This document shows positions 1 to 43,208 of a DNA stretch of 43,208 nucleotides, one piece after another. Position 1 is the first letter of the stretch, and each line of letters begins with the position of its first letter. Location of the stretch: contig CABXDM010000006.1 in NCBI GenBank assembly GCA_902510965.1, positions 1 through 43,208 on the forward strand. The letters are read 5' to 3'. Below the pieces are notes generated by a model. That model was not told the origin of the DNA. It was given only the letters and a program-made list of their open reading frames with translations, and made no database searches. Source of the stretch: an uncultured Candidatus Actinomarina sp. Its GTDB lineage: Bacteria > Actinomycetota > Acidimicrobiia > Actinomarinales > Actinomarinaceae. A program made the position numbers and the translations under genes.

Positions 1-494
1 TAAACTCCTTCAACCCTCGTTGACTTTAGAACAATGTCTGCATCTATTTCTGCAGCACGAAGTGAAGCTGCAGTATCTGTAGTGAAATAAGGATTTCCTG
101 TACCAGCAGCGAAAATAACAATTCTTCCTTTTTCAAGGTGCCTAATTGCTTTTAACCTGATATAAGGTTCAGCTACGGCTGTCATTGTTATTGCAGATTG
201 AACTCGTGTTTGTGTACCATTTTTATCTAGTGCATCTTTTAAAGCTACAGCATTAATAACGGTAGCTAACATACCCATATAGTCTGCGTTAGCTTGAGCC
301 ATACCTTTTGCAGATTCCTGAACACCTCTAAAAAAGTTTCCACCACCAACAACAACAGCAATTTGGATTCCCTCTTCGTTTGCTTTAGAAATCTGATTAG
401 CGATGTCTGTTAATATTTTTGGCGAAATACCAAAGTTTGTGTCAGAATCAGCGAATGACTCACCAGAGAGTTTTAAAAGGACTCTCTTTGACAT
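1..494 (-). CDS. pyrH: UMP kinase (partial, runs off the window start)
   Basis: Minus-strand translation from ATG at 492-494: [35 protein letters not shown]...[11 protein letters not shown]...; conserved position after rpsB-tsf. Confidence 0.95.
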
Positions 495-1103
495 TTAGGA
501 ACCTACTTCCACCCTAGAAAATTGCTTTATAAAGATTTTTTCTCCAAGTTTTCCAGACATTTCTTCTATCATAGTGCCAACTTTTCCATCATATATCTCA
601 GGATTGCAAAATATTTGTTCATTCAAAACCGTATCTTTATAGAACGAAATAATTCGACCTTCAACAATCTTTTCAATTACTTCAGCTGGTTTACCTTCAT
701 TTTCTGATTGTTTAACAATAATATCTTTTTCTTCAGTTATTTTAGCTTCTGGAATATCCTCAATATTTAGATAATTAGGTTTCATCGCAGCAATATGCAT
801 TGCAATTTGTTTTGCAGACTCTTTAAATTCTTCAGATTTAGCAACAAAATCAGTTTCACAAGCTAGTTCCACTAGAACACCAGACACAGCTCTATCTTGT
901 TGGTAATGAATGTAGTCGCCAATAGTTCCCTGGTTAGCCTCTTTATCTTCACGTTTTTTAGAGTCAGCTAAACCTTTCTCTCTTAAATATTTCACAGCTG
1001 CTTCAAAATCTGAATTAGTTTCAGTTAATGCTTTTTTTGCATCCATCATTCCAGCACCCGTCATATCCCTAAGTTTTTTTACATCAGTTGCTGAAATACT
1101 CAT
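495..1103 (-). CDS. tsf: Elongation factor Ts
   Basis: VKKLRDMTGAGMMDAKKALTE and ACETDFVAKSEEF motifs; next to rpsB. Confidence 0.98.
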   Translation of the reverse strand: MSISATDVKKLRDMTGAGMMDAKKALTETNSDFEAAVKYLREKGLADSKKREDKEANQGTIGDYIHYQQDRAVSGVLVELACETDFVAKSEEFKESAKQIAMHIAAMKPNYLNIEDIPEAKITEEKDIIVKQSENEGKPAEVIEKIVEGRIISFYKDTVLNEQIFCNPEIYDGKVGTMIEEMSGKLGEKIFIKQFSRVEVGS

Positions 1104-1813
1104 TATTCGCCATCCTTTTCTGCTTTAACAGCTTCTAGCCCTGCACCTTTTGCACAGGCTTCGGCTATTGCAGATGTAACTACTTCAATAGATCTTATAG
1201 CATCATCATTACCAGGTATAACAATATCAACTCCGGTAGGGTCAACATTTGAGTCAGCCAAACCTATAACAGGTATACCTAATTTGTTTGCTTCTGTGAG
1301 TGCAGTAGATTCATTCATTAAGTCCACAATAAATATTGCATCAGGAATTTTACTTAAATTTACAATTCCACCAATAGAACGAGTTAATTTTGTAACTTCT
1401 CGTCTAATTCTTAGCCTCTCTGGTTTTGGATACGCATTTATCTCTCCAGAATCTTCTAACGAAATTAACTCTTTCAGATAAATGACTCTTTTAATAATAG
1501 TTTTAAAGTTTGTTAACATACCGCCCAACCATCTATGATTTACAAAAGGCATTCCAGCAGATTCAGCTTGTACTTGGATTACATTTTGAGCTTGTGGTTT
1601 AGTACCTACAAACAATACTTTTCCCCCGTTTGCTACAATTTTTTGAACAAAATCCTCAGCTTTTGCGATAGCATCATAAGTTATTCTTAAATCTAAGATG
1701 TGTATACCGCTCTTATCCCCATAGATATAATTATCCATTTTTGGGTTCCATCGTTGGGTCTGATGACCAAAATGAACTCCTGCTTCTAAGAGTTCTTTCA
1801 TGTTTGTACTCAT
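1103..1813 (-). CDS. rpsB: 30S ribosomal protein S2
   Basis: LLEAGVHFGHQTQRWNPKM, HRWLGGMLTNFKT, GLADSNVDPTGVDIVIPGNDDAIRS. Confidence 0.98.
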   Translation of the reverse strand: MSTNMKELLEAGVHFGHQTQRWNPKMDNYIYGDKSGIHILDLRITYDAIAKAEDFVQKIVANGGKVLFVGTKPQAQNVIQVQAESAGMPFVNHRWLGGMLTNFKTIIKRVIYLKELISLEDSGEINAYPKPERLRIRREVTKLTRSIGGIVNLSKIPDAIFIVDLMNESTALTEANKLGIPVIGLADSNVDPTGVDIVIPGNDDAIRSIEVVTSAIAEACAKGAGLEAVKAEKDGE

Positions 1814-1835
1814 TATTCTCCTTTGGTTATTTCAT

Positions 1836-1898
1836 CCCACATTTATTACTTTCGCGGCTTCCAAACTTACGTTCACCAAGGAAGCTTTAAAAACGTGG
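1836..1898 (-). promoter_or_regulatory. Candidate structured 5' leader of rpsB
   Basis: Closed hairpin GCTTCC(1880-1885)/GGAAGC(1857-1862) nested inside an outer CCAC(1895-1898)/GTGG(1837-1840) pairing, in the gap upstream of rpsB. Confidence 0.45.
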
Positions 1899-1939
1899 TG
1901 TCTATTTCTTTTTAAATAATACCTAGGAATAGGTTTTAA

Positions 1940-2800
1940 TCAACCCCTTGGGTGAGTTCTTTTGTATTTTTCTTTTAGTTGTTTTTTTGATACATGAGTA
2001 TAAATCTGTGTTGTGCTGGGATCAGTATGGCCCAATAGTTCCTGAACAACCCTTAAATCAGCTCCACCATCTAGTAGATGTGTAGCAAATGTATGTCTGA
2101 TGCTATGAGGAAAAGTACCTAGCCGCAGTTTGACAATTCTTCTAACTTCCCTATCACTAATCTTTCTACCTTGAACTCCGAGAAAAACAAATTCACCGGA
2201 ATCCTTGGAACTTATATTAACTCTGGACTCTAACCACAATTGATAATATTTATGGGCTTGAGTAGTCATTGGCAATATTCTTGTTTTATTTCCTTTTCCT
2301 AAGACTCTTATAGATTGATTACTCTTAACATCATTAATTTTTAAATTAGTAAGTTCTGAAACTCGTAATCCGGAGGAGTAAAGAATTTCAATAATAGCCC
2401 TATCTCTTATTTCTTTTGATGTTGTAGTTGGTATCCCATTGAGTAAAGTATTTATGTAGCCACTAGTCATAACATTAGGAAGCTTTTTTTCAGTTTTTAG
2501 TGCTTTGATATTAGATATATCAGGAATATCAACTCCCTTAGTTTTATTACACCAATTGAGAAAAGCTGTAATGGAGGCGATTTTTCGATTTAAGGTCGTT
2601 TTAGAATAATCCATTTTTGCTAAGCTTTGTACAAATTTTTCTGGATTAATGGAATTATTATTATTGATGTATTTGAAATACTGAGAAATGTCAGTTTTGT
2701 AAGCAACGACAGTGTGATCTGAGTAATTTTTAAGATTTTTAATAACATCTAAATATTCCTTGAGAAAAGCGATCTGAGTGGATGTATTATTTAGTTTCAA
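1940..2800 (-). CDS. Tyrosine site-specific recombinase, XerC/XerD family
   Basis: ILYSSGLRVSELTNL, HSIRHTFATHLLDGGADLRVVQELLGHTDPSTTQIYTHVS (R-H-x-x-R...Y catalytic pattern). Confidence 0.95.
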   Translation of the reverse strand: MKLNNTSTQIAFLKEYLDVIKNLKNYSDHTVVAYKTDISQYFKYINNNNSINPEKFVQSLAKMDYSKTTLNRKIASITAFLNWCNKTKGVDIPDISNIKALKTEKKLPNVMTSGYINTLLNGIPTTTSKEIRDRAIIEILYSSGLRVSELTNLKINDVKSNQSIRVLGKGNKTRILPMTTQAHKYYQLWLESRVNISSKDSGEFVFLGVQGRKISDREVRRIVKLRLGTFPHSIRHTFATHLLDGGADLRVVQELLGHTDPSTTQIYTHVSKKQLKEKYKRTHPRG

Positions 2801-3542
2801 GTCTTTTCTCTATTTGTCTTTGAATCGCTGAAAGTATCAAAGTAATACATAAATATAAAACTGTTAAGACAAGATATGTCTCAGCAAACCTAAAAGTACT
2901 GCCTGAATAGAGACGACCTCTATATGTTAAATCTTCTACTGCTAAAACAGAGAGTAAAGATGAATCTTTCATCATGGAAATAAAGTCATTACCCAAAGCC
3001 GGAAGCATATTTCTAAAAGCCTGCGGAAGAACTATGAATCTCATGACTTGTCTATCATTTAATCCAAGTGATGCGCCACCCTCTCTCTGGCCTTGAGAAA
3101 CAGATTCAATACCCGCACGAAATACTTCTGCTATATATGCACCATAGAAAACTGAAAGGGCGATTATTGCGCGCATTAACATAGGTACATTTCCATTATT
3201 GATATTTAGAAATTCTGCTGCATTAGCTACAAGTACAAAAGCAATAGTAAAAATCAATATTAGGACTGGGACGCCACGAATAAATTCAATGTATGTTCTA
3301 GATAAAGTACTAGCAATTTTATTATTAGAAATTCTACCGATTCCAGATATGAGACCTAGGAAAAGTGCAATGATGAAGGATGCGATTGTGGAAAGAAAAG
3401 TAAGTTTTAAACCAGGGAGAATGAAGAAAAAGGCTTTGTTGTATTCGGGATCTACAACAATTATATAAAACATCCATGTAATGATTACGGATAAAATTAT
3501 CATCCACCAGTTTTCGGGTTTAAAGATGTTTTTAAGTTTCAT
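2787..3542 (-). CDS. Polar amino-acid ABC transporter permease (HisM/GlnP family)
   Basis: Multi-TM; EFIRGVPVLILIF and AEVFRAGIESVSQGQREGGASLGLNDRQVMRFIVLPQAFRNMLPALGNDFISMMKDSSL (EAA loop). Confidence 0.95.
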   Translation of the reverse strand: MKLKNIFKPENWWMIILSVIITWMFYIIVVDPEYNKAFFFILPGLKLTFLSTIASFIIALFLGLISGIGRISNNKIASTLSRTYIEFIRGVPVLILIFTIAFVLVANAAEFLNINNGNVPMLMRAIIALSVFYGAYIAEVFRAGIESVSQGQREGGASLGLNDRQVMRFIVLPQAFRNMLPALGNDFISMMKDSSLLSVLAVEDLTYRGRLYSGSTFRFAETYLVLTVLYLCITLILSAIQRQIEKRLETK

Positions 3543-3560
3543 TGTTTACCATATTAAAGC

Positions 3561-3586
3561 AATAGGCACGGATTTCCGTGCCTATT
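3561..3586. repeat. Intercistronic perfect inverted repeat (12-bp arms) between binding-protein and permease genes
   Basis: aataggcacgga-tt-tccgtgcctatt read directly. Confidence 0.9.
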
Positions 3587-3615
3587 ACAAATTTAAATTT
3601 TTATAAATTTAAAAG

Positions 3616-4500
3616 TTATACTTCACAGTCCTCAGGTAGATACTCTGCAGGAATGTTCTCGTCACATTCTGCAATATCATCATAAGTAACAGCAAAGTCA
3701 GGTGAGAAGAATTTAGCATTGATCTCCCCTAGTTTTCCACTATCTGACATAGCAGCTAATCCTTGATTAACTACATCTACAAGAGGGCTTCCATTAGGAA
3801 ATGCAAATCCTAGTTGTTCTGAAGTCAAATCTCCACCAACTAGTTTTACTTTATCTTTGTTTGCACCCATGTATCCAAGACCAGCAGTTTCATCAATAAT
3901 TGAAGCATCGGCATCACCTGAAATTACAGCAGCGATTGCGAAATCGAATGTATCAAAGGCTTTTACTTTGTCTTCACCTAATTCTGCAACAGCAAACTCA
4001 TAGTTAGTTGTACCTTTTTGTACAGCAACTGTGTAGTCTCCTGATTTAAGATCATCAATACTCATAACCATTGAATTATCAGCAGCAACAAGTACTTTTT
4101 GAGCTAAGTTAATGTAACCATTAGAAAAATCAACGATTTCATCTCTTTCACTTGTAATTGTTATTCCATCACCAGCAATCATGAACTGACCATCAGCTGT
4201 TGCTTGAATCATTCCATCCCACGCTGTAGGAACATATACAGGTGTAAAGTTCATTAACTCTCCCATGTGATTAAAAACATCATAATCCCAACCCAAAGCT
4301 TCGCCTGTTTCAGCGTCAATGTAATTAAATGGTAAGTATGCGTTCTCGACAGCGAATGTAAATTCACATCCACCAAGATCTGGTAAACCGTTGTCACCAG
4401 TAGTAATATCTACTTCATCACATGGAGTAGCTGTACCAGAACAAGCGGTTGCTACTAATGCAAGAGCAAATATTAAAATAAGTGTTTTCTTATTTTTCAA
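3616..4500 (-). CDS. Amino-acid ABC transporter substrate-binding lipoprotein (SBP family 3)
   Basis: Lipobox LVATAC; FTFAVENAYLPFNYIDAETGEALGWDYDVFNHMGELM; ...DAIIDE-like ligand-binding fold motifs. Confidence 0.93.
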   Translation of the reverse strand: MKNKKTLILIFALALVATACSGTATPCDEVDITTGDNGLPDLGGCEFTFAVENAYLPFNYIDAETGEALGWDYDVFNHMGELMNFTPVYVPTAWDGMIQATADGQFMIAGDGITITSERDEIVDFSNGYINLAQKVLVAADNSMVMSIDDLKSGDYTVAVQKGTTNYEFAVAELGEDKVKAFDTFDFAIAAVISGDADASIIDETAGLGYMGANKDKVKLVGGDLTSEQLGFAFPNGSPLVDVVNQGLAAMSDSGKLGEINAKFFSPDFAVTYDDIAECDENIPAEYLPEDCEV

Positions 4501-4577
4501 TTTTCTAAACCTCCGTTTATATTTAAGTTGTAATTATTGCATAAATATACATAAAGATGAATATTTATGCAAAAATT

Positions 4578-5333
4578 TTATGCATCTAATGTATTTTTAT
4601 AATCAGGTTGTCTCTTGTCCATAAAGGCCATCATCCCCTCAGCAGCATCAGAATGAATAAATCTATTCTTTTGATTTATACCCTCAAGCTCTAAAGATTC
4701 CGAGAAAGTTTTGTTTAGACCATTTTTAATTTGTTCTTTATTCATGCATATGGAGATAAAACTTAACTTATCTAATGTTGCGATTAAAGAGGATGCTTCA
4801 TTTTGTAGATCGCTTGGATCAACCATTTTATAGAGCATATTAAGCCTATTCATTTCCTCACCAGTGATTTCTTCGCTAGTCATCATTAACTCTTTAGCTT
4901 TTTGTACGCCAATTGTTCTGGGCAGAGTCCAAGAACCAGCAAAATCAACTACGAGCCCTCTCCTAGCAAATACTTCTATAAATCGAGCAGTTGGTGTAGC
5001 AATTATAAAATCTGATAAAAGAATCATGTTTGCACCTGCTCCTGCACAAATTCCATCAACTAAAGAAATTACAGGTTTTCTACAGTCCCATAAAGCTTGT
5101 GCTGCATCGGTAACATCATCCATGAGTGCATTGAGGTTCTCACCTAGTTGAGCACCTGAAGAAAAGTTTCCATTTGACTGGGATAAAACCAAATACTTTA
5201 AATCACTTTCATCAAATTCTTTTACTTGTTTTCGAAACTCAATCCAATCATTTGCTGATATAGAGTTTTTTGTTTTCTCATCATTAAAACTTAGAGTTAG
5301 TACGTTACCTTTATTTTTAGATTCTAAAACCAT
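4578..5333 (-). CDS. Enoyl-CoA hydratase/isomerase family protein
   Basis: SSGAQLGENLNALM, DGICAGAGANMILLSDFIIATPTARFIEVFARRGLVVDFAGSWTLPRTIG crotonase motifs. Confidence 0.93.
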   Translation of the reverse strand: MVLESKNKGNVLTLSFNDEKTKNSISANDWIEFRKQVKEFDESDLKYLVLSQSNGNFSSGAQLGENLNALMDDVTDAAQALWDCRKPVISLVDGICAGAGANMILLSDFIIATPTARFIEVFARRGLVVDFAGSWTLPRTIGVQKAKELMMTSEEITGEEMNRLNMLYKMVDPSDLQNEASSLIATLDKLSFISICMNKEQIKNGLNKTFSESLELEGINQKNRFIHSDAAEGMMAFMDKRQPDYKNTLDA

Positions 5334-5370
5334 ATTTCAAGTTTAATATAAATTAACTTAGAATGTAGGT

Positions 5371-5478
5371 ATGGGATTTGATCCAAATAGACCTTATAAA
5401 GCCAACAAAACTGATTATTTCAATATTGTTTTTTGTATAATTCTGGCTGCTGTCGCAATTATATGGGCTTTAAATTAA
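5371..5478 (+). CDS. Small single-pass membrane protein (35 aa), not in the supplied ORF track
   Basis: Manual translation MGFDPNRPYKANKTDYFNIVFCIILAAVAIIWALN*; basic/polar N-terminus then one hydrophobic helix; occupies the enoyl-CoA hydratase/rnhB gap. Confidence 0.65.
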   Translation: MGFDPNRPYKANKTDYFNIVFCIILAAVAIIWALN

Positions 5479-6046
5479 AAGATACCCTATGTAGTTCTGT
5501 AAGTCCATACTTAGCAATAGCATTTCTATGTTTCAAGGTTCCATAGCCTTTATTACTTGCAAAGTCATACTCAGGATATGAATTTGAGATCTTTATCATG
5601 TAATTATCCCTACTAACTTTGGCAATAATGCTTGCTAGGGCTATAGCAAGACTTTTATCTTCTCCTCTAGTTAAAGATATTGCATTCGATATATTTATTT
5701 TGAAATGATCTACATATATTTTTTCAGGTCCTTTTTTTAACTTATTTATTGAATCTGAAAGAACAACCTGATTTGCTTTTTGAATGCCGTATTTATCGAT
5801 TTGTGTATTGTCACAAATTGAAAGTGCATAAACAATATCAGCTTTATGAATGTCGTTGAATATACTATTTCTTTTTTTTGAGCTGAGTTTCTTTGAATCT
5901 TTTACTTCTGACAGGTACTTTTTATCTTTTGAACTTATTTTGACAGCACACCCAACAATTGGTCCTGCAAAACAACCTCTACCTACCTCATCAGCTCCAA
6001 TAATAAATTGTTCAGGATTTTCCTTCCAAATATTTAGTTCAATCAT
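5459..6046 (-). CDS. rnhB: Ribonuclease HII
   Basis: IIGADEVGRGCFAGPIVGCAV, SLAIALASIIAKVSRD, NKGYGTLKH. Confidence 0.96.
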   Translation of the reverse strand: MIELNIWKENPEQFIIGADEVGRGCFAGPIVGCAVKISSKDKKYLSEVKDSKKLSSKKRNSIFNDIHKADIVYALSICDNTQIDKYGIQKANQVVLSDSINKLKKGPEKIYVDHFKINISNAISLTRGEDKSLAIALASIIAKVSRDNYMIKISNSYPEYDFASNKGYGTLKHRNAIAKYGLTELHRVSFNLKPI

Positions 6047-6575
6047 TATCTAATTTTTGGATATTTTCATATGGGTAGACCACATAGAAAGCTTTACCAA
6101 TTAGATTTTCGACGGGTACATAACCAAAGACTCTAGAGTCTTGGCTATTACTTCTGTTGTCACCTAATAAAAAGTATGAATCATTTGGTACATTATATTT
6201 TTCTTGATTGGTATATGTTTCATTTATTATCCCTTTAAATGTTAATAACTCATTATTTCTGTAAATATTTCCAAGAGTATCGCTTTTTATTACATCGCCA
6301 GGTAATCCAATTATTCTTTTGATATAGACCGTTTGCGACGGAGTATCAAAATAATTCCATATTTTTAATGAACCAACTAATTTGGAAGCTGGAGATACGT
6401 CAACATAGGTATCTGGGTGGTAGAAAACAACAATATCTCCAATACGATAATTGATGTTGGAGACATCATCTTTAAGAACTAGTACCCTATCGAATACATT
6501 AAGTGTGGGAGTCATCGATTCAGATGGAATTATATATAATTGGACCAAGAATATTCTGATTATTGAAGCTAGCAA
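6039..6575 (-). CDS. lepB: Signal peptidase I (true start possibly upstream, up to 6623)
   Basis: IPSESMTPTLNVFDRVLVLKD, YIKRIIGLPGDVI, YFLLGDNRSNSQDSRVFGYVP. Confidence 0.95.
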   Translation of the reverse strand: MLASIIRIFLVQLYIIPSESMTPTLNVFDRVLVLKDDVSNINYRIGDIVVFYHPDTYVDVSPASKLVGSLKIWNYFDTPSQTVYIKRIIGLPGDVIKSDTLGNIYRNNELLTFKGIINETYTNQEKYNVPNDSYFLLGDNRSNSQDSRVFGYVPVENLIGKAFYVVYPYENIQKLDND

Positions 6576-6637
6576 TATTGCTAGAAGGATAGTTAATAGC
6601 TTAGTAAAAATTCTTATAATAATTTAATATTAATAAG

Positions 6638-6982
6638 TTAAGAACGATCTTCTTTGATTTTTGCAGCTTTTCCTACTCGATCTCTTAGATAATAAAGTTT
6701 AGACCTACGAACTTTACCTTTCCTAATGACCTCTATAGAGTCAACTATTGGAGCATGTACGGGAAATATCCTCTCCACGCCAACACCGAATGAAAGTTTG
6801 CGAACTGTCATAGTTTTATTAAGGGCAACACCATTAGTTGCAATTATTACGCCTTCAAAGGTTTGGATTCTTTCACGATTACCTTCGGAAACTTTTACAT
6901 TAACTTTTACAGAATCACCAGCTTTATAAGAAGGTAATTCTTCTTTTAACTTTGATTGTTCTATTTCTTCAATTAAATTCAT
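6638..6982 (-). CDS. rplS: 50S ribosomal protein L19
   Basis: [27 protein letters not shown]...[46 protein letters not shown]. Confidence 0.98.
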
Positions 6983-6984
6983 AA

Positions 6985-6999
6985 CTTCTCCAGTAGAAG
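6985..6999 (-). promoter_or_regulatory. Small hairpin covering the rplS Shine-Dalgarno
   Basis: Minus-strand CTTCT-ACTGG-AGAAG; GGAGAAG SD lies in the 3' arm just before the ATG at 6980-6982. Confidence 0.4.
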
Positions 7000-7019
7000 A
7001 TTATATAAGTTATTTAGCT

Positions 7020-7658
7020 TTATATGTCCGTTAAATTATTCTTTTTCCATTCTTCAATTTTCTTGTGATTTCCCGATAGTAGTACGGATGGAACCTCTTT
7101 ATCCTTATAAACTTCTGGTCTTGTATAAACGGGATGGTCAAGTTTTCCATCTGTAAATGATTCAGTAAGTAAAGATTCAGCGTTACCAAGTGCACCAGGT
7201 ATTTTCCTTATCAAGGCTTCAAGTAAGAACAGTGCAGGGACTTCCCCACCTGATACAACAGTTTGACCAATTGATATTTGATAATCAGCATGCATATCAA
7301 TAATCCTTTGATCAAATCCTTCATATCTACCGCAAATAATGTTTGCTGATTGAAATGTATGCAATTCGGTAATAAGATTTTCATTCAATTGGTCCCCTGA
7401 TGGAGTTAAGAATATATTTATATCTAATTTATTAGCTGATATTGCATTATCAAGTGGTTCCGGCATAAGTACCATACCCGGTCCTCCACCATATGGTGCA
7501 TCATCTACCTGGTGGTAATCACCTAGACCGTAATCTCTTAGATTTGTAGTAGATAATTCAAAAAGGTCACTTTGATGTGCTTTAGAGATTATTCCAGTTT
7601 CTGACCACTCGTCTATGAGTTTTGGAAATAAAGTAACTATATTATATTTTGATAACAT
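7020..7658 (-). CDS. trmD: tRNA (guanine-N1)-methyltransferase
   Basis: DDAPYGGGPGMVLMPEPL, IICGRYEGFDQRI, ISIGQTVVSGGEVPALFLLEALIRKIPGALGN, LDHPVYTRPEVY. Confidence 0.97.
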   Translation of the reverse strand: MLSKYNIVTLFPKLIDEWSETGIISKAHQSDLFELSTTNLRDYGLGDYHQVDDAPYGGGPGMVLMPEPLDNAISANKLDINIFLTPSGDQLNENLITELHTFQSANIICGRYEGFDQRIIDMHADYQISIGQTVVSGGEVPALFLLEALIRKIPGALGNAESLLTESFTDGKLDHPVYTRPEVYKDKEVPSVLLSGNHKKIEEWKKNNLTDI

Positions 7659-9495
7659 TTTCAGAACTTACACTTTCAAGATTCTTAAAAGATGTATAAA
7701 GCGTATTTCTTAAATACGGAATTTTTCCTGCATCATTAATCAGACTGATAAATTCCATGTCAGTAGTTTCTTGACCGTGATTTGCTCCTGATGCCCTACT
7801 GATGTTTTCATTGATTAAGGTTCCTCCAAGATCATTAACCCCTGACTCAAGAAGAACTTTTGCACCATCATGACCAAGTTTTACCCAGCTTGCTTGTATG
7901 TTATCTATTGTGTTGTAAAAGTATATTCTCGCTAATGAATGCATCAGCACTATTTCATCCCAGGCTGGACCTGGCATACTTTTACCTTGTAAAAATATTG
8001 GTGAACCCATGTGAACAAAAGGAAGGGGGACAATTTCTGTGAATCCATTCGTTTTTATTTGAATATTTTTAATTAATTGAAAGTGATTTACCCAAGAATC
8101 TAGATCATCTATGTGGCCGAACATAATTGTTGCTGTAGATTTAATACCTAATGAGTGAGCAACTTCCATGACATAACCCCATTGAGAGGAAGTAATTTTA
8201 TCATCGCACAAGTACTTTCTTATTCTGTCATCCAGTATTTCAGCAGCGGTGCCGGGTAGAGTTCCTAACCCTGCTTCTTTAAGATCTTGCAAATAGTCCT
8301 CTATTGATTTATTTACAGTATTTGCACCTTGCCATATTTCAAGTGGTGTAAAGCCATGTATGTGCATATCAGGTAATTCACTCTTTATTTTTTTAACTAA
8401 ATCAATATAGAAATCACCTGTATAACTTGGATGAATCCCCCCTTGCAAGCAAACTTCTGAAGCACCATTTTTATGTGCTTCTATTGTTCTATTAAGGACT
8501 TCATCAGGTGTTAATGTATATGGTTTTTCTTTGAGGTCTAAACTTTGGGGACCTTTTGAAAAGCCGCAGAAACCACACTTGTAATAACACTGATTTGTGT
8601 AATTAATGTTTCGATTTTTAACGAATGTAACTTTGTTACCGTGAACATTCTTTGTTAATTCATTCGCAAGTTCAGCAATTTGATTGATGTATTTTCCAGA
8701 TGTTTTAAATAAATCAAGGAGATCTTTTTCATTAAGATGTTCTGTTTGTTGAAAATTTTTTAAAATATTATCGAAATTTGAAGCTTTATAATCAGATAAT
8801 GTTTCTGAAGTGAAATTGAAAAGATTAGGTATAGACTCTCCACTGCCTGGATACCATGAAGTAGTCTCTCTTTTGTAGCCACGAACATTTCTTGTTTGAA
8901 GGAAGTTTGTAAATTCAGTTTTCTCTAATAAGTTCCTAGCTTCATTAACTTCTAACAGGGGTGAAAGTATTGTCCTCTCGTACAAAGGAATTGATAATTT
9001 ACTTTGTAGTTCTAGAATTTGATCTTTACTCCAATCACGAAGAAATAAGTCATCGACTCCCCTTTTTACAGCCTCTATTGCATCATCTATAGAATTAACA
9101 TACTTAGAGATAATAAAATTTGTCGTTCCATTAAGAAACATGAAAAATTCGATATCTTCCAGACTCTCTATGAGTACTATCGCTGGTTTGTATCTTGAAA
9201 TTATTTCTAAAGCATTTTCTTTAATTCCCCTGTATCGATAAATCAATCTTTTTGAATTTTGGTTTATCTTTGTGTTAATCAGTTTATCATCAATGAACCA
9301 TGCTGAAGAGTTAGAAGCAATATCTGAAGAAATAGTTTGAAAGCCATTTATTAATAGATTTTTATAATCTATATCTAGTTCTGGTTTTAAAGTAAAAGCA
9401 GAAGTACCTTCTTTAGCTCTTGAGTTCAAATATATCTCATTATCACTATCGCAAGGACGGATTCTTAAATAGGATATATTTTTATTTTCTATCAT
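7642..9495 (-). CDS. cofH: F0 synthase subunit 2 (CofH-type radical SAM) with ~245-aa N-terminal extension
   Basis: C-terminal ~370 aa: FVKNRNINYTNQCYYKCGFCGFSKG, SEVCLQGGIHPSYTGDFY, HIHGFTPLEIWQGAN, EIVPLPFVHMGSPIF; N-terminal ~245 aa not assigned. Confidence 0.92.
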   Translation of the reverse strand: MIENKNISYLRIRPCDSDNEIYLNSRAKEGTSAFTLKPELDIDYKNLLINGFQTISSDIASNSSAWFIDDKLINTKINQNSKRLIYRYRGIKENALEIISRYKPAIVLIESLEDIEFFMFLNGTTNFIISKYVNSIDDAIEAVKRGVDDLFLRDWSKDQILELQSKLSIPLYERTILSPLLEVNEARNLLEKTEFTNFLQTRNVRGYKRETTSWYPGSGESIPNLFNFTSETLSDYKASNFDNILKNFQQTEHLNEKDLLDLFKTSGKYINQIAELANELTKNVHGNKVTFVKNRNINYTNQCYYKCGFCGFSKGPQSLDLKEKPYTLTPDEVLNRTIEAHKNGASEVCLQGGIHPSYTGDFYIDLVKKIKSELPDMHIHGFTPLEIWQGANTVNKSIEDYLQDLKEAGLGTLPGTAAEILDDRIRKYLCDDKITSSQWGYVMEVAHSLGIKSTATIMFGHIDDLDSWVNHFQLIKNIQIKTNGFTEIVPLPFVHMGSPIFLQGKSMPGPAWDEIVLMHSLARIYFYNTIDNIQASWVKLGHDGAKVLLESGVNDLGGTLINENISRASGANHGQETTDMEFISLINDAGKIPYLRNTLYTSFKNLESVSSENVIKI

Positions 9496-10598
9496 TGTTT
9501 CGGATAACCATTGTTATCAATAACATTACTGACTTTTTCAAAAACTGGTGGGCTTAACCATTCATTATTTATGAAACTTGGATAAACAGGAAGCCTTTTT
9601 TTTAGAGATTGTCCACTTGAACTTGTTATTTTTTCTAAATTATTTAGATCTGGCCACAAATGATCAGGATTAACCCAATCAATAGTTTTAGGTGATATAC
9701 CTCCTAAGTCATTAATGCCACTAGTTAAATACATTTCAACGTCGGGTAAAAGATTAGGTGGGACTTGTAATGAAATCTGAGGAGGTAATAATAATCTTGT
9801 AGTTGCGATAATCCTTAAGAAGAGATCATTTATTATCTCGGCATTATTTCTCATAAGCGTATTTTTTTTAGCTCTAAAGTTTTGTAAAATAATTTCCTGT
9901 ATTGCAGTATTTTTTTTACATAATTGAATAAGTTTTACAATATCATTTATTAATTCATCTTTACTCTCAGTTATACCAATTAGAAGACCTGTTGTCATTG
10001 GGTATTTAACTTTTTCAGCATTATTTAAAGTTTCAATTCGATAGATTATATTTTTTGTCTTAGCACCATAGTGTGCCCGACCTTTTTCCAGTAATTTAGG
10101 GGAAAAACTTTCTAGCATAAGACCTCCAGATGGAGAATATTGTTTGTAGTTAATAATTTCATCTTCAGTCATTAATCCTGGATTTGCATGGGGAAATATT
10201 TTATATTTCTGATGAATTTTTTTCATATTGTCAGTTAGATACTCATGAGTTGAAGAAAAACCAAAACTTTTTAACTGTTCAAGTGCAAAATCCCATTTTA
10301 CCTCTGGTTTATCTCCAAGAGTAAACAATGCTTCGTAACACCCTGCAGATTCACCAACAGATGCAATTGCATCTACTTCTTCATAGTTAAGAAAAGTACC
10401 TCCATCTTTTGGGGTTTTAACAAATGTACAATAGGCACATGAATCTTGACATAAAGTAGTCAGCGGTATAAAAACCTTAGGACTGTATGTAATATTTTTT
10501 CCAAAACTTGATAATTTAACATCAAAAGCCTCGGATGACAGTTCAGAGGTTGGCTTCTCTCCAAAGAGAAGGGTATCTATTTGTTCGTATAACATCAT
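9492..10598 (-). CDS. cofG: F0 synthase subunit 1 (7,8-didemethyl-8-hydroxy-5-deazariboflavin synthase, CofG)
   Basis: KVFIPLTTLCQDSCAYCTF radical-SAM motif, GCYEALFTLGDKPE, NPGLMTEDEI, GGLMLESFSPKLLEKG, SGINDLGGISP. Confidence 0.95.
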   Translation of the reverse strand: MMLYEQIDTLLFGEKPTSELSSEAFDVKLSSFGKNITYSPKVFIPLTTLCQDSCAYCTFVKTPKDGGTFLNYEEVDAIASVGESAGCYEALFTLGDKPEVKWDFALEQLKSFGFSSTHEYLTDNMKKIHQKYKIFPHANPGLMTEDEIINYKQYSPSGGLMLESFSPKLLEKGRAHYGAKTKNIIYRIETLNNAEKVKYPMTTGLLIGITESKDELINDIVKLIQLCKKNTAIQEIILQNFRAKKNTLMRNNAEIINDLFLRIIATTRLLLPPQISLQVPPNLLPDVEMYLTSGINDLGGISPKTIDWVNPDHLWPDLNNLEKITSSSGQSLKKRLPVYPSFINNEWLSPPVFEKVSNVIDNNGYPKQ

Positions 10599-10692
10599 AA
10601 TAAATACTCTAGAGTTAACAAATATTTAATAAAATGGTCATAATTTATCCAATCAATCCTTTATGATTAAGACTTAACTGTACGAGGTATTT

Positions 10693-11706
10693 ATGAACAT
10701 TTCAATTTTGGGATTTGGAAGAATAGGAAGAGACCTATTAAGACAAACTCTCGATAATGATTTAATAAATATTATCTCTATTTCTGATATAGCCGATAAA
10801 GAAAACCTTCTTTATTTACTTAAGTACGACACAATATATGGAAAACTCGATGCGGAGATAGAAACAACAGATACTGGTTTTAAAATAAATGGTAAAAATA
10901 TAGTTTTTAATGACTGGAAAGATGCTTCAGAAGCATCCTGGCAGGATCTTGAGACTGACATATTAATAGTATCCACTGGAAGAAAGCAAGATCTAGAGGA
11001 GGTAAATGAACATATTGCAAAAGGTTGTAAAAGAGTATTAATTGCATCAACACCTAAATCCGGGAATGATATACAAATTTATGTTCCTGGTGCTAATGAT
11101 GCCAAAGTTGATTTTAATAATGACATCATATCTCTTGGATCAAATACAGCTAATGCTGTAGCTCCCCTGCTTAAAATTATTAATGAAAAATATGGTGTGG
11201 AGAGAGCATTTCTCACTACTGTTCATGGTTATTCAAATTCAAATAGATTGGCTGACGTTGCCGGTGAAGGTTTCAGATTAAATAGAGCCGCCGGGGAGAA
11301 TATCATTCCCGCTATCACTAAATCTTCAGAAGTTATTGAAACTGTTTTACCTTTTATGAAAGATAAAGTTGCATCGTCCTCTATGACGGTACCTGTACCA
11401 GATGGAAGTACTGTCGACCTTACAATTGATATTAAAACAGAAGCTACATCTGAAGATATCAATCAGACGATTAAAGAGGCTATTAAGCACCTTCCATACA
11501 ATAAAGTTCTTGATATAACTTTTGATCCAATTGTTTCCTCAGATGTTGTTGGTAATTCACATTCTGGAATTATTGATGGCTTAGCAACTATGGATATAAA
11601 TAATAATAAAATTAAAATCCTTATCTGGTTTGATAATGGATGGGGATATAGTGCAAGAATTATTGACACAATAACCAAACTTTCAGAAAGTAGGGTCAAT
11701 GAGTAA
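10693..11706 (+). CDS. GAPDH-like paralog, probably not a canonical GAPDH (catalytic Cys replaced by Asn)
   Basis: ILGFGRIGRDLLR NAD-binding motif and GAPDH fold throughout; SLGSNTANAVAP in place of SNASCTTNCLAP. Confidence 0.93.
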   Translation: MNISILGFGRIGRDLLRQTLDNDLINIISISDIADKENLLYLLKYDTIYGKLDAEIETTDTGFKINGKNIVFNDWKDASEASWQDLETDILIVSTGRKQDLEEVNEHIAKGCKRVLIASTPKSGNDIQIYVPGANDAKVDFNNDIISLGSNTANAVAPLLKIINEKYGVERAFLTTVHGYSNSNRLADVAGEGFRLNRAAGENIIPAITKSSEVIETVLPFMKDKVASSSMTVPVPDGSTVDLTIDIKTEATSEDINQTIKEAIKHLPYNKVLDITFDPIVSSDVVGNSHSGIIDGLATMDINNNKIKILIWFDNGWGYSARIIDTITKLSESRVNE

Positions 11707-12703
11707 CATTGCAATTAACGGTTTTGGCAGAATTGGTAGATCGATTCTTAGAATAATTATTGAAAGTGACTCAGATTTAAATGTTGTTGCAATAAATGAC
11801 CTAGGAAATTATGAAAATCTATCCTATTTATTAAAACATGACTCAGTAATGGGAGTATTGAATCACGATGTAACTCTTAATGAGGATATATTAAAAATTG
11901 ATGACAGAGTAATAAAATTAGTCTCCGTTGCAGATCCTGCAGAATTACCCTGGGAAGAACTAGATATAGATATTGTTATAGAATCAACGGGTATCTTTGC
12001 AGACAGAAAATCTCTTGAAAAACATATTGAGGCAGGAGCCAAAAAGGTGGTTTTAACTGTTCCACCTAAAGATGAAATAGATGCAACAGTTGTATTAGGT
12101 GTAAACGATGGAGATCTTAATGAGAACTCAAAATTAATATCTAATGCATCATGTACCACAAACTGCTTAGCACCTATTGCCAAAGTCTTAAATGATAATT
12201 TTGGGATCAAGTCAGGGTTAATGACTACTATTCATGCCTACACCAATGACCAAGCGCTCGCTGAAACTACTCATAAAGATTTCAGAAGAGGAAGAAGTGC
12301 TACACAAAATATAATTCCTACCTCTACTGGAGCTGCAAAAGCTGTTGGCATGGTGTTGCCAGAGTTAAATGGAAAACTTGATGGTATGGCAATGAGGGTA
12401 CCTGTTCCAGATGGCAGCGTTGTTGATTTGGTAGTAGAGCTTAATAAAGAAGTAACCGTACAAGAGGTGAATGAAGCTGTTAAAAAAGCTGCGGATAATG
12501 AATTGAAAGGTATCCTTGAATACTCCTCTATCCCCTTAGTTTCTACTGATATTTTACAAAATCCTCATTCAAGTATTTACGATGCCTCATCCACACAGCT
12601 ATTAAACGGAAATCATATAAAAGTTGTTTGCTGGTACGACAATGAGTGGGGATACTCAAACCGTATTGTTGATTTAGTTAACAAACTGGTTAGCAATAGT
12701 TAA
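11699..12703 (+). CDS. gap: Glyceraldehyde-3-phosphate dehydrogenase
   Basis: NGFGRIGRSILRI, LISNASCTTNCLAPIAKVLND, HAYTNDQ, RRGRSATQNIIPTSTGAAKAVG, WYDNEWGYSNRIVDL. Confidence 0.98.
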   Translation: MSNIAINGFGRIGRSILRIIIESDSDLNVVAINDLGNYENLSYLLKHDSVMGVLNHDVTLNEDILKIDDRVIKLVSVADPAELPWEELDIDIVIESTGIFADRKSLEKHIEAGAKKVVLTVPPKDEIDATVVLGVNDGDLNENSKLISNASCTTNCLAPIAKVLNDNFGIKSGLMTTIHAYTNDQALAETTHKDFRRGRSATQNIIPTSTGAAKAVGMVLPELNGKLDGMAMRVPVPDGSVVDLVVELNKEVTVQEVNEAVKKAADNELKGILEYSSIPLVSTDILQNPHSSIYDASSTQLLNGNHIKVVCWYDNEWGYSNRIVDLVNKLVSNS

Positions 12704-12704
12704 T

Positions 12705-13118
12705 ATGAATTTTCCAGAGGCACCTAAAGCAGTTGGAAACTATATTACTCTTAAACGTGCTGGCAATTTAATCTACACTTCCGGTCACATCCCAATTAAT
12801 AATGAAACAAAATTTACTGGTAAAGTCCCTAGCGAAGTAAGCGTAGATGATGCTTACACTGCCGCCGAATTATGCGCACAGTTAACATTAGCTACTTTAC
12901 AATCTGAATATGACCTCAAAATATTGTCTCCAATTAATGTTGTGGGATTTATTAACTCAGAGCCATCTTTTACTGAGCATGCAAATGTTCTAAATGGTTT
13001 TACTGATAAGTTAGCTGAGTTCTTTTCGGAAAAAGCAACAAGATCAGCTGTTGGCGTTGCAAGCTTACCTTTAAATGTAAGTGTCGAAGTTCAGACAATA
13101 TTTATGATAAATGAGTAA
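12705..13118 (+). CDS. RidA/YjgF-family protein
   Basis: NLIYTSGHIPIN...FTGKVPSEVSVDDAYTAAELCAQLTLATL; family length and pattern. Confidence 0.85.
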   Translation: MNFPEAPKAVGNYITLKRAGNLIYTSGHIPINNETKFTGKVPSEVSVDDAYTAAELCAQLTLATLQSEYDLKILSPINVVGFINSEPSFTEHANVLNGFTDKLAEFFSEKATRSAVGVASLPLNVSVEVQTIFMINE

Positions 13119-13815
13119 ATTAATAGCTATTTCTTCAGGAATAGAAGATTCCACTCTATCACCTGGAACTATTCCATGTTCTGTATTAAACATCTCCTTT
13201 GTTAATTTATGCAATAAATTTGGGGCTGAAGTTGTAATTGTCCCCCCTCAGAACTTATCAATAGAATTTAGTAGTTCAAATTTTGATCGATTAATACTGA
13301 CAGGAGGAGGAGATATCAATCCTTCTATATATGGGGCAAAAGTTGACACCAAGACCACAAGAATTTCTGATGAAAGAGATAAAACTGAATTAAATTTATT
13401 AAAAATAGCAGAAACAAACTCTATTAAAACACTTGCAATATGTAGAGGTCACCAATTGCTTAATGTTTACAAAGGAGGAACTTTACATCAACACATAGCT
13501 GATAATTTTGACACAGAAATTGAACACTTACAAATAAACGAGGCAACTTCACAACACATACACAATATCAATATTTTAGAACAAACGCTTTTAAGTGAAG
13601 TTACTACTGATAACAATGTAGGTGTTAACAGTATCCACCACCAAGTCATTAATGACCTTGGTCAGGATCTAAAAGTAAATGCTATGTCGGAAGATAATTT
13701 AATAGAGGGAATTGAGTCTACATCAGAATGGGAAGCGATAGGAATACAATGGCATCCTGAAAATCTACTGGATGATGACATAACCAACGAACTAATGAAA
13801 TGGCTACTAAGCTAA
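13111..13815 (+). CDS. Class I glutamine amidotransferase-like, peptidase C26 (gamma-glutamyl-gamma-aminobutyrate hydrolase type)
   Basis: LILTGGGDINPSIYG, DERDKTELNLLK, TLAICRGHQLLNVYKGGTLHQHI, VNSIHHQ, GIQWHPE. Confidence 0.92.
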   Translation: MSKLIAISSGIEDSTLSPGTIPCSVLNISFVNLCNKFGAEVVIVPPQNLSIEFSSSNFDRLILTGGGDINPSIYGAKVDTKTTRISDERDKTELNLLKIAETNSIKTLAICRGHQLLNVYKGGTLHQHIADNFDTEIEHLQINEATSQHIHNINILEQTLLSEVTTDNNVGVNSIHHQVINDLGQDLKVNAMSEDNLIEGIESTSEWEAIGIQWHPENLLDDDITNELMKWLLS

Positions 13816-14310
13816 ATCAAAATTAATTAACTGTAATTCTTCATTCTCATAACTAAAGAAGTTTGTATTGTACGGAACCACTATTTCCTCTATGTCTTTA
13901 AGAGTAAGGTAGATCAATTTATCAGCATAAAAGAAGTCTTTAACAAAGTATTGGTCATTTAATTTTGATTCAACAAAAAAGCCAGGCCATGGAAGATTTT
14001 CTGAGACATATGAAGTGACTTGGTCAGAATTTATATATATATTTTTATTTCTAAAAACCTCAATATCAGAAATTGAATTAAGGCCTTTAAACTTAATTAA
14101 ATAACGATCTTTAAGATGTTTTTTAAAATCCTCAATTTCATATTCATTGCCATTGATGAAAACTTGTAAGCCAGTTAAATCAAACTGTCTGAAATAGATA
14201 TCATGGTTTAAATATACATAACCATGAAGTGCATGTGGTTTTCCGAGAATTCCTAGGGTAAAAAGATTATTAGTCAATAAATTCAACAGATGAATCGAGA
14301 CCTTCTTCAT
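13807..14310 (-). CDS. rimM: Ribosome maturation factor RimM (start likely TTG near 14277)
   Basis: LFTLGILGKPHALHGYVYL, KFKGLNSISDIEVFRNKNIYI, PYNTNFF; located after rpsP-KH. Confidence 0.88.
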   Translation of the reverse strand: MKKVSIHLLNLLTNNLFTLGILGKPHALHGYVYLNHDIYFRQFDLTGLQVFINGNEYEIEDFKKHLKDRYLIKFKGLNSISDIEVFRNKNIYINSDQVTSYVSENLPWPGFFVESKLNDQYFVKDFFYADKLIYLTLKDIEEIVVPYNTNFFSYENEELQLINFDLA

Positions 14311-14524
14311 CGGCTGCTGCTTGTGCGACTGTCCTAATAGCTCTCGCTACACGGCCTCTTTTACCTATGACTCTACCCATATCGTTTGATGAAGTTCTAA
14401 CTTCAATAGCTACCTTATCATCAGTTGATGAGGCAACCTCTACCTTAACTTCGTCTTCATTCTCTACAATTTGAGTAACAATATACTCGACTACGTTTTT
14501 TACTATATTTCCTGATTCAGACAT
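14270..14524 (-). CDS. khpA: KH-domain RNA-binding protein
   Basis: MGRVIGKRGRVARAIRTVAQAAA KH GxxG motif; after rpsP. Confidence 0.94.
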   Translation of the reverse strand: MSESGNIVKNVVEYIVTQIVENEDEVKVEVASSTDDKVAIEVRTSSNDMGRVIGKRGRVARAIRTVAQAAADEEGLDSSVEFID

Positions 14525-14925
14525 TATTCTTCTTCACTTCCCTCTGAGGTATCTGATACTTCTTCTACTTCTGCTTCCGCTGCTGCTTCGTTCTTTTTAA
14601 TATTTGCTTTTGAACTACTTTTAACCTTTGGTTCTGGTGCTTTTGGAATGGAGACTACCTCACCTTTTGTAGATCGCCATTGCGCCCATGCTCCAGATAT
14701 CTCTAGTAATTTTTGTACCCTATCGGACGGTTGTGCACCTTTATCTAACCAAGAAACTGCTTTTTCAACATCAATATCTACTGTTGAAGGATTGTCATGT
14801 GGATTGTAAAAACCAAGATCTTCTATAAACTTACCATCTCGTGGTGATCGTGCGTCAGCAACAACAACTCTATAAGTGCGAGTTTTTTTCTTACCTCTTT
14901 GCGCAAGTCTAATTTTTACTGCCAT
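14524..14925 (-). CDS. rpsP: 30S ribosomal protein S16
   Basis: [43 protein letters not shown]. Confidence 0.98.
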
Positions 14926-15051
14926 TGTTAATCCTTATTAATTACGAAATTCTATATTACTTTAACTGCATCTTAAACAGTCAGATTTAATAATATATCT
15001 TTAAAATAATAAAGGTAGAAATCATTTTAAAATTTAACTACCCTGTCTTTA

Positions 15052-15672
15052 ATGGAAATTATAGAATTATCACATCCACTATCAAAACATTACCTAACTG
15101 TCCTGAGAGACAAAAAAACAACTTTCGAAACATTCAGACTGGCAGCTTCAAAGTTGTCTTATTTGCTAATAATTGAAGCTACAAAACAACTACATCTTGA
15201 TGATGTAAAAATTGAAACACCTCTAATTGAAACTAATGGTAAAGAATTGGCATCTAACACTGTTGCTGTATCAGTTTTACGAGCAGGACTAGGATTAATT
15301 GATGGTCCAAAAGATTTAATACCCAACATGACTTTTGGATATATTGGTGTTCAGAGAAATGAAGAAACTGCAGAACCCGAAAATTACTATGAAAATCTTC
15401 CTGAAATTAACGACAAAGATGTATTCATTCTTGAACCAATGCTTGCAACGGGAGGTTCCTTATCTTTCGCTATAGACACAGTTAAGAAATATAGTCCTAG
15501 AAAAATATATGCGTTAACTGTTATCTCATCACCCGAAGGAATAAAATTTATTTCAAGTAAACATCCAGATATTACATTATTAACAGCATCAGTTGATGAA
15601 AAACTTAATGAAAACTATTACATTGTGCCTGGGCTTGGTGACATGGGAGATCGACTGTTTGGAACAGTTTAG
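15052..15672 (+). CDS. upp: Uracil phosphoribosyltransferase
   Basis: HPLSKHYLTVLRDKKT, VSVLRAGLGLIDG, FILEPMLATGGSLSFAI, VPGLGDMGDRLFGT. Confidence 0.97.
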   Translation: MEIIELSHPLSKHYLTVLRDKKTTFETFRLAASKLSYLLIIEATKQLHLDDVKIETPLIETNGKELASNTVAVSVLRAGLGLIDGPKDLIPNMTFGYIGVQRNEETAEPENYYENLPEINDKDVFILEPMLATGGSLSFAIDTVKKYSPRKIYALTVISSPEGIKFISSKHPDITLLTASVDEKLNENYYIVPGLGDMGDRLFGTV

Positions 15673-15677
15673 AAAAT

Positions 15678-16847
15678 ATGCCAAAAAAGTGTATTCTATT
15701 AGTTATTGATTCTCTTGGAGTTGGAGCTGCTCCAGATTCTAAGGAATATGGTGATGAAAATGCCAATACATTTGGGAATGTATCAAAAACTGTCGGTCCG
15801 CTGAACTTACCTGTATTCAATAAACTAGGTTTTGGAAAAATGACATCAATTGATGGATTACCATCAAAAGAATACACAGGTGTTGTTGGGAGACTTGCTG
15901 AAAAGTCATTAGGTAATGATTCAACAACTGGACACTGGGAGATTGCTGGTCTTGTTACAAACAAAGCCTTTGAAGTTTTCCCAAATGGTTTTCCGGAAAG
16001 TTTGATAACTGAAGTTGAGGCTAAGTCGGGACATTCCTTTATTGGAAACTGTCATGCGTCGGGTACTGAAATAATTAATGAACTTGGTAAAGAACACTTA
16101 GATACAGGAGCATTGATTCTTTATACATCTGGTGATTCAGTATTTCAAATAGCAGCCCATGAGGATGTATTAAGTATTAATGATTTATACAAAGTTTCAG
16201 AGATAGCTAGAGAAGTCTGTAATAAATTTAATATCGGAAGAGTTATTGCTAGACCATTTAAAGGCAGCGATAACAACTTTGTTAGAACTTATGATAGAAA
16301 AGACTTTGGTATAACCCCTCCAGGGGAAACTATATTAAGTCACCTTAGTAATAATGGATTTAAAAATTTTGGTGTCGGAAAAATTAGTGACCTATTTGGT
16401 GAGGAACATCTTCATCAAACAATTCATACCGAAGGTGATTTTGACGGACTAACAAGACTGGTAGATCTAATAAAGAAATCAGAGTACGACTTTTATTTCA
16501 TAAACCTTGTTGATCTAGATATGGTGTATGGTCACCGAGAAGATCCTAAAGGCTACTATGAAGGCTTAAAAGTGATTGACTCGGGATTAAGTAATATCCT
16601 TAAAGAATTAAAGGATGATGATTTGTTAATAATAACCGGTGACCACGGTACAGATCCTACAGATGGTAAAACTGATCATTCAAGAGAATTTGTGCCTCTT
16701 GTGGCATACCAAAATAATATCGAGAATAAGGATATCGGAGATAGGTCATCATTTGCAGATATTGCATCAACAATATGCAATTACTTTGATATCCCAGATA
16801 TCTTCGATGATGGAAATTCATTTTATGATTATATTGTTAATAAATAA
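15678..16847 (+). CDS. deoB: Phosphopentomutase
   Basis: LVIDSLGVGAAPDSKEYGDENANTFGNV, GNDSTTGHWEIAG, TGDHGTDPTDGKTDHSREFVPLVAY. Confidence 0.97.
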   Translation: MPKKCILLVIDSLGVGAAPDSKEYGDENANTFGNVSKTVGPLNLPVFNKLGFGKMTSIDGLPSKEYTGVVGRLAEKSLGNDSTTGHWEIAGLVTNKAFEVFPNGFPESLITEVEAKSGHSFIGNCHASGTEIINELGKEHLDTGALILYTSGDSVFQIAAHEDVLSINDLYKVSEIAREVCNKFNIGRVIARPFKGSDNNFVRTYDRKDFGITPPGETILSHLSNNGFKNFGVGKISDLFGEEHLHQTIHTEGDFDGLTRLVDLIKKSEYDFYFINLVDLDMVYGHREDPKGYYEGLKVIDSGLSNILKELKDDDLLIITGDHGTDPTDGKTDHSREFVPLVAYQNNIENKDIGDRSSFADIASTICNYFDIPDIFDDGNSFYDYIVNK

Positions 16848-16895
16848 AGTAAATATATTTATCTAATTAAAAAAGATTTATTAGAATATACAAAT

Positions 16896-17645
16896 ATGAA
16901 AATTGCAGTATGCGCCAAACAAATACCAGATCCCGCAATAGCTGTAACGTATGAAAACGGAACAATTGTTAGACCTGATGAACAAGTTTTAGATGATACA
17001 GACAGATACGGTATTGAGGTTGCTCTTCAGTTAAAAGAAAAGTTTGATGCTGAAGTTACCGTCATAAGCATGGGTAAACTCGGTACTCAAAAAGGTATTC
17101 AACAAGCATTGCAAATGGGAGCTGACAAGGCATTAGTAATAGAAGATGAATCACTTAAAAATTCAAATTCTCTAATGACTTCTAATGTACTCAGTGAAAT
17201 TGCAAAATTAGCTCAAGCTGATATCGTAATTTTTGGAACTGAATCTTCTGATGGATATTCTGGTGTGGTTCCTCAACAGGTCTCTAGATATTTAGATTTA
17301 CCTTGCATTTCTTATGTAAAAGGGATTGAAATCAATGATGAGATACTCCTCACCAGACAAACTATTACTGGTTCCGAAAAAGTTGTAATGCCTTCTCAAT
17401 GTGTGATTTCCGTAACAGCAAGTGGCGTTGAACCAAGATACCCAAACTTCAAAGACATAATGGCGGCAAAATCTAAGGTTGTAGAGCAAGTTAACATATC
17501 ATCAATTAACTTCACAGCTAAACAGAATCAAGAGTTTATTGAAATCAAGTCTATATCAAATGATAAAAGTGGAGAGAAACATGTTGATGAGGGTGAAGCT
17601 TTCAACCTAATTATTGAAAAATTGAAGGAAATCAAAGCAATATGA
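16896..17645 (+). CDS. etfB: Electron transfer flavoprotein subunit beta
   Basis: MKIAVCAKQIPDPA, DRYGIEVALQLKEKFDAEVTVISMG, GVEPRYPNFKDIMAAKSK. Confidence 0.96.
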   Translation: MKIAVCAKQIPDPAIAVTYENGTIVRPDEQVLDDTDRYGIEVALQLKEKFDAEVTVISMGKLGTQKGIQQALQMGADKALVIEDESLKNSNSLMTSNVLSEIAKLAQADIVIFGTESSDGYSGVVPQQVSRYLDLPCISYVKGIEINDEILLTRQTITGSEKVVMPSQCVISVTASGVEPRYPNFKDIMAAKSKVVEQVNISSINFTAKQNQEFIEIKSISNDKSGEKHVDEGEAFNLIIEKLKEIKAI

Positions 17646-18565
17646 AATCATTAATAATAGGTGAAGCTAGCAATGGAACAATTTCTTCTGGAACACTTGA
17701 ATTGATATCTAAAGTAACACAAGAAGGTCTAGATTTTAAACTAGTTACTGTTGGCTCTGATGAAAATCCTAAAATTGGTTCTGATACTTTTAAGAATACA
17801 TATATGAAGCTTAATCAGAATGAATTATCACTTGCTTCTGTTGCTGACGAAATAAGTAAGATAATTACATCTGAGTCAATTGATCTTGTTTTAGCTTCCT
17901 CTACATATGTAGGGCGAGATATAGCTGGATTTGTCTCTGTGGATTTAAACGCTAGTCCAGTTTCTAATGTAGTTAATTTTAAAATTGATGGTGATAAATT
18001 ATCCACAACCAATTCAATAGATGGTGGTGAGAGTGATTACCTAACGAATGTTACCTCTGAAGTTAAAGTTTTGCTCATCAGGCCTAAATCATTTGAAGCT
18101 TCGGTAATTGAGTTAAATGATAACTATGAGACAGTTTCAATTGAAAAAAATAATCTTTCAGTAGCAGTTCAAGATATTTTTATCGAGGAGAAAACAGGAC
18201 CACAACTAGAAGATTCAAAAATTGTAATATCGGCAGGTAGGGGTATGGTCGATGTCGAAAATCTAAAATTTATAGAAGAATTAGCTAATAAATTAAACGC
18301 CGCCATAGGTGGTACTAGGGCCATAGTTGACGCAGGTTGGATGCCTTATTCACAACAAGTTGGGCAAACAGGTAAAACCGTAAAACCTGATGTGTACATT
18401 GCTTGCGGTATATCTGGTGCAACTCAACATCAAGTCGGCATGAAAGACTCAAAATTTATTATTGCTATTAATAAAGATGAAGAAGCTCCTATATTTCAGA
18501 TTGCAGATTTGGGAGTTGTCGGAGATACATTAAGTATCATTCCAAAACTAATCGACTCTCTTTAG
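17642..18565 (+). CDS. etfA: Electron transfer flavoprotein subunit alpha
   Basis: IVISAGRGMVDVENLKFIEELANKLNAAIGGTRAIVDAGWMPYSQQVGQTGKTVKPDVYIACGISGATQHQVGM FAD-binding signature. Confidence 0.97.
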   Translation: MKSLIIGEASNGTISSGTLELISKVTQEGLDFKLVTVGSDENPKIGSDTFKNTYMKLNQNELSLASVADEISKIITSESIDLVLASSTYVGRDIAGFVSVDLNASPVSNVVNFKIDGDKLSTTNSIDGGESDYLTNVTSEVKVLLIRPKSFEASVIELNDNYETVSIEKNNLSVAVQDIFIEEKTGPQLEDSKIVISAGRGMVDVENLKFIEELANKLNAAIGGTRAIVDAGWMPYSQQVGQTGKTVKPDVYIACGISGATQHQVGMKDSKFIIAINKDEEAPIFQIADLGVVGDTLSIIPKLIDSL

Positions 18566-18960
18566 TCTTTAAATTTTATCTTATTATCGAAGGGAAGAAC
18601 TTCTTCAAATTTGTATTTCTTAGGCTCACCCTTATGGACAACAATAACATCTTCAGTTCCGAATTCAGACATTCTCTGTCTTGAAACGCCGCAGGGGAAA
18701 ATTGGTTGCTCTTCAGCATCAATGCAGGCAACAGCTAAAGTTTCAATTTTTGTTTCACCTTCTGAAATTGCCTTAAACACAGCAACATCTTCTGCACATA
18801 CAGTAGCTGGATATGAAGCATTTTCAATATTACAACCTGTGTAAATATTGCCACTGCTTGTAATCAAAGCTGCACCTACACGGAATTTTGAGTAAGGCGC
18901 ATAAGCTGTTTTAGCAATTTCTTCTGCAAGTTTTGCTAGTTTTGTATCACTTTCATTCAT
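18562..18960 (-). CDS. cdd: Cytidine deaminase
   Basis: AYAPYSKFRVGAALITSSGNIYTGCNIENASYPATVCAEDVAVF, PCGVSRQRMSEF. Confidence 0.96.
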   Translation of the reverse strand: MNESDTKLAKLAEEIAKTAYAPYSKFRVGAALITSSGNIYTGCNIENASYPATVCAEDVAVFKAISEGETKIETLAVACIDAEEQPIFPCGVSRQRMSEFGTEDVIVVHKGEPKKYKFEEVLPFDNKIKFKD

Positions 18961-21613
18961 CTTTATTTACCTCGTTAGCAATTAGGCTTTCAAATTCTGA
19001 TTTTGTTTTAATAAATATACGAGAACCTGAACCTGGTTCCATTGTTACACCATATAAAATATCACCAGCATGCATTGTCTGCTGTTGATGGGTAACAATA
19101 ATGAACTGTGCATCATCTTTTACATAATTTAATAAATTAATCATTCTATGTAAGTTGGCATCATCTAAGGCTGCTTCAACCTCATCAAGAATATAAAATG
19201 GACTTGGAAAAGATTTAAAAATAGCAAAAAGAAAAGCAATAGCAGCTAAGGATCTCTCGCCGCCAGATAAAAGACTTAATTTTTTAACCTTTTTACCTTT
19301 AGGTTGTACATTTATTTCAATACCAGTTTCTAGCAAGTTCTCTTTATTGGTTAATTCAAGAGAGCCCTTCCCTCCTGGGAATAGCTGTTCAAATATTTCT
19401 GTAAAGTGTATTGAAATAGAGTTGAATGAAGAATCTATTCTAAACTCTATTTCATCCTCAATTTCTTTAATATGAACGAGTAATTCTTTTTTTGATGAAG
19501 TTAAATCTTCTATGGAATTTGTAATCTCTTGGTGACGGGTATCTAATTGTTCATAATCTGTTTTTGCTAAGTAATTAACCACACCTATATTTTCTAATTT
19601 TTGTTCTATTGTCCTTATTTCATTTTCTATTTCATTTTGGCTATGCTGTGATGGAATAAAAGAGTCAATTACTTCAGTTTCAACACCATACATGTTTATA
19701 AGTGTTGAATAATAATGGGCTTTTTCTGAAGAGTATTCTGCTTTTTTGATAGATAGATTTCCTTTTTGTTCATTAAGTGATAAATAGTTTTTGTTAAGAT
19801 CTTCTATCTGGCTATCTAATTCAGTAATTTTTATGTTTTTATTACCGTGCTTTTGTTCGTAGACATTAGCTTGTAGCAACATAGATTCTGCAGATTTATT
19901 AAGAATACTGATAAGAGTAGTGGATTTATCGATAATATTTTCAAGCTCAGTTTTATAATTATGATCAGGTGCGTAATGTATTTCATCAATAGTCAGCTGT
20001 AAATCAGAGTTTTCATTTGTTAGGAATTTTATTTGCTCAGCTGCAGAGACTAACTGATTAGATATGGATGTAATTTCATCTTCAAGTTGTTTTAATTTTT
20101 GACGTAAACTTACCTCCTGAATCTTCAACTCATCTTTATAGGAGGAATTGTTGGAGATACTGTTTTGTTGTTCAACTTTAGAATTTAAAATATCAACGTT
20201 ATTTTTGTATTCTAATTTAATTTTTTCAAGATTTTTCTTTGTTACTTCTAACTCTCTATCAAAAATGGAAGTAATATTTTTACGGACTTTTGAGAATGAA
20301 CCTTTAAGTATGATTTTTTTTGAGATTAAGGATGAGTGGCTATCTAATAGCTCACTACTAAGTATTTTATCTTTATCCCATTTTTGGAATTCATTTTCAC
20401 TATCAGTAATGTTAAGTTCAAGTTTGGAAATAATTCCTTTTAGATAATCTAAGTCTTTTTCAAGTATTGCTTCGTTAACCTCAAGCGAAGCGGACTGGTT
20501 TTTATTATTCTCATTAAGTTGGACATTAAGATATTCAAGGTTTTGATTTAAATTAGTTAAATTGTCTTTCTTTGATATTAATTTATTTGAAAGATCGTTA
20601 ATAGTTAACGTGTTGGTTAAAACTTTATTTTGTAATTCAATTAAGCGTTTTTCTTCACGAATGGATTCCCGCTCAAGATTATCTAATCTTTCAGTAGCTA
20701 TTTGTGCAACTGATTTTACTTGTTCAGATTTTGTAGACAGTTTGTTTGAGTAATCTTTAAAAAGTGAGCTTACTGATACTCCTTGACCCAATTCTGAAGT
20801 GAGGTTTGTTTTTAGAGACTTAGCTTCATCCGTAGATTTATTAACTTCTTCTAATTGCTCAATTGTTGTTTTTAATTCATTGCTTATCCCAGTTTCCTTC
20901 TCATTGAATATTTTATATTTAAGAATATTGATATTAGTTTTGTTTTCAAGCAAAGATCCACTGAGTGTTTCATGTGCCTGTGCCTGTTCTGCTTGAATCT
21001 TTAATGGCTTAAGTTGTTTATTAATTTCTCTAAGGACATCTTTGGCTCTTTTAATTTCCTTATCACCAGATTCGATTCGTCTTAAAGCTTTGTCTTTTTT
21101 TAATTTAAACGGTAATATTCCCGCAGCTTCCTCTATGGTAACTCTATGATCTTCAGGTTTAGAATTTAATATTTCTGCAATTTGACCTTGAGAAATAATC
21201 GTATGCTGCTGTTTACCTATACCTAAATCACTTAAGAATTCTTGTATATCAAGAAGTCTGCAATTTAATCCATTCATAAAATATTCAGAAGCACCATCTC
21301 TAAAGAGTTTTCTACCAATTGAGATTTCTTCTGATCCGTTAAATTTTTCAGGATCAACAACAAAGTTTAGGTATACTTCTGCAAATCCTTTTTCTGCAAG
21401 TTTTTCAGTTCCTGCAAATATAACGTCTTCCATTTTATTTGTACGTAAAGTTCCTGGACTTTGAGTTCCTAATACCCAAGAAATTGCATCTACTACATTT
21501 GATTTACCAGAACCATTTGGACCAACGACAACATTAACCTTATTGGAAAGATCAATATTAACTTTTTCAGCGAATGACTTAAAGCCATTCACGACTATCG
21601 ATTTTAAATACAT
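18953..21613 (-). CDS. smc: SMC-family chromosome segregation ATPase, unusually short (886 aa)
   Basis: VNGFKSFAEKVNI, VGPNGSGKSNVVDAISWVLG Walker A; KLSLLSGGERSLAAIAFLFAIF signature, PFYILDEVEAALDDANL Walker B, FIIVTHQQQTM. Confidence 0.95.
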   Translation of the reverse strand: MYLKSIVVNGFKSFAEKVNIDLSNKVNVVVGPNGSGKSNVVDAISWVLGTQSPGTLRTNKMEDVIFAGTEKLAEKGFAEVYLNFVVDPEKFNGSEEISIGRKLFRDGASEYFMNGLNCRLLDIQEFLSDLGIGKQQHTIISQGQIAEILNSKPEDHRVTIEEAAGILPFKLKKDKALRRIESGDKEIKRAKDVLREINKQLKPLKIQAEQAQAHETLSGSLLENKTNINILKYKIFNEKETGISNELKTTIEQLEEVNKSTDEAKSLKTNLTSELGQGVSVSSLFKDYSNKLSTKSEQVKSVAQIATERLDNLERESIREEKRLIELQNKVLTNTLTINDLSNKLISKKDNLTNLNQNLEYLNVQLNENNKNQSASLEVNEAILEKDLDYLKGIISKLELNITDSENEFQKWDKDKILSSELLDSHSSLISKKIILKGSFSKVRKNITSIFDRELEVTKKNLEKIKLEYKNNVDILNSKVEQQNSISNNSSYKDELKIQEVSLRQKLKQLEDEITSISNQLVSAAEQIKFLTNENSDLQLTIDEIHYAPDHNYKTELENIIDKSTTLISILNKSAESMLLQANVYEQKHGNKNIKITELDSQIEDLNKNYLSLNEQKGNLSIKKAEYSSEKAHYYSTLINMYGVETEVIDSFIPSQHSQNEIENEIRTIEQKLENIGVVNYLAKTDYEQLDTRHQEITNSIEDLTSSKKELLVHIKEIEDEIEFRIDSSFNSISIHFTEIFEQLFPGGKGSLELTNKENLLETGIEINVQPKGKKVKKLSLLSGGERSLAAIAFLFAIFKSFPSPFYILDEVEAALDDANLHRMINLLNYVKDDAQFIIVTHQQQTMHAGDILYGVTMEPGSGSRIFIKTKSEFESLIANEVNKDE

Positions 21614-21671
21614 TGTTACCCTGTTGTTGTGATAATTATACTAAAGAATCACTAAAATTTTGGTATTTAAC

Positions 21672-22607
21672 CTATTTTTCTATGATTTTTATATCGGCAA
21701 CTTTTGTATTTTGATTGTTATGAGTGAATGATCTAAGAAAGTTTGAGTAGTAGTTTTCATCAATGTATCCTAGTTTTTTTCCAAAATACATGGATGCAAT
21801 TTCAACTCCCCTCTTAGATCCGTCTTTACATACTAAAACTGTGCTGGTATTTAAATCTGTAAAGAACATAGATCCTTCAGCACCTGCTTTAATAAGAACA
21901 TCTTGTGAACTCTTCTGCATAAGAATTGTATCAACTCGGTTAGTTCCAGCTGTGTGATCAGGGTGAGTAATAAATGAATTAAAAATAGTCATCCAAGATT
22001 TTCTATAAATATCTGAATCATTGAGTTTGTTAACACCGGATAAAAATATTTTTGTATTTATATACGGTGCGGGAAGACCACATCCATCAATTCCATAAAT
22101 AATATTATCTAAGGAAAATAAGTCTTTATAAAATGAATCGATCTTTTGTTGAAGTGGGTGGTCCAACTCTTGATAATTTAATATATCCAAATCAAGAAGA
22201 TTGCACAAAAGAAGCATACCTACGTGCTTTCCAGAACAATTATTATGGAGTTTTGTAATTGGTTCATCTTCAATAAGGAGTTTCTTATACGTTTCATCAT
22301 GAAATGGGATTTGTTTTTCACAAAATATGTCTTCATAATTTAAAGAGTATTTTTCTGCAGTTTCTTTGACCCTAGTGGTATGTAGAGCTTCTCCTGAGTG
22401 GGATGCGCAGAAAAGTGCTATCTCTCTTAAATCTATATCTAATCCCCTTTTTAGCATTTCAAAAACTAACGGTATAAGTTGAAATGGCTTTATTGCTGAT
22501 CTTGGAAAGTAATCAAAACTTTCTGAAGAATTATTGTTAACAATATCAATATCATGAAAAGACTCATCAATGTTATTTCTTGTTAATACGACTGTGAAAC
22601 CATCCAT
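21672..22607 (-). CDS. L-asparaginase II-family protein
   Basis: FPRSAIKPFQLIPL, ALFCASHSGEALHT, NNCSGKHVGMLLLC, YGIDGCGLPAP, HPDHTAGTNRVDT, KAGAEG. Confidence 0.88.
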   Translation of the reverse strand: MDGFTVVLTRNNIDESFHDIDIVNNNSSESFDYFPRSAIKPFQLIPLVFEMLKRGLDIDLREIALFCASHSGEALHTTRVKETAEKYSLNYEDIFCEKQIPFHDETYKKLLIEDEPITKLHNNCSGKHVGMLLLCNLLDLDILNYQELDHPLQQKIDSFYKDLFSLDNIIYGIDGCGLPAPYINTKIFLSGVNKLNDSDIYRKSWMTIFNSFITHPDHTAGTNRVDTILMQKSSQDVLIKAGAEGSMFFTDLNTSTVLVCKDGSKRGVEIASMYFGKKLGYIDENYYSNFLRSFTHNNQNTKVADIKIIEK

Positions 22608-22637
22608 AGATGAAAATTATAACAATTATTTTTTAGG

Positions 22638-23318
22638 TTAGCTAACAGTACTCAAAGCTTGTTTTGCAGCATGCTGTTGTGCACTTTTTTTTGACTTTCC
22701 TTTTCCAATACCAATGACTTTGTCGTTTAAAATAACTTCGGATATAAATTCTTTATTGTGATCAGGACCAGCAGATTTATCTTCGTAATTAACTTTTTGT
22801 CCTTTTTTTGCGTAATACTCCTGTAATCGAGTTTTGTAATCTTTAGAACCTGGATCTTCTGAAAGTTCTTTTATATTTGGATAAATAAATTTGGATACAA
22901 AATTATTAACAGTATCTAAACCCCCATCAAAGAAAAGAGCTGCGATCAATGCCTCTACGGCATCTTCTATAATTGACTTCTTGAATCTACCCCCTGTTGA
23001 GTCCTCTGCTTTGCTTAAGTATAAAAATTTGCCAATGGAAATTACTTGGCCAAGTTCTACTAATGCAGTTTGGTTAACAGCACTAGAGCGGATTTTCGTA
23101 AGATTACCTTCATCCAGATTTGGATATTTGTTAAATAAATAAATTGTTAAATCAAAATCCAAAATTGTATCACCAAGAAATTCGTAACGTTGATTCGACT
23201 CAAATGTTGGGTTTTCATCAATATATGACTTATGAGTTAATGCAATCTTCAAGAATTTAATATTTTGAAAGGTATACCCGATAATTTTCTCAAATTCGGA
23301 CAAAGGTGATTGACTCAT
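22638..23318 (-). CDS. rnc: Ribonuclease III
   Basis: ALTHKSYIDENPTFESNQRYEFLGDTILDFDLT, IIEDAVEALIAALFFDGG, C-terminal dsRBD. Confidence 0.97.
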   Translation of the reverse strand: MSQSPLSEFEKIIGYTFQNIKFLKIALTHKSYIDENPTFESNQRYEFLGDTILDFDLTIYLFNKYPNLDEGNLTKIRSSAVNQTALVELGQVISIGKFLYLSKAEDSTGGRFKKSIIEDAVEALIAALFFDGGLDTVNNFVSKFIYPNIKELSEDPGSKDYKTRLQEYYAKKGQKVNYEDKSAGPDHNKEFISEVILNDKVIGIGKGKSKKSAQQHAAKQALSTVS

Positions 23319-24286
23319 AACTCAGAAATTGTATCAGTAAATTTAGAAATAAATCCACTTTCTACTGTCTTGTTTGAGAAAATGATGGAATTCATAACAG
23401 CTTCTGCAGATGATGACCCATGTGCAATAGTTACAACCCCATTAACACCTAGCAAATAAGCGCCGTTAGTTTTATCTGGATCAAGTCTATCTTTGACGGG
23501 CTTAAGTGCTTTGTTAACTGGTAGTAAAAGTGGTTTAAATAGATTTTCAATAAATGATTTCTTGATCATCTTTTGTTGAAGCCTAGCGGTACCCTCCATG
23601 GTTTTTAAAACAATATTTCCTGTGAAACCATCAGTAACAAATACATCTGCTGAATCTGTTGCAAAATCTCTACCTTCAATATTCCCAATAAAATTTAGAT
23701 TTGAACTTTTCAAAAGTTTATAAGTATTCTTTTCTAAATCACGCCCTTTTGAAGACTCTTCACCATTATTTAATAATCCCACCCTTGGTGCTGGTATGTT
23801 AAATAGTACTTCAGCAAATTTAGATCCCATTGCTGCGAATTGAAGTAAAACTTTTGGCTTTACCTCTAAACTAGCACCAGAATCTAACAAGACAATCTCT
23901 CTATCGATTGATGGAAGTACAGATGCAATTGCTGGGCGTATTACACCTTTAATTTTTCCTAAAACAGAAATTGCTGCTACTAAACTTGCACCAGTTGAAC
24001 CAGCAGAAAAAACAGCAGATGCTTTATTATCCTTAACTAATTGCATGGCTCCAACTATGGAAGAATTTTTTTTGGTTCTGATTGCCCTAGCTGGATCATC
24101 GTCCATAGATATTACCTCTGGATAATGAACTACTGGAATTTGAGAATCTTGTAAAAAAGGTTCTATAAGATTTTTATCTCCACAAAGAATTATATCTATA
24201 CCTAGATTTTTAGCTTTTATTGCACCCTTCACTATCTCTTCGGGAGCAGAATCACCGCCCATTGCATCAACAGCAATAGTATTCAT
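23315..24286 (-). CDS. plsX: Phosphate acyltransferase
   Basis: IAVDAMGGDSAPEEIVKGA, AVFSAGSTGASL, LLDSGASLEVKP, VTDGFTGNIVLKTMEG, GVNGVVTIAHGSSS. Confidence 0.96.
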   Translation of the reverse strand: MNTIAVDAMGGDSAPEEIVKGAIKAKNLGIDIILCGDKNLIEPFLQDSQIPVVHYPEVISMDDDPARAIRTKKNSSIVGAMQLVKDNKASAVFSAGSTGASLVAAISVLGKIKGVIRPAIASVLPSIDREIVLLDSGASLEVKPKVLLQFAAMGSKFAEVLFNIPAPRVGLLNNGEESSKGRDLEKNTYKLLKSSNLNFIGNIEGRDFATDSADVFVTDGFTGNIVLKTMEGTARLQQKMIKKSFIENLFKPLLLPVNKALKPVKDRLDPDKTNGAYLLGVNGVVTIAHGSSSAEAVMNSIIFSNKTVESGFISKFTDTISEL

Positions 24287-24296
24287 AATTTATATA

Positions 24297-24479
24297 TTAG
24301 CTATTTTCAGGTTCTTTAACTTGACGTCCATTATAGGTTCCATCAACAGGATTGACCCTATGTGATTGCTTTGCAACGCCAGTTTCAGGATCTATCATAA
24401 AATGAGGTTTGCTAACTTTGTGAGTTGCTTTCCTTCTTCTAGTTCTAGATTTAGACATCTTTTTCTTAGGTACGGCCAT
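24297..24479 (-). CDS. rpmF: 50S ribosomal protein L32
   Basis: MAVPKKKMSKSRTRRRKATHKV. Confidence 0.97.
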   Translation of the reverse strand: MAVPKKKMSKSRTRRRKATHKVSKPHFMIDPETGVAKQSHRVNPVDGTYNGRQVKEPENS

Positions 24480-24494
24480 TAATTTCCTTTCAAA

Positions 24495-24863
24495 CTACAA
24501 ATCTAGCTCACTTAGAGAAGAAAACGGACTTTCTTTTAAGTTTTTTTCTTCATGTTTGCAAACTGTAGTATTTTGCTCTAATCCACAAATTACACATAAA
24601 CCATTACAGTCAGTCTTACAGAGGTTAATAAGAGATATGTTATCAATTATTTTCTCAGAAATTATTGGGTGAACATCTATGGTTTCCTCTTTAAAGTCAA
24701 TGTCGTAGTCATTCTCATTTTTTAAATAGATTTTCTCTTTTATTAATGTTTCTTTATCATTAGTTGATATTTTCAAACATCTTGAACATTCACTATCGAC
24801 AGTAAAATATATATTTAGTTCTATCAAAACATAATCTCCATCACGAGTTATGAATCCAGTCAT
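24495..24863 (-). CDS. DUF177/YceD-family protein (reading frame open to ~25001; start uncertain)
   Basis: CSRCLK...KTDCNGLCVICG motifs; position before rpmF. Confidence 0.85.
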   Translation of the reverse strand: MTGFITRDGDYVLIELNIYFTVDSECSRCLKISTNDKETLIKEKIYLKNENDYDIDFKEETIDVHPIISEKIIDNISLINLCKTDCNGLCVICGLEQNTTVCKHEEKNLKESPFSSLSELDL

Positions 24864-24997
24864 TAGAGCATTGGAATCATTTGAAGAAGCCGTACCAGAA
24901 TATTTTATATTCAGAAATCCCTTTTCCTCAATGGTTAAATCTGAATTTGTATTGAGTACTTTATCTAAATTGAAAATAGTATTTAATTGTGATATAA

Positions 24998-25507
24998 CTA
25001 TTCAGGATTAATAATTTCTCGTGGTTGTCTCAATGAAGTCTTTTCATTTGCAATATAAGAATTGACTTGCTCAATTTTTGATTGAAGTTGGGTGAATAAA
25101 GCATCCATTTCATCTTCAACTTTCATTCTGTAGGATTGTGCCTCTTTTTCAGCTTGTTTAATTAATGTATTGGCTTCAATAACTGCCTCTTGAAGAACGT
25201 AGGAATTAGAAATTAATGATTCAGATTCTCTTTTTGCATTATTGATTATATTTTGAGATTCTTCTTTTGCTTCGTTGAGGAAAGTGTCTTGTTCTCTAAC
25301 AAGCCATCTTGCAGTCCTCATTTCGACCGGTAAGATATCAATTAGATTTTCAACCATTGCAATCAACTCTTTGTTACTTGCACGGCTTTTAAGAAAGTTA
25401 CCCGAGCTAAGTTTTTCTCTCAGTAATTCAAGTTGATCAACGTATTCAACCCTAACTTCTCCATTTATTATTTCCTTAAAATTATTATCTTCTGCCTCAG
25501 ACATCAT
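24998..25507 (-). CDS. DivIVA-like coiled-coil protein (actinobacterial type)
   Basis: Long heptad region ARWLVREQDTFLNEAKEESQNIINNAKRESESLI...; between coaD and DUF177. Confidence 0.7.
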   Translation of the reverse strand: MMSEAEDNNFKEIINGEVRVEYVDQLELLREKLSSGNFLKSRASNKELIAMVENLIDILPVEMRTARWLVREQDTFLNEAKEESQNIINNAKRESESLISNSYVLQEAVIEANTLIKQAEKEAQSYRMKVEDEMDALFTQLQSKIEQVNSYIANEKTSLRQPREIINPE

Positions 25508-25961
25508 TCATCCTTTTTAATACATTGGCTGGTACAAGTTTGGAGACATCTCCACCGTAGGAATTTATTTCTTTAACCATTGAGCTCGAAACATAACCAT
25601 ATTCCGGTGACGCTGGAATAAAAATTGTTTCAAAATCAGCTAAATTCGAATTCATTTGAGCCATTTGAAATTCATAGTCAAAATCCGTCATTGCCCTGAG
25701 TCCTTTAACTATCGCTTGTACGTCATTAACTTTTGCGAAATCGACAAGCAAACCTTCAAAGGTTTTCGTTGAGACATTTGGAGTGTCAGATATTATTTCA
25801 TTGAGCATTAATTCTCTTATTTCAGTAGTGAATAGTGATTTTTTCGAAGGATTGACAACGACACCAATTAAAACCTCCTCAAAGACTTTCGAACATCTTT
25901 TAATAACATCAATGTGTCCATTAGTTGGAGGATCAAATGAGCCTGGTATAAGTACTTTCAT
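25497..25961 (-). CDS. coaD: Phosphopantetheine adenylyltransferase
   Basis: MKVLIPGSFDPPTNGHIDVIKRC, VKGLRAMTDFDYEFQMAQMN, YGYVSSSMVKEI. Confidence 0.97.
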   Translation of the reverse strand: MKVLIPGSFDPPTNGHIDVIKRCSKVFEEVLIGVVVNPSKKSLFTTEIRELMLNEIISDTPNVSTKTFEGLLVDFAKVNDVQAIVKGLRAMTDFDYEFQMAQMNSNLADFETIFIPASPEYGYVSSSMVKEINSYGGDVSKLVPANVLKRMNDV

Positions 25962-26494
25962 AATTTCTTTATAAGTAAAATTCTACTTTGTCCATAGAGT
26001 TTTTCTTTATATATTTTTAACTTTTTAGAGGTAATTGAAGTAACTGACTTTATGTGTCTATGGCATACAATAATCCCCTCTTCTTCAATTAAATTTTCTA
26101 GGTTTGAAATCTCTTCTGAGACCTTATGATCGTCTAAATTAAAGGGTGGGTCATAAAAGATTATCCTGTATTTATCGTATGCATTTAAAATATACTTATC
26201 AGCTGACATATTTTGAATGTTGTAGTTGTTGCCAAATTTTGTAAGATTTTTTTCAATTATAGCTGAACATTTATCAGAGAAATCTACAAAAGTTACATAC
26301 TTAGCTCCTCTACTCAAAGCTTCTATACCCATACTTCCCGACCCAGCATACAAATCAAGAATCATGGAGCCCTCAATCTGAAATTGAAGTGAGCTAAAAA
26401 TGCCCTCTCTTGCTACCCCCATCATCGGTCTTGTTTTAGAATCATTAATAGTTAAAATATTTTGGCCCTTATGAGTTCCTGAGATAATTTTCAA
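25958..26494 (-). CDS. rsmD: 16S rRNA (guanine(966)-N(2))-methyltransferase
   Basis: TRPMMGVAREGIFSSLQ, ILDLYAGSGSMGIEALSRGA, IIFYDPPF. Confidence 0.94.
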   Translation of the reverse strand: MKIISGTHKGQNILTINDSKTRPMMGVAREGIFSSLQFQIEGSMILDLYAGSGSMGIEALSRGAKYVTFVDFSDKCSAIIEKNLTKFGNNYNIQNMSADKYILNAYDKYRIIFYDPPFNLDDHKVSEEISNLENLIEEEGIIVCHRHIKSVTSITSKKLKIYKEKLYGQSRILLIKKL

Positions 26495-28593
26495 GTGGTA
26501 TCTTCAACTTTCATAAAATTGGGGAACAGGAGTGTTGCTTCAACATATATTCTTTCCTCGAGCTCTGGTGTTATTTCCTTGTTAAAGAATAGCTTAGATA
26601 GGTTCAAAATTTCAAAATCATATCTTAGATCTGCAATTTTTAAATCAGATAGTCCAGATTGGTCCGTACCGGTTACTTTTCCTTCTCCTCTTATCTGAAG
26701 GTCCATTTCAGAAAGTTTAAAACCGTCATTCGTTGAAACTATAGCACTGAGTCTTTGTTTACCTACATCCGTTATGGTATCAATTGTTAACTTGTTACTA
26801 ATATGAAAGATACATTGTGATTTTTTACTTCCTCTCCCAACTCTTCCTCTTAGCTGATGAAGTTGGTTCAACCCAAATCTTTCTGCGCTTTCTATAACCA
26901 TAAGCGTTGCATTAGTGATATCTATCCCTACTTCAATAACTACTGTAGATACAAGGATGTCAATCTCGCCGTTATTCATTTGTGACATTATTAATTCTTT
27001 CTCCTCGGATTTCATTCGACCATGCAAGATTTTTACATTACTGTCAGGAAACAGATCGATATATTGCTCATATACCTTTTCAGCAGCTTTTATGTCTTTG
27101 TTTTCACTCTCATCTATATAGGGACAAACCACGAAGATTTGTGAATTGTCTTGTAAATGTTGCTTACAAAAATCTACAACTTGATTGTTGTCTGATGCAA
27201 GACCCGATAGAAGTATGTTTTCAATTTCTTGCCTACCCGGAGGTAGTTCATCAATGATAGAAATATCTAAATCTCCATATACTGCTAGTGCAGTAGTTCT
27301 AGGAATAGGGGTTGCTGTCATCACAATCTGGTGAGGAATTATATTGCTTGATTCAATAAGCTTCTTTCTTTGATCAACTCCAAATCTCTGTTGTTCGTCA
27401 ATTATTGCAAGTCCTAAATTATTAAAAATTACATTTTCTTGAATCAGAGCATGAGTTCCGATAAAAAATACTGGTTCTGCTGAGGACATTTGATTTATTA
27501 TCTCTGTCCTATCTTTAACTGAAGAGGTTAAAAGGTATGTTTTGATATTATGTTTAATTAAAATTGGAGTGAGAGAATTAAAGTGCTGTTCAGCAAGAAC
27601 TTCTGTAGGTGCCATTAAAGCTGACTTGAAACCTGCATTACTAGCTGAGTAAACAGCGCACGCGGCAACAATGGTTTTTCCTGAACCAACATCCCCCTGC
27701 AGTAGCCTTTTCATTGGAGAGTTTTTATTCATATCTTTCAATATCTCATTAATTGTTCTTTTTTGAGCACTAGTTAATTCAAAATCAAGATTTTCTGTGA
27801 AAGTCTTCATTAACGCATTGTTTGATTGGATTTTTTCACTTCCAATAATGAGTTTATTTGATTTTTTCTTTCTTTTAAAAATAGTTTGCAAATAAATAAA
27901 CTCATCAAAAGCAAGTCTTTTTTTAGCCTTGTAATAATTTGATAAACCCTCAGGAAAATGAATATCATTTAAACTTGTGGTTCTGTCTAACAGTTCATAA
28001 GCAGCTAGTTGCTCATCATTAATATAATCTTCAATTTCAGGAGTCCGTTTTAAGGCATGCTTTATACCCTTTCTAATAAGAGCACTTGAAAGTCCCTCTA
28101 TTTTTTTATAAATAGGAATTAGAGCACCTGTCTCATTTAATTCATCAAATTCCAAAAATTTCTCTATAGTTGCATTTTTAAATTCTACAGATCCTGTTTT
28201 CTTGACATCAGGAACACCAGAAATAGCAACTGTGTCACCTTCTTTAAATCGAGTTTCAATGTATTGAGGACCAAACCATTTAGCTTTAGCATCTCCTGTC
28301 TCATCTGAAACTGAAAGAGTTGCTATTCGTAATCTACTTCTCGTTGTGAAAACAGAAACTTTTGTAATCTTTACTAAAACCGTTATTTCTTTAAATTCAA
28401 ATAAGTTTCTAACATCATCGATTGTTAATACATCTGAACGATCTATGTGTTTCCTCGGATAGAATCTGATAAGATCTACAATGCTTTTAATCCCTGATTT
28501 ATTTAACGATTTTATTCGTTTCTCACCGAAACCTTTGATTTCGGATATATCTATATTAGATAAATAATTAATATCTCTTTTCACCACATTCAA
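26491..28593 (-). CDS. recG: ATP-dependent DNA helicase RecG
   Basis: MKRLLQGDVGSGKTIVA, ALMAPTEVLAEQH, IIDEQQRFGVDQR, VMTATPIPRTTALAVYGDLDISIIDELPPGR, RGRVGRGSKKSQCI. Confidence 0.97.
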   Translation of the reverse strand: MNVVKRDINYLSNIDISEIKGFGEKRIKSLNKSGIKSIVDLIRFYPRKHIDRSDVLTIDDVRNLFEFKEITVLVKITKVSVFTTRSRLRIATLSVSDETGDAKAKWFGPQYIETRFKEGDTVAISGVPDVKKTGSVEFKNATIEKFLEFDELNETGALIPIYKKIEGLSSALIRKGIKHALKRTPEIEDYINDEQLAAYELLDRTTSLNDIHFPEGLSNYYKAKKRLAFDEFIYLQTIFKRKKKSNKLIIGSEKIQSNNALMKTFTENLDFELTSAQKRTINEILKDMNKNSPMKRLLQGDVGSGKTIVAACAVYSASNAGFKSALMAPTEVLAEQHFNSLTPILIKHNIKTYLLTSSVKDRTEIINQMSSAEPVFFIGTHALIQENVIFNNLGLAIIDEQQRFGVDQRKKLIESSNIIPHQIVMTATPIPRTTALAVYGDLDISIIDELPPGRQEIENILLSGLASDNNQVVDFCKQHLQDNSQIFVVCPYIDESENKDIKAAEKVYEQYIDLFPDSNVKILHGRMKSEEKELIMSQMNNGEIDILVSTVVIEVGIDITNATLMVIESAERFGLNQLHQLRGRVGRGSKKSQCIFHISNKLTIDTITDVGKQRLSAIVSTNDGFKLSEMDLQIRGEGKVTGTDQSGLSDLKIADLRYDFEILNLSKLFFNKEITPELEERIYVEATLLFPNFMKVEDTT

Positions 28594-28675
28594 ACAATAG
28601 CTAAAAACTTTTTAATTCAAAGTACCTAATAGTCAATAGATTAGTTATAGTTATATTGTAAATTCAGAGGGAACA

Positions 28676-28864
28676 ATGGCAAAAAAATGTGAAATATGTG
28701 GAAAAGGACCTTGGTTCGGAAAACAGGTATCTTTTTCTCACAAAAGATCTAGCAAAAAATGGTCTGCAAATATTCAAACAGTGAAAGTAGCTGACAGCAC
28801 GAATACAAAAAAAGTTAAGGTTTGTACATCTTGCTTAAAGGCTGGAAAAGTAACAAAAGTTTAA
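28676..28864 (+). CDS. rpmB: 50S ribosomal protein L28
   Basis: MAKKCEICGKGPWFGKQVSFSHKRSSKKWSANIQ. Confidence 0.96.
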   Translation: MAKKCEICGKGPWFGKQVSFSHKRSSKKWSANIQTVKVADSTNTKKVKVCTSCLKAGKVTKV

Positions 28865-29080
28865 ATGGCTCAAGGTGTTGTTAAATCATATGATCCTAAT
28901 TCAGGTAATGGAATCGTAGTTTTAGATACAGACAAATCGGAAGTTTATCTGCAACCAGGTTCACTCAAAGACTCAATTTTCAGAACACTAAGACAAGGTC
29001 AGAGAATAAATTTTGAAGTAACTGACATTGAAGGAGTTCTAACTATTTCCAATGTGAAAATTGGACAAGGCGGATATTAA
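28865..29080 (+). CDS. Divergent cold-shock-domain (CSD-like OB-fold) protein
   Basis: QGVVKSYDPNSGNGIVVLDTDKSEVYL...RTLRQGQRINFEV; lacks classic KGFGFI RNP1. Confidence 0.7.
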   Translation: MAQGVVKSYDPNSGNGIVVLDTDKSEVYLQPGSLKDSIFRTLRQGQRINFEVTDIEGVLTISNVKIGQGGY

Positions 29081-29089
29081 CTTTTATTA

Positions 29090-30283
29090 ATGTCTGAAAT
29101 TAACATTCACGACTCCAATAAATTAATTATCGATAAATATTTTAACAATCTTACTTGTGACGAATATACAGAATCAATGTTTAGTGGTGGGCAGTCACAT
29201 GCCGATGAACGACTAGCAAATCTAGACATCAAGGGATACTCTAAAAAAAGAAACAATGTTTACCCCGCAACCACTAGAGGTTCTTCATTCCTCTCTCCCT
29301 ATATACGTCATGGTTTACTTAATCTTCCAGAAGTCTGGAAAGCAGTAGAAAATTCTCAAAATGAAGATCGAACTAAATTTAGAGATGAGTTGCTTTGGCA
29401 AGAATTTTCAAGACATCTTTATGCAATTTTGGGCCAGAATAATCGAAAAATGTGGAACTACTCCTTTGAAAACAATAATAAAGCAGTAAACACATCTGAA
29501 ATGAACTGTATTCAGACTATTAGAAATGAATTAGTGGAAACAGGATACATGGTTAATCAGACAAGAATGTGGTATTCATCTCATCACAGTTTCAGAGCTG
29601 AAAATAATTGGAATAGATATGAAGATTTTATGTTCAAGCATTTAGTTGATGGCTCAAGATTTGCAAACAGATTAGGTTGGCAGTGGGTTATGGGCGGACA
29701 AACTGGAAAGTTGTATGGGTTTGCCCAATCTCAAGTTAAGAATAGAGCTCCTAAACTATGTCAAGAATGCAATCTTCAGTATAAATGTCCTATACAGACA
29801 TGGCCCGATCAATCGAAATATGAACCAATAGAACAAAAAATAGATTATGAAATTAAAAATAAATTCGGCCCAACAGAAACAATTAACTCACAAGAAAAAC
29901 CATCAGTAGTATGGCTAACAGGTGAATCTATGGGTGATGACGATCCTGCACTAAAAGCTAATCCAGAACTTCCGGTAATTTTTATATTCGATAATGTACT
30001 ACTTAATAAAATACAAATATCTACAAAAAGGATTAATTTCTTATTAGACACACTAAAAGAATTGGCCCTTAAAAGGAAGTTGTTAGTTTTTTTAGGAGAT
30101 CCCAAGTTAATATTAAGTGATTACAACTATGCAGTTACGTTTGCATGTGTACCTAAGTACCAAGAAATAACCAAGATTATTAAACCAGTAGCTGAGTATC
30201 CAACAGTAAGACTTGCTGATCCGATAAGTTTTTATCCACGAAGTTATACATCATGGAAAAAGAAAATTAAATTGACTGTATGA
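29090..30283 (+). CDS. Photolyase/cryptochrome-family protein with apparent permuted domain order
   Basis: N-terminal FAD domain (FSGGQSHADERL, RGSSFLSPYIRHGLL, FRDELLWQEFSRHLY, LVDGSRFANRLGWQWVMGGQTG) followed by C-terminal photolyase alpha/beta domain (PSVVWLTGESMGDDDPALKANPELPVIFIFDNVLL...STKRINFLLDTLKELALKRKLLVFLGDP). Confidence 0.88.
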   Translation: MSEINIHDSNKLIIDKYFNNLTCDEYTESMFSGGQSHADERLANLDIKGYSKKRNNVYPATTRGSSFLSPYIRHGLLNLPEVWKAVENSQNEDRTKFRDELLWQEFSRHLYAILGQNNRKMWNYSFENNNKAVNTSEMNCIQTIRNELVETGYMVNQTRMWYSSHHSFRAENNWNRYEDFMFKHLVDGSRFANRLGWQWVMGGQTGKLYGFAQSQVKNRAPKLCQECNLQYKCPIQTWPDQSKYEPIEQKIDYEIKNKFGPTETINSQEKPSVVWLTGESMGDDDPALKANPELPVIFIFDNVLLNKIQISTKRINFLLDTLKELALKRKLLVFLGDPKLILSDYNYAVTFACVPKYQEITKIIKPVAEYPTVRLADPISFYPRSYTSWKKKIKLTV

Positions 30284-30702
30284 AAAGAAAACTTATCTTT
30301 GTATTTTTATTTTTTCATAATTATATATATATCTATACAAAGGGAAGGGTAGGAAAGAATCTTAATGGGAGACCGTGTTTAATCTTAGAAACTGTTGGAG
30401 CTAAAACACAATTGATTAGAAAGAATGTACTTGTTTACTTAAAAGAAGGTAATGAAATATGTCTAATTGCATCAAGAGGTGGAAGTGAAAGAAACCCGGG
30501 ATGGTATTACAATTTAAAAAAAAATGAAACGTCAGTAATATCCATTGGAACGCAGAAATTTGAAGTTAATTCGAGAGAAGTTTTTAATGAAGAAAGAGAT
30601 GAATGGTGGGCAAAAATGGATTATCTAAATAGTGGTGGATATCAAAGATACCAACAACGTACTTCAAGATTAATACCAGTAATGGTATTAACAATTACTT
30701 AG
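30280..30702 (+). CDS. Deazaflavin (F420)-dependent nitroreductase family (DDN-like) protein
   Basis: LNGRPCLILETVGAKTQLIRKNVLVYLKEGNEICLIASRGGSERNPGWYYNLKKN. Confidence 0.88.
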   Translation: MKRKLIFVFLFFHNYIYIYTKGRVGKNLNGRPCLILETVGAKTQLIRKNVLVYLKEGNEICLIASRGGSERNPGWYYNLKKNETSVISIGTQKFEVNSREVFNEERDEWWAKMDYLNSGGYQRYQQRTSRLIPVMVLTIT

Positions 30703-30755
30703 TCACAAATTGCGCCTAAGTCAGTTTTGTAGTTTATTCAGATAAAAAGCAATAA

Positions 30756-31394
30756 TTAAAGGGTTTTACTAATATCAATAAAAAGGCTTGGAGAGAGTTC
30801 TTTAACTACGACATCAGCATTTGAAAGTTCTTTTTTGCTAAAAATTCCCCTGTCAATTGCAACAACAAAATTGTTCGAGGCTTTACCAGATTCAATACCT
30901 GGAGGGCTATCTTCAACAATTATATTTTTCGTAGTATTTAATTTTTCAATAGCTAAATTATAAATATCAGGAAATGGTTTATTCCTAGGACGTACAACAT
31001 CACCACCAACAACAAAATTAAAGTATTTTGAAATATTTGCTTTGTTTAGTTTGTCCTCTAACGCTTTCTGCGGTGATGCAGAAACACATGCCTGGCTCCA
31101 CTCAAGATCATGAAAATAATTTAAACAACTTAAGGAGTCTTGATACATAGTGTGGTCAGAAAAATTATTAATTATTAAAGCTGCGATTTCATCCATAGTT
31201 TCACTAAATGATGGGAGGCTCACGTCCTCAGCATATTTTTTATGAACTAATTTATCGTCAATACCTACATAATCATCAAATGTTTCAATTGGTAGATTTA
31301 AATTACGTTTACTTAATACTTCTTGCCATGCGTAAGCGTATGCACGTTCAGTGTCCATGAGTGTTCCATCACAGTCCCAATAAATTCCTACCAC
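30756..31394 (-). CDS. HAD-superfamily hydrolase (beta-phosphoglucomutase-like)
   Basis: IYWDCDGTLMDTERAYAYAW, CVSASPQKALEDKL, KPFPDIYNLAIEKL, IIVEDSPPGIESGKAS. Confidence 0.93.
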   Translation of the reverse strand: MVGIYWDCDGTLMDTERAYAYAWQEVLSKRNLNLPIETFDDYVGIDDKLVHKKYAEDVSLPSFSETMDEIAALIINNFSDHTMYQDSLSCLNYFHDLEWSQACVSASPQKALEDKLNKANISKYFNFVVGGDVVRPRNKPFPDIYNLAIEKLNTTKNIIVEDSPPGIESGKASNNFVVAIDRGIFSKKELSNADVVVKELSPSLFIDISKTL

Positions 31395-31397
31395 AAG

Positions 31398-32477
31398 TTA
31401 ACCCAACTTTGACTGTATGTCTTTAGCACTCTTCAAAGCTAAACCGTCTGATCCTTCAGTGCTCCATTTATGTAAGTCATCTTTTAATGCTTCATCTAAT
31501 AAGTCACTTAGCAACTCATACTTTGAAATATTTAAATTATTCCACAGGTAAAGAGCATGACTTCCTGGAATAGTATTTATTTCATTTATATAAATGTTGT
31601 CTTCAATTTTTAAAAAATCGTATCGGACTATGCCGCGCGAAGGAATTACGTTATTAATTTCCTCAACTAAAGATATTATTTTTTTGTTAAGGTCCTCAGT
31701 TAATTTTGCTGGTAGTTCTCTTTTTGAACCTTCTAAGCCACCATTGTTTAGATACTTATCTTTATATGAGAAAAGATTGGAGTTTCTGATCGGTTTTTCT
31801 ATTTCAGAATAGCTAAATTCTGGATAGTTCCGGACTCCAATTAATAAATCATCTGCATTTTCGAGATATTTTTCTAGTAAAGCGCCCTTAGTGTACAAAT
31901 CTGAAGTTTCTATTATTTTTAGAGCTGTTTCATAGTTTTTGACTACTTCTACACCTATTGAAGACCCTTCAAATTGGGGTTTTAACACATATGGTCCCTC
32001 GAAATCAGGAGTTTTACCGCTTTTTATCTTAAATTTGTCTAAAACCGGAAGATTGTTAGATTTCATGAGTGAATAAAATGCATATTTATCCATACATAGT
32101 TGTGCAATATTTAAATTTGGGCCTGTAAATTTAGCTTCCATAACCTCTAAAAGGCCCTGTAAAGAACCATCCTCACCAGGTCCCCCATGACAAGAGTTTA
32201 CATAAACATCTATATCTAGTTTTTTTCTTTTAAAAGTAAAACAATTATCTTTTCCGAGGTTTATATGTAATTCTTTAGTTAATAATTTTGAGTTTTGAAC
32301 AAAATCGCTTGATTCTAGTTTGTGATCAAGTAAAAACCATTTATTATCTTTAGTCCAATAAATTATTGATACATCATGTTTAGCAGAAAGAATCCTAGCA
32401 CTTTGAAGCCCAGTTAAAACAGAGATATCATGTTCATTAGATGGACCTCCAATGATAACTCCAATTTTATAATTCAT
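31398..32477 (-). CDS. ddl: D-alanine--D-alanine ligase
   Basis: GVIIGGPSNEHDISVLTG, NSCHGGPGEDGSLQGLLE, MDKYAFYSLMKSNNLPV, YVLKPQFEGSSIGVEVV, INEINTIPGSHALYLW. Confidence 0.95.
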   Translation of the reverse strand: MNYKIGVIIGGPSNEHDISVLTGLQSARILSAKHDVSIIYWTKDNKWFLLDHKLESSDFVQNSKLLTKELHINLGKDNCFTFKRKKLDIDVYVNSCHGGPGEDGSLQGLLEVMEAKFTGPNLNIAQLCMDKYAFYSLMKSNNLPVLDKFKIKSGKTPDFEGPYVLKPQFEGSSIGVEVVKNYETALKIIETSDLYTKGALLEKYLENADDLLIGVRNYPEFSYSEIEKPIRNSNLFSYKDKYLNNGGLEGSKRELPAKLTEDLNKKIISLVEEINNVIPSRGIVRYDFLKIEDNIYINEINTIPGSHALYLWNNLNISKYELLSDLLDEALKDDLHKWSTEGSDGLALKSAKDIQSKLG

Positions 32478-32479
32478 TA

Positions 32480-34006
32480 TTAGGGATAATGGTCAGGTAG
32501 GTCATTTTCAAATAATACAACATCTTCAGGCTTTATAATAGTATTCAAATATTTTATGGCTTCATCTCTTGTCGGAAACCAAAAAGCAGGTACCTCATTC
32601 TCTTGAAAAGCCAATAAAAGAGAGTTCTTATTTGTATGACCTATAACTAATGCTGAGTCTATTACTTTGCTAGCCTCTGTTCCAAACGCATAATTTAGCG
32701 AGAACTGGTCGCTACCTAGTTCAATCATCCCAGGTGTGACTAAATACTTAATTGAACTTTCATTTCCTTCCTCTGCTAAGAGCTTTAAAGAGTGCTCTAT
32801 TCCCATTGGGTTTGAATTGAAAGAGTTGTCAATTATCTTATGTCCGAGGTCACTATTGATTAACGTTTGTCGGTGAGTAGTTTTATCTAGAGATTTAATA
32901 TCAGTAAAAAAGTCTGATACATCTAAATCAAGGGAAAGCATAACCCCAATAGACAGAGCAATAGATAGTTGCAACAATTCAGGAGCAGTAACTTTAGTTA
33001 TTAATTTACCTTTCACATAAATATGGTGTTCCCCGTCAACAAAGTCAACATATACAATTGCTTGTTTGCTTGTGATTGAGCAATCGTAAACAATTTTTTG
33101 ATTTGTCCATAAACGAGCTTGGTTAAGTAGTAATTCATCATCACCATTTATAACTACTGAACCAGCAAGTTCAACAATTTCAGACTTAGCATCAAGGATA
33201 TTTTCCAAGTTGTTCATTCTTTCTAAATGGACAGGAGCTATACCTGTGATAACTGATACATGGGGTCTTACCCATGAACAAATTTCTCTAATTTCTCCAA
33301 TACCGTATGTACCCATTTCAATAATCGCAATTTCATCAGAATCTTTTAAATCTTCATTAATTGCTTTAGCTATACCCAATCTATTGTTAAAACTCTCTTT
33401 AGTTGCAAATATCTCATTTTGTGTTTTTAAGATTTGGTGCAATGTATTTTTAGTCGTTGTCTTTGAATAAGAACCTGTAATTCCAATAATCGGAATTGGC
33501 ATTTGTTTAATTTTTTTTGAGGCGGTTTCAACAAAATGCTGTGTTAAAGACTTCTCGTAGTTGAATAATATTTTTAAACATTGATCATAAACAAAATAAC
33601 TGAAAATGTTGGCTAATAAAGCAAGTAAGTACCCTAGTTCTACTACAAGTGAAACAGCTGATATTGAAATGATTACAAAATAATAGAACCCATTTACACG
33701 TGATAATCGTTCTGTTTTAACTACTTTTGAAGTTCTGGAAGAAAAGGATAATCCAAATGGTGTAAAGGTGGAAAGAACTAAGACGATAACAGGAAAATAT
33801 ACGAGCCATAAAGAAATAAAACCTGATATAAGTAACAGTATAAAAAGTAAATAATTTGAAGTTTTTGACTTAACCCATCTGAAATAAAATCTTGTTACAG
33901 ATCCTCCAATGTAATGCTCTCTTTGAGCAAGCCTAGACCATTTAACCGAATTCAGTAATGAGCCAATAGTTAGAACAAGAAGGACAAAAATATAAGTAGT
34001 GTTCAT
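32480..34006 (-). CDS. MurF-like Mur ligase with N-terminal transmembrane region
   Basis: Hydrophobic N-terminal ~150 aa; IPIIGITGSYSKTTTKNTLHQIL P-loop, IIEMGTYGIGEIREIC, VITGIAPVHLERM, IIDNSFNSNPMGI. Confidence 0.88.
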   Translation of the reverse strand: MNTTYIFVLLVLTIGSLLNSVKWSRLAQREHYIGGSVTRFYFRWVKSKTSNYLLFILLLISGFISLWLVYFPVIVLVLSTFTPFGLSFSSRTSKVVKTERLSRVNGFYYFVIISISAVSLVVELGYLLALLANIFSYFVYDQCLKILFNYEKSLTQHFVETASKKIKQMPIPIIGITGSYSKTTTKNTLHQILKTQNEIFATKESFNNRLGIAKAINEDLKDSDEIAIIEMGTYGIGEIREICSWVRPHVSVITGIAPVHLERMNNLENILDAKSEIVELAGSVVINGDDELLLNQARLWTNQKIVYDCSITSKQAIVYVDFVDGEHHIYVKGKLITKVTAPELLQLSIALSIGVMLSLDLDVSDFFTDIKSLDKTTHRQTLINSDLGHKIIDNSFNSNPMGIEHSLKLLAEEGNESSIKYLVTPGMIELGSDQFSLNYAFGTEASKVIDSALVIGHTNKNSLLLAFQENEVPAFWFPTRDEAIKYLNTIIKPEDVVLFENDLPDHYP

Positions 34007-34713
34007 AATTTATTTAGTACCTCATAAATTGATTTAGATTTACTTCTTAACATATTGTGCCCATGATTTGGAATAATGGTTAACTCACAGTTAGAAATAA
34101 GTTTGTTGGATTTAATAGCAACTGAAACTGGCACTTCAAAATCATTTTCACCCCAAATTAGTTTTACATTTGAGTCAATCATTGATAGTTTTTTTTCAAG
34201 ATTATCATTAACCGCCTTCACAAGTGTGTCTCTCATGACACCTTCTGAATTTCTATAATCAAATGACCCAGATTTATTTTTTATTGACTCAATAGTATCA
34301 GCAGATACCAATCCCAACTTATTCATGAACTTATATATATCTAATTTGTTAAGACTTTTTTTATTTGAGGTATTTGATATTAAGGGAACACCAATTAAAA
34401 CTAAGTTTTCTATTTTACGAATTAGAGACATATGAACAGCTACTCGTCCACCAAAGGAATGGCCAACTATTGTTGTAATTTCTTTAGGGAGTATTTTGTC
34501 TAAATAATTTGCATATTCAAATGGATTCATACTGAATTCAAACGGTTTGGTTTTCCCAAACCCAGGAAGATCAATAGCAAGTCCTGGGTACAATTCAATA
34601 ATATCTAGAAAGTCTTGACTATCCCTTCCCCACCCATGTAAATAACATACTTTTGGGTTTTCAATATTTGAATAAGCAAAAGTAGTTCCATCTGAAAGTA
34701 GGTGCAGGGACAT
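34003..34713 (-). CDS. Alpha/beta hydrolase
   Basis: VCYLHGWGRDSQDF, TTIVGHSFGGRVAVHMSL nucleophile elbow, LIWGENDFEVP, IPNHGHNML. Confidence 0.92.
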   Translation of the reverse strand: MSLHLLSDGTTFAYSNIENPKVCYLHGWGRDSQDFLDIIELYPGLAIDLPGFGKTKPFEFSMNPFEYANYLDKILPKEITTIVGHSFGGRVAVHMSLIRKIENLVLIGVPLISNTSNKKSLNKLDIYKFMNKLGLVSADTIESIKNKSGSFDYRNSEGVMRDTLVKAVNDNLEKKLSMIDSNVKLIWGENDFEVPVSVAIKSNKLISNCELTIIPNHGHNMLRSKSKSIYEVLNKL

Positions 34714-35091
34714 CTAATCTAATATTCTTCCCAGTGTCATTACTGCTCTAATCTCAAGCCCCATTAAAAATAAAAGAGCTAATCCCCAATATAAGTAATA
34801 GTTTTTACTCATTTCTGATCTGTAAACATATAAAAATGTAAGAGTAAATAAAACTACAACTCCATAAAATAAATGAAACGAACCTGGATCATTTTGCTGC
34901 GAATATAATAAAAGCCCTCCAGCTGTTTGAATTAAAATAGTTGATATTGAAAGATTTATTAAATATGTTCCAATTTTTTTATATTTTGTGCTTCTAGAGA
35001 TGTAAATACCTATTAAAAATACTCCACTAATTCCAGCTACCCAAATACTTATTAATGCCCAAACACCATGAAAATTGTTTATCATACACAT
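34714..35091 (-). CDS. Small integral membrane protein (about 4 TM)
   Basis: Four hydrophobic segments in a 125-aa ORF; no recognised domain. Confidence 0.7.
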   Translation of the reverse strand: MCMINNFHGVWALISIWVAGISGVFLIGIYISRSTKYKKIGTYLINLSISTILIQTAGGLLLYSQQNDPGSFHLFYGVVVLFTLTFLYVYRSEMSKNYYLYWGLALLFLMGLEIRAVMTLGRILD

Positions 35092-35146
35092 TCATTTTAG
35101 TAGTAATTAAATTGAGTATTAATTTTATTTCAGTTACAGTGAATTT

Positions 35147-36412
35147 ATGTCTAAATTACTTCAAAATCAATTACAGGCTAACGTACCCAAAGCATGGACG
35201 CCTACGTTCGAATCTACAATTACAAAAGCTCTCAATGCAGAAATATGGGACAGAGAAGGTAATAGATTTTTAGATTACGTTGGTGGATACGCTGTATTAA
35301 ATACTGGGCATGTTAATCCAAAGGTTATTGATAAAGTAAAGAATCAACTTGATGATTTCACTCACTCTTGCTTTGCCTATGCTCCACATCAAAATGCGAT
35401 AGATGTCTGTACAGAGATTAATAAAAGATATCCGATCGAATCAGAAACAAAAACTTTTCTAGTTAATAGTGGAGCTGAAGCTGTAGAGAATGCAATTAAA
35501 ATTGCTCGCTACTACACGGGCAAACAACACTTAGTTGCATTTAAGGGAGGATTCCATGGGAGAACTTATATGGCTATGGGACTTACAGGTAAAGAGAATC
35601 CATACAAAATGGGATTTGGGCCGTTTCCAGATTTTATATCACATACAGATTTTCCATATGGCTATAGAGGTGTGAGCGATGAACAAGCTCTTGAAACATT
35701 TGAAAAACATATTCAAAGCGTAGGTGAAGATTCTATTGCTGCAATATTAATTGAAATACAACTGGGAGAAGGCGGATATATCCCAGCGTCAAATTTTTTC
35801 TTAAAAGAACTCAAGAAGATAGCTCAAGCAAAAGATATTCTTTTAATATTTGATGAAGTTCAAACAGGATATGGTAGAACAGGAGAAATGTTTGGAGCTA
35901 GCACTGTAGGAGTAACCCCAGATTTAGCAACCCTAGCAAAAGGTATTGCAGGTGGATTTCCTCTTGCAGCAGTAGTTGGAAAAAGTAAAATTATGGACTC
36001 AATCCATGATGCAGGTATTGGAAGTACATTTGGTGCTTCTCCGGTATCTTGTGCGGCAGCTTTAGGAGTACTCGAAGTATTTGATGAAGATAATATATTA
36101 AAAAATGTTAAAAATCATGCATTAATAATGAATGAATCTCTTCTTAGTCTTCAAGCAGAGAATAATTTCATTGGTGAAATAAGAGGTTACGGAACAATGA
36201 TTGGAGTCGAAATCGTAGAAGACATTAAAACTAAGAATCCTTCTAAAGAAATAGCATTGAAAATAATTGAACAATCTAAAAATAATGGTCTTCTTTTGGT
36301 TAATTGTGGACTTGAAGGAAATGTTATTAGGTTTATGGGTCCATTGACCACTCCTGAAAAACAAGTTCATGAAGCAATGGAGATGTTTACTAAATCAGTG
36401 AGTGCTATTTAG
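35147..36412 (+). CDS. Class III aminotransferase (4-aminobutyrate aminotransferase-like)
   Basis: FLVNSGAEAVENAIKIARYYTG, AFKGGFHGRTYMAMGLTG, LLIFDEVQTGYGRTGEMF, LAKGIAGGFPLAAVVGK PLP-lysine motif. Confidence 0.95.
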   Translation: MSKLLQNQLQANVPKAWTPTFESTITKALNAEIWDREGNRFLDYVGGYAVLNTGHVNPKVIDKVKNQLDDFTHSCFAYAPHQNAIDVCTEINKRYPIESETKTFLVNSGAEAVENAIKIARYYTGKQHLVAFKGGFHGRTYMAMGLTGKENPYKMGFGPFPDFISHTDFPYGYRGVSDEQALETFEKHIQSVGEDSIAAILIEIQLGEGGYIPASNFFLKELKKIAQAKDILLIFDEVQTGYGRTGEMFGASTVGVTPDLATLAKGIAGGFPLAAVVGKSKIMDSIHDAGIGSTFGASPVSCAAALGVLEVFDEDNILKNVKNHALIMNESLLSLQAENNFIGEIRGYGTMIGVEIVEDIKTKNPSKEIALKIIEQSKNNGLLLVNCGLEGNVIRFMGPLTTPEKQVHEAMEMFTKSVSAI

Positions 36413-37481
36413 AATCTATGTGAGTTAATTCGTGTAGCTTTTTCAACGTTTCAGTATCTTTAGCAGCTTCAGCAGGTGCTTTCATAAGCCAAGCTGAAAC
36501 AAGATCCAAAGATTTTAAATCTTTTTTCTCAGCAAAGAATTTCATATACCTAATAGCATCAATGACAACACCAGCACTGTTTGGAGAATCCCAAACTTCA
36601 AGCTGAAGTTCAATATTTAAAGGTACTCCACCAAAAGCTTCTCCCTCAAGTCTTATAAATGCTTTTTTACGATCTTCTAACCACTCAACGTAATCTGATG
36701 GACCAATTCTTACTGACCCCTTGTCCATACCTTTACCTTTGTTAGCAACTGAAGTAACTGAAGTTGTTTTACTCGTTCTTTTAGTTTGTAGCCTATCTTC
36801 TTCGAGCATATTAAGGAAATCCATGTTTCCACCTACATTTAGCTGATAGGAACGTTTTAGATTGATACCTCTATCGGAGAATAATTGTGCTAATGCACGA
36901 TGAACGATAGTTGCTCCTACTTGACTCTTAATGTCATCACCAATTAAAGGTATGCCATTATCAGCAAACTTTTGGTACCACTCTTTATCTCTAGCAATAA
37001 ATACTGGTATACAGTTAATGAACCCAACGCCGGCTTCAATTGCACATTCTGCATAAAACTTGACTGCTTCATCAGAACCTACAGGGAGAAGATTAACAAG
37101 GATTTCAGCATCAGAGGATTTCAATACTTCTACAACTGCATCTGAATCATCCACAGGATCTATAATGTCTTCTACAAATTTACCGATACCATCTAATGCT
37201 CTACCAGGACTAACTTCTACGCCTAAACTAGGTACTTCTGAAAACTTAGTTGTATTGTTTGGCTCAGTAAATATTGCATCAGAGAGATCTTTTCCAACTT
37301 TATTTTTATTGATATCGAACGCTGCAACAATTTCAATATCTGAGACTCTATAGCCACCAATTACATCAGAAATAAGTCCATTCTCTGTGTCGTTGATTTT
37401 ATAATATTCAAGGCCTTGAACAAGTGAACTTGCACAATTACCAATACCTAATACTGCTACTTTGATTTTGCTGTTATTCAT
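36405..37481 (-). CDS. ino1: Inositol-1-phosphate synthase
   Basis: VAVLGIGNCASSLVQGLEYY, GDDIKSQVGATIVHRALAQLF, LNVGGNMDFLNMLEEDRLQTKRTSKT, LQLEVWDSPNSAGVVIDAIRY. Confidence 0.96.
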   Translation of the reverse strand: MNNSKIKVAVLGIGNCASSLVQGLEYYKINDTENGLISDVIGGYRVSDIEIVAAFDINKNKVGKDLSDAIFTEPNNTTKFSEVPSLGVEVSPGRALDGIGKFVEDIIDPVDDSDAVVEVLKSSDAEILVNLLPVGSDEAVKFYAECAIEAGVGFINCIPVFIARDKEWYQKFADNGIPLIGDDIKSQVGATIVHRALAQLFSDRGINLKRSYQLNVGGNMDFLNMLEEDRLQTKRTSKTTSVTSVANKGKGMDKGSVRIGPSDYVEWLEDRKKAFIRLEGEAFGGVPLNIELQLEVWDSPNSAGVVIDAIRYMKFFAEKKDLKSLDLVSAWLMKAPAEAAKDTETLKKLHELTHIDSK

Positions 37482-37525
37482 TCAATCACTTTAGCAATTG
37501 TTAGCTATATGTAATTTTTTAAAGA

Positions 37526-37639
37526 CTAATTAAATAGAAAATTAAACCAACTTGCTGAGTTATACAGCATGGCAACAATAAAATATAAAATAAACGAAGT
37601 AACACCAATGATTTGAAGTATTTTTATAAATCTATTCAT
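37526..37639 (-). CDS. Putative 37-aa single-pass membrane micro-protein, not in the supplied ORF track
   Basis: Manual translation MNRFIKILQIIGVTSFILYFIVAMLYNSASWFNFLFN*; N-terminal basic then a TM-length hydrophobic stretch. Confidence 0.45.
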   Translation of the reverse strand: MNRFIKILQIIGVTSFILYFIVAMLYNSASWFNFLFN

Positions 37640-37692
37640 ATTCTTAGATTACAATTTATAAAAATTAATATAAATACAGTTATAGTTTAAAT

Positions 37693-38667
37693 ATGATAAA
37701 AAATTTGTCTCCTTCTAGAGCCTCACAATTCAAAACCTGTCCTAAGCAGTTCAAATTTTCTAACGTAGACAAAATAAAAGAACCTACTAATTTAGTCCAA
37801 GCTAAAGGAACAACAGTACACCAAGCATTAGAGGATTTATATGACCTGCCAACTGATCAAAGAACGCCTGAAGTTCTTTATGATCTTTTTCGAAAAGCAT
37901 GGTCAAATGTTAGAGGTAACGATGAACACGTTAATTTATTCGATTCTATTGAAGATGAAAGAGAATGGGGACAGGAAGGTCTTAATCTACTTCATAACTA
38001 TCTGAAACTTGAAGATCCTCAGAAATTAGAACCACTTGAACAAGAAAGATGGGTTAGGGGTTCAATTGAAGATTTAAATTTACGTGGAATTTTAGACCGG
38101 ATGGATGAGGATAAAGATGGAAATTTAATAATTGTTGACTATAAATCGGGGAAAGCACCTATGGCAAAATATAAAGAGCCCCGTTTCTTTGCACTCAAAC
38201 TATATGCCCTACTAATAAGAGATGAAATAGGTGTCACTCCTAAAGAATTGAAATTAATATATCTTAAAAACTCTACAATCCACACATTAAAAATAGACGA
38301 TACCATGCTTGATGAAGCAAAAGTCGAGATACTTTCTATTTGGCAAGATATTAAAAATGCTTTTGAAAATAACGAATTTCCAGCCACAAAGAATGCACTC
38401 TGTAAAGATTGGTGCTACTACAAACCAATCTGTCCTTTGTTTAATAAAGAAGCTCCTAGTACCGACAAATTAAGAGAAATTGTTGAAAAAATAGCTGAAA
38501 TTAATGAAACTCTCGATGCTCTCGAAATGTTTGAAAATCAAGATGAGTTACCTGATTCAAGCCCTTTGAAAAACATAAATATTAATGAGTTAAAAGAAGA
38601 GATTTTCTCACTTGAAGGAGAAAAAGAAAGAATACTTACAGATATAAACTCGTTATTAGGGAAATAA
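37693..38667 (+). CDS. PD-(D/E)XK RecB/Cas4-like exonuclease family protein
   Basis: LSPSRASQFKTCPKQFKF, GTTVHQALEDLY, GILDRMDEDKDGNLIIVDYKSGK nuclease core, C-terminal CKDWCYYKPIC cysteines consistent with an Fe-S nuclease. Confidence 0.9.
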   Translation: MIKNLSPSRASQFKTCPKQFKFSNVDKIKEPTNLVQAKGTTVHQALEDLYDLPTDQRTPEVLYDLFRKAWSNVRGNDEHVNLFDSIEDEREWGQEGLNLLHNYLKLEDPQKLEPLEQERWVRGSIEDLNLRGILDRMDEDKDGNLIIVDYKSGKAPMAKYKEPRFFALKLYALLIRDEIGVTPKELKLIYLKNSTIHTLKIDDTMLDEAKVEILSIWQDIKNAFENNEFPATKNALCKDWCYYKPICPLFNKEAPSTDKLREIVEKIAEINETLDALEMFENQDELPDSSPLKNININELKEEIFSLEGEKERILTDINSLLGK

Positions 38668-39918
38668 CCCTCTAGTTAATTTCGCAGCGGCAACCCTTTT
38701 GATTCCTTTTATTAATGCAGCTGTTCTCAGATCACAATTATTTTTTTGTGATATTGTCCATACTTCTTCAAATGCAGAAGTCATTATGTCAATAAACTTT
38801 TCATGTAGGTCTTTTTCTTTCCATAGGTAGTTTTGTCTATTTTGAACCCACTCAAAATAAGATGCCGTAACACCCCCAGCATTTGCTAAAATATCTGGAA
38901 TTAATAATACTTTATTGTCGCGTAGAATTTTATCAGCGCTTACTGTAGTTGGAGAGTTTGCAGCTTCGACAATAACGTGCGCTTTAATATTGTTAACATT
39001 TGAAGTAGTAATCACACCTCCAATTGCTGCTGGAATTAGTACATCACATTTTAATTCCAATATATCTTGTGAAAGTTTATCCGCACCATCAAATCCTGCT
39101 ACTGAGTGATTCTTAGCAGTATATTTAAACAGTTCTGGAATATTGATGCCATTGGGATTGATGATTGCTCCACCTAAATCATTTACTGCAATAACCTTTG
39201 CTCCCCTCTCATAAGAATCAAGAGCAGCATATCGACCAACATTTCCAAAACCTTGTATCACAATATCAGAACCTTTATATGTCTTACCGATTTTATCCAT
39301 TGCTTGAGCTGTTACTGCAACAGCTCCTCTACCTGTTGCCTCTCTTCGTGTAACTGAACCACCGAGTGCAGCAGGTTTTCCAGTTACAATTCCTGGTTGA
39401 GGTGAGCCAACAAAATTACTATAAGTATCCATGATCCAGGCCATAGTTTGCTCGTCAGTCCCTAAATCAGGTGCTGGAATATCTTTTTCTACACCAATTA
39501 CTGGAAGAAGTTCAGCTGTGTATCTTCTTGTAACTCTTTGTTTTTCTGCTCTTGTTAATGAAGTCGGATCAATTGCAACCCCTCCCTTTGCTCCACCAAA
39601 AGGTAAGCCAACTATTGCTGATTTCCAAGACATTAGTATAGATAGTGCAGTTACTTCACCAAGGTCTACGTCAGGTGCATATCTGATGCCCCCCTTTGTT
39701 GGTCCCATTGAAAGTACATGTTGAACCCTGTATCCAACAACTGTTTCTACTTCTTCGTAATCGTCTCGTCTGAAAGGAAATGTAACTACTAATGCTCTTT
39801 GTGGATATTTCAATCGTTCTCTAATGTTCGAGTCTAAATTTATGAATTCAGAAACCTCTTCATACTGTCTAATTACTTCTCTGTACATCTGAGATTCAAA
39901 TAACTGAGGATTTGTCAT
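38656..39918 (-). CDS. Glu/Leu/Phe/Val dehydrogenase (glutamate dehydrogenase)
   Basis: GPTKGGIRYAPDVDLGEVTALSILMSWKSAIVGLPFGGAKGGV, DIPAPDLGTDEQTMAWIMDTYS, VIQGFGNVGRYAA, EAANSPTT. Confidence 0.97.
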   Translation of the reverse strand: MTNPQLFESQMYREVIRQYEEVSEFINLDSNIRERLKYPQRALVVTFPFRRDDYEEVETVVGYRVQHVLSMGPTKGGIRYAPDVDLGEVTALSILMSWKSAIVGLPFGGAKGGVAIDPTSLTRAEKQRVTRRYTAELLPVIGVEKDIPAPDLGTDEQTMAWIMDTYSNFVGSPQPGIVTGKPAALGGSVTRREATGRGAVAVTAQAMDKIGKTYKGSDIVIQGFGNVGRYAALDSYERGAKVIAVNDLGGAIINPNGINIPELFKYTAKNHSVAGFDGADKLSQDILELKCDVLIPAAIGGVITTSNVNNIKAHVIVEAANSPTTVSADKILRDNKVLLIPDILANAGGVTASYFEWVQNRQNYLWKEKDLHEKFIDIMTSAFEEVWTISQKNNCDLRTAALIKGIKRVAAAKLTRGLFP

Positions 39919-39997
39919 TATTAATCATTGTATTGCAAATAAAATGAAACGTCTTGAAAAAAAATTTTTTGTCATACGTAATTTGTATATTTGAAGT

Positions 39998-40114
39998 ATG
40001 AAAAATAATAAAATAGAAGATATCCTAAATATGATTGATGTAGAAACTATTGTGATCTGTAGAAATCACAATGACAACTGTAACTGTCATAATGTAGTTA
40101 ATGAAGCTGCTTAA
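39998..40114 (+). CDS. Possible 38-aa Cys/His-rich micro-ORF upstream of the Rad52-like operon
   Basis: Manual translation MKNNKIEDILNMIDVETIVICRNHNDNCNCHNVVNEAA*; weak ribosome-binding site. Confidence 0.4.
   Translation: MKNNKIEDILNMIDVETIVICRNHNDNCNCHNVVNEAA
40049..40090 (+). repeat. Two abutting hairpins with related loops
   Basis: ATTGTGAT-CTGTAGAA-ATCACAAT (40049-40072) and ATGACA-ACTGTAAC-TGTCAT (40071-40090); both loops contain CTGTA. Confidence 0.75.
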
Positions 40115-40128
40115 GTTAGGAGAAATAA

Positions 40129-40695
40129 ATGGGAAATAAAATAGATGAGATTCTTGAGTTAACTAAGGAGGTATCTGCTCAAGATTCGAATGAATTAGAT
40201 TTAACTGTTACAAGATTTGGAGAAGAATTAACAAACACAGAAGATCTTGAGTTTCTTTGGACAGCAAGAAGCACAACCAGTGTAATTAAAAATACTAGTT
40301 CAAATATTAAAACTTTCAGCGATGTAAAGATGGCTAAAAATATAGAAGGAAATGGTGCTGTGAGGCTCGGTGACGAAGTATTTGTTTTTAATAAATCCTA
40401 CACATGGAAAGTTCATGATTTAAAAAATTTAATTAAATGGATAATCGAAAAATCCTCAGATGATGAAGAATTAACAGAATCTCTAATAGCAATTATGGGT
40501 CAAAATTTTGTTCCAAAACTTAAGGGACTTGACGCAGTTGCTTCTAATAAGGAACAAAATACTGAAATGATAAGAGACACATTCCTTTACAAAGAGTGGA
40601 AAGATACCCCTGAACTTAAAACTATAAATGTGAACAATAATTCTGCACCTATGTGGGCAAAAGATCTAAAACATAAAGAAAGAAGAATAAAATGA
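40129..40695 (+). CDS. Hypothetical protein (188 aa), partner of Rad52-like protein
   Basis: Good AGGAG ribosome-binding site; 4-nt ATGA overlap with the next gene; no recognised domain. Confidence 0.8.
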   Translation: MGNKIDEILELTKEVSAQDSNELDLTVTRFGEELTNTEDLEFLWTARSTTSVIKNTSSNIKTFSDVKMAKNIEGNGAVRLGDEVFVFNKSYTWKVHDLKNLIKWIIEKSSDDEELTESLIAIMGQNFVPKLKGLDAVASNKEQNTEMIRDTFLYKEWKDTPELKTINVNNNSAPMWAKDLKHKERRIK

Positions 40696-41120
40696 ACCAA
40701 TTATACGAACTATCAAGACAATTTCCAGATGAGTGGGTCAAAAAAGCTCCTAAAGGTAAATTTGGTAATTACATTCCCCATTCCGTAATAACACAAAGAC
40801 TGTTGGAAGTTTGCGGACCATTTAACTGGGAAGTAGTTGAATTGATAAGAGAAGAAAAACTTGGAAAAGTTGTAGGGTGTTTCGGGAAACTTACTGTAGA
40901 TGTAGATGGAAAACTAGTAACAGTTACAGCTATAGGGGACGTAGAGAATGATCAAGGTAATGATGGTACTAATGCAAAGCATGCTGAATCTGACTCTTTC
41001 AAAAGATGTGCTATGAAGTTCGGATTAGGACTACACCTTTGGGCAGGAAATGAATATTACCTCGATAAAAAACTTTCCGGTGAAAAAGACCCTAATAAAA
41101 TAAAGTTACAATCAGCTTAA
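40692..41120 (+). CDS. Rad52/22-like single-strand annealing protein
   Basis: FPDEWVKKAPKGKFGNYIPHSVITQRLLEVCGPFNWEV, TVTAIGDVENDQGNDGTNAKHAESDSFKRCAMKFGLGLHLW (Rad52/DdrA-type core). Confidence 0.82.
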   Translation: MNQLYELSRQFPDEWVKKAPKGKFGNYIPHSVITQRLLEVCGPFNWEVVELIREEKLGKVVGCFGKLTVDVDGKLVTVTAIGDVENDQGNDGTNAKHAESDSFKRCAMKFGLGLHLWAGNEYYLDKKLSGEKDPNKIKLQSA

Positions 41121-41572
41121 AGTTTTAGTTGTCCATTTTCGGATTCTAAAATAATCGTTACCGGACCATCATTCTCAAGTGAAATATTCATATAAGCTCC
41201 AAACTTACCTTCAGCAACTTTTGCATATGTGGTTAGTTCTTTTGAAACATACGAAAGTAGATGTTCTGCATTAATAGGATCCTCTGCCTCAATAAAAGAA
41301 GGTCGATTTCCCTTAGATGTATTTGCCAAAAGAGTAAATTGACTTACTAATAATATCTGGCCTGAAATTTCCTGTATTGATTTATTCATTTTTCCAGAAG
41401 AATCCGAAAATATTCTCAAGTTTACAATTTTCTTAATTAATACATCTGCATCTCTGACAGTATCACCCTTTTTAATTCCCCAAAGTAATACAACACCAGT
41501 CTGAATTTCTGAGATAATAGTATTGTCTATTTTTACATTCGCTGAATTAACTCTTTGTAATACAACTTTCAT
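41117..41572 (-). CDS. dtd: D-aminoacyl-tRNA deacylase
   Basis: MKVVLQRVNSANVKID, KIVNLRIFSDSSGKMNKSI, ILLVSQFTLLANTSKGNRPSF, FGAYMNISLENDGPVTIILES. Confidence 0.96.
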   Translation of the reverse strand: MKVVLQRVNSANVKIDNTIISEIQTGVVLLWGIKKGDTVRDADVLIKKIVNLRIFSDSSGKMNKSIQEISGQILLVSQFTLLANTSKGNRPSFIEAEDPINAEHLLSYVSKELTTYAKVAEGKFGAYMNISLENDGPVTIILESENGQLKL

Positions 41573-41594
41573 ATGATTATATTAAAGTGATTAT

Positions 41595-42008
41595 ATGGCT
41601 TTAGATGAAAAAACTATCAAAATGGCTAAAGGTCCAAATTATGCAGCATTAACTACCCTATTTAAAGATGGATCTCCCCAAACACACACAATGTGGGTTG
41701 ATACCGATGGTGAACATATTCTTATTAATACTGAAATACATAGGGTTAAATATAAAAATATAAAAAATGATCCAAGGGTCAGCATAATGATATGGAAACA
41801 TGACGATGCTTTTAAATTCGTAGAAATTAGGGGTAAAGTTATTGGAGAAATTACCGGTGAAGATGCAGAAAAAAATATTCAATCCTTGTCCAATAAATAC
41901 TGGGGAAAACCTTATCCTTTCACAATACAAACAGAAAGAATTGTATTAAAAATACTGGCAGAAAGAGAATTCTTTTTTAATATAAAAGATGAAGATTTTG
42001 TAAACTAA
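41595..42008 (+). CDS. PPOX-class (probable F420-dependent) oxidoreductase
   Basis: NYAALTTLFKDGSPQTHTMWVDTDGEHILINTEIHRVKYKNIKNDPRVSIMI. Confidence 0.9.
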   Translation: MALDEKTIKMAKGPNYAALTTLFKDGSPQTHTMWVDTDGEHILINTEIHRVKYKNIKNDPRVSIMIWKHDDAFKFVEIRGKVIGEITGEDAEKNIQSLSNKYWGKPYPFTIQTERIVLKILAEREFFFNIKDEDFVN

Positions 42009-42865
42009 TCCTTTTTGTAATTATAAAAACCTTTTCCAGTCTTAACACCTAAATCACCATCTTGAATTTTTTTCTCTAAAAATTTCTTTGGATAATCGTT
42101 TGGATTTTTAGTTTCATTGAAAATCTTTAATTTTGCATAATAGTGAATATCTAGACCTGAATAGTCAGAAAGTTCGAAAGGGCCTAACGGATGGTTTAAA
42201 CCTTTTTTAATGGCTAAATCTATATCTTCAAAATCAGCTATACCTTCATCATATAACTCATATGCTTCATCAACAAGAGCAGCAAGCATCCTGTTTACTA
42301 TAAAACCCGGAGTTTCTTTCTTTAAAGTAACAATAGATCTACCCATTGATTTTCCTACGGATTGAGTTCTTGAAATAACTTCTGTAGCTGTTGATTCAGG
42401 ATAAGAAATCTCAACAAGGTCCATTCTTAAAGGTGGATAGAAAAAATGCATGTTAATAAATCTTTGTACATGCATGCAGTCTTTTGCTATTTCAGATGCA
42501 GCTATGAAAGAACTATTTGTTGCTAAAACTACTTCTGAATCTGTAATTTCCGATAGTTGTGAAAAAATTTCAAGCTTAACGTCAAGTCTCTCAACCACAG
42601 CTTCAATAATGAATGTCTTATTTTCTGATAAAGAATCAATACTTTTAGCTACGTGGAGATTATCTTTAAAGTTAGCTAAATGCTCTTCTGTATATTTATT
42701 TTTTGAAATAAGATTCTTAAGGTTATCTTCAGCAAATTTAAGTTTAGAAGTCACATTTTCAGTATCTTTATCATAAATATGAGTTTCATACCCTGCCATA
42801 GCTGATAAGGCTGCTATTTGACTTCCCATTTGTCCGCCACCAACCACTCCTATTTGTTCATTCAT
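42005..42865 (-). CDS. 3-hydroxybutyryl-CoA/3-hydroxyacyl-CoA dehydrogenase
   Basis: IGVVGGGQMGSQIAALSAMAGYETHIYD, HFFYPPLRMDLVEI, TPGFIVNRMLAALVDEA, HPLGPFELSDYSGLDI. Confidence 0.95.
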   Translation of the reverse strand: MNEQIGVVGGGQMGSQIAALSAMAGYETHIYDKDTENVTSKLKFAEDNLKNLISKNKYTEEHLANFKDNLHVAKSIDSLSENKTFIIEAVVERLDVKLEIFSQLSEITDSEVVLATNSSFIAASEIAKDCMHVQRFINMHFFYPPLRMDLVEISYPESTATEVISRTQSVGKSMGRSIVTLKKETPGFIVNRMLAALVDEAYELYDEGIADFEDIDLAIKKGLNHPLGPFELSDYSGLDIHYYAKLKIFNETKNPNDYPKKFLEKKIQDGDLGVKTGKGFYNYKKD

Positions 42866-43208
42866 TTATATTTATTCATTTCTCTTCTAGCTATTGATCT
42901 TAAGTGGACTTCATCTGGACCATCAGCAATTCTTAATACCCTGGCTCCAGCTGCCATTCGTGCTAAGGGAGTATCTTGAGATAAGCCCATAGCTCCGTGC
43001 GCTTGAATAGCCTTGTCTATGACATAAGATGCTGCTTCAACAACGGTTACTTTAATTGATGAAATTTCTATTTTGGCTTCTTCCTTGCTATAAGTATCAA
43101 TCAGCCAAGCTGTTTTTAGTGTAAGTAATCTAGCTTCTTCAATTTTTATTCTAGATTTTGCAATCCACTCCTGAATAACTCCTTGGTCAGAAAGTTGTTT
43201 TCCAAAAG
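42862..43208 (-). CDS. Acyl-CoA dehydrogenase (partial, C-terminal end only)
   Basis: Minus-strand translation ...IEEARLLTLKTAWLIDTYSKEEAKIEISSIKV...IQAHGAMGLSQDTPLARMAAGARVLRIADGPDEVHLRSIARREMNKYK*; stop overlaps the next ATG. Confidence 0.92.
   Translation of the reverse strand, partial: FGKQLSDQGVIQEWIAKSRIKIEEARLLTLKTAWLIDTYSKEEAKIEISSIKVTVVEAASYVIDKAIQAHGAMGLSQDTPLARMAAGARVLRIADGPDEVHLRSIARREMNKYK

Follow-up and report, generated by a model that had tools for sequence, protein, structure and literature searches.

A photolyase-like protein of reversed domain order, with candidate Fe-S cysteines and a probable CPD-type active site, in Candidatus Actinomarina

A gene on a contig of an uncultured Candidatus Actinomarina sp. 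(CABXDM010000006.1; the whole 43,208-nucleotide stretch analyzed is called the window below) encodes a photolyase-like protein in which the helical FAD-binding domain comes first and the alpha/beta domain second. In canonical photolyases the antenna domain comes first. On balance we favor reading this protein as a reversed-domain Fe-S photolyase, Phr6-like and allied to the short photolyase-like proteins (SPL), with a CPD-type active site, FAD, a probable antenna pigment and a [4Fe-4S] cluster. In such an enzyme FAD would sit in the N-terminal helical domain, and blue or UV-A light would be collected by FAD and probably also by an antenna pigment in the C-terminal alpha/beta domain, for which 8-HDF/FO is the candidate. 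Driven by this light, reduced FAD would pass an electron to a pyrimidine dimer. C140, C224, C227 and C233 would hold a [4Fe-4S] cluster that closes the FAD domain and probably serves a structural purpose or helps to bind the lesion, a role also proposed for the cluster of PhrB. What the analysis shows is the domain order, the homology of both domains and the invariance of the key residues; the cofactors, the antenna, the type of lesion and the activity are inferred from these. The gene and its two domains are as follows.

29090..30283, + strand: reversed-order photolyase-like protein, 397 aa (ORF list and full-length homologues)
29177..29749, + strand: helical FAD-binding domain, about residues 30-220 (PF03441, phmmer, full-length model)
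29891..30280, + strand: C-terminal alpha/beta (antenna-type) domain, residues 268-397 (profile-profile score, Foldseek)

The ORF lies where an earlier sequence-only reading of this DNA had placed it, and the motifs quoted in that reading are present in the translation. Full-length homologues with intact frames and 57-91% identity are carried by 28 of 34 same-genus genomes. The ORF is thus neither a chance reading frame nor an assembly artefact, but a real, conserved gene.

The sequence-only reading had claimed that the protein opens with a photolyase FAD domain, and this is borne out. PF03441 matches residues 98-202 at 27.9 bits (Pfam cut-off 27; E=1.8e-6) and is matched by all 34 homologues tested (best E 1.7e-16), a sequence match above cut-off that assigns the protein to the photolyase/cryptochrome superfamily. 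In a phmmer search of the PDB, residues 47-201 align to residues 224-394 of the class I photolyases 1tez and 1owl (E=2e-14), and a profile comparison of the FAD domain with these class I CPD photolyases gives E=1e-18. The full-length structure model has a pTM of 0.85, with confidence below 50 at residues 189-206.

Within and just behind this domain lie four cysteines, C140-x83-C224-x2-C227-x5-C233, that are invariant in 34/34 homologues; the spacing is exactly x83, x2, x5 in 33 of the 34 proteins and x82 in one.

29507..29509, + strand: C140, aligned without a gap to the PhrB cluster ligand C350 (MNC in both; sequence alignment)
29759..29788, + strand: C224-x2-C227-x5-C233, the other three candidate ligands of an Fe-S cluster (invariant, 34/34)

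For PhrB, we take C454 to be a further Fe-S ligand besides the published ones. The latter include C350, C438 and C441 (PMC4619345). PhrB residues were taken from published mutagenesis primers, THMNC(350)MAKVIT and NAYAHH(366)IQRL(370) (PMC4619345). When these are set against EMNC(140)IQTIRNELVETGYMVN(156)QTRM(160), the Cys, the His/Asn, the Arg and the Leu/Met fall in register without a gap, and the distance from Cys to His/Asn is 16 in both proteins. The invariance of the cysteines and the collinearity of C140 with PhrB C350 make a [4Fe-4S] cluster likely. It had been guessed earlier that a Cys-containing linker between the domains could bind a metal or Fe-S cluster. That guess is strengthened by the invariant, PhrB-like cysteines, but the linker holds only three of them and the fourth, C140, lies within the FAD domain.

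Functional photolyase residues were compared across the 34 homologues using the numbering of the A. nidulans photolyase, whose residue roles, apart from those cited below, we presume to be as generally understood. All 34 homologues retain E283, W286, N349, W367, D380, N386, W390 and W392, and 31 of the 34 retain M353. W314, the distal Trp of the class I triad, is lost; D382 is replaced by Ser and R287 by Gln in 34/34.

29387..29398, + strand: E100 and W103, the counterparts of A. nidulans E283 and W286 by alignment (invariant, 34/34)
29555..29569, + strand: N156 to M160, corresponding to H366 and L370 of PhrB (N in 34/34, M in 31/34)

PhrB cannot carry out (6-4) repair without H366, and CPD photolyases have Asn and Met where PhrB has H366 and L370 (PMC4619345). 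Since Asn and Met here replace the essential His and the Leu of the (6-4) enzymes, CPD repair is favored over (6-4) repair, and these residues are most simply read as the CPD-type active site of an Fe-S photolyase.

The strongest competing view is that the protein is a (6-4) photolyase whose Fe-S cluster marks that activity, as proposed for Phr4/Phr5/Phr6. The (6-4) role that Haney et al. proposed for Phr4/5 was argued from their Fe-S cysteines and from a phenotype biased toward UV-C (PMC9426592), and both arguments could be carried over: the four cysteines are arranged as in PhrB, and UV-C, which the Phr4/5 phenotype follows, yields relatively more (6-4) lesions. Disruption of the cyanobacterial Phr4/5 reduced UV-C survival, and in E. 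coli Phr4/5 gave UV-C protection with a difference between light and dark that was not significant (PMC9426592). Against this, the PhrB mutants H366N and H366N/L370M have no repair activity (PMC4619345), and at these two positions the homologues carry Asn (34/34) and Met (31/34). Moreover, the same genome already encodes a separate 497-aa DPRP-type (PF04244) photolyase (contig C3, L072:1204-2697) that shares the His-His motif with prokaryotic (6-4) enzymes and lacks a matching Fe-S cysteine pattern. We therefore regard a (6-4) activity of the reversed-order protein as unlikely.

The neighborhood of the gene bears on both a possible antenna and a second alternative.

30280..30702, + strand: F420H2-dependent quinone reductase / deazaflavin nitroreductase (PF04075 E=3e-35, TIGR00026)
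7642..9495, - strand: FO synthase subunit CofH (TIGR03551, 464 bits, above cut-off)
9492..10598, - strand: FO synthase subunit CofG (TIGR03550, 360 bits, above cut-off)

The reductase gene overlaps the photolyase stop codon by four bases (ATGA), and an F420-dependent reductase is found directly downstream, among other conserved neighbors, in every same-genus locus with sufficient flank. Homologues from other genera do not have it as a neighbor, so that a functional link with the photolyase is weak. One could nevertheless propose that the protein has lost repair and acts as a cryptochrome-like sensor of light or redox state, in which the Fe-S cluster and the adjoining reductase form a redox switch. 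The overlap conserved within the genus and the change of several class I FAD-site residues speak for such a sensor, whereas the nearly invariant lesion-site residues E283, W286, N349 and M353 would be needless in it, the gene pair is not conserved outside the genus, and the cyanobacterial Phr4/5 raises UV survival. We consider this quite improbable and retain the view that the protein is a CPD-type repair enzyme.

S. elongatus has an Fe-S (6-4) photolyase whose antenna is FO (PMC9178010). Together with the presence of CofG and CofH in the window, this makes 8-HDF (FO) a plausible antenna for the reversed-order photolyase by analogy, with CofG/CofH as its possible source. As a separate observation, about 230 residues at the N-terminus of the CofH ORF (window 8806-9495), preceding its radical-SAM part, have no Pfam match at E<=1.

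Other photolyase genes were seen in the genus and on plasmids. In two same-genus loci (L035:3270-4745 and L036:2750-4225) a class II photolyase (TIGR00591) adjoins a rhodopsin gene; it was not found in the assembly studied here, which measures 810 kb and is 67% complete. The Actinomarinales genome paper mentions as sole photolyase one beside the rhodopsin gene (PMC7771536), and a gene content with F420 synthesis and, in relatives, neighboring rhodopsin and photolyase genes is consistent with that marine order. Alphaproteobacterial plasmids encode NewPHL-like FAD-domain proteins that lack the cysteines (L040:2432-3604 and L041:2423-3643), with UbiB-family kinase genes near both, and on a Persicobacter plasmid (L039:2291-5057) a canonical cryptochrome/photolyase-like gene directly follows a photolyase-like gene whose FAD domain is N-terminal and which lacks the Fe-S cysteines.

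The identity of the C-terminal half decides whether the protein is a reversed photolyase at all. The match of PF00875 to this half is weak, at 12.7-12.9 bits (cut-off 26.6; E=0.11-0.13); among the homologues it is the most frequently matched family (9/35, best E 0.0024), still below the curated cut-off. A profile built from 35 C-terminal domains was then compared with an alignment of six canonical photolyases. It matched canonical residues 5-93 with a score of 39.6, whereas the maximum was 18.6 among 33 other window proteins and 18.0 among 40 column-shuffled photolyase profiles. Controls of the same broad fold from the window, CoaD (25497-25961) and the electron transfer flavoprotein subunits (16896-18565), scored 12-14. 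When the C-terminal domain is modeled by itself with AlphaFold, the mean pLDDT is 89.5, and in a Foldseek search of the PDB the first 12 hits of this model are all class II photolyases (probability 0.97-1.00; TM 0.50-0.56 over 126-140 columns). Taken together, the profiles and the model support the view that this domain is a homologue of the one that opens canonical photolyases. That it might instead be an unrelated Rossmann-like domain, so that a FAD domain is joined to a foreign partner, is highly improbable: PF00875 stays under the Pfam cut-off and universal stress proteins and CoaD, of similar broad fold, do appear lower in the Foldseek list, but Foldseek places 1 to 12 are all photolyases, the same-fold controls score far below 39.6, and the C-terminal ORF of a split Deinococcus gene pair matches PF00875 at E=2e-4.

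When the full-length profiles are compared, two alignments are obtained and they are reversed, with residues ~30-208 matching the C-terminal part of canonical photolyases and 268-343 their N-terminal part. A Foldseek search with the full-length model also returns photolyases, but the top 50 (TM 0.28-0.40) cover the FAD part only, as a sequential aligner does on a reversed chain, and this search is thus uninformative on order. Profile, structural and comparative evidence agree that the order is FAD domain first and alpha/beta domain second, which we consider well supported. The sequence-only reading had taken the C-terminal end for the start of a canonical photolyase in a circularly permuted protein. 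This holds at the level of fold and profile, whereas PF00875 alone does not report it above cut-off; the C-terminal model and the profiles revealed neither an unrelated fold nor the standard order. The term "circularly permuted" applies to the order of the domains along the chain, the packing of the domains being a separate matter. Annotation by Pfam or NCBIfam overlooks the second half of such a protein.

Searching with the C-terminal half as query, we found the domain in 20 of 297 sampled Actinomycetota genomes, representing 16 of 199 genera. At 18 further loci from this search it is fused behind a FAD domain with the cysteine motif, and the reversed-order photolyase is a single gene at every Actinomycetota locus read. 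The layout is therefore widespread in this phylum, occurring both in small-genome Actinomycetota, which are probably abundant at the ocean surface, and in numerous further genera. A contig-end fragment (G058) that might have been a stand-alone C-terminal protein was rejected, as its ORF is cut by the contig end. Diverged relatives on Deinococcus plasmids share the domain order and also carry four cysteines, which are spaced somewhat differently. On a plasmid of Deinococcus sp. QL22 (L037:2399-3690) the FAD and alpha/beta domains are two overlapping genes in reversed order, paralleling cyanobacterial phr4/phr5; the second ORF, which gives the PF00875 match noted above, is annotated as hypothetical. 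None of 31 pattern matches on viral contigs was confirmed as a relative, and phage records gave FAD-domain matches only, with query coverage <=54%. In a FAD-domain tree the Actinomycetota proteins form a single clade (99/98); its placement among other groups is poorly supported and branches are long, and we claim no origin from it.

Somewhat tentatively, we suggest that this one-gene class, widespread in Actinomycetota, may combine CPD repair with an Fe-S cluster, possibly with an FO antenna; if so, a PhrB-type cluster is no mark of (6-4) activity. With a conserved Asn/Met site and Fe-S cysteines in one protein, the dispute over lesion type, CPD or (6-4), is open to a direct test, and the naturally reversed order lets one ask whether the antenna domain and the catalytic domain cooperate whatever their order in the chain.

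Among known systems, class I CPD photolyases (1owl, 1tez) have the FAD domain closest by sequence among those of known structure and share the lesion-site residues. They differ from the Actinomarina protein, which has no N-terminal alpha/beta domain but the reversed order, carries Fe-S cysteines, lacks W314 and has a shorter FAD domain. With FeS-BCP (PhrB) it shares the four-cysteine arrangement, with the first ligand collinear. FeS-BCP have the canonical order, a DPRP N-terminal domain and the essential His, whereas the Actinomarina protein gives no match to PF04244 (DPRP) in the Pfam scan and Asn stands at PhrB position 366 throughout the family.

PMC13274461 ascribes an "inverted domain topology" to NewPHL/SPL proteins, and NewPHL/Phr7 (Emmerich et al. 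2020, via PMC9426592 and PMC13274461) share with our protein the N-terminal FAD domain and this topology. Phr7 has a C-terminal Z-domain and no such cysteines; the Actinomarina protein has the cysteines. The NewPHL-like proteins P0004 and P0005 are likewise without the four cysteines, and against the Actinomarina family their C-termini give a background score (16.5). SPL proteins are summarized as CPD repair enzymes with an Fe-S cluster (Xu et al. 2021, via PMC9649867 and PMC9178010); both SPL and the Actinomarina protein have a FAD domain without an N-terminal alpha/beta domain, and the latter has in addition a C-terminal one.

The nearest counterparts are found in marine Synechococcus/Cyanobium, where the reversed order occurs as two genes (Phr4/Phr5) or one (Phr6) (Haney et al. 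2022, PMC9426592). These proteins resemble ours in order, FAD and then photolyase alpha/beta, and in the four Fe-S cysteines, which in RS9916 Phr4 are C169, C254, C257 and C263 (PMC9426592), giving steps of 85-3-6 residues as compared with 84-3-6 here. They come from another phylum, and the Asn/Met lesion site of the Actinomarina protein argues against their proposed (6-4) role. Judged by order and cysteines, and through published descriptions, the Actinomarina protein belongs with Phr6 and Phr4/5. The limited literature available yielded no description of a reversed-order protein in Actinomycetota. The architecture itself is thus already known (Haney 2022, PMC9426592), and what is new is its breadth in Actinomycetota and the Asn/Met active site.
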